Assembly (NCBI RefSeq): GCF_014204975.1
Contig: NZ_JACHMM010000001.1
Coordinates: 930,001 to 994,000 of the forward strand
DNA: 64,000 nt
Origin: Jiangella mangrovi
Lineage (GTDB): Bacteria; Actinomycetota; Actinomycetes; Jiangellales; Jiangellaceae
Reading direction: 5' to 3'
Part shown: piece after piece, positions 1 through 64,000 of the stretch
How the letters are laid out: each line of letters starts with the position of its first letter
How positions within the stretch are numbered: position 1 is the stretch's first letter
Notes under the pieces: generated by a model
Told to the model about the DNA's origin: nothing
The model's input: the letters and a program-made list of their open reading frames with translations, nothing else
Databases searched by the model: none
Translations under genes and position numbers: made by a program

Positions 1-177
1 TTCGAGGGCCAGGGTACGGCCGGCGAGGTGGCGCAGACCATGCTCGCCCAGTTCCCCGCCGACCGGTACCCGCACCTGATGGAGCTCATGACCGAGCACG
101 CCATGCGCGACGACTACGACTTCGGCGACGAGTTCGACTACGGCCTCGACCTCGTCATCGGCGCCCTCAGCCCGTGA
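1..177 (+). CDS. TetR/AcrR family transcriptional regulator, C-terminal fragment
   Basis: The reading frame is open from base 1 to a TGA at 175-177 and encodes 58 residues; the N-terminal DNA-binding part lies outside the window. The end of the peptide (about YDFGDEFDYGLDLVIGALSP) has the aromatic/acidic FGLDLxxxGL pattern that closes the ligand-binding domain of many TetR regulators. Target and ligand cannot be told from this piece. The assignment rests only on this C-terminal pattern. Confidence 0.6.
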   Translation, partial: FEGQGTAGEVAQTMLAQFPADRYPHLMELMTEHAMRDDYDFGDEFDYGLDLVIGALSP

Positions 178-186
178 CCGGCGCGC

Positions 187-1506
187 TCAGCCCGTGACGG
201 GCGGCATCGCCTCGGACGGCACCGCCTCGGGACGGGGGTGGACGCGCAGCCGGGACGCACGCCGTCCGTCCAGCGAGAGCACCTCGATGCGCACGCCGTC
301 GTAGTCGACGACGTCACCGACCGACGGAAGCCGTCCCAGCCGGGCGACGACGAAGCCGGCGACGGTCTCGTACGGCCCGTCGGGCAGGCGCACGCCGGTG
401 CGGTCGGCGAAGTCGCCGAGGTTGAGCATGCCGTCGACGTCGACCACGCCGCCGGCGCCGGCCGCGGTGGGCAGCTCGTCGGTGTCGTACTCGTCGCGGA
501 TCTCGCCGACCAGCTCCTCGACGAGGTCCTCGAGGGTGACGATGCCGGCGGTGCCGCCGTACTCGTCGACGACGACGGCGAGGTGCGAGCCCTCGCGACG
601 CATCTCCGACATCGCCGGGAGCACGCGCTTCGTGCCGGGCAGCACGAGCACGTCGCGGACCAGCTCGCCCACGCGGATGCTGCGGCCGGACACCTCGGGG
701 TCGAAGAGGTCGCGCACGTGCACGAACCCGACGACGTCGTCGGTGGACGTGCCGACCACCGGGTAGCGCGAGTGCGGCATCGTCGACGCCAGCTTGACCG
801 CCTTGAAGACGGGCATGTCGGCGTCGAGGAAGTCGACCTCGGTGCGCGGTCGCATGACCTCGCGGACCTGCCGGTCGCCCACGTCGAGCACGTCGCCGAC
901 GATGCGGCGCTCCTCCTCGCTCAGGCCCTCGTGGCCCGAGACGAGCTCGCGCAGCTCGTCCTCGCTCATCTCCTCGCGCTGCGCCGACGGGTCGCCGCCG
1001 AGCCCGCGGACGACGAGGTCGGTGGACTTGGACAGGAACCAGATGACCGGGCGCATCAGCGTCGCGAACCGGTCCAGCGGCGGCGCGACGGCCATGGCGA
1101 CGCCGGCCGCCCGCTGCAGGGCGATGCGTTTGGGTACGAGCTCACCGAGCACCAGCGAGAGGTAGGCGATGAACAGCGTGAGCGCGATGAAGGAGAGGGT
1201 GTCGGCGGCGCCCTCGGGCAGCCCCGCGTCCTGCAGGAGCGGCGAGAGGTCGGGCGCGAGGGTCGAGGCGCCGTAGGCGGCGGAGAAGAAGCCGGCGACG
1301 GTGACGCCGATCTGCACGGCGGAGAGGAAGCGGTTGGGGTTGCGGGCGAGCTCGGAGACCCGTTCGCCGCGACGGCTCTGGTGGGCCATCTGGCCCAGCT
1401 GGCTCTCACGCAGCGACACGAGGGCGAGCTCGGTGGCCGCGAAGACCCCGCCGATGAGGATGAACACGAGGACGAGACCGAAGTTCAGCAGGGTGCCCTG
1501 GTTCAC
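187..1506 (-). CDS. CNNM/CBS-domain membrane protein (HlyC/CorC, hemolysin-like family)
   Basis: A 439-aa protein. It begins with an N-terminal CNNM/DUF21 membrane domain (about residues 1-190; hydrophobic segments near 9-30, 60-80, 100-125 and 140-160). A CBS pair follows (about 215-340, including [11 protein letters not shown] and [19 protein letters not shown]), then a C-terminal CorC_HlyC transporter-associated domain (about 350-425). Family members are linked to Mg/Co efflux or membrane homeostasis; the old hemolysin name does not imply toxicity. It is a complete-length single gene converging on the TetR fragment with 9 nt between stops. Substrate is not readable from sequence. Confidence 0.9.
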
Positions 1507-1613
1507 GAGCGGGACCCCTGCACGCTATGTCGGCCGGGTGTGCTGTCGTTCATCCGCGAATTGTATGGGGATGCCACGCTCCAGCCGTACCCGAGCCGAG
1601 AGAGGATGACACG

Positions 1614-3264
<1,651 letters not shown>

Positions 3265-3267
3265 TCG

Positions 3268-4215
3268 TCAGCGGCCTTCCGCGACGCTGCGGCCGGTGGC
3301 GGACTGCCAGTACAGGACCGATCGGCCGGACCGGCGCCGTTCCAGCAGCCCGGCGTCGGTCAGCACCCGCAGGTGGTCCGAGACGCTCGCCAGCGCCAAG
3401 CCGGTGGTCGCGACCAGCGACGTCGTGCTGACCGGCTCGGCCGCCTCGACCAGGATGCGCGCGCGATGGCGGCCGAGCAGGCGCACCAACGGCTCGGCCG
3501 CGACCGCGTCCGTCGCGAAGATGCCCGTGACGGGGTACATCAGCGAGTAGAGGTCCGGCGGCAGCCAGCCGACGTGCACGCGCTGCGCGTGCGTCGCGAT
3601 GAACAGCAGGTCGCACCCGCGGACGTCGGTCACCGGATAGTCCCAGCGGTTGATCTGGATCCGCCCGTCGCCCAGCCAGTGCACGTCCGGCCCCAGCCCG
3701 CGCAGCACTCCGGCCCACCCCTGCTCGCTGAGCCGCGACGTCCGCGACACGATGTCGGCGCGCAGTAGCCGGTTCCGTCGTGGCCACTCCGGCTCGACGG
3801 TCTCGGTCCAGATCCACCGCAGCAGCGCCGCCGCCTCGGCCGCCAGGCCGCTCGTCTCGATCAGCAACGGCGGCAGCGGCGTGCGCACGACGCTCAGGTC
3901 CGCGCGGATGCGGTCGTCGGACAGGGCGAGCAGCGCCTCCAGCTCCTCGTGCAGCTCGAGGTCCGGCGTGGACGGCAGCAGGGCGAAGAAGTCGGCGGCC
4001 CAGCTCCGGCTGAATGCGCTGTCGACCAGTGCCTCCCACACCGGGTGGGCCGCCAGCACGGCGCGGTAGGCGGCGGAGTGCGCGTCCTTCCACGGCCGGA
4101 ACCACGGCTCGACCGGTGCGCGCAGCAGCTTGAGCGCCGACACGGTCTCGATGTACGGCGACGTGCCGAACCGCGCGTTGGCGAGGGTGTCGGCATCGAC
4201 CAGGAACTCGGACAA
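3268..4215 (-). CDS. ArsR-family winged-helix transcriptional regulator (DUF5937-like)
   Basis: A regulator of about 315 aa. The C-terminal ~80 residues form a winged helix ([42 protein letters not shown]) and the long N-terminal part is the usual effector half of this group. I chose TTG at 4215 because it is followed by SEFLVDADT and has GGAGG 7 nt upstream; the longer reading to 4275 would cross the divergent MFS start. Its divergent MFS neighbour, 58 bp away, is the likely target, and a dyad lies over the ribosome site (4217-4236). Effector unknown. Confidence 0.8.
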
Positions 4216-4216
4216 C

Positions 4217-4236
4217 GTTTCGCCTCCACCCGAAAC
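4217..4236. promoter_or_regulatory. Candidate ArsR operator
   Basis: GTTTCG (4217-4222) and CGAAAC (4231-4236) form a perfect 6-nt inverted repeat with an 8-nt spacer, immediately upstream of the TTG start of the ArsR gene and overlapping its GGAGG site. It lies between two divergent genes, the usual place for an autoregulatory site. Function is inferred from position. Confidence 0.45.
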
Positions 4237-4273
4237 TGTAGGCGCCGCGCGCACCGGCGTCGATGCTGCTCGC

Positions 4274-5482
4274 ATGGCTACCTACCGGGCGATCTTCGCC
4301 AACCGCGAGTTCCGCAATCTGTGGTTCGGCAGCGCGCTGGGCAACGCGTCGTCGACGATGACCAGCCTGACCCTGGCGATCATGGTCGACCAGGCGACCG
4401 GCTCGGCACTGCTGGCGGCGATGATCATGTTCGGCCCGTCGCTCGCCCAGGTGCTCGGCGTGTCGACGCTGATGTCCGCGGCGGACACGGCCCGGCCGCG
4501 ACGGCTGCTGACGCTGCTCGCCGCGTTCTCGGCGGTCGCGGCCGGGCTGCAGGCGGGGCTCGACCTCTCCGCCGGCCAGCGCCTGCTGCTCGCGTTCGCG
4601 GTCGCCTACGGCCTGTCGATCGGGGCGGGGGTGCGCTGGGGACTGCTCGGCGAGGTGGTCCGCGCGGACCAGTTCGTGCTCGGCCGGTCCGCGATGAACC
4701 TGTCGGTCGGCGCGATGCAGATCGCCGGCTTCGGCATCGCGGGCGTCCTCCTGCAGGCCGTCAGCCCGTTGGCGGTGCTCTGGATCGCGACCGGCTGCGC
4801 CGCCCTCGCCGTCCCCGTGGTCCGGTTCGGCCTGCTCGACCGCGCCCCGCGGCGACTGGCCCGCACCGGCCTCGCCGAGACCTGGCGCGGTAACCGCCGG
4901 CTGCTCGCGCAGGTCCGGACCCGCCCGCTGCTGCTGGCGCTGACGGTCCCGAACGGCCTGATCGTCGGCTGCGAGGCGCTCTTCGTCCCGCACTCCGGGG
5001 CCCAGGCCGGGTGGCTGCTAGCGGCGGGCGCGGCCGGCATGATGGCCGGCGACCTCGTCGTCGGGCGGCTGCTCACGCCCGGCGGGCGCCGGGTCGCGGG
5101 CCGGGTGCTGCGCTTCGTCCTCGCCGTGCCGTTCCTGGGCTTCGCGTTCGACCTGCCGATCGGCGTGCTCTGCGTCCTCGTCGCGATCGGCAGCAGCGGC
5201 TACGCGGCGTCGCTGGCCCAGCAGGAGGTGCTGGTGGACCTGACGCCGGAGGAGCTGCACGGCCAGGTGCTCGGGCTGGAGTCCGCGCTGCGGATGACCA
5301 CGTTCGGCGTGGTGGCGATCGCGGCCGGCGCGCTGGCCGACCTCACCGCGGCGGGTCCGGCGATGACGGTGTGCGCTGCGGCCTCGCTGCTGGTGTCGGT
5401 GGCGCTGACCCGGCCGCTGGCCCGGGTGATGAGGGACCGCGCTCCGGCGCCTGCGCCTGAGCCCGCGCCCGTGCTGGTGTGA
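4274..5482 (+). CDS. MFS transporter (putative drug efflux)
   Basis: 402 aa, about 10-12 predicted membrane helices. It starts MATYRAIFANREFRNLWFGSALGN, an N-terminus common in MFS exporters of the MFS_3/EntS-like type. The ATG at 4274 is chosen because the 48 upstream in-frame codons would lie across the ArsR gene and its operator. A Pro/Ala-rich tail (PAPAPEPAPVLV) ends the protein. Divergent pairing with an ArsR/DUF5937 regulator suggests inducible export; the substrate is unknown. Confidence 0.8.
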   Translation: MATYRAIFANREFRNLWFGSALGNASSTMTSLTLAIMVDQATGSALLAAMIMFGPSLAQVLGVSTLMSAADTARPRRLLTLLAAFSAVAAGLQAGLDLSAGQRLLLAFAVAYGLSIGAGVRWGLLGEVVRADQFVLGRSAMNLSVGAMQIAGFGIAGVLLQAVSPLAVLWIATGCAALAVPVVRFGLLDRAPRRLARTGLAETWRGNRRLLAQVRTRPLLLALTVPNGLIVGCEALFVPHSGAQAGWLLAAGAAGMMAGDLVVGRLLTPGGRRVAGRVLRFVLAVPFLGFAFDLPIGVLCVLVAIGSSGYAASLAQQEVLVDLTPEELHGQVLGLESALRMTTFGVVAIAAGALADLTAAGPAMTVCAAASLLVSVALTRPLARVMRDRAPAPAPEPAPVLV

Positions 5483-5494
5483 GCGCCGGTCACC

Positions 5495-6019
5495 TCATGT
5501 CGCGGGCCAGTACCGGGACCCGTCGGCGTCGCGGTCCAGGTAGCCGAAGTCGACCAGCAGGCGGCGCAGGGCGACCGACTCGTCGCCGAGTTCGTGGAGT
5601 TCGGCGGTGAGTTCCTTTTCCGTGTAGCTGTCGCGGCGCGGGAGCGCGGCCATGACCAGCCGGCCGAGCTCGTCCTTCAGCCGGTCGTCGGCCGGGATGG
5701 TGGCGATGCGGCCGTTCTTCAGGCAGCCGTCCAGCCGCGGGAAGTCCGCAGCCACCCGTCCCACCGGCGTCGACGCGGACCCGGCGGCGGCCGCCGTCCG
5801 GATCGGCTCGAGCCCGGCGCTCAGCCCGGTCTCGTCGCGGCGGACCAGCCCGGCCCCGCCGAGGACCGCCAGCGCCCGCTGCACGTCCCGCTCGGACAGC
5901 CCGGTGCGATCCCCGAGATCGGCGACGGTGTGCGCTGCGGCCGGGCCCGTGGCACAGAGCGCGCCGAGGACGGCCAGCCGCTTCCGGTCGCCCAGCGCGC
6001 TGAGCAGTTCGGTGGTCAT
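5495..6019 (-). CDS. DUF2087 domain protein with N-terminal helix-turn-helix
   Basis: 174 aa. Residues 1-70 look like an ArsR/MarR-type winged helix (LLSALGDRKRLAVLGAL..., then SERDVQRALAVLGGAGLV). Residues ~97-172 match DUF2087: RIATIPADDRLKDELGRLV, YTEKELTAEL, LRRLLVDFGYLDRDADGSRYW. Starts at ATG 6019; the upstream open frame lacks coding character. It converges on the MFS gene (12 nt between stops). Known members are annotated as transcriptional regulators; no target is visible. Confidence 0.8.
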   Translation of the reverse strand: MTTELLSALGDRKRLAVLGALCATGPAAAHTVADLGDRTGLSERDVQRALAVLGGAGLVRRDETGLSAGLEPIRTAAAAGSASTPVGRVAADFPRLDGCLKNGRIATIPADDRLKDELGRLVMAALPRRDSYTEKELTAELHELGDESVALRRLLVDFGYLDRDADGSRYWPAT

Positions 6020-6190
6020 GCGCGCACGGTAGGCGGCGTGGCGCCGTGACCGCACCTGGATTACTCGTCGGCCGCGTCCTCCTGACACTCCGGCGGCGAG
6101 GTGCAGTCGGCAGGCAGCGGCTCGGGCGTGGCTCGAGGTTGGCGAGGTCGCCTCCCCGTCCCTCTGGGCACGCCTCGCCCGCTCCATGGC

Positions 6191-6310
6191 GGTCCGCCCG
6201 GGCCGAGGTGATCACGTTCACCACCAAATTCCGTGTCGCACTAGGCCTGCAGGCCTCGTGATGCCCGGGTGATCGTGGTGGGCGGCCCAGCAAACGCCGA
6301 GAAATCCCAC
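6191..6310. repeat. Dispersed ~120-bp intergenic repeat, copy 1
   Basis: This segment matches 48722-48840 in the same orientation at roughly 85-90 percent by eye, with one single-base gap. Conserved landmarks are CCGCCCGGGCCGAG, TGATCACGTTCACCAC, a perfect 14-nt palindrome AGGCCTGCAGGCCT (6243-6256), GGTGGGCGGCCCA and GAAATCCCAC. Similarity continues upstream in broken form (GGCGAGGTCG). It lies in the 358-nt gap between the DUF2087 gene and the DeoR gene and is not obviously coding. Confidence 0.8.
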
Positions 6311-6327
6311 CGCAGGGCCGTGGTGCT

Positions 6328-6345
6328 ATCGTGAAAGAACACGAT
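6328..6345. promoter_or_regulatory. Candidate DeoR-family operator for the gal operon
   Basis: ATCGTG (6328-6333) and CACGAT (6340-6345) form a perfect inverted repeat with a 6-nt A-rich spacer, 33 bp before the regulator ATG. A possible extended -10 (TGCTATCGT) overlaps the left arm. The position fits repression of the operon by its own first gene product. Inferred from position and symmetry only. Confidence 0.45.
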
Positions 6346-6377
6346 CGCACAGATTCGAACAGAAGGGCACGGCCTCC

Positions 6378-7181
6378 ATGCTCGCCGCTGAACGGCAGGC
6401 GCTCATCCTGGACGAGGTCCAGCGACGCGGCGCCGCAACCGTAGGCGAGTTGGCCGGCCGGTTCGAGGTCTCCGAGATGACCATCCGGCGCGACCTCGAC
6501 GCGCTGGTGGGGCGGGGTGCGCTCGACAAGGTGCACGGCGGCGCCACCACGAGACGCGAGACCAGAGCACCCAGCACCGAGGAGCCGGGCTTCCGGGCCA
6601 AGCAACGACGCCAGCAGGCCGAGAAGGAGGCCATCGCCCGCGCGGCCGCAGCGCTGGTCGAGCCCGGATCGGCGGTCGGGCTGTCGGCGGGCACCACCAC
6701 GTGGGCGCTGGCCCGCCACCTCCGCCAGATCCCGCGGCTCACCGTCGTCACCAATTCCATCCGCATCGCCGACGAACTGCACGACGACGACCGCACCGAC
6801 CTCGCCGTCGTCCTGACGGGAGGGGTGCGCACGCCGTCCGATGCGCTCGTCGGGCCGGTCGCGGTCTCGTCGCTGCGGCTGCTGCACCTCGACGTCGTGT
6901 TCCTGGGCGTGCACGGCATCGACGCCGACGCCGGGTTCACCACCCCGAACCTGCTCGAGGCCGACACCGACCGCGCGCTCGTCGCGGCCGGCCGGCGGCT
7001 GGTCGTCGTCGCCGATCACACGAAGTGGGGGACGGTGGGCATCAGCACCATCGCCCGGCTCGACGAGGCCGACGTGCTGGTCACCGACGACGCCCTCCCC
7101 GACGACGCCCGCGACACCCTCGCCGACCAGGTCGGCGAGCTGATCCTCGTTCCCACGCCACAGACGAACGGACCTCGATGA
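6378..7181 (+). CDS. DeoR/GlpR-family transcriptional regulator of the gal operon
   Basis: 267 aa. An N-terminal DeoR winged helix (LILDEVQRRGAATVGELAGRF, then VSEMTIRRDLDAL at residues ~35-47, DKVHGGA) precedes a C-terminal sugar-phosphate sensor domain (GLSAGTTTWALARHL, VVTNSIRIADEL, FLGVHGIDADAGFTTPN, VVVADHTKWG). It is the first gene of the Leloir operon; its TGA overlaps the galT ATG (7178-7181). This arrangement indicates control of galactose catabolism, probably sensing a phosphorylated intermediate. An AGAAGG at 6361-6366 may be the ribosome site. Confidence 0.88.
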   Translation: MLAAERQALILDEVQRRGAATVGELAGRFEVSEMTIRRDLDALVGRGALDKVHGGATTRRETRAPSTEEPGFRAKQRRQQAEKEAIARAAAALVEPGSAVGLSAGTTTWALARHLRQIPRLTVVTNSIRIADELHDDDRTDLAVVLTGGVRTPSDALVGPVAVSSLRLLHLDVVFLGVHGIDADAGFTTPNLLEADTDRALVAAGRRLVVVADHTKWGTVGISTIARLDEADVLVTDDALPDDARDTLADQVGELILVPTPQTNGPR

Positions 7182-8257
7182 AACGCACCACGGCGCGGCT
7201 GGCCGACGGCCGCGAGATCATCTACTTCGACCGGCGCGACGACGCCACCCACCGCCTCAACGACCCGCGCGACCTGCCGCCGGTCAGCACCACGTCGCAA
7301 CTGCGCTACGACCCCGTCCTGGCCGAGTGGGTGGCCATGGCCGGGCACCGGCAGACCCGCACCTTCCTGCCGCCGAAGGACCTCTGCCCGCTGTGCGCCT
7401 CGACCCCTGAGCGTCCCACCGAGGTCCCCGACAGCACCTACGACGTCGTCGCGTTCGAGAACCGCTTCCCCAGCCTGTCGACGCACGCGACGACCACCGA
7501 GACCGGCACCGAACTGGTCCCCGTCCGTCCCGGCACCGGCCGCTGCGAGGTGCTGGTGTTCAGCAGCGACCACAACGCGTCCTTCGCCACCCTCGAACCC
7601 GCCCACGCGCGCCTCGTCGTCGAGGCCTGGGTCGACCGCACGGCCGAGCTGTCCGCCGTCCCGGACGTCGAGCAGGTGTTCTGCTTCGAGAACCGCGGCC
7701 AGGAGATCGGCGTCACGCTGTCGCACCCGCACGGCCAGATCTACGCCTACCCGTACGTCACGCCGCGCACCGCGCGGATGATGCAGTCGGCACGCGAGCA
7801 CCACCAGCGAACCGGCCGCAACCTCTTCGCCGACGTCCTCGCCGAGGAGCGCGCGGCGCAGACCCGCGTCGTCGCGCAGACCGAGCACTGGACGGCGTTC
7901 GTGCCGGCCGCCGCCCGCTGGCCGGTCGAGGTGCACCTGTACCCGCACCGCCAGGTGGCCGAGATCGGTGACCTCGACGACGCCGAGCGCGACGAGTTCG
8001 TCACGCTCTACCTCGACGTGCTGCGCCGCTTCGACGCGCTCTACGACGCGCCGCTCCCCTACATCGCCGCCTGGCACCAGGCGCCGGTCCGGCAGGACCG
8101 CGACCTCGCCTACCTGCACCTGCAGGTGTTCTCGATCAAGCGGGCGGCCGACAAGCTCAAGTACCTCGCCGGGTCGGAGTCGGCCATGGGCGCGTTCGTC
8201 ACCGACGTCCTGCCCGAGGACGTCGCCGCCCGCCTGCGCGACGTGGAGGTCCGATGA
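7178..8257 (+). CDS. galT: Galactose-1-phosphate uridylyltransferase
   Basis: 359 aa, cytosolic. Transfers UMP from UDP-glucose to galactose-1-phosphate in the Leloir pathway. The active-site loop HPHGQIYAYP is at 183-192, with His185 as the expected nucleophile. A CPLC pair at 70-73 fits the N-terminal metal site. N- and C-terminal GalT halves are complete. Start and stop overlap neighbours by 4 nt (7178-7181 with the DeoR gene, 8254-8257 with galE), indicating translational coupling. Confidence 0.96.
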   Translation: MKRTTARLADGREIIYFDRRDDATHRLNDPRDLPPVSTTSQLRYDPVLAEWVAMAGHRQTRTFLPPKDLCPLCASTPERPTEVPDSTYDVVAFENRFPSLSTHATTTETGTELVPVRPGTGRCEVLVFSSDHNASFATLEPAHARLVVEAWVDRTAELSAVPDVEQVFCFENRGQEIGVTLSHPHGQIYAYPYVTPRTARMMQSAREHHQRTGRNLFADVLAEERAAQTRVVAQTEHWTAFVPAAARWPVEVHLYPHRQVAEIGDLDDAERDEFVTLYLDVLRRFDALYDAPLPYIAAWHQAPVRQDRDLAYLHLQVFSIKRAADKLKYLAGSESAMGAFVTDVLPEDVAARLRDVEVR

Positions 8258-9188
8258 AACTGCTGGTCACCGGCGGAGCCGGGTACATCGGCTCAGTGGT
8301 GGGGTCGCAGCTGGTGGCGGCCGGCCACGAGGTCGTGGTGCTCGACAGCCTGCTCACCGGCCACGAGGACGGCGTGCCCGACGGCGCCCGCTTCGTCCGG
8401 GCGGGCATTGAAGATGCAGCGGATGCGGTCGATTCGAGCTTCGACGCCGTGCTGCACTTCGCCGCCCGGTCGCTGGTCGGCGAGTCTGTCTCCGAGCCGC
8501 AGCTGTACTGGTGGAACAACGTCGTCGGCACCCTACGGCTTCTCGACGCCATGCGCGCGGCCGGGGTGCGCCGGCTGGTGTTCTCGTCGACGGCGGCCAC
8601 GTACGGCCAACCGGCGCAGAGCCCGATCACCGAGGACACCCCCGCGGTGCCGATCAACCCGTACGGGCAGAGCAAGCTCGCCGTCGACCACGCGCTGGCC
8701 GGCGAGGCCCGGGCGCACGACCTCGCCGCGGTCAGCCTGCGCTACTTCAACGTCGGCGGGGCGCTGGGCCGCTACGGCGAGCGGCACGACCCCGAGACGC
8801 ACCTCATCCCCAACGTGCTCCAGGTCCCGGCCGGCCGCCGCGACGCCGTCGACGTCTTCGGCACCGACTACCCGACGCCCGACGGCACCGCGGTGCGCGA
8901 CTACCTGCACGTCGAGGACCTCGGCCGGGCGCACCTGCTGGCGCTGGACTGGACCGGCACCGCCGAGGCCACCGGGCAGCACCGCGTGTACAACCTGGGC
9001 TCGGGTACCGGCTACTCCGTCCGCGAGGTCGTCGAGGCCGTGCGGCGGGTCACCGGGCACCCGGTCCCGACCAACGACAGGGAACGGCGCGCCGGCGACC
9101 CGCCGGTGCTGGTCGCGTCGGCCGAGCGCATCGCCGCCGACCTCGGCTGGCGCCCGGAGCACGACCTGGACACGATCGTGGAGGACGC

Positions 9189-9210
<22 letters not shown>
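8254..9210 (+). CDS. galE: UDP-glucose 4-epimerase
   Basis: 318 aa. NAD-dependent SDR-type epimerase that interconverts UDP-galactose and UDP-glucose. N-terminal TGGAGYIGS (residues 6-14) binds NAD; the catalytic pair is Tyr137/Lys141 in PYGQSK with the upstream FSSTAATYG; RYFNVGGA and VRDYLHVEDL are GalE landmarks. The start overlaps galT by 4 nt and its last 22 nt overlap the galK start. Confidence 0.95.
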
Positions 9211-10309
<1,099 letters not shown>

Positions 10310-10313
<4 letters not shown>

Positions 10314-11221
10314 GCCCCAGCGGCACCCAGGTCGAACTGCGCCACGGCGCGTACTCCGCCGTCGTCACCGAGGTCGGCGCCACCCTGCGTGAGCTGCGCC
10401 ACGACGACCGGCCCCTGGTGGTCGGCTTCGGCGCCGACGACATCCGGCCCAACTTCCGCGGCGCCGTGCTGGCGCCCTGGCCCAACCGCGTCACCGACGG
10501 CGTCTACACCTTCGAGGGCCAACGGCGGCAGCTGCCGCTCACCGAGCCCGACCGCGGCAACGCCCTGCACGGCCTGGTCGCCTGGGTCCGCTGGGAGGTG
10601 CTCGAGCAGTCGGAGTCGTCGGCGGAGCTGCGGCACGCGCTGGTGCCGACCCCGGCCTACCCGCACCCGCTGGACCTGCGGGTCCGCTACGCCCTCGACG
10701 ACGACGGCCTGCACTGGACGGTGTCGGCGACCAACACCGGCGCCGGCGCGGCCCCCTACGGCACCGGCCCGCACCCGTACCTCGTCGGCGGCGAGGGCCG
10801 GGTCGACGACTGGTCGCTCGAGCTGCCCGCGGCCGAGTACCTCGCGGTGACGCCGGACCGGCTGGTGCCGGTGGGGGTCGAGACCGTCGAGTCCGCCGGG
10901 TTCGACTTCCGCTCGCCGCGCGCGCTCGGCGACATCTTCATCGACCACGCCTTCACCGGGCTGACCGCCGACGGCGACGGGGTCGCGCGCGTGCACGTCC
11001 GGGCGGCGGACGGGCGCGGCGTGGTCTGCTCCTGGAACGCCGATGAATGCCCGTGGGTGCAGATCCACACCGCCGACCGGCCCGGTGAGCCCGGCAACCG
11101 CATCGGCCTCGCCGTCGAGCCGATGACCTGCCCGCCCGACGCGTTCAACTCCGGCACCGACCTCGTCGTCCTGGAGCCGGGCGCGTCCCACCAGACCACG
11201 TGGACCATCGCCGCCCTTTGA
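10310..11221 (+). CDS. Aldose 1-epimerase (mutarotase) family protein
   Basis: 303 aa from GTG 10310, which overlaps the galK stop as GTGA. A beta-sandwich GalM-type protein: NFRGAVLAPWPNRVTDGVYTF, NALHGLVAWVRWEV (catalytic His of the HGLV type), GTGPHPYLVGG, and a late acidic stretch (IGLAVEPMTCPPDAFNSG) holding the expected catalytic Glu. It would interconvert alpha and beta galactose before GalK. It closes the operon; the next gene is on the other strand. Confidence 0.88.
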
Positions 11222-11233
11222 CGGGCTACGGGG

Positions 11234-11989
11234 TCAGCGGCCGGCGACCGCGCGAGTGGCGAAGGCCTGGCCGACCTGGTATCCGAGCCGCTCGTAGAGC
11301 CGGCGCGCGACGTCGTTGTCGGCGTACATGCCCAGGGTCACCGCCTCCGCGCCGCCGGCCAGTGCCGCGCGGGTGACGGCGGCGGTGACGTCGGCGCCGA
11401 GCCCGCGGCCACGGAACGACGGGTGGGTGGCGATCGCCCGCAGGTGCGGCACGCCGCTCACCGTCTCGTCGCGGGCCGCGCAGGCCACCAGCGTGCCCGA
11501 CGCGTCGCGGACGCCGTACCAGGCCTCGACGCTCGCGTCGTCGGGCATGGCCGACGACCGGGGCGACGACAGCCGCAGCAGCTCCTCCAGGTCGCCAAGG
11601 TCGGCCGCACCGAGCACCCGGACCGCGTCCTCGCCCGGCCGCCGCGGGTCCGGAGCGGCCGCCGTCCAGAACCAGTCCCAGTCGTCGCCCGCCCCGAGCG
11701 GCGTGTCCACGTGCGCCAGTGCGCCGACCGGCACGATGACCCGCCCGATCGAGGCGTCGCCGCGACCCAGCACAGCGGTGACGAGACCGCCGGCGTCGGC
11801 GGCCGAGCCGAGGCCCCAGAGCGTCCGGCCGCCGCCCCACTTCGACACCGTCCAGCCGACGGCGTCGCCCTGCGACCACGCCTGCTCGAGCACGTCCGGT
11901 GAGGTCAGCCAGCGAGTGATCGGGTGGTTCCCGCCGGCCGCCAGCAGCGCGGCATGGTCGGGCAGTTCGGTGAGCGTGGACGTCAGCAC
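11234..11989 (-). CDS. GNAT-family N-acetyltransferase
   Basis: About 251 aa. The C-terminal half carries the acetyl-CoA fold: LRAIATHPSFRGRGLGADVTAAVTR (the Q/RxxGxG/A-type motif A, given here in part) and YADNDVARRLYERLGYQ near the end. The N-terminal half is a poorly conserved second GNAT-like region. I chose GTG 11989, because starting at 12037 would overlap the divergent SnoaL gene; a TACCCT box just upstream suggests a short leader or leaderless message. Substrate unknown. Confidence 0.75.
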   Translation of the reverse strand: MLTSTLTELPDHAALLAAGGNHPITRWLTSPDVLEQAWSQGDAVGWTVSKWGGGRTLWGLGSAADAGGLVTAVLGRGDASIGRVIVPVGALAHVDTPLGAGDDWDWFWTAAAPDPRRPGEDAVRVLGAADLGDLEELLRLSSPRSSAMPDDASVEAWYGVRDASGTLVACAARDETVSGVPHLRAIATHPSFRGRGLGADVTAAVTRAALAGGAEAVTLGMYADNDVARRLYERLGYQVGQAFATRAVAGR

Positions 11990-12030
11990 CGAACCAGGGT
12001 AATGACGCTGTCCGTGGGAGGATCGCCGGC

Positions 12031-12387
12031 ATGACACCGCCCGATCCGCACGCCTTCGCCCGCGACTGGGTCGCCGCCTGGAACGCCCACGACGTCGAGG
12101 CGGTGCTGCGGCACTTCCACGACGACGTCGTCTTCACCTCGCCGTTCGCCACCCGGGTGCTGCCGGAGTCCGGCGGCGTGGTCCGCGGCAAGGACGAGCT
12201 GCGCCGGTACTGGACCGAGGGGCTGCGGCTCCTCCCGGACCTCCGGTTCAGCGTCGAGGCCGTCTTCGCGGGAGTCTCCGCCGTCGTCATCACCTACCGG
12301 AACCAGAACGACGTGCTGGTCAACGAGGTGCTGATCTTCGACGGCGACCTCGTGCGCGAGGGCCACGGCACCTATCCCGCCGGCTGA
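12031..12387 (+). CDS. SnoaL-like / NTF2-fold protein
   Basis: 118 aa with the alpha+beta cone pattern of SnoaL-like proteins: FARDWVAAWNAHDVEAVLRHF, DDVVFTSP, GKDELRRYWTEGL, and a late beta strand NEVLIFDGDLVREGHGTY. Start at ATG 12031 with GGGAGG (12016-12021) upstream. Family members are small isomerases, hydrolases or dimerisation modules; no partner is visible here. Divergent from the GNAT gene. Confidence 0.75.
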   Translation: MTPPDPHAFARDWVAAWNAHDVEAVLRHFHDDVVFTSPFATRVLPESGGVVRGKDELRRYWTEGLRLLPDLRFSVEAVFAGVSAVVITYRNQNDVLVNEVLIFDGDLVREGHGTYPAG

Positions 12388-12418
12388 TCTGCCGACCCGG
12401 CGTGCGATCAAGGAATCG

Positions 12419-12437
12419 ATCGGTTAGCCTCCCCTAA
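12419..12437. promoter_or_regulatory. Iron box (DtxR/IdeR-type operator)
   Basis: The 19-mer ATCGGTTAGCCTCCCCTAA matches the DtxR/IdeR palindrome TTAGGTTAGCCTAACCTAA at 15 of 19 positions by eye. It lies 33 bp upstream of the siderophore-interacting protein gene. Iron-dependent repression of such genes by DtxR/IdeR/DmdR is well established in actinobacteria; binding here is inferred. Confidence 0.7.
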
Positions 12438-12469
12438 GTAAGGCGAAGCAACCTTCACACGGGGACTCG

Positions 12470-13423
12470 ATGACCATCGCGACCACCGAGCGTGCCGTCC
12501 GGCGCGCCGCAGACGTGCCGTCCTGGCGCCCGTTCCGGGTGACCGTGGCCCGCGTCCAGCAGCTCACGCCGTGCTTCCTGCGCATCACCTTCACCGGCGG
12601 CGACCTCGACGAGTTCGGTCATGACGGACCCGACCAGCGCATCAAGCTCTATCTCCCGGCGGCCGGCCAGGGCTTCCCGGAGTTCGCCGAGGGCGACTGG
12701 TACGCGCAGTACCGCGCCATGGACCCCGAGGCCCGCGGCCACCTGCGCACCTACACGATCCGCCAGGTCCGGCCCGCACAGCGCGAGGTCGACGTCGACT
12801 TCGCCCTGCACGGCGACGCCGGCCCCGCCTCGGCCTGGGCGGTCCGCGCCGCGGCCGGCGAAGAGGTCGTGCTGGTCGGCCCGAACAGGCTGTACGGCGC
12901 CGACTGCCAGGGCCACGAGTGGAACCCGCCGGTCGACGTCCGCGACGTGCTCATCGCCGGCGACGAGACCGCCGTCCCCGCCATCGCCGGCATCCTCGAG
13001 CGTCTGAGGGGCACGCTCGATCCCGGCGCCCGGCTGCAGGTCTTCCTCGAGGTCCCCGACGACGGCGACATCCTGCCGCTGATCGCCCCGGACCAGGCCG
13101 AGATCACCTGGCTGTCGCGCCGCCGCCCCGACGGCTCCGTCACGGCCAACGGCGAGCTGCTGGTCGAGGCCGTGTGCGCGGCGGAGTTCGGCCGAGGGGC
13201 CCGGGCCGCAGCGCTGGACGCGAGCGCCGTCGACACCGTCGACATCGACCTCGAGGTGCTGTGGGAGGTCGCCGCGGCGGCCGGCAGCAGCGCCTACGCC
13301 TGGATCGCGGGCGAGGCCGGCGCCGTCAAGACCATCCGCCGGCACCTGGTCCGCGAGCGCGGCATCGACAAGGGCGCGGTGTCGTTCATGGGCTACTGGC
13401 GCACCGGCCGATCCGAGAACTGA
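12470..13423 (+). CDS. Siderophore-interacting protein (FAD/NAD(P)H ferric-siderophore reductase)
   Basis: 317 aa, cytosolic flavoprotein expected to release iron from imported ferri-siderophores. An N-terminal FAD-binding beta barrel (about 20-150) contains the RTYTIR flavin signature; the C-terminal SIP domain has VLIAGDETAVPAIAGILE and YAWIAGEAGAVKTIRRHLV, and ends KGAVSFMGYWRTG. It is a single gene behind an iron box, with no siderophore importer adjacent, so it probably serves transporters encoded elsewhere. Confidence 0.92.
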   Translation: MTIATTERAVRRAADVPSWRPFRVTVARVQQLTPCFLRITFTGGDLDEFGHDGPDQRIKLYLPAAGQGFPEFAEGDWYAQYRAMDPEARGHLRTYTIRQVRPAQREVDVDFALHGDAGPASAWAVRAAAGEEVVLVGPNRLYGADCQGHEWNPPVDVRDVLIAGDETAVPAIAGILERLRGTLDPGARLQVFLEVPDDGDILPLIAPDQAEITWLSRRRPDGSVTANGELLVEAVCAAEFGRGARAAALDASAVDTVDIDLEVLWEVAAAAGSSAYAWIAGEAGAVKTIRRHLVRERGIDKGAVSFMGYWRTGRSEN

Positions 13424-13439
13424 CGGCGGCAGCTTTCCG

Positions 13440-13542
13440 TCAGCGCAGCCGCACCACGCTGCCGGTCAACAGCCGCGCCTCGTCGGTGACCCAGCCGGTG
13501 TCGATGACCGGCGGGTAGACGATGTTGGCCGCGCCGTAGGAC
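13440..13542 (-). pseudogene. C-terminal remnant of a short-chain dehydrogenase/reductase
   Basis: On the minus strand a short frame ending at the stop 13440-13442 reads GAANIVYPPVIDTGWVTDEA, like the substrate-loop and C-terminal region of SDR oxidoreductases (NxVxPxxxDTGW). No catalytic YxxxK or NAD-binding part is found upstream; the sequence passes directly into a hairpin. A degraded fragment seems more likely than a gene. Confidence 0.45.
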
Positions 13543-13580
13543 ACCCGACTCGACCCGGATCCAGGAGAGTCCACCACCGA

Positions 13581-13627
13581 CATGTAGACACACACGCCAA
13601 CAGCTTGTTGGCATCAGCGTCTACATG
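13581..13627. repeat. Compound stem-loop with nested arms
   Basis: CATGTAGAC (13581-13589) pairs with GTCTACATG (13619-13627). Nested inside, GCCAACA (13596-13602) pairs with TGTTGGC (13606-13612) around a 3-nt loop. The 393-nt gap 13424-13816 otherwise holds the SDR remnant and no convincing gene. With no adjacent T-run, it could be an RNA structure, an excision scar or a terminator. Confidence 0.6.
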
Positions 13628-13816
13628 CCGGCATCGGACTCTCGCCCGTTTCAGCGCGTCACGAGCCGGCACCGTCGATCCAGGCGAGCACAGCCAGGAC
13701 GCGCCGGGCCGCGGGACCGGTGAGGTCGGCCCTCGACGGCATGCGCGCGGGCGCCCGCGTTCGCTCCGGTGACGAGGGCGACGTGTGGGAGGCGGACCGG
13801 CTCATGCGCACCATCC

Positions 13817-14650
13817 TCATCCGGCGGCCGCCAGGAGCCGCAGCGCGGCCTGCGAGCTGCTGCCCGGCCGGGCCGTGTGGGTGAGGATGCGCTGGCCGTC
13901 GCCGTCGGGCAGGTGCAGCACCTCGTAGTCGAGGTCGAGGTCGCCGACCGCCGGGTGGTGCAGCAGCCGCGTGCCGCTGGTGCACAGCCGCACCGTGTGC
14001 CGGGCCCAGAGCGTCGCGAACGCGGCGCTGCCGAGGCTCAGCTCGCCGACCAGCTCGGCCAGCCGGCGGTCGTCGGGGAACTGCGCCGCCACGTAGCGCA
14101 GCGACGCCACCGCCAGCGCGGCCTCGGCGTCCCAGTCGCGGTGCAGCTCGCGCGTGTGCGGGTCGAGGAAGAGCATGCGGACGAGGTTCGGGCGGGTCGC
14201 CGGCCGGACGGGCGCGCCGTCGTCGAGGTGCCCGGCCAGCAGCAGGTGCCCGGCGTGGTTCCAGGCGAGGATGTCGTTGCGCCGCCCCAGCAGCAGGGCC
14301 GGAACGGCATCCATGGCCCGCAGCAGTTGCACGGCCCCGGCGTGCGGCACCTCGGGCCGCGGCGCCCGGCGCCGCTTGGGGGCGACCGGGCGGGCCAGCG
14401 CGAACAGGTGGGCGCGCTCGTCGTCGTCGAGTCGCAGCGCGCGGGCCAGGGCGTCGATGACGGCGTCGGAGGCGTTGGCGGACTGGCCCTGCTCGAGGCG
14501 CGTGTAGTACGCCACCGAGACCCCGGCGAGCTGCGCCAGCTCTTCGCGGCGCAGGCCAACCACCCGCCGCTGCCCGTAGCTGCGCACGCCCACCTCGTCG
14601 GGGGTGAGACGGTCGCGGCGGGAGCGCAGGAACTCGCCCAGCTCGGTCAT
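13817..14650 (-). CDS. Helix-turn-helix regulator with MmyB-like ligand-binding domain
   Basis: 277 aa from ATG 14650. The N-terminal XRE-type HTH (VGLRREELAQLAGVSVAYYTRLEQG) is followed by a C-terminal MmyB/MLTR-type sensor domain (AWNHAGHLLL, PNLVRMLFLDP, VASLRYVAAQFPDDRRLAELVGELS, ARHTVRLCTSGTRLLHHPAVGDLDLDYEVL; excerpts). Members sense small ligands and often control an adjacent gene. It is divergent from an MFS exporter 102 bp away, which is the probable target. Confidence 0.88.
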   Translation of the reverse strand: MTELGEFLRSRRDRLTPDEVGVRSYGQRRVVGLRREELAQLAGVSVAYYTRLEQGQSANASDAVIDALARALRLDDDERAHLFALARPVAPKRRRAPRPEVPHAGAVQLLRAMDAVPALLLGRRNDILAWNHAGHLLLAGHLDDGAPVRPATRPNLVRMLFLDPHTRELHRDWDAEAALAVASLRYVAAQFPDDRRLAELVGELSLGSAAFATLWARHTVRLCTSGTRLLHHPAVGDLDLDYEVLHLPDGDGQRILTHTARPGSSSQAALRLLAAAG

Positions 14651-14678
14651 GTCCCCATTCTGCGCCGCTGCCGGCGCG

Positions 14679-14707
14679 GCTGCCTGACCCTGCCGGTGGT
14701 AGGCAGC
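14679..14707. promoter_or_regulatory. Inverted repeat in the divergent promoter region of regulator and MFS exporter
   Basis: GCTGCCT (14679-14685) and AGGCAGC (14701-14707) form a perfect 7-nt inverted repeat with a 15-nt spacer, between the MmyB-like regulator and the MFS gene. A plausible operator by position; no further evidence. Confidence 0.35.
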
Positions 14708-14752
14708 GCAGGGGCCTGGCTGGCAGGGGCGGCCGGACGGACGCTCGCTGCC

Positions 14753-16201
14753 ATGAGTACCCACACCGACCTCCAGCCGGCTCCCCCCGCGCCGCGGTTC
14801 ACGGCGGCCGAGCGGCTCGCCCTCGCCGTGCTGCTCACAGCGAACTTCACCCTCGCCGTCGACTTCTCGATCCTCAACGTCGCCCTGCCGCGGATCGGCC
14901 AGGACCTCGGCCTCGCCACCGGGCACCTGCAGTGGATCGTCACCTCGTTCGCGCTCTGCGCCGCCGGCGGCACGCTGTTCTTCGGGCGCGTGGCCGACGT
15001 CTTCGGGCGACGGCGGCTGTTCCTGGCCGGCATCGCCCTGCTGGGTGCCGCGTCCGCCGCCGGGGCGCTCGCCCAGGAGCCGGCGCTGCTGATCGTGGCC
15101 CGGGTCGCCCAGGGCGTCGCGACGGCGATGGTCACGCCCGCGGCGTTGTCGCTGCTGACGACGCTGTTCCCCGAGGGAACCGCCCGGACCCGCGTGCTCG
15201 GCCTCAACGGGGCGCTCATGGCGGCCGGGTTCACCACCGGCGCCGTTCTGGGCGGCGTGCTGACCGGTGCCGTGAGCTGGCGGTGGGCGTTCTACGTCAA
15301 CGTCGCGGTCGCGGTGGTGGTGCTGGCCGCCGGGCCGTTCGTGCTCAGCGGCGGCACCGCGGGGCGACGGCCCCGGCTCGACGCGCCCGGCGCGGTCCTC
15401 GTCACACTGGCGCTGGTCGCCGTCGCCTACGGCATCAGCACCGCTGGGGAGTCCGGCTGGACCCACCCTGCGGCGTGGGGGGTACTGCTCGCGGCCGCCG
15501 TGCTCCTGGTGGCGTTCTGGCAGGTGGAGAACCGGGTGCGCGAGCCGCTGGTCGCGCCGTCGATCCTGCGCCGGCACAACGTCTCGTGGGGCGCCGTCGC
15601 CGGGCTGCTGGCCTTCGCCACCGAGACCGCGCTGGTGTTCCTGCTGACGCTCTACCTGCAGGACGTCCTCGGCTTCGGCGCCGTCGCCGCCGGCCTCGCG
15701 CTCGCCGTTCTCGGGGTGGGCACCGTCGTGGGCGGGCTCGCCGCACCGCGCGTCATCGGCCGGACCGGCGCGAAATGGGCCATGGTGGCCGGCTTCGTCG
15801 TGCAGGCCACCGCGACGCTGCCGCTGGCCTTCGCCGGTGGCTCGTCGGCCTGGGTCGTGCCGCTGCTGGTGCTGACCTTCGCCGGCGGGGTGGCGAACCT
15901 CGTCGTGATCGTCGGCTACGCCGTCACCACCACCGCGGGCGTCCCCGCCGGCCAGCAGGGACTCGCCACCGGGCTGGTCACCCTGAGCCAGCAGGTGGGC
16001 ATCACGCTCGGCACGCCGCTGCTCTCGGCAGTGCTGGCGGGACGGCTCGCCGACGGGCTGCTGCCGGCGCTGCGGCTGGCCATCGGCGTCGACGCGGCAC
16101 TCTGCCTGGCGGCGGCCGCGCTGGTGGCCGTGACCGTCAGGACGGCCGGCGGACCTGGGCGACCAGCTTCTTCGGCGCCAGCACGCAGTAGCTCTCGGTG
16201 A
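14753..16201 (+). CDS. MFS transporter, DHA2 (EmrB/QacA-type) drug exporter
   Basis: 482 aa with about 14 membrane segments. DHA2 features are VDFSILNVALPRIGQDL in TM1, GRVADVFGRRRLFLAG in loop 2-3, and ARVAQGVATAMVTPAALSLL. Starts at ATG 14753; the earlier in-frame sequence is antisense to the regulator. Its Ser/Pro-rich C-terminus (about 20 residues) overlaps the end of the converging MmcQ-like gene by 65 nt. Probably exports a hydrophobic compound under control of the divergent regulator. Confidence 0.87.
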   Translation: MSTHTDLQPAPPAPRFTAAERLALAVLLTANFTLAVDFSILNVALPRIGQDLGLATGHLQWIVTSFALCAAGGTLFFGRVADVFGRRRLFLAGIALLGAASAAGALAQEPALLIVARVAQGVATAMVTPAALSLLTTLFPEGTARTRVLGLNGALMAAGFTTGAVLGGVLTGAVSWRWAFYVNVAVAVVVLAAGPFVLSGGTAGRRPRLDAPGAVLVTLALVAVAYGISTAGESGWTHPAAWGVLLAAAVLLVAFWQVENRVREPLVAPSILRRHNVSWGAVAGLLAFATETALVFLLTLYLQDVLGFGAVAAGLALAVLGVGTVVGGLAAPRVIGRTGAKWAMVAGFVVQATATLPLAFAGGSSAWVVPLLVLTFAGGVANLVVIVGYAVTTTAGVPAGQQGLATGLVTLSQQVGITLGTPLLSAVLAGRLADGLLPALRLAIGVDAALCLAAAALVAVTVRTAGGPGRPASSAPARSSSR

Positions 16202-16559
16202 CCAGCTCGGCGATCTCGGTCCAGTCGACGTCGTCGTCGGGCAGCACCAGGACGACGACGTCGCGGCCCCAGCTGCCCTTGAAGTACGGCGGCCCGGCGG
16301 AGACCAGCGCGGCGAGGTCGTCGGGCGGCGCGCGGAACGTCAGCAGCGGCAGCGGCTCCGTCCGGCCGCCGCCGGCCACCCGGGTGTAGACGATGTCGTG
16401 GTCGGGCTCGATGCAGAGCACGTGCGCGAACGTGCGCCCGCGCACCCGCCAGCGGGTGCCGATCCAGGCCTGCTCCTCATAGACGCCGGGCAGGCCCATG
16501 CAGATCTCGCGCAGCGGCTCGACGAGCTCGTCGGGGACGTCGTCGTCGTGCTGCACCAT
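16137..16559 (-). CDS. MmcQ/YjbR family protein
   Basis: 140 aa, compact alpha/beta fold of the MmcQ/YjbR family: REICMGLPGVYEEQAWIGTRWRVRGRTFAHV (excerpt) and the C-terminal KGSWGRDVVVLVLPDDDVDWTEIAELVTESY (excerpt). Members are cytosolic and called DNA-binding-like because of the CyaY-like fold; the biochemical role is not established. Convergent with the MFS gene and overlapping its 3' end. Confidence 0.83.
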   Translation of the reverse strand: MVQHDDDVPDELVEPLREICMGLPGVYEEQAWIGTRWRVRGRTFAHVLCIEPDHDIVYTRVAGGGRTEPLPLLTFRAPPDDLAALVSAGPPYFKGSWGRDVVVLVLPDDDVDWTEIAELVTESYCVLAPKKLVAQVRRPS

Positions 16560-16608
16560 CCGACGAGGCTAGCCGCCGGGTCCGACAGCCGCCGCGGCGC
16601 GCGGCCGG

Positions 16609-18018
16609 CTACCCGCCCAGCGGCTGGTAGTCGACGTCGAGCAGCCGGCAGACCTGCTCGAGCTCGGCCACGTAGTCGCCCGGGACGGCGTGGATGTGGT
16701 TGGCGCCGAACCGCGACAGGAACTCGTCGGCCGGCACGTCCATGCGGGTGAACGCGTGCGGCCACTCGAACGTCGACTGCCGCGCCAGCTGCTCGTTGAC
16801 CTCGTCGCCGTAGTCCTCGAACGCGCCGCGCACGACCTGCATGCGGTAGCGGCCGCTGTGCCGCGTGAGCCGGGTCAGCGTCATGTCGCCCGGCGCCGCG
16901 ACGTGGTGCACCGACGCGCCGCCGGCCGGGAAGAAGAACACCTCCGGGTACAGGTGCACCCGGCGCAGGTTCTCGGCCGGGTCGTCACTGCGGGCCGCGT
17001 ACCAGGTAGCGTGCTGGCCGGAGTTGCACAGGTCCCAGATGTCGCGGTCGGCGTGGTAGTGCCGCACGTCGGCGAAGAGCACCGGGTCGCCCGAGATCAG
17101 CTTGAGGATCTGCATGGTCAGCGCGGCGTCCATGTCCGACTCCGTCGCGGTGACGTGGGTCGGCTTCGGGCCCTCCCAGTCGTACGGGTCGTTGAGGAAC
17201 GCCTCGGTGATGTCCATGGTGGTGAAGTGCGTGGTCAGCTCCGGCTGGCCCTTGATGCCGGAGAAGTCGAGGTTCCACTCGTCGATCAGCTCGCGCACCG
17301 CGTGATACGACCGGATCTGCCGCTCCAGCAGCTCAGGGGTGAGCTGCTTGCCGTCGTAGTGGACGGTGGCGTGCGTCTCGAGCCACTCGCGGCCCTCCTT
17401 GGCCCGGGCCGGCGACACCAGCTCGGAGCGGCGGACGATCTCCCACTGGTCGATCTCCTCGACGTCGACGCCGAACGTCGACAGCCACTGGTCGCTGTTG
17501 GCGACGGCGGTGTACATGCCCATGGGCCGGCCGCCGAACCGGCCGAACGTGCTGCCGCGCAGCCCGCCAACCGCCTGCGCCGCGCGGACGTGCACGAGCA
17601 GCCGCCCCAGCGTCTCGGGGTCGGCGACGTCGCCCCACACCCGCCCGTGCACGCGGCCGATCTGGTCCAGCGCGCCGCCCGCGGCCAGCATGCCGACCAT
17701 GCCCGGCTGGACGGGGTCGATGTTCGACAGCAGCACCAGCGGCCCCGGCGTCGCGTCGGCCGCGAGCATCGAGAAGTGCGGGAACGCCCAGACGGAGTAG
17801 TTGAAGATCGTGACGTCGGGCCGTGCCTCGGCGACCTGCCGGGCCAGGCTGGAGGCCAGCGCGTTCGTCCACACCGGCTCCGCCGCCCGCACCACCTCGT
17901 GCCCGGCGCCCTCCAGCGCCGCGGCGATCGCGTCCTCCGACGAGCGGGCCCAGGCCTCGATGTCGCGGTGCACGAAGTCGCGCCCGTCGGAGATGGTCAG
18001 CAGGCCGATCCGTGCCAC
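16609..18018 (-). CDS. L-fucose/L-arabinose (D-arabinose-type) isomerase family protein
   Basis: 469 aa. An aldose-ketose isomerase fold of the fucose/arabinose isomerase family, shorter than E. coli FucI (~590 aa). Candidate metal ligands are the Glu in VTATESDMDAAL, the Asp in PVLFADVRHYH and the His in NSGQH. L-fucose isomerase also acts on D-arabinose, which fits the GH172 and importer genes in the same locus. Divergent from lacI, behind a promoter and operator matching those of the importer operon. The exact sugar is not proven. Confidence 0.8.
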   Translation of the reverse strand: MARIGLLTISDGRDFVHRDIEAWARSSEDAIAAALEGAGHEVVRAAEPVWTNALASSLARQVAEARPDVTIFNYSVWAFPHFSMLAADATPGPLVLLSNIDPVQPGMVGMLAAGGALDQIGRVHGRVWGDVADPETLGRLLVHVRAAQAVGGLRGSTFGRFGGRPMGMYTAVANSDQWLSTFGVDVEEIDQWEIVRRSELVSPARAKEGREWLETHATVHYDGKQLTPELLERQIRSYHAVRELIDEWNLDFSGIKGQPELTTHFTTMDITEAFLNDPYDWEGPKPTHVTATESDMDAALTMQILKLISGDPVLFADVRHYHADRDIWDLCNSGQHATWYAARSDDPAENLRRVHLYPEVFFFPAGGASVHHVAAPGDMTLTRLTRHSGRYRMQVVRGAFEDYGDEVNEQLARQSTFEWPHAFTRMDVPADEFLSRFGANHIHAVPGDYVAELEQVCRLLDVDYQPLGG

Positions 18019-18049
18019 GGTGCACTCCTCGCGTCGGCGGGAACAGTCA

Positions 18050-18096
18050 GAAATCGATTGCCCGCCACGCTAGGATGACCGCGGAGCGGATGTCAA
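18050..18096 (-). promoter_or_regulatory. Promoter and LacI operator of the isomerase gene
   Basis: On the minus strand TTGACA (18091-18096) and TAGCGT (18067-18072) are separated by 18 bp. Just downstream, GCAATCGATTTC (complement of 18050-18061) matches 10 of 12 bases of the perfect palindrome GAAATCGATTTC found before the ABC operon. A LacI-type site placed at the transcription start implies repression. Confidence 0.75.
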
Positions 18097-18130
18097 CGGG
18101 GGCAGCGCCGGATCGCGGAACGGGGGCTCG

Positions 18131-19150
18131 GTGGTCACCATCTACGACGTCGCACGCCACGCGGGCGTGTCGGCCGCCACCGTGTCGCGCGTGCTCAACG
18201 GCCACGTCAAGGTCGACCCCGTGCTGGCCGGGCGGGTCACCGACGCCGTCGCCCAGCTCGGCTACCGCCGCAACGCCGTCGCCCGCAACCTGCGCACCAG
18301 CCAGACCACGCTGTGGGCGGTCATCGTCTCCGACGTCCAGAACCCGTTCTTCACGTCCATGGTGCGCGGCATCGAGGACGTCGCGCTCTCCGCCGGGTAC
18401 TCCGTCGTGCTCTGCAACAGCGACGAGAACCCCGAGAAGGAGTCGAACTACATCGCGGCGGCGCTGGCCGAGCGCATGGCCGGCGTGGTCATCTCGCCGT
18501 CGTCCCACCGTGTCGACGACGTCGAGCTCCTGCTCCAGGCCGGCTGCCCGGTGGTGGTCATCGACCGCGAGCTGGCCGGCATCAGCACCGACACCGTCCT
18601 CGTCGACAACGAGCACGGCGCTCAGATCGGCACCACGCACCTCGCCGACCAGGGCTTCCGCCGCATCGCCTGCATCGCCGGGCCGCGCTGGCTCAGCACC
18701 GCCACCCAGCGCCTCGACGGCTACGGCAAGGCGCTGCGCGCGGCCGGGCTGCCGGTCGACCCCGCGCTGGTGCGGCACGCTGACTTCCGCGAGCGCGGCG
18801 GCTACGAGGCCATGGCGTCGCTGCTCGACGACAACGCCGCGGCACCGCCCGACGCCGTCTTCGCCGCCAACAACCTCATGACCATCGGCGCCATGGAGTG
18901 CCTGGTCGAGCGCGGCATCGCGGTGCCGTCCGACGTCGCCATCGTCGGTTTCGACGCCATCCCGTGGGCCGACCTCATCCGGCCGACGCTGACCACCGTC
19001 GCGCAGCCCACCTACGAGGTCGGCCGACGGGCGGCGCAACTGCTGGTGAAACGGCTGGCCGGGCCCGCCGAGGAGCCCACCCACGTGGTGCTGCCGACCG
19101 CGCTGCAGATCCGGGCCAGCTCGATCCGCGTCACCGCCCGACCGCGCTGA
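18131..19150 (+). CDS. LacI-family transcriptional regulator of the sugar locus
   Basis: 339 aa from GTG 18131. N-terminal LacI helix-turn-helix VTIYDVARHAGVSAATVSRV with the hinge VARNLRTSQT (residues ~54-63), then a periplasmic-binding-protein-like sensor domain (VSDVQNPFFTSMVRGIED, GVVISPSSH, VDNEHGAQIGTTHLADQGF, DVAIVGFDAIPWADLIRP; short excerpts). It sits between the isomerase and the ABC operon, both preceded by the same GAAATCGATTTC-type site. Inducer is probably the transported sugar. Confidence 0.92.
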   Translation: MVTIYDVARHAGVSAATVSRVLNGHVKVDPVLAGRVTDAVAQLGYRRNAVARNLRTSQTTLWAVIVSDVQNPFFTSMVRGIEDVALSAGYSVVLCNSDENPEKESNYIAAALAERMAGVVISPSSHRVDDVELLLQAGCPVVVIDRELAGISTDTVLVDNEHGAQIGTTHLADQGFRRIACIAGPRWLSTATQRLDGYGKALRAAGLPVDPALVRHADFRERGGYEAMASLLDDNAAAPPDAVFAANNLMTIGAMECLVERGIAVPSDVAIVGFDAIPWADLIRPTLTTVAQPTYEVGRRAAQLLVKRLAGPAEEPTHVVLPTALQIRASSIRVTARPR

Positions 19151-19158
19151 CTCACCCC

Positions 19159-19205
19159 TTGACAGTCGGTGTAGCCCGCGCCTAGCGTCGTTCGAAATCG
19201 ATTTC
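19159..19205 (+). promoter_or_regulatory. Promoter and perfect-palindrome LacI operator of the ABC/GH172 operon
   Basis: TTGACA (19159-19164), an 18-bp spacer and TAGCGT (19183-19188) form a sigma-70-like promoter. GAAATCGATTTC (19194-19205), a perfect 12-nt palindrome, starts 6 bp after the -10 box, at the expected transcription start. The same boxes and spacing recur at the isomerase gene, which supports both assignments. Confidence 0.82.
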
Positions 19206-19246
19206 TCAGCCGACATCGGGGTCGGCGAGAGAGACGGAGACGCGAG

Positions 19247-20569
19247 ATGGCCGGTTCCCGCCCCCACGTGCTCACCCGCCGTCAGTTCACCACCAGGATG
19301 GTCGCCGCCGGCGCGTCCGCCGGCATCCTCGGACCGCTGCTCTCCTCGTGCGGAGGTGGCGACGACAGCAGCAGTGACGGCGGCGGGCCGATCCAGTTCT
19401 GGAAGTTCGTCGCCGAGGGCGACGACCCGCAGATCGAGGCGGCGATCGAGCGCTGGAACGCCGAGAACGCCGACATGCAGGTGGAGTTCCAGACCTTCCC
19501 GTTCGCCGACTACACCGGCACCAAGCTGACCACCGCGTTCGCCGCCGGCAACGGCCCGGACGTGTTCTGGATCAGTCCCGGCGCGTTCCTCAACTACGTC
19601 AACACCGGGGTGTCCGCGCCGGTCGACGACCTCGTCGACAAGGGCGGGTACAACCCGGCGTCCGTTGCCGCCGTCACCGTCGACGGGGCGATGCAGGCGC
19701 TGCCGTTCGAGATCGAGCCGGTGGCTCTGTTCTACCGCGAGGACCACCTGGCCGACGCCGGCCTCGAGCCGCCCACCACCTGGGACGGGCTGTTCTCCGC
19801 CGCCCAGGAGCTCACCTCGGGAGATCGCAAGGGCATCATCATCGAGGTCGCGCCCGGCCCGTACCAGAACTTCACCTGGTACCCGTTCCTCTGGAGCGCC
19901 GGCGGCGAGGTCGTCAACGAGGACTCCACCGAGTCCGCGCTGCGCTCCCCCGAGGCGGCCGCGGCGTTCGACCTCTGGGGGCGCCTCGTCACCGAGGGCT
20001 ACGCGCCCAACGACAACGCGACGTCCACCACCGACATCGGCACTCTCGGCCGGGGCGAGACGTCCATGCAGGTCTGCGGGTTCTGGGCCATCGCCGCACT
20101 GCAGGAGGAGTTCGCCGACCAGCCGATCAACGTCATCCCCATCCCCGCGCCCGACGGCGGCAGCCCCGTCTCGGTCTACGGCGGCTGGACGCAGATGCTC
20201 AACGCCGAGAGCCCGCGCCTGGACGCGGCGAAGGCGTTCACGAAGTGGCTCTGGGTCGACGACGACGTGTTCGCCGAGGAGTGGGCCTGCCGGGCCGGCT
20301 CGAAGTTCTCCCCGCGCGAGGCGGTCAACGAGGCCTGCGCCGACGTGTTCGGCGCCGCCACGCACAGCGTGTTCGCCGACCAGATCCTGCCCATCGCCCG
20401 GGCCGAGCCGCGCTACCCCGACCAGGTGGTCAAGGCCGTCGGCGACGGCCTGCAGGCGGCGATGTTCCGTGGCGCGAGCGGCGAGGAGGCGGCGGCGCTG
20501 GCGGCCGACGCCATCGACACGTTCCTGTCCTCCTACCAGGGGGCGCCGCTCAACCCCGAGACCACGTGA
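19247..20569 (+). CDS. ABC transporter sugar-binding lipoprotein (CUT1 type)
   Basis: 440 aa. The signal region has a twin-arginine motif (RRQF at 11-14), a hydrophobic stretch and a lipobox LLSSC with Cys35 as the lipidation site, so export may be by Tat. The mature part is a family-1 solute-binding protein (AGNGPDVFWISPGAFL, ALPFEIEPVALFYREDHL, PPTTWDGLFSAAQEL). First gene of the importer operon; its TGA overlaps the first permease GTG. Likely binds an oligosaccharide. Confidence 0.92.
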   Translation: MAGSRPHVLTRRQFTTRMVAAGASAGILGPLLSSCGGGDDSSSDGGGPIQFWKFVAEGDDPQIEAAIERWNAENADMQVEFQTFPFADYTGTKLTTAFAAGNGPDVFWISPGAFLNYVNTGVSAPVDDLVDKGGYNPASVAAVTVDGAMQALPFEIEPVALFYREDHLADAGLEPPTTWDGLFSAAQELTSGDRKGIIIEVAPGPYQNFTWYPFLWSAGGEVVNEDSTESALRSPEAAAAFDLWGRLVTEGYAPNDNATSTTDIGTLGRGETSMQVCGFWAIAALQEEFADQPINVIPIPAPDGGSPVSVYGGWTQMLNAESPRLDAAKAFTKWLWVDDDVFAEEWACRAGSKFSPREAVNEACADVFGAATHSVFADQILPIARAEPRYPDQVVKAVGDGLQAAMFRGASGEEAAALAADAIDTFLSSYQGAPLNPETT

Positions 20570-21477
20570 GCAGCGCCGTCGGCACCGCGCCGCCTCGGTG
20601 GTGGCGGACCCGGCGCGGCGAGCAGCGACTGGTCGGGTACGCGTTCCTACTGCCGGACCTGCTGGGCCTGGCGGTGTTCGTGGCGCTGCCGATCCTGGGC
20701 GCGTTCTACATCTCGTTCCACGACTGGACCGGCATCGGGGCACGCGAGTGGACCGGCACCGCCAACTACGAGACCCTGCTGCACGACCAGGCGTTCCGCG
20801 ACTCGCTGAAGATCACCGCCGTCTACACCGTCACGTTCGTGCCGCTGCTGTTCGTGCTGTCGCTGGCGCTGGCCCTGCTGGTCAACCGCGGGCTGGCGCT
20901 GAGCGGGTTCTTCCGGTCGGCCTACTTCGCGCCGTTCATGGTGTCGCTGGTGGTCGCGTCGGTCGTCTGGGGCTTCATGCTGCAGGACCCCGGCGGCGTG
21001 CTGAACGCGGTCCTCGGGCTGTTCGGCATCGACCCGCAGCCCTGGCTCGGCTCGACCCGGCTGGCGATGGTGTCGGTGATCCTGGTGACGCTCTGGCAGG
21101 GCGTCGGCTACAGCATGATCATCTTCCTGACCGGGCTGCAGGACATCCCGAAGGTCTACTACGAGGCGGCGGTGGTCGACGGCGCCGGCGCGTGGCGGCG
21201 CTTCCGCGGCATCACGCTGCCGCTGCTGCGGCCCACCAGCGTGTTCGTCCTGCTCATCACGTTCATCAGCGCGCTGCAACTGTTCGACCCGATCTACGTG
21301 CTGACACAGGGCGGGCCCGCGGGCGCCACCCGGACCACCGTCGTCTACATCTACGAGACCGCGTTCCAGTTCCTGCAGCTGGGCTACGCGTCGGCGCTGT
21401 CGGTGGCGCTGTTCGTGATCATCCTGGTCTTCTCCCTCCTCCAGCTACGGATCTTCCGCCATGAGTCCTACGACTGA
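20566..21477 (+). CDS. ABC sugar permease 1 (MalF/UgpA-like)
   Basis: 303 aa from GTG 20566, overlapping the binding-protein stop by 4 nt. Six membrane segments and a canonical EAA loop (EAAVVDGAGAWRRFRGITLP) that contacts the ATPase. YFAPFMVSLVVASVVWGFM and FDPIYVLTQGGP are CUT1 permease landmarks. Its last 17 nt overlap the next permease. No ATPase is encoded nearby, so a shared MsiK-type ATPase is expected. Confidence 0.92.
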   Translation: MSSAVGTAPPRWWRTRRGEQRLVGYAFLLPDLLGLAVFVALPILGAFYISFHDWTGIGAREWTGTANYETLLHDQAFRDSLKITAVYTVTFVPLLFVLSLALALLVNRGLALSGFFRSAYFAPFMVSLVVASVVWGFMLQDPGGVLNAVLGLFGIDPQPWLGSTRLAMVSVILVTLWQGVGYSMIIFLTGLQDIPKVYYEAAVVDGAGAWRRFRGITLPLLRPTSVFVLLITFISALQLFDPIYVLTQGGPAGATRTTVVYIYETAFQFLQLGYASALSVALFVIILVFSLLQLRIFRHESYD

Positions 21478-22354
21478 GGCCGCGCCGGCCCGCGAGGCGG
21501 CCGCCCGCCCGCCGATCCCCCGCCGTCGGCGCCGGCACCGGCTGGCCGACCGGCTGGTGCTGTACACGCTGGCGATCCTGGCGTTCGTCGTGCTGGCCGG
21601 GCCGCTGCTGTGGATGCTGTCCAGCTCGCTCAAGGACGGCTCCGAGGTGCTGGCCAACCCGCCGACCGTGGTGCCGCGCGAGCTGCACTTCCAGAACTAC
21701 GTCGACGTGTTCGAACAGGTGCCGTTCGCGCGGTACATGCTGAACTCGCTGTTCGTGGCGACGGTGGTGACGGCGATATCGCTGCTGTTCCACTCGATGG
21801 CGGCCTACTCGCTGGCCCGGCTGCGCTTCCCCGGCCGCAACGCGATCTTCCTGGCGATCCTGTCGACGCTGATGGTGCCGTTCACTGTCATCGTGATCCC
21901 GCTGTTCATCATCGTCGACTGGCTCGGCTGGGTGGACACCTACCAGGGCCTGATCATCCCGATGATCCCGCACGCGTTCGGGATCTTCCTGCTGCGCCAG
22001 TTCTACCTGTCGCTGCCGCGGGAGCTCGAGGAGGCGGCGATCGTCGACGGCGCCGGGCTGGTCAAGGTGTACTGGCACATCGTGCTGCCGTTGTCGCGGC
22101 CGATCCTCGCGGCGCTGGGCATCTTCTTCTTCCTGGCCAACTGGAACAACTTCCTGTGGCCGCTGATCGTCACACAGTCGCAGGAGCTGTGGGTCGTGCA
22201 GCTGGGCATGCAGCAGTTCACCGGCCAGCACGGCACGCAGTACCACCTGATCATGGCCGCCTCGACGCTGGCGGCGCTGCCGACGCTGATCCTGTTCTTC
22301 GTCCTCCAGCGCCGGCTCGTCGAGGGCATCAAACTGACCGGCCTCAAGGGCTGA
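21461..22354 (+). CDS. ABC sugar permease 2 (MalG/UgpE-like)
   Basis: 297 aa. An Arg-rich N-terminus is followed by six membrane segments. The EAA loop reads EEAAIVDGAGLVKVYWHIVL and NWNNFLWPLIVTQS is typical of MalG-type subunits. Forms the channel together with permease 1. The overlapping start argues for tight translational coupling of the two subunits. Confidence 0.92.
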   Translation: MSPTTEAAPAREAAARPPIPRRRRRHRLADRLVLYTLAILAFVVLAGPLLWMLSSSLKDGSEVLANPPTVVPRELHFQNYVDVFEQVPFARYMLNSLFVATVVTAISLLFHSMAAYSLARLRFPGRNAIFLAILSTLMVPFTVIVIPLFIIVDWLGWVDTYQGLIIPMIPHAFGIFLLRQFYLSLPRELEEAAIVDGAGLVKVYWHIVLPLSRPILAALGIFFFLANWNNFLWPLIVTQSQELWVVQLGMQQFTGQHGTQYHLIMAASTLAALPTLILFFVLQRRLVEGIKLTGLKG

Positions 22355-22374
22355 CCTCTCGAGAAGGAGCGCCG

Positions 22375-23430
22375 ATGACCGGACCCCTGTCGAACCTGCC
22401 GCGGCTCACCGGCACCCGCAGCGCCCGCGCGTCCAGCTGGGACCGGACGGGCGGCAACGACGACCGTCTGACCATCGCGCCGGGTGAGACGGCGCTGCTG
22501 GCGGCCGTCGACGAGCCGGGCGTCGTCCGGCACATCTGGGTGACCATCGCCTGCGAGGACGAGCACTACCTGCGCAAGATCGTGCTGCGGATGTACTGGG
22601 ACGGCGCCGACACCCCGTGCGTCGAGGCGCCGGTGGGCGACTACTTCGGGCTCGGGCACGCGCAGCACCGCAACTTCGTGTCGCTGCCGCTGCAGATGAG
22701 CCCGCAGGACGGCAAGGCGTTCAACTGCTGGTTCCCGATGCCGTTCGACTCCGCCCGGCTCGAGGTGGCGAACGAGTGCGGCACCGACGTGATCTTCTAC
22801 TACTACGTCGACTACGAGCTCACCGGCGAGCCCGACACGCGGGCCGGCCGGTTCCACACGCAGTGGCGGCGGCAGAACCCGACCGACGGACTGGCCGACG
22901 AGTCCGGGCTGACCAACAGCGAGTTCCAGTTCGGCGGCACCAACACCGACGGCGCCGGCAACTACGTGCTGCTGGACGCCGCGGGCGAGGGCCACTACGT
23001 CGGCTGCCACGTCGACATCGAGAACCTGCGCCAGGTCGGGCCCGCCCAGTTCAACTGGTACGGCGAGGGTGACGACATGATCTTCGTCGACGGCGAGCCG
23101 TTCCCGCCGGCGCTGCACGGCACCGGGACCGAGGACTACTTCAACACCGCCTGGTGCCCGTCCGAGGAGTACAACGCGCCTTACCACGGCATCGTGCTGC
23201 CGGGCGGGCAGAACTGGTCCGGGAAGATCTCCCTCTACCGCTACCACGTCGAGGACCCGGTCCGGTTCCAGCGGTCGATCAGGGTGACCATCGAGCACGG
23301 GCACGACAACCACCGCTCCGACGACTGGTCCAGCACGGCGTACTGGTACCAGACCGAGCCGCACGCCCCGTTCCCGCCGCTGCCGGCCGTCGGCGACCGC
23401 CTGCCGCGGCCGGGCGAGCGGCTGTTCTGA
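22375..23430 (+). CDS. DUF2961 / glycoside hydrolase family 172 protein
   Basis: 351 aa, no signal peptide, so probably cytosolic. DUF2961 hallmarks are VRHIWVTI, VEAPVGDYFGLG, MPFDSARLEVANE, TGTEDYFNTAWCP and YRYHVEDPVRFQ. Acidic residues in the GDYFG and GTEDYF segments are candidate catalytic groups. Family members include difructose dianhydride enzymes and exo-alpha-D-arabinofuranosidases. GAAGGAG lies before ATG 22375, and the gene follows the importer in the LacI operon. It may hydrolyse an imported oligosaccharide, with products going to the divergent isomerase. Confidence 0.87.
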   Translation: MTGPLSNLPRLTGTRSARASSWDRTGGNDDRLTIAPGETALLAAVDEPGVVRHIWVTIACEDEHYLRKIVLRMYWDGADTPCVEAPVGDYFGLGHAQHRNFVSLPLQMSPQDGKAFNCWFPMPFDSARLEVANECGTDVIFYYYVDYELTGEPDTRAGRFHTQWRRQNPTDGLADESGLTNSEFQFGGTNTDGAGNYVLLDAAGEGHYVGCHVDIENLRQVGPAQFNWYGEGDDMIFVDGEPFPPALHGTGTEDYFNTAWCPSEEYNAPYHGIVLPGGQNWSGKISLYRYHVEDPVRFQRSIRVTIEHGHDNHRSDDWSSTAYWYQTEPHAPFPPLPAVGDRLPRPGERLF

Positions 23431-23606
23431 GGAGTTCGTGTCGAGCACGAAGGCGCGCGGACCGGTGTGCAGAACGGCCCCGCCGATGAACCGGTCGCCG
23501 GTGATGGGAGCCTCGGTGACGAGGAGCTCCGGCCCATCTCTGCTCGGAGGTGCGCCACGACCAGCGTGTCGAAGGTGCGGCCCAGCATGTCCGCGTCCTC
23601 TATTAG

Positions 23607-23714
23607 CGCAAGGCAGCCGCGCTGGCCCGCTTCGCCGCCGCCGAGGGCATCCCGCTCTCGCAGACGGTCGCCGTCGGCGACGGCACCACGACCCCGTCAC
23701 CGCCCGTCCGCTGA
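23607..23714 (+). pseudogene. SerB-like HAD phosphatase fragment
   Basis: A 35-codon frame reads RKAAALARFAAAEGIPLSQT and continues VAVGDG before diverging. This matches the segment before and including the GDGAND motif of phosphoserine phosphatase SerB, but the Asn-Asp is lost and a stop follows. There is no start codon and no other HAD motif. It lies on the opposite strand inside the DUF4143 remnant. Confidence 0.5.
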
Positions 23715-23824
23715 GGTTCGCTGGGTGACCGTGCGCTGGGTTTGCCGAGTCACGCCGGCCGCTGGCGGTTCCGCCGTGGGTTCGGCGACCGGTCCCGCGG
23801 ACATCCAGCCCCGCCGACCACTTT

Positions 23825-23880
23825 CCATGATCATCAATGATCCAACCACCTATAGGGGGTCGAATCATTGATGATCATGG
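23825..23880. repeat. TGATCAT-core palindrome 1
   Basis: Perfect 17-nt arms CCATGATCATCAATGAT (23825-23841) and its complement (23864-23880) enclose a 22-nt loop containing CCTATAGGGGG. The right arm shares TGATCATGG with the next palindrome, so only one of the two hairpins can form at a time. Confidence 0.85.
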
Positions 23881-23928
23881 AGAAGAGCGACCAAAACCGG
23901 CCTCGGAAGCCGCCCTTCTCCATGATCA
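23872..23928. repeat. TGATCAT-core palindrome 2
   Basis: Perfect 14-nt arms TGATCATGGAGAAG (23872-23885) and CTTCTCCATGATCA (23915-23928) flank a 29-nt loop. Arms, loop length and parts of the loop (AGCG..., GGAAGCCGC) match the element at 40665-40725, so these are two members of one repeat family. Confidence 0.85.
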
Positions 23929-24383
23929 ACAGCGGGCGGCCAGCGCAACCCAACACCAGCGGGTCTGAGGGCCGGGCCATCCGGGGAGGGGGCCCTGGTG
24001 CTGTTGAAGGCGAGGGCGCGGCGGCGCGGTTCCGCGACATCCGGTCGCAGGGCGGCGAGCGCGAGCGATGGATCGACGACGTATCGCTTCGAGCCACGGA
24101 CCAGACGCTTCAACCGCTTCCGATGCGAGCAGATCACCCCTGATCTCACCGACGGTGAGTCCGTGCATCGGCACCCGCAGAATGCGACCGGTGCCGGGCC
24201 GGCTGGGCATGTCGAGGTCGCCCCGCACCGAACCGGTGAGGATGAAGCGGCCAGGGCTCGGGGTCCGCGCCGGCGACCGCGCCCTGGGCCGGCTGATCGA
24301 GGAGGATGCTGCTTCGAGCAAAGCGCCGCACCCTCGAATGGGCAGATTACGCAGGCGTCAGTAGCAGGATGCCACACCATCCA

Positions 24384-25136
24384 CTAGCCAAATTCCGCAG
24401 GTGAGACCGCAACGACCGCCTCGATGCGGACGTCGAAGCCGGCGCCGTCGTCGTCGCCGCCGAGCTCGCGCAGCTCGACGCAGATGCCGGTCTCGACGTC
24501 GAGGGCCACGGCGAACGCGTCGGCGAAGGCGCGGTCCTCGGGATCGGGCCCGCCCTCGGCCCGCAGCAGCTCGGCCGAGACCTCGCCGATCAGCAGGGCG
24601 CAGCAGGTGCAGCGCGGGTCGTAGGCCGCGGTGGGCCGGACGGTCGCCTCGAGGGTGTCGCGGCCCTCGCGGACCACCTGCTCGACCGACAGCACGTCGA
24701 CGCCGTCGGACAGCTCCACGGGGTCGAGCATGGCGACCCACAGGTAGTTCTCGTACATGGGGTCGTCGTAGGCGACGGTGACACCGGACGGCCGCCGCGC
24801 GACCAGACCGTCGGGGCGGCGCTCCGGCGCGGGCGCGGCGGGATCGAGCGGGACGGTGACCACCGACGGCTCGACGGGCGCGCCGCCGGAACCGTCGCCG
24901 GAACCGTCGTCGGAGCTCGACACGAGGACGAGGCCTCGGTCGGCCGGCGTCTCGTCGACCAGGTGCTCGGTGCCGTCGTGGTCGACGACGCGCATGCGGC
25001 CGGGCCGGTCGATCCAGGCACGCACTTCCTCGTCGGCCGTGATCGCGTCGCCGACCAGGCGGCGGGTCAGCTCCACCGACCGCCAGCGCCAGGGCGACGA
25101 GCGCGCGAGCGCCCGGAAGGTCTCCTCGTCCACCAT
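24384..25136 (-). CDS. Hypothetical actinobacterial protein
   Basis: 250 aa, acidic, no signal peptide or membrane segment. I do not recognise a named family. It has an N-terminal helical part (FRALARSSPWRWRSVELTRR), a Ser/Gly/Asp-rich linker near residues 73-90, and a globular part with a cysteine cluster CTCC at 176-179 in a PRCTCCALLIGEVSAELL context. Good coding character throughout. Start at ATG 25136, 51 nt after the icd stop on the same strand, so it may be cotranscribed with icd. Confidence 0.72.
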   Translation of the reverse strand: MVDEETFRALARSSPWRWRSVELTRRLVGDAITADEEVRAWIDRPGRMRVVDHDGTEHLVDETPADRGLVLVSSSDDGSGDGSGGAPVEPSVVTVPLDPAAPAPERRPDGLVARRPSGVTVAYDDPMYENYLWVAMLDPVELSDGVDVLSVEQVVREGRDTLEATVRPTAAYDPRCTCCALLIGEVSAELLRAEGGPDPEDRAFADAFAVALDVETGICVELRELGGDDDGAGFDVRIEAVVAVSPAEFG

Positions 25137-25187
25137 GCGGTCGAGCCTAGGCGCGACCCGACCGCACGGCGAACGGCTTCACGGTTC

Positions 25188-26405
25188 TCAGACGAGGCGC
25201 TTGGCGAGGTTCTCGTCGAGCGCGCCGAGGAAGTCCTCGGTGGTCTTCCACTCCTGGTCCGGCCCGACCAGCAGCGCGAGGTCCTTCGTCATGACACCGG
25301 ACTCGACGGTCTTGATGATGACGTCCTCGAGGGTCTCGGCGAAGCCGGTGACCTCGGGGGTGTTGTCGAGCTTGCCGCGGTGCTTGAGGCCACCGGTCCA
25401 GGCGTAGATGGACGCGATGGGGTTGGTCGACGTCGGCTTGCCGGCCTGGTGCTGCCGGTAGTGCCGGGTGACCGTGCCGTGCGCGGCCTCGGCCTCGACC
25501 GTCCTGCCGTCGGGCGTCATGAGCACCGACGTCATGAGGCCGAGCGAGCCGAAGCCCTGGGCGACGGTGTCGGACTGGACGTCACCGTCGTAGTTCTTGC
25601 AGGCCCAGACGTAGCCGCCCTCCCACTTCAGCGCGGCCGCGACCATGTCGTCGATGAGCCGGTGCTCGTAGGTGAGGCCGGCCTTCTCGAAGTCGGCCTT
25701 GAACTCGCGCTCGAAGACGTCGGCGAAGATGTCCTTGAACGCACCGTCGTAGGCCTTGAGGATCGTGTTCTTGGTCGACATGTAGACCGGGTAGCCGCGC
25801 TGCAGGCCGTACGAGAACGAGGCGCGGGCGAAGTCCTCGATGGACTTGTTGTAGTTGTACATGCCCATGGCCACGCCGCCGTCGGCGCCGTAGTTGGCCA
25901 CCACGTGCTGGATCGGCTCGGAGCCGTCGGCCGGGGTGAAGGTGATGGTGAGCTCGCCGGCGCCGGGCACCTTGAAGTTGGTGGCCTTGTACTGGTCGCC
26001 GTGGGCGTGACGGCCGATGATGATCGGCTTGGTCCAGCCCGGCACGAGCCGCGGGATGTTCGAGATGATGATCGGCTCGCGGAAGACCACGCCGCCGAGG
26101 ATGTTGCGGATCGTGCCGTTGGGCGAGATCCACATCTTCTTCAGGCCGAACTCCTCGACCCGCGCCTCGTCGGGCGTGATGGTGGCGCACTTGACGCCGA
26201 CGCCGTGCTCCTTGATGGCGTTGGCGGCGTCGATGGTCACCTGGTCGTCGGTGGCGTCGCGGTGCTCGATGCCGAGGTCGTAGTAGCGCAGGTCGATGTC
26301 GAGGTACGGGTGGATCAGGCGGTCCTTGATGAACTGCCAGATGATCCGCGTCATCTCGTCGCCGTCGAGCTCGACGACGGGCCCGGCCACCTTGATCTTC
26401 GCCAT
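25188..26405 (-). CDS. icd: Isocitrate dehydrogenase (NADP+), dimeric eukaryote-like type
   Basis: 405 aa. Oxidative decarboxylation of isocitrate to 2-oxoglutarate in the TCA cycle. The N-terminus [13 protein letters not shown] and the segments [51 protein letters not shown] and [12 protein letters not shown] mark the ~400-residue dimeric NADP form rather than the monomeric 740-aa type. ATG 26405, 54 nt downstream of mdh. Confidence 0.95.
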
Positions 26406-26459
26406 GTCAGCGTCTCCCGGAAGAATAGATTTGTCTCGACGTCAAGATAACAGACGCGC

Positions 26460-28959
<2,500 letters not shown>

Positions 28960-29033
28960 GGAATGTGTCCTCCTCAAGGGGAAGAACGAACCGGCGTGAA
29001 CACTGCCGATCCGCTCGCCGGGCGTGGTCCGGC

Positions 29034-29903
29034 CTACGCGAGGACGGCGGACTCGGCCGCCTCCACCACGTTGGCCAACAGCATTGCACGAGTCATGGGC
29101 CCGATCCCCCCGGGCATGGGCGCGAGATGGCCCGCGACCTCGCGCACCTCGGGCGCGACGTCGCCGGTGTAGCGGCCCTTGCCGTCGGGCCCGACGACTC
29201 GGGTGATGCCGACGTCGAGGACGGCCGCCCCCGGCTTGATCATGTCGGCCGTGATGAGCCCCGGCACCCCGGCCGCGGCGATGACGATGTCGGCCCGCCG
29301 CAGCGTGCCCACGAGGTCGCGGGTGCCGGTGTGGCAGATGGTGACGGTTGCATTCTCGGAACGCCGCGAGAACAGCAGCCCCATGGGCCGGCCGGCTGTG
29401 ACGCCGCGCCCGACGACCACCAGCTCGGCGCCGTCGACGGGGACGTCGTAGCGGCGCAGCAGCTCGAGGCACCCACGCGGGGTGCAGGGCAGCGGCGCCG
29501 GCTGCATGAGCACCAGCTTGCCGAGGTTCTGCGGGTGCAGGCCGTCGGCGTCCTTCGCGGGGTCGATGGCCGACAGCACGCGCTCCTCGTCCAGGCCCTT
29601 CGGGAGCGGCAGCTGGACGATGAAGCCGTGACAGCTCGGGTCTTCGTTGAGTTGCGCGACGGCCGCCTCGACCTCGGCCTGCGTGGCCGTGGCGGGCAGC
29701 TCGATCTGGAGGGACTCGATGCCGACCTCGGCGCAGTCGCGGTGCTTGCCGGCGACGTAGGCATGACTGCCGGGGTCGTCGCCCACCAGCACCGTGCCGA
29801 GGCCCGGGACCACACCCCGTTCGCCGAGGGCCTTCACCCTGGCGGTGAGCTCGGAACGGATGATGGCCGCCGTGTTCTTGCCGTCGAGAATCTTTGCGCT
29901 CAC
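29034..29903 (-). CDS. folD: Methylenetetrahydrofolate dehydrogenase / methenyltetrahydrofolate cyclohydrolase
   Basis: 289 aa. Bifunctional one-carbon enzyme giving the formyl-folate used by purN and purH nearby. [16 protein letters not shown] contains the catalytic Lys of the YxxxK motif; [15 protein letters not shown] and the NADP-binding [18 protein letters not shown] and [19 protein letters not shown] are conserved. First gene of the folD to icd run. Confidence 0.96.
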
Positions 29904-29946
29904 GTATCTGATTCTCGCATGACCCGGACCGGCGGCCGAACGGCGA

Positions 29947-30120
29947 TCAGCCGCTCTTGCGCCGGAACATCCGCTGGGTCTTCGCGGCGTCCTCGTGCGA
30001 GGGGCCGGTGCCGGACGCTTCGTCGTGCGGGTGGTCGTGGTCGGCCGACTTCTTCCGCTCGAGGGCCTCGCGCATCTTGGCCTTGAGCTCGTCGTTGCCG
30101 CCTGACTTCTTGGCTGCCAT
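29947..30120 (-). CDS. DUF5302 small protein
   Basis: 57 aa, highly charged and Lys/His-rich: [20 protein letters not shown], then a HDHPHDE stretch and RMFRRKSG at the end. It matches the small DUF5302 proteins found beside folD/purH in actinobacteria; no biochemical role is known. Single frame with ATG 30120 between folD and purH on the same strand. Confidence 0.75.
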
Positions 30121-30236
30121 GTCGTTCACCCTACCCCGCCGACTCCCCTGATCATCCCCGTTTTCCCAGCGCCCGGCGGCGTGCGGCGGCGTGCGGCCGG
30201 GCCGGCGAAACGGTGTGAGATCGCTGCCGCGTCGGG

Positions 30237-30272
30237 GTGGCGCCACTGTCGCCAGAGCGACAGTTGCGCCAC
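30237..30272. terminator. Strong hairpin downstream of purH
   Basis: 16-nt arms GTGGCGCCACTGTCGC (30237-30252) and GCGACAGTTGCGCCAC (30257-30272) pair with one mismatch around a 4-nt loop. It lies 66 nt beyond the purH stop in the 217-nt gap before DUF5302. No T-run follows, so the terminator role is by position; it may also be a repeat element. Confidence 0.55.
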
Positions 30273-30337
30273 ACAGTTCCCGCACCACACCCACACCGAC
30301 GCCGCCGAGGAGTCGCCCGGTCAGCCCGCCCGGAGCG

Positions 30338-31900
30338 TCAGTGGAAGAAGTGCCGCGTCCCGGTGAAGTACATGGTCACGCCGGCCTCGCGGGCGGCGTG
30401 GACCACGTCCTCGTCGCGGATGGAACCGCCGGGCTGGACGACGGCGCGGATGCCGGCGTCGGTCAGCACCTGCAGGCCGTCGGGGAAGGGGAAGAACGCG
30501 TCGGACGCGGCCACCGAGCCGGCCGCCCGCTCGCCCGCCCGCGACACCGCCAGCCGGGCGGAGTCGACCCGGTTGACCTGGCCCATGCCGATCCCGACCG
30601 CCGCACCACCGGAAGCCAGCAGGATCGCGTTGCTCTTCACCGACCGCACCGCCCGCCACGCGAACACCAGGTCGGCCAGCGTCGACTCGTCGACGGCGGT
30701 GCCGGCGGCCAGCGTCCACGTCGCCGGGTCGTCGCCCTCGGCGTCGACCCGGTCGACCTGCTGCATGAGCAGCCCGCCGGAGATCGCGCGCGTCTCGACC
30801 GGCCGCAGGTCGGCACCGGCGACCCGCAGCAGCCGCACGTTCTTCTTCTGCGTCAGCACGTCCAGCGCGCCGGGCTCGAAGTCCGGCGCGACGACGACCT
30901 CGGTGAAGATCTCGGCGATCTGCTCCGCGGCCGCCACGGTGATCGGCCCGTTCGCCGCGATGACGCCGCCGAACGCCGACACCGGATCGGTCGCGTTGGC
31001 CTTGCGGTGCGCGTCGGCGATGTCGGTGCCGACGGCAATGCCGCACGGGTTGGCGTGCTTGATGACGGCGACGGCCGGGTCGGTGAAGTCGTGCGCGGAA
31101 CGCCAGGCAGCGTCGGCGTCGACGTAGTTGTTGTACGACATCTCCTTGCCGTGCAGCTGCTCCGCGCCGGCCAGCCCGGGCGCCCCGAAGCCGGTGCGGT
31201 ACAGCGCCGCGGCCTGGTGCGGGTTCTCGCCGTAGCGCAGCACCGCCTCGCGCTCCCACGTGCCGCCGATCCACGACGGGAACACGGTGCCGTCGGCCGG
31301 CGGCGCCACGACGCTGCCCAGCCAGGACGCGACGTGCACGTCGTAGGTGGCGGTGTGCGAGAACGCCTGCAGGGCGAACCGCTGCCGCTCGCCGAGCGTG
31401 AACCCGCCGGCCTCGACGGCGGCCAGCACCTCGCCGTAGCGGGCGGGGTCGACGACGACGGCGACGTTGGCGTGGTTCTTCGCCGCGCCGCGCACCATCG
31501 AAGGCCCGCCGATGTCGATCTGCTCGATGACCTCGTCCGGTCCCGCGCCCGACGCGACCGTCTGAGCGAACGGGTACAGGTTGCTGACCAGCAGCTGGAA
31601 CGGCTCGATGCCGAGCTCGGCCAGCTGCGCCCGGTGCGACTCGTGCCGGACGTCGGCCAGCAGGCCCGCGTGCACGTTCGGGTGCAGCGTCTTGACCCGG
31701 CCGTCGAGACACTCGGGGAACCCGGTCAGCTCCTCGACCGCGGTCACCGGCACCCCGGCGTCGGCGATGCGGGCCGCCGTCGACCCCGTCGAGACGATGG
31801 CGACACCGGCCGCGTGCAGCCCGCGCGCGAGCTCCTCGAGCCCCGTCTTGTCGTAGACGCTGATCAGCGCGCGCCGGATCGGCGTACGTGCCTCGCTCAC
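30338..31900 (-). CDS. purH: Bifunctional AICAR formyltransferase / IMP cyclohydrolase
   Basis: 520 aa. Last two steps of IMP synthesis. N-terminal MGS-like cyclohydrolase domain (~10-140: [45 protein letters not shown]) and C-terminal transformylase ([48 protein letters not shown]). ATG 31900 overlaps the purN stop, so the two are coupled. Uses formyl-folate made by folD nearby. Confidence 0.97.
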
Positions 31901-32502
31901 GGGATGGTGACCTTTCTCTCGTTGATGGTCCAGCCCTCGCGGGCCAGCCGGCCGACCCAGTCGACCAGCTGGGCGCGCTCGGCGACCTTGATCCGCTCGG
32001 TCAGCGTGTCCTCGGTGTCGTCGTCGAGGACGGGGACGGCCACCTGGGCGACGATCGGCCCGGTGTCGACGCCCTCGTCGACGAAGAACAGCGTGGCGCC
32101 GGTGACCTTGACGCCGTAGGCGAGCGCGTCGCGGGGGCCGTGGATGCCGGGGAACGACGGCAGCAGCGCGTTGTGGGTGTTGAGGTAGCGGTCGCCGAAC
32201 CGGCTCAGGAACGCCGGGCCGACCAGCTTGAGGAAGCCCGCCGACACCACCAGGTCCGGCGAGTGCTCGGCGGTCCGTGCCGCCAGCGCGCGGTCCCAGT
32301 CGGCGCGCTCGGGGTGGTCCTTGACCCGCTCGACGAAGGCCGGCACCCCGGCGCCGGCGGCGAGGTCGAGTGCCCGGATCCCGTCACGGTCGGCGCCGAC
32401 AGCCACGACCGTCGCACCGTAGGAGGGGTCGGCACACGCGTCGAGCAGGGCGGCGAGGTTGCTGCCGGTGCCCGACACCAGCACCACGATCCGGCAGGTC
32501 AC
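31897..32502 (-). CDS. purN: Phosphoribosylglycinamide formyltransferase
   Basis: 201 aa. Formylates GAR in purine synthesis. [17 protein letters not shown] at the start, the catalytic Asn/His in [15 protein letters not shown] and the Asp in [13 protein letters not shown] are present. Overlaps purH by 4 nt and follows perM by 21 nt, forming perM-purN-purH. Confidence 0.97.
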
Positions 32503-32523
32503 GCGGGCGACAATACCCGTCCA

Positions 32524-33999
32524 TCACCCCTGGCCCGGCAGGGGCGGGGGCGGTGGGCCGGTCAGTGGTTCCTCTTCCTCTTCCTCGACGGCGGACGGCT
32601 CACCTTCCGCCGTGCCTCCCGAGCGGTCCGCCGGGCCGCCGTCCGCCGCATGCGCCGCACCGTCCGCCGGCGCATCGTCGTCGTCCGCCGAATCCTCGTC
32701 CGCCGGGTCCTCCTCGTCCGCCTCGGCCCGCGGCGCCCGCCGGAAGCGGAGCACCAGCACGACCAGGATCGCGGGCACGCCGACCAGGCCGAGCGTCGCG
32801 GCGGCGACCTCCCACGGCACCGGGCCGAGGACGGCCAGCCGCTCGGCCCCCGCCGACCCGCCGGACAGCAGTGCCAGCACGGCCATGGCGACCGCGGCGA
32901 TCGCCCCCGCCCCACCCGCCACCACGACCGCCGTCCCCAGCGGCACCGGCTCCTCGACCGTGTCGTCCGCCGGCACGACCTCGTCCGCCTCGTCCAACAG
33001 CTCGTCAGCCACGTCGACCGGGCCGAGCCGGCGGTGCACCAGCAACCCCGCCAGCACGCCGGCCAGCACCGGCCCGGCGACGACCAGCCAGGTGAGATTG
33101 CCGGGGACGCTCGTCGGCAGGGCGCCCAGCACGGGGACCGCCGGCACCAGGCCGAGCGTGACGCCGTCGGGCGCCACCGAGGTCGCCGTCCCCACGGCGA
33201 AGCCGGGCCCGAGCGCGAACGCCGCGGACCAGATGACCAGGTTCGGCACGATCAGCGCGCAGCCCACGACCAGCAGCGTCGAGCCGAGCAGACCGGCGTC
33301 CAGGGCGGTGGCGAGGTCCCCGGTCCGGCCGGCGTGGGCGACGAGGCTGACCCCCATCAGCACTGCGCCCACGCAGACCAGCCCCGCCACCGCCGCGGCC
33401 GCGCCGGCAGTCGCCGCGCGTAGGAGAGGTGGCACCTGATGCCACCAGCCGGCCAGCAGTCCGGATTCGTGCGCCACCCCGGTGGTCACGGCGGCGCCGG
33501 ACCACAGTGCCGCCCAGAGCACCGCCTCGAGCGGCTGGCTCGAGGCGTCGGCGGTGGCGGAGAGCGCCGCGATGATCCCGGCGCCCACGGCATACGTCAC
33601 GACCGCGGGCACGACGACGGCGGCCGCGCCGCGCGTCGTCGCCACCCCGGCCGAGTGCGCCGCCCACCGCGCGGAGCGGTGCAGCAGCAGCACGAACAGC
33701 AGCGTCAGCCCCAGTGGGGCGAGCGTCAGCGACCCGGCCTCGAGGTCGAGCCCCGACCCGTGCGCCGTCAGCCAGACCCGGGAGCCGAACCGCAGCGGGT
33801 CGCCCAGAGGGCCGATGGCACCCTCGGCGATCCACACCGCGACGCCGGGCAGCACGCACAGCGCGAACCCGGCCAGCAGCGCCCAGGCGGCGGCGACCAT
33901 GGCCGCGAGCCACGGGACCCGCGACCCCCACGCCGGCTCGTCGCGCCGGAGCAGCGGTCGGGTCAGCAGGTCGGCCACGTCTCCATCGTCACCGCACAT
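32524..33999 (-). CDS. PerM-like polytopic membrane protein (DUF6350)
   Basis: 491 aa with about 10-11 hydrophobic segments, then a charged Asp/Glu-rich cytosolic tail (~residues 410-491, ending VEEEEEEPLTGPPPPPLPGQG in part). Position directly upstream of purN-purH matches Mycobacterium PerM (Rv0955), a protein linked to cell division and persistence. Start taken at ATG 33999; a GTG at 33978 is an alternative. The homology is by length, topology and synteny rather than catalytic motifs. Confidence 0.75.
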   Translation of the reverse strand: MCGDDGDVADLLTRPLLRRDEPAWGSRVPWLAAMVAAAWALLAGFALCVLPGVAVWIAEGAIGPLGDPLRFGSRVWLTAHGSGLDLEAGSLTLAPLGLTLLFVLLLHRSARWAAHSAGVATTRGAAAVVVPAVVTYAVGAGIIAALSATADASSQPLEAVLWAALWSGAAVTTGVAHESGLLAGWWHQVPPLLRAATAGAAAAVAGLVCVGAVLMGVSLVAHAGRTGDLATALDAGLLGSTLLVVGCALIVPNLVIWSAAFALGPGFAVGTATSVAPDGVTLGLVPAVPVLGALPTSVPGNLTWLVVAGPVLAGVLAGLLVHRRLGPVDVADELLDEADEVVPADDTVEEPVPLGTAVVVAGGAGAIAAVAMAVLALLSGGSAGAERLAVLGPVPWEVAAATLGLVGVPAILVVLVLRFRRAPRAEADEEDPADEDSADDDDAPADGAAHAADGGPADRSGGTAEGEPSAVEEEEEEPLTGPPPPPLPGQG

Positions 34000-34170
34000 C
34001 GCCCCGATATCGGCACTGCCACGCCGATCACGCCCTGATCAGCTGCCTTTTCTCGGTGCGGAATACGAGGAAACACGCTCATTCCCCGAATGGCCGTGCA
34101 ACCGTGGAGCGCACTCACGGGTCCTCCAGGGTGTAGGTCACGAGCGACGGGCACGGGGGAGGTAGCGGTC

Positions 34171-34665
34171 ATGGGTCGATCCGCGGATTTCGACGCGTTC
34201 TACGACGCGACGAGCCGCCGCGTCCTGCATCAGCTGTACGCGTTGACCGGCGACCTCGAACAGGCCCGGCAGTGCACCCAGGAGGCGTACGCTCGGGCCT
34301 GGCGCCAGTGGCCGGCGGTCAGCGCCGCCACCAGCCCGGAGGCCTGGGTCCGCACGACCGCCTGGCGGCTCGCGCCGGGCCGCCGGATCGCCGTCAAACG
34401 GCCCGCCAAGCGGCCCTCGACGCGCGCCGCGCGGACGCCCGGCGGCGGCAGCGCCGACCTCGTCGCCGCGCTGCGCAAGCTGCCCGAGCGGCAGCGGTAC
34501 GCGATCGTCGCCCGGCTGATCGCCGGGGCGGCCGTCGCCGACATCGCGACCGAGACCGGAGCGTCCGTCGCGACCGTCGAGAACCGCCTCGCGAAGGCCC
34601 GCGCCACGCTCGCCCGAATTCTTCCCGACGACACCGCCGTTCTCACCGGAGGCCACCGTGTCTGA
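34171..34665 (+). CDS. SigE-family ECF RNA polymerase sigma factor (copy 1)
   Basis: 164 aa. Sigma-2: FDAFYDATSRRVLHQLYALT and CTQEAYARAWRQW. Sigma-4: LRKLPERQRYAIVARLIAGA and ASVATVENRLAKARATLARI. A Lys/Arg-rich linker (residues ~68-90) replaces the usual spacer. ATG 34171 follows GGGGGAGG. Its end overlaps the next gene by 8 nt. It is a paralogue of the sigma gene at 36100. Confidence 0.87.
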   Translation: MGRSADFDAFYDATSRRVLHQLYALTGDLEQARQCTQEAYARAWRQWPAVSAATSPEAWVRTTAWRLAPGRRIAVKRPAKRPSTRAARTPGGGSADLVAALRKLPERQRYAIVARLIAGAAVADIATETGASVATVENRLAKARATLARILPDDTAVLTGGHRV

Positions 34666-36094
34666 CAGCCTCGACGACAGCCTTTCCCGGCGCTTGTCGT
34701 CGCTCGAAACGGACCTAGCGGGCATCTCGCTGGCCGGTCCGGCCGCCGCCCGGCGCCGTGCCGCGCAGCGGACCCGGCACCAGGTGACCGGCGGGGTGCT
34801 GGCGGGGGTCGCGGCGATCGCCGCCGGGGTGTTCGCGATCAGCCCGCCGGACTTCGTGGCGTCGCCGGAGCCGGTCGGCCCGGTCACCGACTCCCCCACG
34901 ACCGAGGAGACGTCCCCGACCACGCCGCCGTCGACCCCGCCGGCCGAGCCCACCCCGGACCCGTCCGAAAACGAGAGCCCCGACGGCAGCGGCCAGAACG
35001 GCAGCACCGGCGACGACGGCACCAGCTCGCTCGCCGTCCCGCCGGGCGCCCTGATCGACCTCGAGTACCTGATCCGCGGCCAGGAGTCCCCGTCGGACTG
35101 GGTCGAGGTGCCGGCGGGCGACAGCTGGCTGCCGTGCATGCCGGCCGCCGGCGACGCCGCCGAGGCCGTGGCGTTCCAGGTCGACGACTACTACCGCGTC
35201 GAGCACATCGTCGAGCCAGCCGGGACCGATGCCGAGGCCCGGCTCGCGCAGCTGCGCGACGACCTCACCGCGTGCGCCGAGGGCGGCGACCACCAGCTCA
35301 TCCAGGTGTGGCAGGTCACCGGCGTGGGCGACGAGACCTATCTGCTGGCCTGGCAGGGCCCGCCACGGACCGAGGAGACCCAGACCTACGTGGAGGCCAG
35401 CCTGTCCCGCGCCGACGGCTTCGTCGAGATCGTGATCAGGGGCGGCGCAGGCCAGGACTACAACGGTGTCCCGCAGACCAACGACGCGGTCGAGGCCGTC
35501 AGCCGGCTGTGCGCGGTCTCGAACACCGAGTGCCCGTCGGAGCCGGAGCGCGAGCAGCTCTACCCGGAGCCGGTCGGCGATGTGCCGGGCTGGCTGGCCC
35601 TCGACGACCTCGCGGAGGTCGGGCTGGACATCCTCGCCAGGGGCAGCGACGTGACCGACTCCACCGAGCTGGGCCTGACCGACTACGGCTTCGTCGGCCT
35701 CGAGCGCGACCCGTTCGCCGACGACGCCGAGTCACTCGAACAACGGACCTACGACGATCCGTTGGAACCCGGCGGCGTCCAGCTCACCCAGTTCCGCGCC
35801 CAGTTCCCGGACACCGAGTCCGCGCGCGCCCACTACGACGCGCTGACGGCCGCCGCCGAACAGCCCTCCCAGCCGGGCGACACCGTCGAGAACACCGGCA
35901 CCGTCTCCGGCGACGGCTACGACGGCACCACATGGCAGCTGACGAACACCGAGTTCGGGACGTCGTGGCTCTACGGCGCCGCGGTGAGCGGCGACGTCGT
36001 CACCGTCGTCTACTACGGGCTCATCGCCGACGAGCTGTCACCCGATCAGATGCGCCAGCTGCTCGAGCTCGCAGCGCAGCGGATCGGGGGGTGA
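34658..36094 (+). CDS. Single-pass membrane protein, probable partner of sigma copy 1
   Basis: 478 aa from GTG 34658. A short cytosolic N-terminus with a conserved basic patch (RRAAQRTRHQVTGG) precedes one membrane helix (~47-64, LAGVAAIAAGVFAI), a Pro/Thr/Ser-rich linker (~70-125) and a large extracytoplasmic part with few cysteines. No zinc-binding anti-sigma motif is seen, so an anti-sigma role is inferred from coupling with the sigma gene and membrane topology. The N-terminal ~65 residues closely match its paralogue at 36624. Confidence 0.72.
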   Translation: MSDSLDDSLSRRLSSLETDLAGISLAGPAAARRRAAQRTRHQVTGGVLAGVAAIAAGVFAISPPDFVASPEPVGPVTDSPTTEETSPTTPPSTPPAEPTPDPSENESPDGSGQNGSTGDDGTSSLAVPPGALIDLEYLIRGQESPSDWVEVPAGDSWLPCMPAAGDAAEAVAFQVDDYYRVEHIVEPAGTDAEARLAQLRDDLTACAEGGDHQLIQVWQVTGVGDETYLLAWQGPPRTEETQTYVEASLSRADGFVEIVIRGGAGQDYNGVPQTNDAVEAVSRLCAVSNTECPSEPEREQLYPEPVGDVPGWLALDDLAEVGLDILARGSDVTDSTELGLTDYGFVGLERDPFADDAESLEQRTYDDPLEPGGVQLTQFRAQFPDTESARAHYDALTAAAEQPSQPGDTVENTGTVSGDGYDGTTWQLTNTEFGTSWLYGAAVSGDVVTVVYYGLIADELSPDQMRQLLELAAQRIGG

Positions 36095-36099
36095 CGACC

Positions 36100-36627
36100 A
36101 TGGCCGCCGACACCACCGATTTCGACGAGTTCTACAACGCCACCCACCGCCGGGTGCTGCACCAGATGTACGCCATGACCGGCAACCTCGCCGACGCGCA
36201 GGAGTGCACGCAAGAGGCGTACGCCCGCGCCTGGCAGCGCTGGAAGACCGTCAGCCAGGCGAACAACCCGGAGGCCTGGATCCGCACCGTCGCCTGGCGC
36301 ATCGCGGCGAGCCGCTGGCGCAAGGCGAAGAACGGCGTCACGGCGCTGGTCCGCCACGGCGCGCCGGACCACGCGCCGTCGCCCGACCCCGACCACGTCG
36401 CGCTGGTCACCGCGCTCAAGCAGATCCCCGAGAGCCAGCGCCAGGCGATCGTCATGCACCACCTGGCCGGCATGAGCGTCGAGGACATCGCGCACGAGAC
36501 CGGGTCGCCGACCGGGACCATCAAGGCGCGCCTGTCGCGGGGGCGGGCGGCGCTGGCCCAGCTGCTCACCGACCCCGGCGACACCACCGACTCGGCGGGC
36601 ATACCGGCGGGAGGTGGAGCGTCGTGA
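36100..36627 (+). CDS. SigE-family ECF RNA polymerase sigma factor (copy 2)
   Basis: 175 aa. Sigma-2: FDEFYNATHRRVLHQMYAMT and CTQEAYARAWQRW. Sigma-4: LKQIPESQRQAIVMHHLAG, then MSVEDIAHETGSPTGTIKAR. ATG 36100 has GGGGGTG 7 nt upstream; GTG 36091 is an alternative. It is clearly paralogous to copy 1 but with a more standard linker. Its TGA overlaps the GTG of the following membrane protein, as in copy 1. Confidence 0.9.
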   Translation: MAADTTDFDEFYNATHRRVLHQMYAMTGNLADAQECTQEAYARAWQRWKTVSQANNPEAWIRTVAWRIAASRWRKAKNGVTALVRHGAPDHAPSPDPDHVALVTALKQIPESQRQAIVMHHLAGMSVEDIAHETGSPTGTIKARLSRGRAALAQLLTDPGDTTDSAGIPAGGGAS

Positions 36628-38096
36628 CGGGCGACTTCGACGACGAGCTGCGCCGGCGGCTCGGCGGGCTCTCGGCCGACCTCGACGGCGTCTCGCTGCC
36701 GGGGCCGTCGGCGGCACGGCAGCGGGCGGCCCGGCGGACCCGGCACCAGGTGACCGGCGGCGTGCTCGCCGGGGTGGCGGCGGTCGCGGCCGGCGTGGCG
36801 ATCATCAGCCCGCCGGACCTCTCGACCACGCCCGACCCGGCCCCGCCCGCCAGCCTCTCGACCCCGCAGACCACGGACCCGGCCACCACGACGTCGGCGC
36901 CCGCGGTGAGCGCGGCCCTGCTCACCCCCGAGGATCTGACCGAGGCCACCGCGGTCGACTGGCAGCAGTCCGACGAGCCCGGCCCGGCCGTCGCCTGCGA
37001 CCCGTCCGGCACCGTCGACACCATGAGCGCGCTGACCGACCGCGCTCAGGCCGGCTTCGCCTCCGAGTCCGGCGAGGTGCGCCAGGATCTCGTGCGGTTC
37101 GTCGACGGCGCGAGCGCCGCCGGGCTGCGCGACGAGCTGCTGGGCTGCCTCCCCGAACGCGGCGCCGACGCCCTGCCGGCGGTCACCGACACCGTGCGGC
37201 TCGGCGGCGTCGGCGACGAGGGCTGGATGGTCCGGTACTACGCCGATCCCGACGACGACGCGGCGACGGTGGCGACCGTGGCCATCGTCCGCAGCCGCGA
37301 CGTCGTCAGCGTCACCGTCAAGACCGAGACCACCGCCGACACCGTCGGCGAACGCGCCCTGGACATGGACGTGCCGGTCGCGGCGGCGGAGCGGATCTGC
37401 GACGTGCTCTTCGGCGACACCTGCGTCGACGAGCCCTTCATCGAGCCGATGGACGGGCCGGTGACGACCGAGGGACCGACGAACGCCCCGACCGGCGATC
37501 CCACCAGCGACCCGACCGGCGACCCCACCGGGGACGCCGAGCCGGAGGTGCTGAGCCTCGCCGACGACCCGTTCCTCACCGACGACGACGTCGCAGCGGT
37601 CGGCACGGCGACCGGGTTCTTCCGCAGCCCGGAGTCGACCGAGACCACGGCGCACCAGGCGCCCTGCCTCGAGGACCTCACGGCCGTCGGCGCCGACACC
37701 GTCGAGGTGCTGGGCTACATCCACGACCTCGACGCCAGCCTGGCCGAGTGGGCGTTGCAGCTGCCGGACGCGGACACCGCGTTCCGGGTGGTCGCGGCCC
37801 ACACGGCCCTGCCCGAGACCTGCGGCGAGGTGGGCGAGGATCGGGAGCAGACGGTCGGCGATCCGGTGACCCTGGAGGTCGACGGCGCCGACGACGCCAT
37901 CGCCTGGACCGTCACGAGCGAGCCGACCGCGGACAACGCCGGCTCCTCGGGCTCGTTCTCCGGCGTCGGGATCGCGCGGGTGAGCAACATCGTCGTCGTG
38001 GTGTCGTTCGGCGCGATGGACGATCCGTCCGGCGGCGACTGGCCCGGCGTCGTGACGCCGCTGCTCGCGACGGCGCTGGAGCGGGCCGTCGGCTGA
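36624..38096 (+). CDS. Single-pass membrane protein, probable partner of sigma copy 2
   Basis: 490 aa from GTG 36624. Same plan as the gene at 34658: basic N-terminus RRTRHQVTGG, one membrane helix (LAGVAAVAAGVAII), a Thr/Pro-rich linker, then two similar extracytoplasmic halves separated by a repetitive linker of GDPTSDPTGDPTGD type near residue 295. The extracytoplasmic domain is unrelated by eye to named families. Probably senses an envelope signal and holds or releases the sigma factor; this is inference. Confidence 0.72.
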   Translation: MTGDFDDELRRRLGGLSADLDGVSLPGPSAARQRAARRTRHQVTGGVLAGVAAVAAGVAIISPPDLSTTPDPAPPASLSTPQTTDPATTTSAPAVSAALLTPEDLTEATAVDWQQSDEPGPAVACDPSGTVDTMSALTDRAQAGFASESGEVRQDLVRFVDGASAAGLRDELLGCLPERGADALPAVTDTVRLGGVGDEGWMVRYYADPDDDAATVATVAIVRSRDVVSVTVKTETTADTVGERALDMDVPVAAAERICDVLFGDTCVDEPFIEPMDGPVTTEGPTNAPTGDPTSDPTGDPTGDAEPEVLSLADDPFLTDDDVAAVGTATGFFRSPESTETTAHQAPCLEDLTAVGADTVEVLGYIHDLDASLAEWALQLPDADTAFRVVAAHTALPETCGEVGEDREQTVGDPVTLEVDGADDAIAWTVTSEPTADNAGSSGSFSGVGIARVSNIVVVVSFGAMDDPSGGDWPGVVTPLLATALERAVG

Positions 38097-38133
38097 CGGC
38101 GCCGCACGCTGACGCCGTCGTACGCTGCGGGGC

Positions 38134-39366
38134 ATGGAGCGCGCACACGCCGAGGCACTGGACCGCGACGACCCGCTGGCGCACCTGCGCGACCGGTTCG
38201 ACCTGCCCGACGGTGTCATCTACCTGGACGGCAACTCGCTCGGCCCGCTGCCGCGCGGCGTGGCCGAGCGGGTCGGGCGGCTGGTCGGCACCGAGTGGCG
38301 CGACGACCTCATCACGTCGTGGAACGCGCACGGCTGGTACGACCTGCCGGCGACGGTCGGGGCCAAGCTGGAGCCGCTGCTCGGCGCGGAGCCGGGCACC
38401 GTCACTGTCGGCGACTCCACCAGCGTGCAGTTGTTCAAGCTGCTCGTGGCGGGCGCGCGGCTGCGGCCGGACCGCACGGTCATCGTCACCGAGCCGGGCG
38501 CCTTCCCCACCGACTCCTACGTGGCCGACGGGGTCGCGCGGCTGCTCGGGCTGACGGTGCGCTGGTGGGACCCCGCGACCCAGCCCCTCGACGAGGTCCT
38601 GGACGACGACGTCGCCGTCGTGTCGCTCTGCCACGTCGACTACCGGCTCGGGCGCATGCACGACGGCGCCGCCGTCACCCGGGCGGTGCACGAGGCCGGC
38701 GCCGTCGTGCTCTGGGACCTCTGCCACTCCGCGGGCGCCGTCGCCGTCGACCTCGCCGGCTGGGGCGCCGACCTCGCCGTCGGCTGCGGGTACAAGTACC
38801 TCAACGGCGGTCCCGGCGCACCGGCGTTCGTCTACGCCGCGCCGCGCTGGCTGGGCACCGTCGAGCAGCCCGTCACCGGCTGGTTCGGGCACGCGACGCC
38901 GTTCGCGCTCGAGCGTGACTATCGCCCGGCCGACGGCGTGCGGCGGCTGCTCAGCGGCACCACGCCGGTCATCGGGACGGCGGTGCTCGACGCCGCGCTG
39001 GACGCGTTCGACGGGGTCGCCATGGCCGACGTGCGGCGCAAGTCGCTGGCGCTCACCGACTTCTTCCTCGCGCTGGCCGCCTCACGTCTGGGCGAGTACG
39101 GCGTCGAGCCCGAGGTGCCGCGCGACCACGCCGCCCGCGGCTCGCAGCTGTGCCTGCGGCTGCCGGAGGCGTACGGGTTCGTGCAGGCGCTGATCGCCCG
39201 CCGCGTCGTCGGTGACTTCCGCGAGCCCGACCTCGCCCGGTTCGGCCTCGCGCCGCTCTACCTCCGGTTCACCAACGTGTACGACGCCGTCGAGCACATG
39301 GCCGCCGTCCTGTCCGCCGGCGAGCACCGTCGCCCCGAGAACGTCGCCCGCGCCGCCGTCACCTGA
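38134..39366 (+). CDS. kynU: Kynureninase
   Basis: 410 aa, PLP enzyme that cleaves kynurenine to anthranilate and alanine. YLDGNSLGPLPR at the start, TSVQLFKLLVAG, DLCHSAGAVAVDL and the PLP-lysine motif CGYKYLNGGPGAPAFVY are characteristic; the C-terminus RFGLAPLYLRFTNVYDAVEHM is also typical. No kynA or kynB lies nearby, so the pathway must be completed elsewhere. Its 3' end overlaps the converging reductase gene by 8 nt. Confidence 0.93.
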   Translation: MERAHAEALDRDDPLAHLRDRFDLPDGVIYLDGNSLGPLPRGVAERVGRLVGTEWRDDLITSWNAHGWYDLPATVGAKLEPLLGAEPGTVTVGDSTSVQLFKLLVAGARLRPDRTVIVTEPGAFPTDSYVADGVARLLGLTVRWWDPATQPLDEVLDDDVAVVSLCHVDYRLGRMHDGAAVTRAVHEAGAVVLWDLCHSAGAVAVDLAGWGADLAVGCGYKYLNGGPGAPAFVYAAPRWLGTVEQPVTGWFGHATPFALERDYRPADGVRRLLSGTTPVIGTAVLDAALDAFDGVAMADVRRKSLALTDFFLALAASRLGEYGVEPEVPRDHAARGSQLCLRLPEAYGFVQALIARRVVGDFREPDLARFGLAPLYLRFTNVYDAVEHMAAVLSAGEHRRPENVARAAVT

Positions 39367-39937
39367 TCCGGTCGTAGGTCGCGATGATCACGCCCGTCGT
39401 GGTCGGGACGGACTTCACCAGCCGGAACGGCGCCAGCTGCGCGCCGTCGCGGAACAGCCGGGTGCCCTCGCCGAGCACCAGCGGGTGGATCGACAGCAGG
39501 AACTGGTCGACGAGGTCCTCGCGCAGCAGCGACTGCACCAGCTCGCCGCTCCCGAGCACGCCGATGTCGCGCGGCTCGCGCTCCTTCAGCGCGGCGAGCT
39601 CACCGGGCCCGACGAGGACGGAGTTCTCCCAGCTCAGCGGCTCGGTCAGCGTGGTCGAGGCGACGTATTTCGTGGCGGCGTCGAGCACCGGGGTGAATGG
39701 GTTGCCGTCGGTCTGCTTCGGCCAGAACCCCTCGAACTGCTGGTAGGTGAGCCGGCCGAAGAGCAGCGGGCCGCCCTGGGCCATGCCTTCGCCCATCTCG
39801 CGCATCGCGACCTCGTCGGAATAGGGCGCGCCCCAGCCGCCGTACCGGAAGTCGCCGCGGGTGTCCTCCTCGGGAGCGGCCGGAGCCTGCATGACGCCGT
39901 CGAGCGTGACGTTCTCGATGACGATGATCCTGCCCAT
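39359..39937 (-). CDS. RibD C-terminal / dihydrofolate-reductase-like family protein
   Basis: 192 aa. MGRIIVIENVTLDGVMQAPA, GPLLFGRLTYQQFEGFWP, KYVASTTLTEPLSWENS, IGVLGSGELVQSLL and IHPLVLGEGTRLF are the DHFR/RibD_C pattern. Members are NADPH-dependent reductases of unknown substrate. Of two adjacent in-frame ATGs, 39937 is better spaced from AGAGG. Divergent from a TetR regulator across 54 bp with an operator-like dyad, suggesting repression by it. Confidence 0.85.
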   Translation of the reverse strand: MGRIIVIENVTLDGVMQAPAAPEEDTRGDFRYGGWGAPYSDEVAMREMGEGMAQGGPLLFGRLTYQQFEGFWPKQTDGNPFTPVLDAATKYVASTTLTEPLSWENSVLVGPGELAALKEREPRDIGVLGSGELVQSLLREDLVDQFLLSIHPLVLGEGTRLFRDGAQLAPFRLVKSVPTTTGVIIATYDRIR

Positions 39938-39964
39938 CATCCACCTCTCAACAGACCAAACCAA

Positions 39965-39979
39965 ACTAAACGGTGTAGT
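39965..39979. promoter_or_regulatory. Candidate TetR operator
   Basis: The 15-mer ACTAAACGGTGTAGT matches its own reverse complement at 12 of 15 positions, and resembles ACTAnACnGTnTAGT-like TetR sites. It overlaps a likely -10 box TAGTAA (39976-39981) about 11 bp before the TetR ATG, and lies between the divergent reductase and regulator genes. Confidence 0.55.
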
Positions 39980-39991
39980 AAAGTCTGCTCC

Positions 39992-40603
39992 ATGAGCCCC
40001 CGCCCCGGCAAGCAGCAGGCCATCGTCGAGGCCGCGACCGAGGTCTTCCTGGCCCAGGGCTACGCCGGCACCAGCATCGACCAGATCGCCGCGCGCGCCG
40101 CGGTCTCGAAGCCGACGGTGTACGCGCACTTCGCCGGCAAGGAGACACTGTTCGCGGCCATCGTCGCGCTGACCGTCGACGAGGCGGCCGACCCCGTGCA
40201 CGCCGAGGTCGCGGCGCTTCGCGACACCGGCGACGTCGAGGCCGACCTGCGCGACCTCGCCCGCCGCCAGCTGGCCATGGTCATGCGCCCGCGGCTGCTG
40301 CGGCTGCGCCGGCTGGTCATCGGCGAGGCGGGCCGCTTCCCCGAACTGGGCCGGCTGTTCGCCGAGCGCGGCCCGGCCCGCACCATCGCCGACCTCGCGG
40401 CGGCCTTCCGCGGGCTCACCGAGCGCGGCCTGCTCGCGGCCGACGACGCCGATCTCGCGGCCGCGCACTTCAACTGGCTGGTCATGTCGGTACCGCTCAA
40501 CCGGGCCATGCTCACCGGCGACGACGCTCCCCTGCCGGCCGCCGAACTACGGCGCTACGCCGACGAGGGCGTCCGCGTCTTCCTCGCCGCCTACGGCGCC
40601 TAG
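39992..40603 (+). CDS. TetR/AcrR family transcriptional regulator
   Basis: 203 aa. N-terminal HTH: AIVEAATEVFLAQGYAGTSI, then DQIAARAAVSKPTVYAHFAG. The C-terminal ligand domain resembles TetR_C AefR-type (LARRQLAMVMRPRLLRLRRL, RTIADLAAAFRGLTERGLL). ATG 39992 with a very short leader behind TAGTAA. Probably autoregulates and controls the divergent DHFR-like gene. Confidence 0.9.
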   Translation: MSPRPGKQQAIVEAATEVFLAQGYAGTSIDQIAARAAVSKPTVYAHFAGKETLFAAIVALTVDEAADPVHAEVAALRDTGDVEADLRDLARRQLAMVMRPRLLRLRRLVIGEAGRFPELGRLFAERGPARTIADLAAAFRGLTERGLLAADDADLAAAHFNWLVMSVPLNRAMLTGDDAPLPAAELRRYADEGVRVFLAAYGA

Positions 40604-40664
40604 CGCGCGTCTGGCGGATCAAGGTGTGCCCGACGGATCAATGGGTCCGCGGCCCCGGATCCCG

Positions 40665-40725
40665 GTTGATCATGGAGAAGAGCGGGTTTCCAGGGCCGTG
40701 GAAGCCGCACTTCTCCATGATCAAC
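40665..40725. repeat. TGATCAT-core palindrome 3
   Basis: Perfect 16-nt arms GTTGATCATGGAGAAG (40665-40680) and CTTCTCCATGATCAAC (40710-40725) with a 29-nt loop. Arms and parts of the loop match palindrome 2 (23872-23928). Located in the 295-nt gap 40604-40898 between converging genes, which holds no gene that I can support. Confidence 0.87.
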
Positions 40726-40810
40726 AACAGATCGCCACAATGCGGCCCAATGCCGGGTGAGGTGATCCCCACGCGAATGAGGAGGTCCGCCGATGACAGT
40801 CGTCGTACCG

Positions 40811-40861
40811 GTGATCATGTTCTCTCACGGCGCCACAGCGACCGCGAGGGAACATGATCAC
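40811..40861. repeat. TGATCAT-core palindrome 4
   Basis: Arms GTGATCATGTTCTCTC (40811-40826) and GAGGGAACATGATCAC (40846-40861) pair with one mismatch and enclose 19 nt. The TGATCAT core is shared with the other elements but the rest of the arm differs, so it is a divergent member or an independent palindrome. Confidence 0.7.
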
Positions 40862-40898
40862 GAACGGCTAGGAAGGGCGCGTCGATCCGTCGAACCCG

Positions 40899-41321
40899 TC
40901 AGCGCAGCGTGTCGAAGTACTCCGCGAACGCGGCCGCCTCGTCGCGCTGCTCCACGCCCAGCACGTAGGCGGCCTGCAGCAGCCTCGGCACCGTCGGCAG
41001 CACCGTGAACCGCACCTTGTCGCCGTCGGTCGTGCGGATGACGTAGCGGCGCTGCAGGTCCTTCTTCGCCGACCGCAGCGTCGACGCCGTCACGTACAGC
41101 GGCTCGGCGGCCTCGATCTCCCCGGGCTCACCCGAGACCTCGAGGATGGCGAGGTCCTTCGCCCCCGGCACGTAGCCGACGACGAACGAGTGGATGATCG
41201 TCCGCTTCACGACCAGGTAGTTCTTCTCGGTCGAGTCGTAGCCGTAGGCGATCCGGTAGCCGTCGGGGTCCTTCACGGCGCCGTCGAACACCCGCCGCAG
41301 CTCGGCCAGGATCTCGCTCAC
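40899..41321 (-). CDS. Hypothetical protein, conserved-looking
   Basis: 140 aa, soluble, with good coding character; no family recognised. Pattern: an N-terminal helix SEILAELRRVFDGAV, beta-rich centre (DGYRIAYGYDSTEKNYLVVK, IHSFVVGYVPGAKDLAILEV), then a basic segment ASTLRSAKKDLQRRYVIRTT and a C-terminal helical tail QRDEAAAFAEYFDTLR. No membrane segment or cysteine motif. It lies alone between the repeat-rich gap and sucD. Confidence 0.6.
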   Translation of the reverse strand: MSEILAELRRVFDGAVKDPDGYRIAYGYDSTEKNYLVVKRTIIHSFVVGYVPGAKDLAILEVSGEPGEIEAAEPLYVTASTLRSAKKDLQRRYVIRTTDGDKVRFTVLPTVPRLLQAAYVLGVEQRDEAAAFAEYFDTLR

Positions 41322-41345
41322 GTGCCCTCACTCCCCGGGCAGAGA

Positions 41346-41381
41346 TCGGCCGGGCCGCCGACGAATCGACGACCCGGCCGA
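41346..41381. terminator. Hairpin downstream of sucD
   Basis: TCGGCCGGG (41346-41354) pairs with CCCGGCCGA (41373-41381) over an 18-nt loop. It lies 69 nt beyond the sucD stop and before the hypothetical gene on the same strand. No U-run on the sucD transcript side, so the call rests on position and stem strength. Confidence 0.5.
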
Positions 41382-41449
41382 GTTTCTCCCGATCCCAGTT
41401 GGCTCAGCGGACTCTCTCTTTCAAGCGCCATCGGGCTGGCGGCCCGCGG

Positions 41450-42349
41450 TTACAGCCTCTGGTAGATCTCGCGCATCAGCCGCGCGGTCTCGCTGGGTGT
41501 CTTGCCGACGGCGACCCCGGCGGCCTCGAGGGCCTCCTTCTTGGCCTGCGCCGTGCCGGACGAGCCGGACACGATGGCGCCGGCGTGGCCCATGGTCTTG
41601 CCCTCGGGGGCGGTGAAGCCCGCCACGTAGCCGACGACCGGCTTGGTGACGTGCTCCTTGATGTAGGCCGCGGCCCGCTCCTCGGCGTCGCCGCCGATCT
41701 CGCCGATCATGACGACGGCCTTGGTCTCGGGGTCGGCCTCGAACGCCTCGAGCGCGTCGATGTGCGTGGTGCCGATGACCGGGTCGCCGCCGATGCCGAC
41801 GGCGGTGGAGAAGCCGATGTCACGCAGCTCGTACATCATCTGGTAGGTCAGCGTGCCGGACTTGCTGACCAGGCCGATGGGCCCGGCGCCGGTGATGTCG
41901 GCCGGGATGATGCCGGCGTTGGACTTGCCGGGGCTGATGACGCCGGGGCAGTTCGGGCCGACGATGCGGGTCTTGTTGCCCTTGGACTGCGCGTAGGCCC
42001 AGAACTCGGCGGTGTCGTGCACCGGGATGCCCTCGGTGATGACCACGAGCAGCTCGATGCCGGCGTCGACGGCCTCGATGACGGCGTCCTTGGTGAACTT
42101 CGGCGGGACGAACGCGACCGACACGTTGGCGCCGGTCTTGTCCATGGCCTCGGCGACCGTGCCGTGCACCGTGAGGACGGCGTCGGAGGAGAACTCGGTG
42201 AAGTCGAGCTCCTGGCCGGCCTTGCGGGCGTTGACGCCGCCGACGATCTTGGCGCCGGCGCGCAGCATGCGCTGCGTGTGCTTGGTGCCCTCGGCGCCGG
42301 TGATGCCCTGGACGATGATCCTGCTGTTCTCGTCGAGGAAGATAGCCAT
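41450..42349 (-). CDS. sucD: Succinyl-CoA synthetase (ADP-forming), alpha subunit
   Basis: 299 aa. Binds CoA and carries the phospho-histidine. N-terminal [20 protein letters not shown], CoA-binding [29 protein letters not shown], and the active-site [17 protein letters not shown] with the phosphorylated His are present. Starts 12 nt after sucC; the two form the TCA enzyme that makes succinate and ATP. Confidence 0.97.
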
Positions 42350-42361
42350 GACTCGTCGCCC

Positions 42362-43549
42362 CTACTTCGCTGCCGCGAGCTCGGCCGCGCGTCGCGCGGC
42401 GCCGTCCATCGTGTCGACCTGCTCGATGAGCCCGGCCGGTGCCGTGGCGGCGAACTCCGAGAGGATGCGCCGGCCCTCCTCGGCGTTGTTCCCGTCGAGG
42501 CGCACCACCAGCGGCTTGGTGACCTGGTCGCCGCGGCCCTCGAGCAGCTCGAACGCGTGCACGATGCCGTTGGCGACGGCGTCGCAGGCGGTGATGCCGC
42601 CGAAGACGTTCACGAAGACGGCCTTGACCTCGTCGTCGGACAGGATGATCTCCAGCCCGTTCGCCATGACCTCGGCCGACGCGCCGCCACCGATGTCGAG
42701 GAAGTTGGCCGGCTTGACCCCACCGAACTCCTCACCGGCGTAGGCGACCACGTCCAGCGTCGACATGACCAGGCCCGCGCCGTTGCCGATGATGCCGACC
42801 TCGCCGGACAGCTTGACGTAGTTGAGGTCCTTCTCCTTGGCGCGCGCCTCGAGCGGGTCGGCCGCGGCCTTGTCCTCGAACTCGGCGTGCTCCGGGTGCC
42901 GGAACTCGGCGTTCTCGTCGAGGCTGACCTTGCCGTCGAGCGCGACGACCTGGCCGTCGGGCGTCTTCACCAGCGGGTTGACCTCGACCAGCGTGGCGTC
43001 CTCGCTGGTGAACACCGTCCACAGCTTCTGCAGGATGTCGATGACCTGGTCGCGGACGTCGGGGGCGAACCCGGCGGCGTCGGCGATCTCGGCCGCCTTG
43101 GCGGCGTCGACACCCTCGATGGCGTCGACGGCGATGCGCGCCAGCGCCTCGGGCCGCTCGACCGCCAGCTGCTCGATCTCCATGCCGCCCTCGACGCTGG
43201 CCATGGCCAGGAAGGTCCGGTTGGCGCGGTCGAGCAGGAAGGAGACGTAGTACTCCTCGGCGATGTCGCTCGCCTGGGTGACCAGCACCCGGTGGACCGT
43301 GTGGCCCTTGATGTCCATGCCCAGGATCGCCCGGGCCTTCTCTTCGGCCTCGACGTCGTTCTCGGCGAGCTTGACGCCACCGGCCTTGCCGCGGCCGCCC
43401 GTCTTCACCTGCGCCTTGACGACGACCTGGCCGCCGATCTCCGCTGCGGCCCTGCGGGCCTCGTCCACCGTCTCGGCCACGGACCCCGGCAGCACCGGGA
43501 CCTCGTGCTTGGCGAAGAGCTCCTTCGCCTGGTACTCCATCAGGTCCAC
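42362..43549 (-). CDS. sucC: Succinyl-CoA synthetase (ADP-forming), beta subunit
   Basis: 395 aa from GTG 43549 behind AAGGA. ATP-grasp protein: [60 protein letters not shown] and [20 protein letters not shown] are standard SucC segments. First gene of sucCD; a strong hairpin (43617-43649) separates it from the upstream secreted hydrolase gene. Confidence 0.97.
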
Positions 43550-43616
43550 GCGAATCCATCCTTCAGAGTCTCGGTCGTGCGCAGCCTATCCGCGCTCGTC
43601 GCGGGCCGCAGCGAGA

Positions 43617-43649
43617 GGGGGTCACCACCCTCGGCGGGCGGTGACCCCC
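43617..43649. terminator. Hairpin between the secreted hydrolase gene and sucC
   Basis: GGGGGTCACC (43617-43626) pairs perfectly with GGTGACCCCC (43640-43649) over a 13-nt loop. It lies 30 nt downstream of the minus-strand hydrolase stop and 68 nt upstream of sucC. Probable terminator of the former; no U-run. Confidence 0.6.
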
Positions 43650-43678
43650 AGTGCGCTCGGCGGTCTTCGCCGACGGTG

Positions 43679-46600
43679 TCAGCCGACGGTGACCGCCTGG
43701 GTCGCCGTCTCGCCGTTCACCGTGACGGTGAGGGTGGCGGTTCCGGCCCGCAGGCCGACGATCGTCCCGGCCGCCGGGTCGACGGCGACGGTGGCCCAGC
43801 GCGGCGCCTCGTCGGCCCCGCCGACCCACACGCCGGCGCCGCCCCACTGCGCCGACACCGGCCACTGCACCGGGACAGTGCGCACGCCGTCCTGCTCGAC
43901 GGTGGCCGCGACCGCACCGGTCGCGCCGGCCGCCAGCGTCGCCGGGGCCTGCAGGGCGATGGTGTCGACCCGCGCCCGGACCTCCGCCCGCAGCCACTCG
44001 TCGTCGTCCTTCTTCTCCCCGCGCGACGGCTCGAGGCCCAGCAGCGTCCAGCCGGTGAAGCCGCCGTCGTCCGGGGTCGAGGCCGGGCCCTTGCCGGAGT
44101 TGCCGTTGACGATGAACGGCACGCCGTCGACAGAACTGGCGTCGAACACGCCCGCGTGGGCGCCGACGAACGCCGCCGACTTGCCGCTCTCGGCCTCGAA
44201 GCCGGCCAGCCAGGTCTCCAGCATCGCCGCCTCGCGCCGGTCGGCCAGCTGGCTGTTCGCCGTGGGCAGCGGGTCGTTGGCCGGGTGGTGCATGAAGACC
44301 AGCACACCGGTGACATCGGGCGCCTCGGCTGCTTCATCGAGAGCCCGGCGCAGCTCGGCCACCTGGGCGAACCCGCCACCGCGCAGCGTGCCGAACGCGG
44401 AGTTCAACGTGATGATCCGCGTGCTGCCGTGGTCGGTCGGCAGGTCGACGGTGTGCTGGGTGGCGCCGAACTCGGCGATGAAGTTGGCGATCGGGCCGCC
44501 CTGCACCTCGTGGTTGCCCGGCACGTAGTACCAGGGGAAGTCGGCGCCGGCCAGCTCCTCGTCCAGCACCCGGCGGGCCAGGTCGAAGTCGATCGGGGCC
44601 GCCTCGTCGACGAGGTCGCCGTTGATGACCAGCGCGTCCGGGTCCTCGGCGACGATCTCGCGCAGCGTCCGGCGGGCGGCCTGGACGATGTCGCTGTCCG
44701 GGTTGCGCCCGACGAACTGCGAGTCGCTCATGACGGCGATTCGCTGGGCGGCGTCGTCGGCGGTGCCGTTGGTGACGACGACCGGGTCCTCGAACCGCTC
44801 CGCCGCGGGCAGCTCCACCTCGGGCGCGATCTCGACGGTGATGTCGCTGAACGACGTCTCGCCGTGGTAGTTGCGGGCGCCGGAGGCCTCGACGGCGTAG
44901 ATGTCGCGGAAGCGCAGCGGGTACTGCGTGCCGGCCGGGACCGGGAAGCTCAGCTGCTGCCAGCCGGTGAACGTCGTGTAGCCGCCGTTGAGCGTGAGCA
45001 GCGTGCCGTTGGGGTCGTAGATCCGCATCCGGATCCAGGTGCCCTGGCCGTCGCCCTTCACCCACGCCTTGATGTTCTGCGGCTGCCCCGGCATGGTGAA
45101 CTGCGCCGGCGGAGCGGCGTAGGCAGCGCGGGTGTTGCCGCCGGTGAAGTCGTACGTGAGCCGCACGCCGTCGCGGCCGTCGGGGCCCTCGGTGGGGGCG
45201 ATGGCGCCGGTCGCGCGGGCGAAGCTGATGGTCCAGCGCGACGCGTCGGCGAAGTCCGCGACCGGCACCTCGGCCAGGCCAACGGTGATCGCGACGCTGG
45301 TCTCGACGCCCGCGGCCTCGAGCGTCACCAGCGCCGACCCGGTGTCGACCAGCGGGTCGACGGTGAACCCGTCGCCGTCGGGCACCAGCGCGACCACGCC
45401 CTCGCCGCCGGTGACGGTGACGTCAGCGGGCTCGACCGGCGCGCGGTAGCCGTCGATGTCGTAGCCGGTGAGCGCGAGCGTCCCGGTGTCGTCGGCGCCG
45501 CCCAGCGGGATCAGCGTGGCGGTGGGCTCCAGCCGCCGCAGCTCACCCAGGACGGTGATGTCCAGCGCGCCCTCGGACCCGCGCAGGTCGGCCTGCACGT
45601 CGGTGCTCCCCGGCCGGATGCCGGTGACGACGGCCGTCGTGGGGGTGTCGCCGCGCAGCACCGAGGCGACCCGGCGGTCCTCCGTCGTCCACCGCGGCCG
45701 GGCGTCGACGGCGGCGAACGTCTCGTCGTGGCCGAGCGCCTCGACCGTGCGGGTGAGGCCGGGGAACACGCGGTCGGTGTTCTCGGTGTCCTGAGCGTGG
45801 CCGGCCAGGATGCGGAACCCGTCCAGCTCGCCGGAGCCCTCGGCCGCGAACAGCGCCAGGCCGTTGGCGACCGACCGCTCGCTGCCGTCGGACGGGGTGT
45901 TGACGACGGTGCGGTCGTCGGTGCCGGGGTCGCGGACCACGAGCGTGGACGATCCGCCGCCGTCGATGTTCAGCGCGTCGTAGGCGCCGACGTCGGACAT
46001 CAGCTCCGCGAACTCGCCGAGCGTCATGCCGCGCGAGTGGGCCTGCTTGCCGTCGAGCGACACCAGATACATGGTGCGGCCGTCCTCGGAGATCCCGATG
46101 GACGTGCGCGCAGCCGGCTCGGTGTCGGTGAAGGTGCGCTGCACGCCGTCGTCGACCAGCACGTCCCCGCCGCCGACCGCGACCGCGACCTCGCCGAGGT
46201 CCGAGCGCGGCGCGTAGGAGACGTCGACGGTGTCGCCGGGCTGCAGCGCGAGCAGCGACGCGGCGCCGGTGTCGCGGCCGATCAGCACGACGGTGTTCGC
46301 GGCGATCGGGCCGGCGCCGGGCGTCGCGCCCACGGCGGTGACGACGCCGTCGACGACGGTGACCTCGGCGCGAGGGCCGGTCGCCGGGACGGTGTTGGCG
46401 CGGGTGTAGCTCCCCCATGCCGACGTGAAGACGCCGATGCCGTTGGCCGGCAGACGGTGGGTGTTGACCCCCGCGAGCCGCAGGCTGACGCCGTCGCCCG
46501 TGACGGCGGTGCCCTCGAGGAAGACCTGCGCCATGGCGACGGCGCCGGCGGAGTCCACGGCGATGGCGTTCTCGTGGCCCGCGGTCGGGGCGGTGACCAT

Positions 46601-47017
46601 GCCCTCGTCGCGGCCGACGCCCACGCCGAGCGGCGCGTTGGAGTTGTTGATGTCGTAGAAGTCGCCGTTGACCGCGGCCGTCGCGCCGCTGGCCTCCGCC
46701 AGCGACCTGACCGTGGCGGTCCGGGTGACCTCGCCGGAGTACTGGTAGTCCAGCGTGACGCCGGAGTCGAGGTCGACCTCGAGGATGCTGCCGGCGTTCC
46801 AGCCGCCGTCCTCGAGCCGGGAGAACGTCGTCAACTCCATCCCCGGGGCGATGGTCTGCCGGTCGGTGTCGACCAGGACCGACTCGCCCGGGCGGGTGAG
46901 GTCCTCCGGCTCGACGGCGGCAGCGGGGACGAGGACCAGGCCGCTCATGAACAGTGCGGCGGCGGTGGTGAGGGCGGCGGAGCGCGCGCGATCACGTCGA
47001 TTCAGCACGGAGTTCAC
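43679..47017 (-). CDS. Secreted phosphodiester glycosidase (NAGPA-like) fused to a metallophosphatase
   Basis: 1112 aa with a signal peptide (~1-34; RRDRARSAA, hydrophobic core, cut near PAAA). The N-terminal half (~110-395) matches the phosphodiester glycosidase domain (AAVNGDFYDINNSNAPLGVG, SIGISEDGRTMYLVSLDGK, LNIDGGGSSTLVVRD). A middle beta-rich part follows. A calcineurin-like domain lies at ~760-970 (IAVMSDSQF, LVINGDLVDEA, YVPGNHEV, VFMHHPAND). A C-terminal Ig-like Big_2 module ends it. It probably removes sugar or phosphate caps from envelope or extracellular glycans. No anchor motif seen. Confidence 0.85.
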   Translation of the reverse strand: MNSVLNRRDRARSAALTTAAALFMSGLVLVPAAAVEPEDLTRPGESVLVDTDRQTIAPGMELTTFSRLEDGGWNAGSILEVDLDSGVTLDYQYSGEVTRTATVRSLAEASGATAAVNGDFYDINNSNAPLGVGVGRDEGMVTAPTAGHENAIAVDSAGAVAMAQVFLEGTAVTGDGVSLRLAGVNTHRLPANGIGVFTSAWGSYTRANTVPATGPRAEVTVVDGVVTAVGATPGAGPIAANTVVLIGRDTGAASLLALQPGDTVDVSYAPRSDLGEVAVAVGGGDVLVDDGVQRTFTDTEPAARTSIGISEDGRTMYLVSLDGKQAHSRGMTLGEFAELMSDVGAYDALNIDGGGSSTLVVRDPGTDDRTVVNTPSDGSERSVANGLALFAAEGSGELDGFRILAGHAQDTENTDRVFPGLTRTVEALGHDETFAAVDARPRWTTEDRRVASVLRGDTPTTAVVTGIRPGSTDVQADLRGSEGALDITVLGELRRLEPTATLIPLGGADDTGTLALTGYDIDGYRAPVEPADVTVTGGEGVVALVPDGDGFTVDPLVDTGSALVTLEAAGVETSVAITVGLAEVPVADFADASRWTISFARATGAIAPTEGPDGRDGVRLTYDFTGGNTRAAYAAPPAQFTMPGQPQNIKAWVKGDGQGTWIRMRIYDPNGTLLTLNGGYTTFTGWQQLSFPVPAGTQYPLRFRDIYAVEASGARNYHGETSFSDITVEIAPEVELPAAERFEDPVVVTNGTADDAAQRIAVMSDSQFVGRNPDSDIVQAARRTLREIVAEDPDALVINGDLVDEAAPIDFDLARRVLDEELAGADFPWYYVPGNHEVQGGPIANFIAEFGATQHTVDLPTDHGSTRIITLNSAFGTLRGGGFAQVAELRRALDEAAEAPDVTGVLVFMHHPANDPLPTANSQLADRREAAMLETWLAGFEAESGKSAAFVGAHAGVFDASSVDGVPFIVNGNSGKGPASTPDDGGFTGWTLLGLEPSRGEKKDDDEWLRAEVRARVDTIALQAPATLAAGATGAVAATVEQDGVRTVPVQWPVSAQWGGAGVWVGGADEAPRWATVAVDPAAGTIVGLRAGTATLTVTVNGETATQAVTVG

Positions 47018-47134
47018 CCCATCGATGCCGGACGACCCGCCATCGATCGCCGGGCCGCAACTCGGTGAATTTCCGGCAAACCTTACCGAGTCAGGGCAGA
47101 CTCGTGCTATCGGCGGAAATGATTTCCAGCCGGA

Positions 47135-47548
47135 CTACGAGGCCTGGGCGCGGTCGCGCAGCGTGTCGACCCAGGCGACGATGTCCTGCGTCGAGGCACC
47201 GGGCGTGAAGACGCGGGCCACACCGAGTTCCGCCAGCAGCGGGATGTCGGCGTCGGGGATGATGCCGCCACCGAAGACGACGATGTCGCCGGCGTCGCGC
47301 TCGGCCAGCAGCTCGAGGACGCGCTTGAACAGCGTCATGTGCGCCCCGGAGAGAATGGAGAGGCCGACGGCGTCGGCGTCCTCCTGGATGGCGGCCTCGA
47401 CGATCTGCTCGGGTGTCTGGTGCAGGCCCGTGTAGACGACCTCGACGCCGGCGTCACGAAGCGCCCGCGCCACCACCTTGGCGCCCCGGTCGTGACCGTC
47501 GAGACCGGGCTTCGCGACGACCACCCGCAGCGGGCGTGCGTCCACCAT
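47135..47548 (-). CDS. Cobalamin-binding small subunit of an acyl-CoA mutase (IcmB-like)
   Basis: 137 aa. B12-binding domain with the DxHxxG-type motif (KPGLDGHDRGAKVVARAL), then SILSGAHMTLFKRVLELL, VVFGGGIIPDADIPLL and GVARVFTPGAST. Length matches the stand-alone small subunit of isobutyryl-CoA mutase or related methylmalonyl-type mutases, which pairs with a large subunit encoded elsewhere. In Streptomyces an icmB gene also lies near sucCD. ATG 47548 follows GGAGG. Confidence 0.85.
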   Translation of the reverse strand: MVDARPLRVVVAKPGLDGHDRGAKVVARALRDAGVEVVYTGLHQTPEQIVEAAIQEDADAVGLSILSGAHMTLFKRVLELLAERDAGDIVVFGGGIIPDADIPLLAELGVARVFTPGASTQDIVAWVDTLRDRAQAS

Positions 47549-47663
47549 GACCACCTCCAGGAACAACGCTGATCCGACCGGTGTTACGACACTACCTGCG
47601 GATGAACCGCGCGCCCTCCGTTCGGTGGAGGGGGACGCCTCAGCTCGGCCGTAGGTTGCCAAG

Positions 47664-47679
47664 TGTGACGCAGATCACA
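47664..47679. promoter_or_regulatory. CRP-type site with adjacent GTCAC direct repeat
   Basis: TGTGACGCAGATCACA is a perfect TGTGA-N6-TCACA palindrome (CRP/GlxR consensus). Directly next to it, GTCACagagcGTCAC (47681-47695) is a 10-bp-period direct repeat like sites reported for MtrA. These lie in the 342-nt divergent gap 47549-47890, which also holds a small hairpin AAACGCC/GGCGTTT (47806-47827) and no gene. The sites could serve the M23 gene or the IcmB-like gene. Confidence 0.6.
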
Positions 47680-47890
47680 TGTCACAGAGCGTCACGAACC
47701 TTGCGCTCGCAACGTCGATCAACGTCTGCCTGTTGGTCGAGGTCACGACCCGGTTACGGGCCGTTCGGGGTTGCTTCCGGTGTCACAGTCCGTGATGAGG
47801 TGGCGAAACGCCTGAGGCGGGGCGTTTGGCAGGACCCCTAGGGGACGGTTAATGTCCTCCGAGTCCTTGTCCCCGGCGAAAGGTTCTGGC

Positions 47891-48628
47891 GTGTCGCAAC
47901 GCTCCGGCAGCGGGCGTCACCGTAGCCGCCGCAGACACGTCAGTGTCCCGTCGGTGGTCGGTTCCGTAGCGGTAGCAGCAGCGGCCTCCGGGGCCCTGGC
48001 CATGCCTCATGCGGTCGGGTCGACGGACAGCTCGGACGGACTCAACGCCATCGCCCAGCGCCCCCAGGAGTCGGGCCACCCCACTGAGGGCGGCGCGCTC
48101 GACACCCTGGTCGCCGCAGAGCAGTCGCTCGCGGCCGAGGCCGGCGAGATCGCCACCGAGGCACACACCCGCATCATCGAGCAGCAGCGCATCGAGGCCG
48201 CCGAAGCGGCCGCCCGCGCCGAGCGCGAGGCCAAGCGCTGGCTCCTCCCGGTCGAGAACTACCGCATCACCGCGGGGTTCGGCGCCGGCGGCTCCATGTG
48301 GTCCAACCGCCACACCGGCCTCGACTTCGCCGCTCCCACCGGCACCGAGGTCATGTCGCTCTCGTCCGGCGAGATCATCTTCGCCGGCTACGACGGCCCC
48401 TACGGCAACAAGATCGTCATCCGCCACTGGGACGGCACCGAGACCTGGTACTGCCACCTCTCGCGCTTCGTCCTCCGCTCCGGCGAGGTCGCCCCCGGCG
48501 AGGTCATCGGCCGCGTCGGCTCCACGGGCAACTCCACCGGCCCGCACCTGCACCTCGAGGTCCACCCGGACGGCGGCGACCCCGTCAACCCGCGCTCCTG
48601 GCTCGAGGACCAGGGCGTCAACGTCTGA
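47891..48628 (+). CDS. Secreted M23-family metallopeptidase (LytM-type cell-wall hydrolase)
   Basis: About 245 aa. A basic N-terminus and signal/anchor segment (VPSVVGSVAVAAAASGALAM), a charged coiled-coil part (~75-115, rich in AEA/ARAER), then an M23 domain with zinc ligands HxGxD (HTGLDFAAPTGT) and HLH (GPHLHLEVHP). GTG 47891 has GAAAGG 7 nt upstream; ATG 47852 is in frame, but its extra codons have atypical third bases. Cleaves peptidoglycan cross-bridges. Confidence 0.88.
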   Translation: MSQRSGSGRHRSRRRHVSVPSVVGSVAVAAAASGALAMPHAVGSTDSSDGLNAIAQRPQESGHPTEGGALDTLVAAEQSLAAEAGEIATEAHTRIIEQQRIEAAEAAARAEREAKRWLLPVENYRITAGFGAGGSMWSNRHTGLDFAAPTGTEVMSLSSGEIIFAGYDGPYGNKIVIRHWDGTETWYCHLSRFVLRSGEVAPGEVIGRVGSTGNSTGPHLHLEVHPDGGDPVNPRSWLEDQGVNV

Positions 48629-48721
48629 CGGTTCGTCGTCTTCGTTGTCATCTCACTTGGTTGTTTACCCGGTAGGCGCGCGCCCATGCGTAGGTTCTGC
48701 CGGGCTGGCGAGGTCGGCTCC

Positions 48722-48840
48722 GATCCGCCCGGGCCGAGATGATCACGTTCACCACGAAATCCCGTGCCGTACTAGGCCTGCAGGCCTCGTGAAGGTCGGG
48801 CAATCATGGTGGGCGGCCCAAAAATCGCCGGAAATCCCAC
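48722..48840. repeat. Dispersed ~120-bp intergenic repeat, copy 2
   Basis: Second copy of 6191-6310, same orientation, sharing CCGCCCGGGCCGAG, TGATCACGTTCACCAC, the 14-nt palindrome AGGCCTGCAGGCCT (48774-48787), GGTGGGCGGCCCA and GAAATCCCAC. Copy 1 lies between divergent genes and this one between converging genes, so a shared promoter or terminator role is unlikely. Confidence 0.8.
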
Positions 48841-48862
48841 AACGCGGACGCCACAGGTCGTC

Positions 48863-48904
48863 GAGGGCGAGTTACTACCGCCAGAGCAGCAGCAACTCGC
48901 CCTC
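48863..48904. repeat. Inverted repeat next to dispersed repeat copy 2
   Basis: GAGGGCGAGTT (48863-48873) and AACTCGCCCTC (48894-48904) pair perfectly over 20 nt. It is downstream of the M23 gene and could terminate that message, although it is 234 nt past the stop. Confidence 0.55.
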
Positions 48905-49151
48905 CACGCGCGCCAGGAGGGAGTTCTCCCCGCCATAGCGAGGAAAAGTCCCTCCCGACGCCCGCAACCAGCGACCAACCACCCACCCGTCGCCAGACTC
49001 CCCCCGTCCCCCTGATAGCTGCCGAGTTCTTAGGCCGCGCGGGTGCGGTCAAGTCCAAGTGCCCCCTGGGCGCGCGGATTTGAGGGCACCCGCGCGGCAT
49101 AAGAGAATGGGCAGCAGGGGGACGGGCTCACCCAGCGCAACCCCAGGGACC

Positions 49152-50906
49152 TCAGCCGAGATCGTCGGCGAGTTCCAGCCAGCGCTCTTCCAGGGCCTCT
49201 CGCTCGCCGTGCACCTCGCGCAGCTCGGCGTCGAGCGCCAGGACCTTCTCGTGGTCGGTGGCGTTGTCGGCGATGCGCTCGTGGAGGGTCTTCTCGCGCC
49301 GTTCCAGCTTCTCGAGGTCGCGCTCGATGCGGGCGATCTCCTTGCGGACCGCCCGGCTGTCACCGGACCGAGCCCGCGCCGCCGGCACCGCAGCCGCCGC
49401 GACCGAGGCCTGCTCTCGCCGCAGTTCCAGGTACTGGTCGACCCCGCGGGGCAGCTGCACGAGCCGGCCGTCGCCCATGAGGGCCCAGATGGCGTCGGTG
49501 ACCCGCTCGAGGAACCAGCGGTCGTGGCTGACGACGACGAGCGAGCCGGGCCAGCCGTCCAGGACGTCCTCGAGCACGTTGAGCGTCTCGACGTCGAGAT
49601 CGTTGGTCGGCTCGTCCAGAAGCAGCACGTTCGGCTCGCCCATGAGCAGCCGCAGCAGCTGCAGCCGTCGCCGCTCGCCGCCGGAGAGGTCGCCGACGAG
49701 CGTCCACTGGCGCTGGCCGGCGAAGCCGAACCGCTCGAGCATCTGGCCGGCCGTGACGGTGTCGCCGCCGCCCAGCTGCACCTCGCGGCGGACCTCCTCG
49801 ACGGTCTCGAGCACGCGGGCCGACGGGTCGAGGCCGGCCACCTCTTGGGCGAGGTGCGCGACGGCGACCGTGCGGCCGACCTTCACCTTGCCGCCGTCGG
49901 GCGCCAGTGAGCCGTCGAGCAGCCGCAGCAGCGTCGTCTTGCCGGCGCCGTTGACGCCGACGATGCCGGCGCGGTCGCCCGGGCCCAGCCGCCAGGTGAC
50001 GTCGTCGAGCAGGGTGCGCCCGCCGAGCGTGACGGTGACGTCCTCGGCGTCGAACACGCTCTTGCCGAGGCGTGTCGTGGCCATCTTCGCCAGCTCGTAC
50101 CGGTCGCGGGCCGGCGGCTCGTTCTCGATGAGGGCGTTGGCCGCGGTGATGCGGAAGCGCGGTTTCGAGGTCCGTGCGGGCGGGCCGCGGCGCAGCCAGG
50201 CCAGCTCCTTGCGCAGCAGGTTCTGCCGGCGCGACTCGTCGGCGGCGGCGATGCGGACCCGCTCGGCCCGGGCCAGGACGTATTCGGCGTAGCCGCCCTC
50301 GTAGGAGTTGACGGCGCCGTCGACGACCTCCCACGTGGTGGTCGCGACGGTGTCGAGCAGCCAGCGGTCGTGGGTCACCATGACGAGCGTCCGGCTGCCG
50401 GCGGACAGATGGCGCGACAGCCAGTCGATCGCCTCGACGTCGAGGTGGTTCGTCGGCTCGTCGAGCAGGATCAGGTCGTCGTCGCCGATGAGCAGCCGGG
50501 CCAGCGCGACCCGCCGGCGCTCGCCGCCGGACAGTGGCCCCACGAGCGCGTCCATGGACAGCCCGGGCACCAGGTGCGCCATGACGTCGCGGATGCGGGC
50601 GTCGCCGGCCCACTCGTGCGTCGCACGGTCGCCGATGACCACCTCGCCCACCGAGGCGCCGGGGTCGAGTTCGTCGCCCTGGCCGAGCCGGCCGATGCGC
50701 AGCCCACCCGTGCGGCTGACCCGCCCGGAGTCGACCTGTTCGAGGCCGGCCAGCACCCGGAGCAGCGTGGACTTCCCGCTGCCGTTGCGGCCCACGATGC
50801 CGATGCGGTCGCCGTCGGCGACACCGAGGGACACCCCGTCGAGGATGAACCGAGTGCCGTAGGCCAGCGAAGCCGACTCGAGGTTGATGAGGTTACGGGG
50901 CGCCAT
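49152..50906 (-). CDS. ABC-F family ATP-binding protein
   Basis: 584 aa with two ABC domains and no membrane segments. Domain 1: Walker A GRNGSGKST, signature LSGGERRRVALARLL, Walker B LILLDEPTNHLD. Domain 2: GVNGAGKTT, LSGGERRRLQLLRLL, VLLLDEPTNDLD. A C-terminal coiled coil (~515-584) is rich in Glu/Arg. ABC-F proteins act on the ribosome; some confer antibiotic protection. Position after ispE/rsmA is common in actinobacteria, which favours a housekeeping paralogue over a resistance gene. Start ATG 50906. Confidence 0.92.
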   Translation of the reverse strand: MAPRNLINLESASLAYGTRFILDGVSLGVADGDRIGIVGRNGSGKSTLLRVLAGLEQVDSGRVSRTGGLRIGRLGQGDELDPGASVGEVVIGDRATHEWAGDARIRDVMAHLVPGLSMDALVGPLSGGERRRVALARLLIGDDDLILLDEPTNHLDVEAIDWLSRHLSAGSRTLVMVTHDRWLLDTVATTTWEVVDGAVNSYEGGYAEYVLARAERVRIAAADESRRQNLLRKELAWLRRGPPARTSKPRFRITAANALIENEPPARDRYELAKMATTRLGKSVFDAEDVTVTLGGRTLLDDVTWRLGPGDRAGIVGVNGAGKTTLLRLLDGSLAPDGGKVKVGRTVAVAHLAQEVAGLDPSARVLETVEEVRREVQLGGGDTVTAGQMLERFGFAGQRQWTLVGDLSGGERRRLQLLRLLMGEPNVLLLDEPTNDLDVETLNVLEDVLDGWPGSLVVVSHDRWFLERVTDAIWALMGDGRLVQLPRGVDQYLELRREQASVAAAAVPAARARSGDSRAVRKEIARIERDLEKLERREKTLHERIADNATDHEKVLALDAELREVHGEREALEERWLELADDLG

Positions 50907-50920
50907 TTGGCACCAGTTTC

Positions 50921-51130
50921 TCACGCCGGGCAGTAGTGCCTGTTCTTCCCGCCCACCTGCTCGAGCCGGTGCTCCGACATCGGGTGGTGGCACAGCGGGC
51001 ACTCCACCTCGCGCACCGTGCGCGGCGGCGGAGCGTCGTCCTGGCGGCCGACGTCGGCGGGACCGAGCAGCGGCATGAGGATCTCGGTGAGCCGGCCGTA
51101 CCACGGCACCTTGCCCTCGCTTCTCGTCAT
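50921..51130 (-). CDS. Small cysteine/histidine protein (possible zinc ribbon)
   Basis: 69 aa. Cys44 and Cys47 in VECPLCHHPMSEH and the final RHYCPA (Cys67) with nearby histidines could bind zinc. No family name recognised. ATG 51130; it ends 14 nt before the ABC-F start and is on the same strand, so it may be cotranscribed with it. Divergent from the OhrR-like gene, sharing its operator region. Confidence 0.6.
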   Translation of the reverse strand: MTRSEGKVPWYGRLTEILMPLLGPADVGRQDDAPPPRTVREVECPLCHHPMSEHRLEQVGGKNRHYCPA

Positions 51131-51134
51131 GCAT

Positions 51135-51170
51135 TAATAGTTAGCACACTAATCAATCGCGTGCGATAGA
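51135..51170 (+). promoter_or_regulatory. Promoter and candidate operator of the OhrR-like gene
   Basis: TTAG (51141-51144) and CTAA (51149-51152) form an inverted repeat around CACA in an AT-rich stretch unusual for this genome. TTAGCA (51141-51146), an 18-bp spacer and GATAGA (51165-51170) fit a promoter whose start would fall at or next to ATG 51179, so the mRNA may be leaderless. The dyad overlaps the -35 box, fitting autorepression. Confidence 0.55.
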
Positions 51171-51178
51171 GTGTGACC

Positions 51179-51628
51179 ATGACGACAGACCTCGGTGACG
51201 ATCCGCTGGCCCTCGACCGGCAGGTCTGCTTCGCGCTCGCCGTCGCCGCCCGCAGCGTCATCGGCCTCTACCGGCCGCTGCTCGAGCCCATGGGCCTCAC
51301 GCACCCGCAGTACCTCGTCATGCTGGCTCTCTGGGAGCGCGAGCCGCGCTCGGTCAAGGATCTCAGCAGCACGCTGCAGCTCGAGTCGGCCACACTGTCG
51401 CCGCTGCTCAAGCGGCTCGAGGCGGTCGGCTACGTCACTCGGCGGCGCAGCGCCGACGACGAGCGGCTACTGGTCGTCGAGCTGACCGACGCCGGCCGCG
51501 CGCTGCGCGCCGAGGCCGAGAAGATCCCCTACGCCGTCGTCGATCGGCTCGGTATGCCGGTCTCTGAGCTGGAGGAGCTGCACACGTCGCTCAGCCGGGT
51601 GATCCGGGCGGCGACGACTCCGGCGTGA
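51179..51628 (+). CDS. MarR-family regulator, OhrR-like
   Basis: 149 aa. The N-terminal segment RQVCFALAVAARSVIGLYRP with LTHPQYLVMLALWE closely follows OhrR, and Cys17 is in the position of its peroxide-sensing cysteine. The wing reads RRRSADDERLLVVELTDAG. OhrR represses an organic hydroperoxide reductase gene (ohr), but no ohr lies nearby; the adjacent divergent small gene shares the operator region. Its last 38 nt overlap the converging XRE-cupin gene. Confidence 0.85.
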   Translation: MTTDLGDDPLALDRQVCFALAVAARSVIGLYRPLLEPMGLTHPQYLVMLALWEREPRSVKDLSSTLQLESATLSPLLKRLEAVGYVTRRRSADDERLLVVELTDAGRALRAEAEKIPYAVVDRLGMPVSELEELHTSLSRVIRAATTPA

Positions 51629-52199
51629 GGTCGACGGCGTCGAGGTGCGCCCGCTGACCCTCGTGATCGAGGATGGTCAGCACCTCGGCCGGCCCGTCAT
51701 GAGCGACGATGGCGTGCGGCGCCAGCGTCGAGAACTGCGCCGCCTGACCCGGCGCCACCAGGATCACCCGCTCGCCCAGGTACAGCCGCACGGTCCCGGA
51801 CAGCACCGTGAACCAGTCGTGCCCCGGGTGCACCCGTAGCTGCTTCGGCCGGGTCCGCCGGGTGATGCGCAGCTTCGCGACGGTGAGCCCGTGCGGCCCG
51901 TCGTCGCGGGACAGCAGCCAGGTGGTGGCGCCGTGGACGACGTCGTGCCGCGGCCGGATCACGACGTCGGCGTCGTCGACCGGCTCGACCAGCTGGTCGA
52001 CGGAGGAGTCCAGCGCCCGCGCGATCAGCACCAGCTGGTCGACGGAGATGCGCCGGTGTCCGGTCTCGATGCGGCTCAGCGTCGACGGGCTCAGATGGCA
52101 GCGGGCGGCCAGCGCATCCAGCGACCAGCCCTTGGCCTGGCGGAGACCACGGATGCGGGCCCGGATCACGGCGTCGAGGTCATCGGCGTCTTGCGTCAT
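51591..52199 (-). CDS. XRE-family regulator with C-terminal cupin domain
   Basis: 202 aa from ATG 52199. HTH_3 at ~12-70 (RIRGLRQAKGWSLDALAARC, HLSPSTLSRIETGHRRISVD) and a cupin at ~125-195 (HPGHDWFTVLSGTVRLYLGE, PGQAAQFSTLAPHAIVAHDG). These regulators often sense a small ligand through the cupin. Divergent from the methyltransferase gene, 47 bp apart, which is the likely target. Confidence 0.88.
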   Translation of the reverse strand: MTQDADDLDAVIRARIRGLRQAKGWSLDALAARCHLSPSTLSRIETGHRRISVDQLVLIARALDSSVDQLVEPVDDADVVIRPRHDVVHGATTWLLSRDDGPHGLTVAKLRITRRTRPKQLRVHPGHDWFTVLSGTVRLYLGERVILVAPGQAAQFSTLAPHAIVAHDGPAEVLTILDHEGQRAHLDAVDLTPESSPPGSPG

Positions 52200-52246
52200 A
52201 GGCAAGAGGCTATGCGATCGACGCACCGTCGTTCTACCGTCACAGC

Positions 52247-53089
52247 ATGGGCCACCATCACCACCACCGCCATGGGAGCGACGACGGCGACAGCTCGCTC
52301 GCCGAGCTGCTCGACCTCGACGGCGAGGTATTGACCGACTATTGGGCCGACGCGCTGGACTGGGTCCGGCAGGCGGCCGACGGCGGGCCGCGACAGCGGA
52401 TCGTCGACCTCGGCGCCGGGACGGGGACCGGGACGCTGCGACTGGCCGACCGGTTCGCCGAGGCCGAGGTGGTCGCCGTCGACTCCTCCCCCGACATGCT
52501 CGACCGGATCCGGGCGAAGGCCCTGGCCCAGGGGCTGGCCGGCCGGGTCCGCACCGTCCAGGCCGATCTCGACCAGCCCTGGCCGGACCTCGGCACCGTC
52601 GACGTCACGTGGGCGTCGCTGTCGCTGCACCACCTGACCGGTCCGGACCGCGTCCTGCGCGACCTGCACGCGGCCACCCGCCCGGGCGGGCTTGTCGCCG
52701 TCACCGAGTTCGACGGCCGGCCGCGGTTCCTCACCGACGCCGTCGGGGACGGCTTCGAGGAGCGGCTGCTCGGGCTGCTCCACGAGCACGACGCCGAGCG
52801 GCTGCCCGAGCTCGGGACCGACTGGCCCGCCCGGCTGACGGCGGCCGGGTTCACCCTGGTGGACGTGCGTCCGTTCGTCATCGACCTCGCCCCGGCGCCG
52901 CCGAGCACGGGCCGCTACGCCGACCTCTGGCTGCGGCGACTGGGTGAGCGGCTGAGCGACCAGCTGACGCCCGCGGACGCGGCGACACTGGCCGGGCTGC
53001 TGGACCCCGACGGCCCCTCGTCGCTGCTGCGCCGCGACGACCTGCACGTGCGCGGCACCCGCACCGTCACCTTGGCGCACCGCCCCTGA
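52247..53089 (+). CDS. Class I SAM-dependent methyltransferase with natural His-rich N-terminus
   Basis: 280 aa. The N-terminus MGHHHHHRHG has seven His in ten residues. Rossmann fold: IVDLGAGTGTGTLRLADRF (motif I), VVAVDSSPDMLDRI, VQADLDQPWP, VTWASLSLHHL, LVAVTEFDG. Substrate is not evident; the His run may bind metal or be incidental. Divergent from the XRE-cupin regulator. Its last ~45 nt are echoed at 53290-53352. Confidence 0.88.
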   Translation: MGHHHHHRHGSDDGDSSLAELLDLDGEVLTDYWADALDWVRQAADGGPRQRIVDLGAGTGTGTLRLADRFAEAEVVAVDSSPDMLDRIRAKALAQGLAGRVRTVQADLDQPWPDLGTVDVTWASLSLHHLTGPDRVLRDLHAATRPGGLVAVTEFDGRPRFLTDAVGDGFEERLLGLLHEHDAERLPELGTDWPARLTAAGFTLVDVRPFVIDLAPAPPSTGRYADLWLRRLGERLSDQLTPADAATLAGLLDPDGPSSLLRRDDLHVRGTRTVTLAHRP

Positions 53090-53119
53090 CCGCCGCCCGC
53101 GCAGCTGCGGCAGAACGCA

Positions 53120-53153
53120 CGAACGGGGACCAGCTCTCGCCGGTCCCCGTTCG
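53120..53153. terminator. Hairpin after the methyltransferase gene
   Basis: CGAACGGGGACC (53120-53131) pairs perfectly with GGTCCCCGTTCG (53142-53153) over 10 nt, 30 nt after the stop. Strong GC stem without a T-run; probable terminator. Confidence 0.7.
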
Positions 53154-53249
53154 CTCCCTGCGGCTCGACCTCAGCCGGCCAACCAGGGGTCGACGACTAG
53201 CCTTGATGGGAGCCGGGGGAGGTGCGTCAACACTGGTGATCCCGGTCAG

Positions 53250-53285
53250 GCCCCGGCGCGTGCAGTTGTGGCTCCGCGCCGGGGC
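53250..53285. repeat. GC-rich inverted repeat
   Basis: GCCCCGGCGCG (53250-53260) and CGCGCCGGGGC (53275-53285) pair perfectly over 14 nt. It lies between the methyltransferase terminator and its C-terminal echo, 45 nt past the stop of the nucleotidyltransferase-like gene, so it could terminate that gene. Confidence 0.6.
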
Positions 53286-53289
53286 TCTT

Positions 53290-53352
53290 GACGTCCTCGG
53301 GCGCGCTTCCGTCCGCTGCACCCGCGCCGTCACGTTGGTGCGCCGCCCCTGA
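53290..53352 (+). pseudogene. Echo of a methyltransferase C-terminus
   Basis: Reads DVLGRASVRCTRAVTLVRRP then TGA, compared with the end of the gene at 52247, LLRRDDLHVRGTRTVTLAHRP in part. About 40 nt around the stop match closely. It is a 3' remnant of a second copy with no start or fold; it overlaps the end of the converging nucleotidyltransferase gene by 23 nt. Confidence 0.5.
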
Positions 53353-53947
53353 GCGCGGCCCGCCACGGGTGGTTCGGCGCCGTCAGCGCCAGCGCGCGGT
53401 CGAGCCATCCGCGGGCGGCGGCATCCAAGGTGGGCAGCACGACCGCGAAGTCGGCCTCGTCCTTCGGCCGCAGACCCTTGGCCTTGTAGAAGAGCTGGAT
53501 CTCCGGCCGCAGATACGGCAACCCGCTCACGCTGCGACGCCCCAGGCCCGTGATCGGCGCCCGCAATCGGCTATCGCGCCGCGAGCACCACTGGTCCCCG
53601 TCGGTCTCGTCGACCATGAGCTGAAGCTCCCACGCGGGCGACGCCGGACGGCGGCACCAGATGTCGTGCACATGGTCCGGCAGCGGCTCGTCCGCCGGCC
53701 AGAACCGCAGCTGCCCGGGCGGGTCGGCCGCCCACAGTTCCCAGCCGGCCAGGACGGCGTGCAGCTCACCCGCCGACGACCGCAGCACCAGGACGTCGAT
53801 GTCCCCGTGCGCCCGCCAGGACCGCCCGACGGCCAGCTCCAGCGCATACCCGCCGGCGACCCACCACGGCTCCGCCCAGCCACCGAACAGCTCCCCCACC
53901 GCCGACGGCGTCACCGGCGCCCACGCCCCCAACGCCGGATGGCTCAC
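53330..53947 (-). CDS. Nucleotidyltransferase-like protein (aminoglycoside adenylyltransferase-related fold)
   Basis: About 205 aa. The pattern PWWVAGGYALELAVGRSWRAHGDIDVLVL (excerpts: GGYALELAVGR, AHGDIDV) is the GG...R.HgDiDv motif of LinB/AadB-type nucleotidyltransferases; later ELQLMVDETDGDQW and PEIQLFYKAKGLRPKDEADF (substrate and metal residues) fit. Substrate unknown; resistance should not be assumed. Start uncertain: GTG 53947 gives the natural N-terminus but lacks a clear ribosome site. Confidence 0.72.
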   Translation of the reverse strand: MSHPALGAWAPVTPSAVGELFGGWAEPWWVAGGYALELAVGRSWRAHGDIDVLVLRSSAGELHAVLAGWELWAADPPGQLRFWPADEPLPDHVHDIWCRRPASPAWELQLMVDETDGDQWCSRRDSRLRAPITGLGRRSVSGLPYLRPEIQLFYKAKGLRPKDEADFAVVLPTLDAAARGWLDRALALTAPNHPWRAALRGGAPT

Positions 53948-53987
53948 GAGCAGGCCCGGGCCCGGGATGGACGGAACCGGCAGCCTC

Positions 53988-54081
53988 GCGGGGGTCGGGG
54001 GGGATGCCGTCAGGGGTAGGCGCGGGCGTCCGAGCGAGGAACGAGCGAGGCGGGCGGGGACGGCATCCCCCCGACCCCCGC
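53988..54081. repeat. Long inverted repeat between ispE and the nucleotidyltransferase gene
   Basis: A 24-nt arm starting GCGGGGGTC (53988-54011) pairs with 54059-54081 with one bulged base, around a 47-nt loop containing a tandem-like CGAGCGAGGAACGAGCGAGG. It begins 16 nt beyond the ispE stop. It may terminate ispE or form a cruciform. Confidence 0.7.
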
Positions 54082-54096
54082 AACGCAGCGCAACGG

Positions 54097-54987
54097 TCAC
54101 GTCCCGACGGCGGCGTGTCCGGTCACGGCAACAGCCCGCGCACACGTCCCCGACGCCGCGAGATCGACGGCCAGCGCCCCCGCGGAGGCCCCGTCGCGGG
54201 CCAGGAAGACGCACGTGGGCCCGGATCCCGACACCAGTCCCGCCAGGGCCCCGTGCTCCTCGCCGGCCCGCAGGGTGTCCTTCAGCGTCGGCCGCAGCGC
54301 CAGGGCGGCCTCCTGCAGGTCGTTGTGGAGCAGCACGGCCAGGGCGTCGAGGTCGGCGGACTCCAGCGCCGCCAGCAGCTCGCCGGGCACGGAGGGTGCC
54401 GGCACCTTGCGGTCGGAGCGGAGGTCGTCGAGGCGGCGGTAGACGTCGGGGGTGGAGAGGCCGCCGTCGGCGGTGGCGAGCACCCAGTGCAGCTCGCCGC
54501 GGACGGGGACCGGCCGCAGCCGCTCGCCGCGCCCCGTTCCGACGGCGGTGCCGCCGATGAGCGCGAACGGGACGTCGCTGCCTAGGCCCGCCGCCACGGA
54601 CGAGAGCCGCGACTCCGGCATCCGCAGCCCCCACAGCCGGTCGCAGGCGAGCAGGGCGCCCGCGGCGTCGGCGCTGCCACCGGCGAGTCCGGCGGCGACC
54701 GGGATCTCCTTGTGCACGCGCAGCAGCGCGCCGCTGCGCAACCGGGCGCGGCGGGCGAGGGAGCGGGCGGCACGGACGGCGAGGTTGGACTCGTCGGCCG
54801 GCGTCTGGTCGGTGTAGGGACCGGTGACATGGACGGTGACGGCGTCGGCGTGGACGGCCGAGATCTCGTCGTAGAGCGAGACGGCGTGGAAGACGGTCGC
54901 GAGCTCGTGGAAGCCGTCGGAGCGCACCGGGCCGACGGACAGCATCAGATTGATCTTCGCCGGGACGCGGGCGATCACCTGCAGCAC
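54097..54987 (-). CDS. ispE: 4-diphosphocytidyl-2-C-methyl-D-erythritol kinase
   Basis: 296 aa from GTG 54987. GHMP kinase of the MEP isoprenoid pathway. VPAKINLMLSVGPVRSDGFH at the start, the ATP loop PVAAGLAGGSADAAGALLA, GLGSDVPFALIGG and the C-terminal LVSGSGPTCVFLA are present. Directly downstream of rsmA by 27 nt, as in many actinobacteria. Confidence 0.95.
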   Translation of the reverse strand: MLQVIARVPAKINLMLSVGPVRSDGFHELATVFHAVSLYDEISAVHADAVTVHVTGPYTDQTPADESNLAVRAARSLARRARLRSGALLRVHKEIPVAAGLAGGSADAAGALLACDRLWGLRMPESRLSSVAAGLGSDVPFALIGGTAVGTGRGERLRPVPVRGELHWVLATADGGLSTPDVYRRLDDLRSDRKVPAPSVPGELLAALESADLDALAVLLHNDLQEAALALRPTLKDTLRAGEEHGALAGLVSGSGPTCVFLARDGASAGALAVDLAASGTCARAVAVTGHAAVGT

Positions 54988-55014
54988 CAGCGAGACCTTA
55001 CCGGAAATACCGGC

Positions 55015-55908
55015 TCATGAGGCGCCAAAGGTGGTGATAGTCGGACGCGCCGCGGCGATCCGCGCGAAGTCGTCGACGGTGAGCTGTTCGCCGCGCGCCC
55101 GAGGGTCGACGCCGGCCGCCGTGAGGGCCTCTTCGGCCGCCGCGGGGGACCCGGCCCAGCCGCTCAGCGCGGCCCGCAGGGTCTTGCGGCGCTGGGCGAA
55201 CGCGGCATCGACGACGGCGAAGACGGCGGCCCGGTCCGCGGGGTCGCGCGCACCGCCGGGACGGCGCTCCAGCAGCACGAGTCCGGAGTCGACGTTTGGC
55301 GCCGGCCAGAAGACGTTGCGGCCCACGGGACCGGCCGGTGACACCGTCGCGTACCACGCCGCCTTGACCGAGGGGACGCCGTACGTGCGCGACCCCGGCG
55401 GCGCGGCCAGCCGGTCGGCGACCTCCTTCTGGACCATCACGAGGACCCGCGACAGGCTCGGGAGCGTCTCGAGGAGGTGCAGCAGCACCGGCACGGACAC
55501 GTTGTACGGCAGGTTGGCCACCAGCGCCGTCGGCGCCGCACCCGGCAGCTCGGACACCCGCAGCGCGTCGGCCGGCACCACCTCGAGCCGGTCGGCCACG
55601 CCGGGCGCGTACTCGGACACCGTCGACGGCAGCCGCCCGGCCAGGACGGGGTCGATCTCGACGGCGACCACGCGGCTGACGACCGGCAGCAGCGCCAGCG
55701 TCAGCGAGCCCAGCCCCGGGCCGACCTCGACCACGACGTCGTCCGGGCCGACGCCGGCGATGCGGACGATGCGGCGCACCGTGTTGGGGTCGATGACGAA
55801 GTTCTGCCCCAGCGTCTTCGTCGGCCGCAGGTCGAGCTCGGCGGCCAGACGGCGAACGTCCGCCGGCCCCAGGAGTCTGGGACCGGCGGACGTCTCGTCG
55901 TTCTGCAC
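55015..55908 (-). CDS. rsmA: 16S rRNA (adenine1518/1519-N6)-dimethyltransferase
   Basis: 297 aa. KsgA-type methyltransferase acting late in 30S assembly. [36 protein letters not shown] (motif I), [13 protein letters not shown] and the catalytic NLPYN motif ([19 protein letters not shown] in part) are present. Between rpf and ispE on the minus strand; 40 nt downstream of rpf. Confidence 0.96.
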
Positions 55909-55948
55909 CGCCCGAGCCTATCCGGGCTCAGGCAGCAGACACGCAGGG

Positions 55949-57085
55949 TCAGCCGAGCGGCAGGCCGAGCGACCGGGCGCAGGCCGGCCAGTCGCCGTAC
56001 CCGCCGCGGTTGTCGCGGACCTTCGTGGCGATGCGGATCTGCTCGGCCTTGCTGTTCTCGTGCGGGTAGCCGGAGCCGCCGAAGGCGCGCCAGGTGCCCA
56101 CGGAGAACTGCAGTCCGCCGTAGTAGCCGTTGCCGGTGTTGATGGACCAGTTGCCGCCGGACTCACACTCCGCCAGCCGGTCCCAGACGCCGCCGTCGAC
56201 GTCGCCACCACCGCCGCCACCGTCGCTCGGCTCGTCGGCCGGCGGGGGCGGGGGCTCCTTGGTGCCGATGAGCACGACCTGGTCGACCGGAGCGGCGATC
56301 ACGGTCTCGGAGAGCATCTTCTGGTTGTGCAGCTCACCGTCGATGTAGGTGTTCTGCATGACCCGCTCGACGGAGCCGTCCTTGCCCTCGGTCTCGACGG
56401 ACTCGGAGCCCTTCTCGAGGGAGTCGTCCTCCTGCTCGGTCACCTCGAACGGCAGCGCCGCGGTGACCGTCTCGGTCTCGACGGTGACCCGCCGGACGGT
56501 GACGGTGGCCGCGTCGGCCAGCGCGGTCTCGAGGGCCGGCTCGACGAGGTCACGCTCGCCGAGGCTGATGCCCGCGTCGCCGAGGGCCTCACGCACAGTG
56601 AGCGCCGTCGTCGTGACGGGGTTCGAGGCACCGTCGGCGGTGACGGTGATCTCCTTGGGGGTGCGGACCTCGAAGTCGATGCCGCCGCGCCCGATGGGCT
56701 GCGAGCGCGCCACCGAGAGGTCGGCCCCTTCGGCGCGGATGTCGAGGTCGCCCAGGGCTTCCTCGACGGACAGCGCGGTGGTCCAGATCTGCTGCTCCTC
56801 GCCGTCGACGGTGACGGTGACCTGGCGGGCGTACCGGACGGAGATCTCAGTGCCGTCCTCGACGTCGCTGTCCAGCGAGGGAATGACCTCGTCGCGTGCG
56901 CTGAGCTCGATGCCACGGTCGTCGAGGACGTCCTCGACGGAGTCACCGAACGTGTGCACGGTCTCGGTCTGGCCGTCGACGGTCAGGGCGACGGCGTTGT
57001 CGAGCGTGATGTAGGCGACGCCGCCGCCTACGAGAGCAGTGACGACGGTGGCATTGATCGCCATCGTCTTCGCGGACAGGCGCAC
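55949..57085 (-). CDS. Resuscitation-promoting factor, RpfB-like (DUF348-G5-Rpf)
   Basis: 378 aa from GTG 57085, which has AAGGAG 5 nt upstream. A longer reading to 57214 is rejected on that basis. A signal/anchor helix (INATVVTALVGGGVAYITL) precedes three DUF348 repeats (VTVDGEEQQIWTTALSVEEA and similar), a G5 domain (~240-300), a Pro/Gly linker (PPPPPADEPSDGGGGGG) and a C-terminal Rpf domain (WDRLAECESGGNWSINTGNG, YGGLQFSVGTWRAFGG) with the catalytic Glu. A muralytic enzyme that promotes regrowth. Confidence 0.93.
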   Translation of the reverse strand: MRLSAKTMAINATVVTALVGGGVAYITLDNAVALTVDGQTETVHTFGDSVEDVLDDRGIELSARDEVIPSLDSDVEDGTEISVRYARQVTVTVDGEEQQIWTTALSVEEALGDLDIRAEGADLSVARSQPIGRGGIDFEVRTPKEITVTADGASNPVTTTALTVREALGDAGISLGERDLVEPALETALADAATVTVRRVTVETETVTAALPFEVTEQEDDSLEKGSESVETEGKDGSVERVMQNTYIDGELHNQKMLSETVIAAPVDQVVLIGTKEPPPPPADEPSDGGGGGGDVDGGVWDRLAECESGGNWSINTGNGYYGGLQFSVGTWRAFGGSGYPHENSKAEQIRIATKVRDNRGGYGDWPACARSLGLPLG

Positions 57086-57419
57086 TGTGCTCCTTGGTCG
57101 TACCGTCCGGGCACGGGACCGCGCGGCACGGCCGGTCACGCGATCTGCCCAGCCTTCGCACGCCTGATCGACGCGCCGCTGGACGGACGGTGTGTCCGGC
57201 CGTTCATCTGCCACCCGAAGTTTCCCCGACCCCGGCTAACAATCTCGGGACGGTAACGCATCGCGGGCGGCCGGACAACACGTACATGCCCTGAAACCAG
57301 ACATATCGGGCGGGCCGAGCCGGTTGTGACACTGTGACGCCCCCACGCGTGCGCCGCGCCGGCGCCCGCGCGCGCGAGCCGCCCCAGGCACCCGCTTGAC
57401 CAGCGGAAACGACTTCCTG
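57086..57419. other. Leader and promoter region of rpf
   Basis: 334 nt without a convincing gene. It contains TGTGACACTGTGAC (57325-57338), an 8-bp-period direct repeat that reads GTCACAGTGTCACA on the rpf strand and resembles MtrA-type or degenerate CRP sites. No ydaO-type riboswitch could be recognised. It also holds the end of the tatD gene boundary at 57420. Confidence 0.5.
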
Positions 57420-58313
57420 TCACCATGATCCGAAAACACGGTCGGTGTTCTCCTGGAGCGCGTGACACACCGTCTCGACACTCTGGCCGAGGGTCTCGGC
57501 GATGAACCGCACCGTCACCGGGACCAGGTACGACGCGTTCGGCCGGCCGCGGTACGGGTGCGGCGTGAGGAACGGCGCGTCGGTCTCGACGAGCAGGTTT
57601 CCGAGCGGCGTGACGGCGAGCGCGGCACGCAGATCGGCCGCGTTCCGAAACGTCACCGGACCGGCGAAGGACAGGTACCAGCCGCGCTCTGCGACGTCGC
57701 GCGCGAAGGTCTCGTTCCCCGAGAAACAGTGAAATACGACACAATCGGGCGTTTCGGCGTCGTCGAGGACCCGCAGCACGTCCTCGTGGGCGTCCCGGTC
57801 ATGGATGGTCAGGACCAGTCCGCGGCGCCGGGCGATCTCGATGTGGGCGCGCAGCGAGTACTCCTGAGCGGCCACGCCCTCGGGCCCGGTGCGGAAGAAG
57901 TCGAGGCCCGTCTCGCCGATGCCGCGCACCCGTGGGCTCGACCCGGCCAGCCGGTCGATCTCGGCCAGCGCGTCGTCCAGCGTGCCCCCGGCGGCCAGCT
58001 TCGGCGCCTCGTTCGGGTGCAGCGCGACCGTCGCGACGACCGACGGGTACCGCTCGGCGACCTCGACGGCCCAGGCCGCGCCCGGCAGGTCGCAGCCCAC
58101 CTGCACGACGCGGGTCACGTTCACCTTCGCGGCGGCGTCCAGCGCCTCCGTCACCCCGAACGCGTCGCCGTCGTCACCGTCGGCGATGTCCATGTGGCAA
58201 TGGGTGTCGGTGACGGGCAGCGGGAGCGGCTCGGGCAGCGGCGGCCGCGACCGGTCGCGCTTGCGGCCCGACTCGTCGGTGGCCGACCGCCGCTCGCGGG
58301 GTGTGTCGCTCAC
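57420..58313 (-). CDS. TatD-family metal-dependent hydrolase
   Basis: 297 aa from GTG 58313, overlapping the metG stop by 4 nt. The N-terminal ~40 residues are a basic, disordered-looking extension (RERRSATDESGRKRDRSRPP). TatD motifs follow: VTDTHCHMDI, VALHPNE, GIGETGLDFFR, LTIHDRDAHEDVL, VFHCFSGN, LLVETDAPFLTPHPYRGRPN. TatD proteins are 3'-5' DNA/RNA exonucleases involved in repair or turnover. Confidence 0.93.
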   Translation of the reverse strand: MSDTPRERRSATDESGRKRDRSRPPLPEPLPLPVTDTHCHMDIADGDDGDAFGVTEALDAAAKVNVTRVVQVGCDLPGAAWAVEVAERYPSVVATVALHPNEAPKLAAGGTLDDALAEIDRLAGSSPRVRGIGETGLDFFRTGPEGVAAQEYSLRAHIEIARRRGLVLTIHDRDAHEDVLRVLDDAETPDCVVFHCFSGNETFARDVAERGWYLSFAGPVTFRNAADLRAALAVTPLGNLLVETDAPFLTPHPYRGRPNASYLVPVTVRFIAETLGQSVETVCHALQENTDRVFGSW

Positions 58314-59893
58314 TGCCCGTCGGCGGCGAGGTCGAGCCGCGGGAACAGTGCGTCGCCCTTGGTGACCTCGGCGCCGGGGACCAGCTGGCCCCAGCGGCCG
58401 GCGTCGGCGACCGGCTGGGCGGCCAGCGCGCCGAGCGCCTTCTCGGCCCCCAGGGACTCCCACAGCTTCGCCGTCGCCTTCGGCATGACCGGGTTCAGCA
58501 GCACGGCCAGCGCCCGCAGCGCCTCGGCGGAGGAGTACAGGATGGTGGCCAGACGCTCGCGCTGCGACTCGTCCTTGGCGACGGCCCACGGCTGCTGCTC
58601 GGTGATGTAGCCGTTGGCGGCCTCGACCAGGGTCCAGACGGCGGCCAGCGCCTCGTGCGGGGCGACGCGGTCGACGGCGGCCTCGGCGTCCTGCGCGGCC
58701 TTGGCGGCGACGGCGGCCAGCGCGTCCTCGGCGGGGGTCGACGGCCCAGGGGCCGGCAGCACGCCGTCGAAGTAGCGGCCGACCATGGCGGCGACGCGCG
58801 AGGCGAGGTTGCCCAGCCCGTTGGCGAGCTCGGCCTGGTAGCGCGCGGCGATGTCCTCCCACGAGAACGAGCCGTCGTTGCCGAACGCGATGGCGCGCAG
58901 GAAGTAGTACCGGAACGCGTCGGAGCCGAACGTGTCGATGATCTGCGCCGGGGCGATGCCGGTGAGCTTGGACTTGCTCATCTTCTCGCCGCCGACCAGC
59001 AGCCAGCCGTGCGCGAACACCTTCTTCGGCAGCGGCTCACCGGCGGCCATGAGCATGGCCGGCCAGATGACGGCGTGGAAGCGCAGGATGTCCTTGCCGA
59101 CGAAGTGGATGTCGGCCGGCCAGGTGCTCTGGTACTTCTCCGGGTCGGCGCCGTAGCCGGCCGCCGTGGCGTAGTTGAGCAGCGCGTCGAACCAGACGTA
59201 GATGACGTGCGCGTCGTCCCACGGCACCGGGACGCCCCAGTCGAACGTCGAGCGCGAGATGGAGAGGTCCTGCAGTCCCTGCCGGACGAAGCCGAGCACC
59301 TCGTTGCGGGCGCTCTCGGGCTGCACGAAGTCGGGGTTCTGCTCGTAGAACTCCAGCAGCCGCTCGGTGTAGGCGGACATGCGGAAGAAGTAGTTCGTCT
59401 CCGACAGCTTCTCGACCGGCCGGCCGTGGATCGAGCAGAGCAGCTGCCCCTCGTACTCCCCGGTGCCCTCGACGAGGTCGCCGGGGAGCTTGTACTCCTC
59501 GCAGGCGACGCAGTAGTAGCCCTCGTAGGTGCCCTCGAAGATCTCGCCGGCGTCGTAGAGGTGCTGGATGAAGTCCTGCACCCGGGCCACGTGCCGCGGC
59601 TCGGTGGTGCGGATGAAGTCGTCGTTCGATGCGTCGATGGTCTCGAGCACCGGCTTCCAGGCGGTGTCGACCAGCCGGTCGGCCCACTCCTGCGGGGTGA
59701 CGCCGTTGGCCTCGGCCGTGCGCATGACCTTCTCGCCGTGCTCGTCGGTGCCGGTGAGGAACCAGACATCCTCCTGGCGCTGACGGTGCCAGCGGGCGAT
59801 GAAGTCGGTGGCTACGGTCGTGTACGCGTGGCCGATGTGCGGTGCGTCGTTGACGTAGTAGATCGGCGTGGTGACGTAGAACGCCTTGGGCAT
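58310..59893 (-). CDS. metG: Methionyl-tRNA synthetase
   Basis: 527 aa. Class I synthetase with HIGH motif (DAPHIGHAYTTV at ~16-27) and KMSKS (GGEKMSKSK at ~300-308); FLTGTDEHGEKV and FVGKDILRFHAVIWPAML are MetRS landmarks; cysteines in YCVACEEYKL may bind zinc. No C-terminal EMAP-II domain. ATG 59893. First gene of metG-tatD-rpf-rsmA-ispE. Confidence 0.97.
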   Translation of the reverse strand: MPKAFYVTTPIYYVNDAPHIGHAYTTVATDFIARWHRQRQEDVWFLTGTDEHGEKVMRTAEANGVTPQEWADRLVDTAWKPVLETIDASNDDFIRTTEPRHVARVQDFIQHLYDAGEIFEGTYEGYYCVACEEYKLPGDLVEGTGEYEGQLLCSIHGRPVEKLSETNYFFRMSAYTERLLEFYEQNPDFVQPESARNEVLGFVRQGLQDLSISRSTFDWGVPVPWDDAHVIYVWFDALLNYATAAGYGADPEKYQSTWPADIHFVGKDILRFHAVIWPAMLMAAGEPLPKKVFAHGWLLVGGEKMSKSKLTGIAPAQIIDTFGSDAFRYYFLRAIAFGNDGSFSWEDIAARYQAELANGLGNLASRVAAMVGRYFDGVLPAPGPSTPAEDALAAVAAKAAQDAEAAVDRVAPHEALAAVWTLVEAANGYITEQQPWAVAKDESQRERLATILYSSAEALRALAVLLNPVMPKATAKLWESLGAEKALGALAAQPVADAGRWGQLVPGAEVTKGDALFPRLDLAADGQ

Positions 59894-59919
59894 GCGCCCG
59901 ATGGTAGTCCCCGCCCATC

Positions 59920-59973
59920 CATGATCATCAACCGCTGGCGACACCATGACGTCGCCAACGGTTGATGATCATG
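59920..59973. repeat. TGATCAT-core palindrome 5 (left bracket of the AbiEi-like gene)
   Basis: 23-nt arms 59920-59942 (starting CATGATCATCAACCG) and 59951-59973 pair with one mismatch over the 8-nt loop ACCATGAC. Its reverse complement nearly equals the element at 60992-61045. It lies between divergent metG and the AbiEi-like gene, so it is not a terminator. Confidence 0.88.
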
Positions 59974-60034
59974 TGGATACCCACGAGGTTGTCCACACAT
60001 CACGTTCTGGCCCTGGCGCACAGCGCGCGCGTCG

Positions 60035-61040
60035 ATGAGGCTCGGCGGCGTGGGACTGCCTTCCGATGTCGCCGTGATCGCCGCGCAGCAGCACGGCGTG
60101 ATCGGCCTCGACCAGGCGATCGCGGCCGGGCTGACGCAGCGACGCATCGGCTGGCTCGTGCGCTCGGGGCGCTGGCGGCGCGTGCACGCCCGGGTGTACG
60201 CCGTCTTCCCCGGACCGCTCTCGTTCGAGGGCCTCGTCTGGGCCGCGATCCTGCGCGCCGGCCGGGGCGCGGTCGCCAGTCACCGGACGGCCGCGTACCT
60301 CGATGGTCTCTGCGACGAACCCGGGCCGGTGGTGCACGTCACCGTGCCGGCTGACCGGCACGTGCGCAGCCGGATCGACGGCGTCCGGGTCCACTACGCG
60401 CACCGCTTGGACCGGACGCGTCACCCCACACGCACGCCACCCCGCACCCGTACCGAGGAGACGGTCCTCGACCTGGTCGACATCACCCGCCGTCCGCAGG
60501 AGGTCGAGACCTGGGTGACGTCGGCCTGCCAGCGCCGCCGCACGACACCAGAGCGCCTCGCCGACGCGCTCGCGCTGCGCAAGAAGATCCGCTGGCGGCC
60601 GATGGTGGAGAGCATGCTGAGCGACGTCGAGGAGGGTGCGCAATCGCCGCTCGAGCTCCGTCACCTCCACGCCGTCGAGCGTGCCCATGCCCTGCCTCGC
60701 GGCCATCGGCAACGGCGGGTGACTGGTGGCCGCGTCACCTGGGTGGACGTCGACTACGACCGGTACACGCTCCGGGTCGAGCTCGACGGCCGGGTCGGAC
60801 ATGCCGACGAGGGCCGGTTCCGCGACCGTCATCGCGACAACCGCGCCACCACGCACGGACGGGCCACGCTGCGGTACGGCCACGCCGATGTCTTCGGTGA
60901 TCCGTGCGGGGTCGCCGCGGAGCAGGGACGCGTGCGAGGACCGGGGTTGGACCGGAACGCCACGCGCCTGCGGCCCCGACTGTCGTTCGCCCATGATCAT
61001 CAACGGGTGGCGACGTCATGGTGTCGCCAGCGGTGGATGA
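60035..61040 (+). pseudogene. AbiEi-antitoxin-like / DUF559 endonuclease-domain protein, frameshifted
   Basis: About 330 codons. The N-terminal winged helix (HGVIGLDQAIAAGLTQRRIG, GRWRRVHARVYAV) matches the AbiEi antitoxin N-terminal region, with a linking domain (SHRTAAYLDGL) and a C-terminal DUF559/Vsr-like nuclease fold (VDVDYDRYTLRVELDGRVGH, DRHRDNRATTHGRATLRYG). The frame breaks between 60911 and 60945. The expected ending EDRGWTGTPRACGPDC continues in the +1 frame to TGA 61038-61040 inside palindrome 6. Start uncertain. Related genes are common in actinobacteria and of unproven role. Confidence 0.7.
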
Positions 61041-61045
61041 TCAAG
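60992..61045. repeat. TGATCAT-core palindrome 6 (right bracket of the AbiEi-like gene)
   Basis: Arms 60992-61014 and 61023-61045 pair with a few mismatches around the 8-nt loop GTCATGGT. It is nearly the reverse complement of palindrome 5, so the AbiEi-like gene is enclosed by inverted copies. It contains the stop codon of that gene and ends 10 nt before the converging oxidoreductase stop. Confidence 0.85.
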
Positions 61046-61054
61046 CGAGGAGGG

Positions 61055-61930
61055 TCAGAGCTTGGGCACGACGGTCTCGAAGAACAGCTCGACCTGGCGG
61101 CGGGTGTCGCCGCGTACCGGCCAGAAGACGAAGGTCTCGAAGCCGAGCCGCTCGCGGTAGTCGGTCAGCGCCTCGGCCCAGTGCGCGGCCGGCCCGACCA
61201 GGAGCTGGTCGTTGCGCCGCGCCTGGTCGTCGTCGATGACGCCCATGACGTTGAACACACGCCGGATCGCGGACGGGTCGCGCCCCGCGGCGACGGCGGC
61301 CGCGTCGACCGCGCGCTGCATGGCCGGCACCTCGTCCAGCGACAGGTAGGCATTGGTGGGCAGCCAGCCGTCGGCGTGCCGGCCAGTGAGCGCCAGCATG
61401 CGCGACTTGAACGCGCCGACCCAGACCGGCGGGACGGGGTCCGGCGGGGCTCCGGCGACGGCGACGGCCTCGCGCAGCCGGTAGAACTCGCCGTCGTGGT
61501 CGACGCGGTGACCGCTCCACAGCCGCCGGAGCAGCGGGATCGCCTCGTCCAGCGCGCCGATGGCCTGCCCGAGCGAGCCCCACTGCGCGCCCCACCCGGG
61601 CAGCCCGTCGTACGGCCCGCCGGCGCCCAGCCCCAGCACGAACCGGCCGCCGCTGGTGAACTGCAGCGTCGCGGCGGCCTTCGCGATGACCGTCGGCGAC
61701 CGGAACGGCAGCGCCGTCACGTTCGTCGCGACTCGGACCCGCGACGTCCGGGCGAGCAGCAGCGGGACCAGCGTCCACGCGTCCAGCTCCGACGGCAGGT
61801 ACGGATGGTCGGCGACGGTGACGAGCCCGGCCCCGAGCTCCTCGGCGATGGTGGTCGCCTCGAGGAGCTCGGGAAGCCGCTTCGCCGACGCAGGGAGGGC
61901 CGCGCCGAACTCGATCGCTGTGGTGGTCAT
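61055..61930 (-). CDS. LLM-class (luciferase-like, probably F420-dependent) oxidoreductase
   Basis: 291 aa. TIM-barrel luciferase-like fold: IEFGAALPASAKRLPELLE, VTVADHPYLPSELDAWTLV, VRVATNVTALPFRSPTVIAK, GGRFVLGLGAGG and WVGAFKSRMLALTGRHADGW. Most such enzymes in actinobacteria use F420; the substrate is unknown. ATG 61930 lies at the expected start point of a SoxR-like promoter, so translation is probably leaderless. Confidence 0.85.
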   Translation of the reverse strand: MTTTAIEFGAALPASAKRLPELLEATTIAEELGAGLVTVADHPYLPSELDAWTLVPLLLARTSRVRVATNVTALPFRSPTVIAKAAATLQFTSGGRFVLGLGAGGPYDGLPGWGAQWGSLGQAIGALDEAIPLLRRLWSGHRVDHDGEFYRLREAVAVAGAPPDPVPPVWVGAFKSRMLALTGRHADGWLPTNAYLSLDEVPAMQRAVDAAAVAAGRDPSAIRRVFNVMGVIDDDQARRNDQLLVGPAAHWAEALTDYRERLGFETFVFWPVRGDTRRQVELFFETVVPKL

Positions 61931-61936
61931 GCCTCC

Positions 61937-61967
61937 ACTACACAACCTCAACCAACGTTGAGGTCAA
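61937..61967 (-). promoter_or_regulatory. SoxR/MerR-type promoter of the LLM oxidoreductase
   Basis: On the minus strand TTGACC (61962-61967) and TGTAGT (61937-61942) are separated by 19 bp, the long spacer of MerR-activated promoters. The spacer region holds CCTCAAC-GTTG-GTTGAGG (61946-61963), a perfect dyad matching the SoxR box CCTCAAx-N4-xTTGAGG. It overlaps the stop codon of the UvrA-like gene. Confidence 0.7.
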
Positions 61968-64000
61968 GCCTGCCGCGCAGGAACGCGCCGGTCCGCGACG
62001 CAGGCGTCGAGGCGACGGCAGACGGCGTCCCCTCGGCGACCACCCGCCCACCCGCCGCACCGCCGGCGGGCCCGAGGTCCACCACCCAGTCCGCCGCCGC
62101 GATGACGTCGAGGTCGTGCTCGATCGCCACGACGGTGTTCCCGGCGTCGACCAGCCGCCGCAGCACGCCGAGCAGCCGCGCGACGTCGTCGACATGCAGG
62201 CCGGTGGTCGGCTCGTCGAGCAGGTACAGCGTGCGTCCCGTCGACCGCCGGGCCAGTTCCTTCGCCAGCTTGATGCGCTGCGCCTCGCCACCGGACAGCG
62301 TGGTCGTGGGCTGGCCGAGCTGGAGGTACCCGAGCCCGACGTCGGCCAGCAGCCGCAGCCGCGACGCCGCCGCGGGCACGCCGTCGAACACCTCGACCGC
62401 CTCGGCAACCGTCAGCGAGAGCGCCTCGGCGATGTCGAGGCCGCCGTACCGCGCGTGCAGGACGTCGCGGGTGAACCGGCGGCCGCGGCAGATCGGGCAG
62501 CGCACCTGGACGTCGGGCAGGAAGTGCATCGACACCGTCAGCACCCCGGCGCCCGTGCACCGCTCGCACCGCCCGCCGGGCACGTTGAAGGAGAAGTGCC
62601 CGGCGGTGAGGCTCCGCGACCGCGCACCGTCGGTCGCGGCGAACGCCTCGCGGATCGGGGTGAACGCGTCGGACAGGGTCGCGACGTTGGACCGGGGCAT
62701 CCGCCCGGCCGCCTGTTGGTCGATGGTGACGACCTTGTCCAGGTGCTCCCAGCCGTCGATGCCGTCGTGGTCGCCGGGCGGGTCGCCGGCGCCGTGGAAG
62801 CGCTGGCGGCCGGCCTTGTCGACGAGGTCGAGGATCAGCGACGACTTCCCCGACCCCGATGGCCCGGTGACGGCGACCAGCCGCCCCAGGGGCAGCGCGA
62901 GGGTGACGTCCTTCAGGTTGTGCTCGCGTGCGCCCCGGACGACCAGCGCGGGACCGCCGCTGCCGCCGTCGGCCCCCAGCGTCGACGACGACGGCACCCG
63001 CAGCCGCCCGGACAGGTACGCCCCGGTCACCGAGCCCTCGGTCGCGGCCACCTCGTCGGGCGTCCCCGCCGCGACCACCCGGCCGCCGTCGCGCCCGGCG
63101 CCGGGACCGATGTCGATGACGTGGTCGGCGGCCCGGAGCACGTCGAGGTCGTGCTCGATGACCAGCACGGTGTTGCCGAGGTCGCGCAGCCGGCGCAGCA
63201 CGTCGACCAGCCGCGCGCTGTCGGCCGGATGCAGGCCGATGGTCGGCTCGTCCAGGACGTAGAGCACGCCGGTCAGCCCGGACCCGAGCAGCGCCGCCAG
63301 CCGGAGCCGCTGCGCCTCGCCTGCGGACAGGCTGGGCGTGGCGCGCTCGAGGGTGAGGTAGTCGACGCCGACGTCGACCAGCCGCCGGACCCGTTCGTGG
63401 AGGTCGGCGACCACGGGCTCGGCGAAGCGCCACTCCTCGGCGGTGACCCGGTCGCGCAGCGCGTCGATCCAGGCCGCCAGCTCGCTCAGCGGCAGCCGGG
63501 CGGCGTCGACGACGGTCAGCCCGGCGACGGTGACCTTCCGGCTCTCGGGCCGCAGCCGGGTGCCGTCGCAGTCGGGGCAGGTCTCCTGGCGCAGCACCCG
63601 CTCGGTCCTCTCGCGGTAGCCGGCGTCCTCGATGCGGTCGGCGTAGCGGCGCAGCACCGCCGTCGCCACGCCCTCGAACCGGCCGGCGGACACCGTCCGC
63701 GGCGGCTGCGCCGACGCGTCGACGTGGCGGCGGAACTGCGGGCTCTCGACGCCGTGGACCAGCAGGTCGCGCTGGGCCAGGCCCAGCTCGCGGACCGGCA
63801 CGTAGGCGTCGAACTCGAACCCGTAGTGCGTGCCGGCGGCCTGCAGGATCGGGATGTTGCGGTCGGTCAGCACCGGCTGCCAGCCGAGTACCGCGCCCTC
63901 CGCCACGCTGACGCCGTCGTCGATGAGCAACGACACGTCGGGCCGCATGACCACGCCGAGACCGGTGCAGGTGGGGCACGCGCCGGCCGGCTTGTTGAAG
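61948..64000 (-). CDS. UvrA-family ATPase (UvrA2/DrrC-like paralogue), partial
   Basis: 684 codons are present; the N-terminus lies beyond base 64000 (the visible end begins FNKPAGACPTCTGLG, the first zinc finger). Later motifs are LSAGEAQRLRLA with VLYVLDEPTIGLHP (first signature/Walker B), GPSGSGKSSLILDL (second Walker A), the CxxC finger CERCTGAGV...CPICRG, and LSGGEAQRIKLAKEL with LYLLDEPTTGLHVDD. No uvrB or uvrC nearby. The compact size and sequence suggest the UvrA2 class linked to damage tolerance or drug efflux rather than core repair; this is tentative. Confidence 0.87.
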   Translation of the reverse strand, partial: FNKPAGACPTCTGLGVVMRPDVSLLIDDGVSVAEGAVLGWQPVLTDRNIPILQAAGTHYGFEFDAYVPVRELGLAQRDLLVHGVESPQFRRHVDASAQPPRTVSAGRFEGVATAVLRRYADRIEDAGYRERTERVLRQETCPDCDGTRLRPESRKVTVAGLTVVDAARLPLSELAAWIDALRDRVTAEEWRFAEPVVADLHERVRRLVDVGVDYLTLERATPSLSAGEAQRLRLAALLGSGLTGVLYVLDEPTIGLHPADSARLVDVLRRLRDLGNTVLVIEHDLDVLRAADHVIDIGPGAGRDGGRVVAAGTPDEVAATEGSVTGAYLSGRLRVPSSSTLGADGGSGGPALVVRGAREHNLKDVTLALPLGRLVAVTGPSGSGKSSLILDLVDKAGRQRFHGAGDPPGDHDGIDGWEHLDKVVTIDQQAAGRMPRSNVATLSDAFTPIREAFAATDGARSRSLTAGHFSFNVPGGRCERCTGAGVLTVSMHFLPDVQVRCPICRGRRFTRDVLHARYGGLDIAEALSLTVAEAVEVFDGVPAAASRLRLLADVGLGYLQLGQPTTTLSGGEAQRIKLAKELARRSTGRTLYLLDEPTTGLHVDDVARLLGVLRRLVDAGNTVVAIEHDLDVIAAADWVVDLGPAGGAAGGRVVAEGTPSAVASTPASRTGAFLRGRLDLNVG

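Follow-up and report, generated by a model that had tools for sequence, protein, structure and literature searches.

Which sugar is served by a locus of the actinobacterium Jiangella mangrovi in which a LacI-family regulator, parts of an ABC importer, a GH172 (DUF2961) protein and a fucose-isomerase-type enzyme are encoded side by side? The genome is a single contig of 7.16 Mb, and the window, the whole 64,000-nucleotide stretch that was analysed, covers its bases 930001-994000. A preliminary description of this DNA had proposed that an oligosaccharide containing D-arabinose or D-fructofuranose is imported and cleaved inside the cell, with isomerisation of D-arabinose to D-ribulose. Our analysis points, with a probability of about 0.8, to a reduced LacI-controlled locus for the uptake of D-arabino-oligosaccharides (alpha-D-Araf) from foreign D-arabinan, for which we infer the substrate, the inducer, the kinase, the ATPase and the order of the reactions.

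Organisation of the locus

Six genes at 16609-23430 encode the isomerase, the LacI regulator, a solute-binding protein, two permeases and the GH172 protein (Table 1), each of them where the preliminary description had placed it; a kinase and an ABC ATPase have no gene in this interval, as had been noted there. The isomerase gene is divergent from the others and stands outside the operon. Distant matches relate the solute-binding protein to maltose- and other sugar-binding proteins, and by inspection its N-terminus is Tat/lipoprotein-like (RRQF, lipobox LLSSC). The GH172 gene, single-copy in a whole-genome search, starts with MTGPLSNLPRL..., where inspection likewise agreed with the earlier observation that a signal peptide is missing; a longer, mechanically called reading frame from 21610 was discarded as a start-site artefact.

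Table 1. Features of the locus, in positions of the window.
Feature	Position	Strand	Details
Fucose-isomerase-family protein, short, predicted D-arabinose isomerase	16609..18018	-	469 aa; Pfam Fucose_iso N1/N2/C above cut-off
Operator copy GAAATCGATTGC between isomerase and lacI	18050..18061	.	one mismatch to GAAATCGATTTC
LacI-family regulator	18131..19150	+	339 aa
Operator copy GAAATCGATTTC, perfect 12-bp palindrome	19194..19205	.	
Sugar ABC solute-binding protein	19247..20569	+	440 aa; SBP_bac_8 and SBP_bac_1 above cut-off
ABC permease 1, MalF/UgpA type	about 20551..21477	+	
ABC permease 2, MalG/UgpE type	about 21461..22354	+	
GH172 (DUF2961), predicted exo-alpha-D-arabinofuranosidase	22375..23430	+	351 aa; PF11175 280 bits vs 27-bit cut-off
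Spacer without GH183 trace; site of the GH183 endo-D-arabinanase gene in J. ureilytica	23435..24413	.	

A short subfamily of fucose-isomerase-type enzymes

In profile comparisons, the isomerase matches both FucI (1fui) and the D-arabinose isomerase 3a9r with E-values of about 1e-24. Residues E293, D317 and H441, invariant in our alignment, align with E337, D361 and H528 of FucI, which we take to be its metal ligands. While the enzyme thus shares Pfam domains and metal ligands with these classical isomerases, it is about 120 residues shorter, and since it scores only 81 bits against the FucI equivalog, far below the cut-off of 775, we assign it to a separate subfamily.

The genomic context of this subfamily leads us to predict D-arabinose as the substrate. 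Our survey covered isomerase loci in other named genomes, namely those of the best 80 among 221 relatives, and so leans to close kin. Among the 71 of these best 80 loci that extend over at least 12 kb, a GH172 gene was present in 49 and an FGGY kinase gene in 58, while GH183 and GH116 occurred in 11 and 6, respectively; at least one of the three hydrolase families lay near the isomerase in 51 of the 71. When all of the best 80 loci are considered, 14 of 19 taxonomic groups combine the isomerase with such a hydrolase. Where genomes of this family have GH172 genes, they number 1-6 per genome, so that a random 20-kb stretch is estimated to hold one in less than about 2% of cases. Furthermore, an RbsC-type permease, as expected for the import of a free pentose, was encoded in 30 of these best 80 loci. 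Our literature search returned no report linking Jiangella with arabinan, or a D-arabinose isomerase with D-arabinan. A short, uncharacterised subfamily of fucose isomerases, with at least 80 actinobacterial loci, is thus given a probable substrate.

The fucose isomerase family overall accepts both L-fucose and D-arabinose. The locus might accordingly serve a different aldose handled by the same isomerase fold, for instance in a glycoside with L-fucose or D-altrose, and the matches of the isomerase to both FucI and D-arabinose isomerase structures, along with a weak match to sulfoquinovose isomerase, would suit this reading. Against it, the annotated recurrent neighbour clusters of the isomerase loci include neither a fucosidase nor a fuculose aldolase, the sister regulon described below carries GH183 and GH116, and the characterised GH172 members act on alpha-D-Araf or alpha-D-Fruf (PMC8605356, PMC10115798, PMC10509167). 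We consider another aldose highly improbable.

Specificity of the GH172 protein

Alternatively, the GH172 enzyme might, like its counterpart in Bifidobacterium dentium, act on alpha-D-fructofuranosides such as inulobiose and difructose dianhydride I, the isomerase being incidental. The window GH172 matches 4kq7, 7v1v, 8ah3 and 8ic8 and scores 271 bits against the B. dentium enzyme alphaFFase1, which is likewise intracellular, without a signal peptide, and encoded beside an ABC importer (PMC8605356). All six catalytic and minus-one residues (Y187, W267, E270, E291, D292 and W298 in alphaFFase1) are conserved. The plus-one subsite of alphaFFase1 and its insertion are nevertheless both missing from the window protein: a gap stands at E85, a Q at K147, and 0 of 27 positions are filled in the 65-92 insertion. 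In alphaFFase1, action on inulobiose requires E85 and K147, whereas action on pNP-alpha-D-Araf does not (PMC8605356). DgGH172c, an exo-alpha-D-arabinofuranosidase (PMC10115798), lacks equivalents of both residues as well.

The GH172 tree, proposed in the preliminary description as a check, comprised 45 sequences, four references among them being taken from printed alignments rather than at full length. It places the window protein in a clade of seven (support 98/95), every member of which comes from an isomerase or GH183 locus. The clade of ExoMA1 excludes the window protein, and alphaFFase1 pairs with L049 (100/99) outside the window clade; a looser grouping that unites the latter with alphaFFase1 and DgGH172c is modestly supported (86/81) and contains a long branch, L099. 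Additional points separate the two systems: for the alphaFFase1 locus, the part of the report at hand gives a GH32 partner and no isomerase (PMC8605356), whereas the isomerase of the window is conserved in 12 of 12 Jiangella genomes searched and recurs with GH172, GH183 or GH116. D-Fructose, moreover, requires no such isomerase. The D-fructofuranose glycan that the preliminary description had offered as an alternative is thus disfavoured, and we regard it as very improbable; the window GH172 is predicted to be an exo-alpha-D-arabinofuranosidase.

Operator and regulon in sister genomes

The palindrome GAAATCGATTTC lies 53 bp upstream of the solute-binding-protein gene, and the LacI protein of the window probably binds it. 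Across the whole genome, one site within one mismatch of GAAATCGATTTC was found besides the two at the locus, and a control search with the reversed pattern yielded none; the additional site, at 107331, is surrounded by unrelated genes and was set aside as chance. Two sites with no more than 2 mismatches also arose in 4 of 100 shuffles of the window, so the operator count in the window is weak by itself, and it is the conservation in sister genomes that makes the case. All 12 Jiangella genomes searched contain 1-3 exact copies of GAAATCGATTTC. At up to 2 mismatches, operators precede the isomerase, lacI, solute-binding-protein and GH183 genes of the sister loci, as well as a second ABC operon, which GH116 follows in several genomes. 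In a genome from a different family (L032), the motif is likewise found at the junction of isomerase and lacI, with a second copy just past lacI. The single LacI regulon described earlier is therefore borne out beyond mere proximity, and GAAATCGATTTC can now be named as a probable operator motif for D-arabinan use.

The isomerase is 93-96% identical in J. ureilytica, J. aurantiaca, J. anatolica, J. rhizosphaerae, J. endophytica, J. muralis and J. asiatica. Directly behind the stop codon of GH172, J. ureilytica (L021/L112) carries a GH183 gene of 366 aa whose product appears to have a signal peptide; in most other Jiangella genomes, at least one GH183-family gene is likewise found at or near a GH172 locus. 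The best solved match of the sister GH183 is the endo-alpha-D-arabinanase 8hhv (334 bits), and the GH116 of the sister regulon scores 380 bits against the exo-beta-D-arabinofuranosidase 8ic6 vs 105 for glucosidases. Directly after the isomerase, most sister loci carry an FGGY kinase, which is xylulokinase-like and below the equivalog cut-off. Judged by sequence similarity, the best matches of the sister-locus proteins are the characterised D-arabinan enzymes of Microbacterium arabinogalactanolyticum. GH183 and the GH116 operon, both preceded by the operator described above, support the D-arabinose arm of the preliminary description, and with the FGGY kinase they lend strong support to its proposed route of import, intracellular GH172 cleavage and conversion of D-arabinose to D-ribulose, as far as sequence comparison can tell.

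A reduced locus under purifying selection

Homology between the window and J. ureilytica runs through GH172 up to base 23434 and resumes at 24414, and neither blastn nor tblastn detected a GH183 remnant 3' of GH172 at the DNA or protein level. No DUF4185/GH183 protein above cut-off is encoded in the whole window genome, a weak DUF4185 match at 4681913 being a better match to DUF5005. By this comparison, the predicted endo-D-arabinanase (GH183) of the sister species is lost in J. mangrovi. In most sisters, the kinase gene separates the isomerase from the conserved gene that comes next; the window has no gene at this place, a situation shared with J. ureilytica, and a whole-genome search for an ortholog of the sister kinase returned only distant FGGY kinases. 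The FGGY kinases of J. mangrovi include an AraB (809 bits, TIGR01234) adjoining AraA, a XylB, GlpK and unassigned others. As L-ribulokinases accept D-ribulose, AraB is a candidate for the missing kinase. The regulon GH116 is absent from the window genome, the best matches being 38-43% identical and none of them behind an operator. Lacking GH183, the regulon GH116 and a dedicated kinase, this genome does not allow the use of polymeric D-arabinan to be demonstrated.

The absence of the sisters' GH183, adjacent kinase and GH116 operon might also mark a decaying remnant of a D-arabinan locus without present function. Speaking against decay, all six genes that remain are intact, as are the two operators, and the retained genes are under purifying selection: their dN/dS values of 0.08-0.36 against L021 and L024 fall in the same range as those of isocitrate and malate dehydrogenase. 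The reduced locus therefore appears maintained, and we regard its decay as very improbable.

Proposed pathway and relation to known D-arabinan systems

According to the favoured D-arabinan reading, the solute-binding protein and the two permeases, powered by an ATPase encoded elsewhere, would take up a D-arabino-oligosaccharide, from whose non-reducing end the cytosolic GH172 would release D-arabinose. The short fucose-isomerase-type enzyme would convert this to D-ribulose, and a kinase encoded elsewhere would phosphorylate the latter to D-ribulose 5-phosphate, feeding the pentose phosphate pathway. LacI would act on GAAATCGATTTC until released by a D-arabinose-type inducer. The preliminary description had considered actinobacterial cell walls as a source of the glycan. 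Recycling of the cell's own wall was rejected, as no emb-type arabinosyltransferase (PF04602) was detected in the window genome, while the Corynebacterium glutamicum positive control scored. The D-arabinan is thus presumably foreign, and presumably derives from mycobacteria, nocardiae and their relatives.

Without a secreted GH183 and a dedicated kinase, J. mangrovi would depend on fragments made by others. A tentative extension, which we hold at slightly less than even odds, is that the species, having lost the endo-D-arabinanase and the dedicated kinase, is a downstream-only D-arabinan user. Its LacI-controlled locus for import and cleavage would still be functional, with a GH172 from a distinct clade and a D-arabinose isomerase from an undescribed short subfamily, and it would feed on fragments that other bacteria release. 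Such a species would be a tangible example of a microbe possibly dependent on others for the opening of a mycobacterial-type cell-wall glycan. D-Arabinan enzymes are sought as tools for studying the mycobacterial envelope.

The locus is most probably a variant of an already known type of D-arabinan locus. In M. arabinogalactanolyticum, GH183, GH172 and GH116 enzymes act together in breaking down D-arabinan from the lipoarabinomannan and arabinogalactan of mycobacteria, and their locus also encodes an ABC importer as well as a putative isomerase and kinase (PMC10509167). It shares a non-secreted GH172, an SBP_bac_8-type importer and the putative isomerase with the window, and GH183, GH116 and the kinase with the sister Jiangella (PMC10509167); the window locus differs by lacking these last three and by a GH172 outside the clade of ExoMA1. 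Among the carbohydrate-active proteins of Dysgonomonas gadei on D-arabinan, a predicted fucose isomerase ranked first in abundance, and PUL42 of this organism, like the window, combines a (DgGH172c-like) GH172 with a fucose-isomerase-type protein (PMC10115798). PUL42 is, however, of Bacteroidota type with secreted GH183 endo-enzymes (PMC10115798), whereas the window lacks GH183 and combines an ABC importer with a LacI regulator. A non-secreted GH172 proposed to finish imported D-arabino-oligosaccharides is also known from Mycosynbacter amalyticus, which, unlike J. mangrovi, has a DUF4185 enzyme at its surface (PMC10115798).

Within Jiangella itself, one chromosomal place holds two types of cassette that differ in their GH172 clade. 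The window, G008 and G011 carry the cassette with the window-type GH172, while in several other Jiangella the GH172 of the other cassette matches ExoMA1 (8ic8, an exo-alpha-D-arabinofuranosidase) with 489 bits. With two cassettes that are interchangeable at a single locus, what determines the specificity of GH172 becomes open to testing.

Isomerase loci and GH172 relatives in other genomes

Around relatives of the predicted D-arabinose isomerase, large DUF2961 proteins of ~800-1400 aa adjoin or neighbour the isomerase gene at L124, L126, L127, L128, L136, L159, L169, L186 and L032, often accompanied by an RbsABC-type importer. In the GH172 tree they form a deep separate branch with a support of 100/100, keeping E270, E291, D292 and W298 (alphaFFase1 numbering) while lacking W267 and Y187.

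In Nocardia (L160-L164, L166, L168, L170 and L172), the isomerase and an FGGY kinase are encoded alongside a 327-aa GH32/GH43-like protein, and an ExoMA1-type GH172 as well as a zinc alcohol dehydrogenase are often present too. Nocardia are themselves makers of D-arabinan, and these loci possibly recycle the arabinan of their own cell wall.

Distinct from the window locus are L049 (G015) and L050 (G020), which come from relatives of Jiangella at the genus level within its family, and where a true alphaFFase1-like GH172 is encoded with an ABC importer and a LacI regulator, the isomerase not being adjacent. The L049 protein shares 57% identity with alphaFFase1 and contains E85 and K147; both are likely difructose loci.

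Additional features of the Jiangella genomes

The window spacer that lacks the endo-D-arabinanase gene GH183 holds one copy of a paired palindromic element (fold z = -5.5). Exact copies of TTCTCCATGATCA number ~106 in the window genome, 108 in the sister genome G008 and 30 in the draft G011, as compared to 0-1 outside the genus Jiangella and none for the reversed control. The element looks like a genus-specific dispersed repeat of the REP/BIME type.

A secreted-looking DUF5005 protein, with comparably weak hits in the sister genomes, may be a distant relative of the GH183 fold.

Coordinates of the additional features
Feature	Position	Description
Paired palindromic intergenic element	window 23824-23931 and 40667-40723	TTCTCCATGATCA, two opposed copies, 44 bp spacing
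Secreted-looking DUF5005 protein	G000 (window genome) ~4681287-4682432 (= L197:4287-5432)	DUF4185 match below threshold

Follow-up and report, generated by a model that had tools for sequence, protein, structure and literature searches.

What does a single gene do between two inverted copies of one palindrome, and can such a unit move? In a 64,000-nucleotide stretch of the Jiangella mangrovi genome (the window; contig NZ_JACHMM010000001.1, positions 930,001 to 994,000), palindromes at 59920–59973 and 60992–61045 are inverted copies of each other and enclose one gene. An earlier note on this DNA likened the unit to a mobile or domesticated cassette with the layout, although not the protein, of units built around REP-associated tyrosine transposases (RAYTs); empty and inverted sites in relatives, and matched palindromes elsewhere, support that comparison. 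To our knowledge, REP palindromes have so far been explained solely by RAYT proteins of the HUH type. We find that the layout recurs across actinobacteria, each gene with a different palindrome, and that it looks like an unrecognised form of small mobile DNA. The cassette probably belongs to a REP-like system as its gene-carrying part; such a system would work in the manner of a REPtron, with an unrelated nuclease in place of the RAYT.

The cassette and its gene

The palindromes had been described as near-identical and oppositely oriented, and they are: the arms at 59922–59973 and 60992–61043 are 94% complementary, whereas direct comparison gives only 85%. The left palindrome (no strand assigned) has 23-nt arms around an 8-nt spacer, with ACCATGAC as its loop; the right palindrome (no strand assigned) has the loop GTCATGGT. 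Both fold as strong hairpins, with DNA minimum free energies of -25.2 kcal/mol on the left (z -8.75) and -18.7 kcal/mol on the right (z -5.0). A scan of the window for the half-site motif returned four matches from the two palindromes, against 0.02 expected, and one additional match with three mismatches at 40718. This exact palindrome type is unique to the window cassette (site S1) in the 7.16-Mb, single-contig genome, in which related palindromes are abundant. The single enclosed gene is flanked by metG (58310–59894, minus strand) and the gene of an LLM oxidoreductase (61055–61951, minus strand).

That gene (60035–61040, plus strand) encodes, as judged from its sequence, a winged helix of the AbiEi-antitoxin fold fused to a putative DUF559/Vsr-like nuclease domain. 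For the winged-helix DNA-binding domain (60062–60240, plus strand), the region whose divergence follows the palindrome, the score against AbiEi_4 passes the Pfam threshold. Over its first ~190 residues the protein is similar to the AbiEi antitoxin and to Rv2827c, and this part models as an AbiEi fold (6y8q, Foldseek E 1e-6; also 1zel). The AbiEi-like half of the earlier description stands; the DUF559 half is sub-threshold in the subfamily of the window gene, of which 13 of 27 members match with a best E of 0.0044 (below the cut-off), and is clear in a distant relative of the same layout, L027 (DUF559, 8e-6; MTES_1575, 5.5e-9). The putative nuclease motif WVDVDY..RVELDGRVGH...GRFRDRHRDN (60740–60844, plus strand) comprises conserved columns with a weak DUF559 match. 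Its Vsr/DUF559-like acidic, His and RD residues are nearly invariant, and the C-terminal motif of the family reads D..D...[VI]E.DG..H....RD..RDN. Models of this domain were poor (pLDDT below 50 across most of residues 190–276), and its fold is of low confidence because the alignments used were shallow. Pfam-type domain searches of the family proteins found no DDE domain.

The window's own copy of the gene is probably inactive. In alignment with relatives, it lacks 2 bp at 60934/60935 that G003 and G005 have, and the frame is shifted: the frame open from 60035 meets no stop at the right repeat and runs past the palindrome, and the family-typical C terminus and the stop codon at 61038–61040, within the right repeat, are in the other frame. 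The stop codon that had been placed inside the right repeat is thus there in the family frame, but not in the open one. The G001 copy also has a deletion at the matching point.

Between the left palindrome and the gene, at 59989–59997 (plus strand), lies TTGTCCACA, which has exactly the sequence of the high-affinity DnaA box known in actinobacteria from Streptomyces and Mycobacterium (PMC4285127). It occurs with at most one mismatch in 52 of 86 elements, compared with 1.9% of control windows. Either TTGTCCACA or TTATCCACA comes directly after the left palindrome upstream of most relatives, and of the distant DUF559 genes L022, L024, L025 and L030 too. The box may couple expression or movement to replication.

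Matched palindromes, their sites and their dispersal

The genome of the window contains five close paralogues of the gene (60–74% identity), and each of the six genes lies between palindromes whose sequence differs from gene to gene. Two of these 12 ends are imperfect or truncated (L018 and L019), and the ends of L017 and L020 are in direct rather than inverted orientation. Across the family sample of 50 genes in 12 Jiangella genomes, a palindrome is present at one end at least in nearly all relatives, and at both in most. At least 15 of the 16 outer bases are paired in 35 of 50 left flanks and 35 of 50 right flanks, against 0 of 400 control windows per side; chance and plain terminators are excluded, as no control window reached the observed pairing. 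Several of the remaining flanks are contig ends, truncated or broken by another repeat. The palindromes are 44–60 nt in length, with TGATCAT ends usual in the family of the window gene and other sequences elsewhere, and the stop codon lies within the right palindrome in 32 of 34 testable genes.

The two ends of an element match each other. The left–right match is 0.795 within and 0.259 between Jiangella elements (n = 35, p ≤ 1e-4), and 0.766 within and 0.186 between elements of other genera (n = 15, p ≤ 1e-4), in which the own partner scores best in 14 of 15 cases. The layout of these 15, which come from other genera and families within the class, is the same, and their palindromes are unrelated. 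Distant DUF559-type genes of Jiangella have matched palindromes at both ends as well, and the commonest solo palindrome type of the window's genome flanks two distant DUF559 genes there on both sides. The suggestion that other DUF559 genes might carry the same palindromes was right as to matched ends, which extend across the genus and to other families, but no single repeat is shared. Among the papers searched, those that mention DUF559 do not, by their titles and abstracts, describe such a system, and we found no actinobacterial REP system in the literature searched, subscription journals being mostly outside the reach of these searches.

Palindrome and winged helix diverge together. Gene clades correspond to palindrome types. 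In partial Mantel tests, palindrome distance follows the winged helix when the rest of the protein is controlled for (r = 0.47, p ≤ 2e-4), and the reverse control leaves the rest of the protein without a correlation of its own (r = 0.04, p = 0.20). The correlation is strongest at residues 13–54, the recognition helix region. At most positions of the arms, two to four different base pairs occur, with pairing kept. The binding sites of AbiEi and Rv2827c are pairs of 23-bp inverted repeats that are 3 or 13 bp apart (PMC7319586); the arms of the window palindrome are 23 nt long and 8 nt apart. Taken together, the co-divergence, the covariation of paired bases, the likeness to AbiEi and the 23-nt arms strongly support recognition of the cognate palindrome by the winged helix.

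Occupancy of sites is polymorphic, and orientation varies. At S1, the cassette is present in 6 of the 12 Jiangella genomes (G000, G001, G003, G005, G007 and G009), and is inverted relative to the window's genome in G001, G003 and G007; constant presence of the gene at this locus, which the earlier note had named among the grounds against mobility, was not seen. In G010 and G004, metG and the LLM gene are adjacent, as that note had proposed to look for, with a clean junction that lacks any palindrome. Different gene clades occupy S2, and likewise S4, in different species, and S3 holds a cassette in the window's genome, a solo palindrome of another type in G009 and nothing in G003 and G010. No target-site duplication was found at the empty sites compared (at about 75–95% identity), nor is one visible when the window cassette is set against the empty sites of relatives, which agrees with its reported absence. 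Two near-identical full cassettes at different sites of one genome were not found, so movement of whole cassettes is old or rare. Phage carriage was rejected, as no relative was found in viral contigs.

Palindromes are also dispersed as solo copies, of which a strict pattern finds 21–135 per Jiangella genome and 0 with a reversed control; those of the window's genome were counted by pattern only. The dispersed copies are lineage specific: when eight cognate palindromes were searched in six genomes, the matches listed lay only in the genome or genus with the matching gene. Some solo types lack a cognate gene in the same genome, such as the CAACCTT type in the window's genome (6 among the matches listed). 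In 21 of 27 cassettes a neighbouring stop codon is no more than 30 nt away, and among solo palindromes of G017 and G005 such closeness is about three times as frequent as at random positions. G017 has at least 20 copies of one palindrome that are at least 97% identical, which, by their likeness in sequence, is a recent burst. Solo palindromes of G005 are absent from orthologous sites of relatives, and at two of their sites G002 has a different palindrome type.

The solo palindromes of G017 are centred in longer, site-specific inverted repeats (run of 6.6 versus 4.3 when shuffled, p ≤ 2e-4), and such repeats are weaker in G005. Among the G017 copies L282–L301, the cores are identical and the surrounding inverted repeats differ by site, with up to 17 bp of perfect pairing (L289). 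It is as if the palindrome had been inserted into a hairpin or had made an inverted copy of its flank. A pre-existing hairpin as the target was rejected at three G005 sites, where the empty site of relatives has no hairpin; the relatives of G017, at ~80% identity, are too diverged to decide on this.

A proposed REP-like system and its rivals

In the system that we propose, a single-copy gene would encode an AbiEi-type winged helix joined to a nuclease domain of Vsr/DUF559 type. The winged helix would bind the gene's own palindrome as two ~23-bp half-sites about a short spacer, and the palindrome so recognised would be the one at both cassette ends and in solo copies elsewhere. The nuclease would cut or nick the palindrome after binding, probably in its extruded hairpin form during replication or repair, and the palindrome would be copied to new sites, mostly just past stop codons, and the whole cassette only rarely. 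We infer binding from the way in which palindrome and winged helix diverge together, cutting from the weak DUF559 match along with the conserved acidic/His motif, and mobilisation by the AbiEi/DUF559-type protein from cognate co-occurrence and the lack of a Y1 transposase in 12 genomes.

RAYT genes always lie between two inverted REPs, which they are thought to spread (PMC2817692, PMC6006769). With REPtrons and REPINs, the elements described here share one usually low-copy gene between two family-specific palindromes, many solo copies, a gene phylogeny that follows palindrome type, an intergenic preference and no observed target-site duplication; their palindromes likewise flank the gene in inverted orientation, with a minority of elements in direct orientation. 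They differ in that the RAYT is an HUH-Y1 protein (PF01797), whereas here a winged helix is combined with a putative PD-(D/E)XK-type nuclease domain; in that RAYT REPs are short and GTAG/CGTC-tagged, whereas these have symmetric TGATCA-type feet and no tag; and in that the Jiangella hosts have no Y1_Tnp gene at all (12 genomes searched).

The AbiE type IV toxin–antitoxin systems share the AbiEi-fold N terminus, and AbiEi proteins bind 23-bp inverted-repeat pairs; here, by contrast, there is no neighbouring AbiEii (DUF1814) gene, the protein has an additional nuclease-like domain, and the repeat recurs at the 3′ end and genome-wide. A toxin–antitoxin operon was rejected for the window gene, which has metG and the LLM oxidoreductase gene as neighbours and no DUF1814 toxin gene next to it. 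The DUF559/MTES_1575/Vsr-like PD-(D/E)XK nucleases share the C-terminal motif, with a weak Pfam match in the subfamily of the window gene and a clear one in L027, but are known as enzymes of repair, restriction or intron homing rather than as partners to cognate palindromes; EDxHD homing endonucleases are among the Vsr-like members. Insertion sequences and MITEs of DDE type differ, as our elements have neither a DDE domain nor a target-site duplication at the empty sites compared. The DUF222-HNH 13E12 repeats are also multi-copy, single-gene nuclease families of actinobacteria, but have an HNH fold, and we know of no cognate palindrome pair for them.

The cassettes could instead be stationary: a solitary AbiEi-like regulator that carries a nuclease tail would have the end palindromes as its operator and its terminator, and the dispersed palindromes would be its regulon, or terminators, of other origin. 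AbiEi antitoxins do autoregulate by binding inverted repeats (PMC7319586), the left palindrome is at an operator position, the right one includes the stop codon, and many palindromes lie just past stop codons; an autoregulator and its operator would likewise produce a winged helix that tracks the palindrome. We nevertheless consider this unlikely, as an operator requires no same-sequence duplicate at the 3′ end, and such a regulator has to contend with near-identical solo copies in a recent burst, with sites that are empty in close relatives and have no hairpin there, and with single sites that hold different subfamilies or an inverted gene. The variety of occupants at one locus, which differ in subfamily or are reduced to a solo palindrome according to species (S4; S3, with a solo copy in G009), and the Vsr/DUF559-like nuclease domain would both suit a homing-type element, in which the nuclease cuts at or near solo palindromes, the cassette enters by gene conversion with the palindromes as short homology, and the solo copies spread in some other way. 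Clean empty sites without any palindrome imply that insertion needs no resident one, and solo palindromes of cognate type far outnumber cassettes; we regard homing as quite unlikely. The palindromes could also be ordinary REPs that a RAYT (TnpA-REP) spreads, the AbiEi/DUF559 gene being only a passenger; the layout is indeed that of a REPtron, in which a gene lies between two REPs with dispersed copies. This is very improbable: the palindrome type follows the winged helix of the AbiEi/DUF559-type gene, and RAYT-moved REPs are contradicted in Jiangella by the absence of any PF01797 (Y1_Tnp) match in 12 genomes, when E. coli and other controls match; this leaves room only for an HUH protein that is strongly diverged or not yet catalogued.

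The proposed REP-like system has a broader form, in which proteins with a winged helix and a PD-(D/E)XK nuclease mobilise their own palindromes throughout the class; they would form a new mobile element and REP-generating machinery that is unrelated to HUH transposases, with coupling to replication suggested by the DnaA box. We give this broader form an even chance. If the winged-helix/nuclease family does the work of RAYTs in actinobacteria, elements of REP type have arisen on at least two occasions, around unrelated enzymes, and many genes annotated as ‘AbiEi antitoxin’ or ‘DUF559’ would be actors in the spread of palindromes rather than in toxin–antitoxin function or defence. The paired winged helices and palindromes would also constitute a natural recognition code, with dozens of homologous readers and their targets alongside.

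Overlapping, nested and duplicated palindromes

At L202 (G000:C1:1404775–1405865), a palindrome occurs in two identical copies, each with the same 10-bp outer flank (CCTCCGTTCA), on either side of an unrelated open reading frame of ~340 codons, for which there was no Pfam or PADLOC match; it looks as if insertion of the gene had duplicated the palindrome in full. L302 and L319, both from Phytoactinopolyspora, are longer, nested palindromes (86–91 nt) that have TGATCATG at their ends and an inner core like GACTGCAGGCATGGTGA in common. They stand where G017 has a solo palindrome, and are another palindrome family. In G008, the flanks of two family members (L103 and L112) have a CCGCCCTAACTTAACGGCATTG-type sequence beside palindrome remnants, perhaps a different small repeat that is aimed at the palindrome loop. 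Two palindrome types overlap through a shared TGATCA end at L190, L192 and L199, forming tandem pairs, and pairs of the same kind are found at G000:C1:1146444, 2688602, 2791762 and 2891675. These overlapping pairs suggest that TGATCA is itself a landing site.
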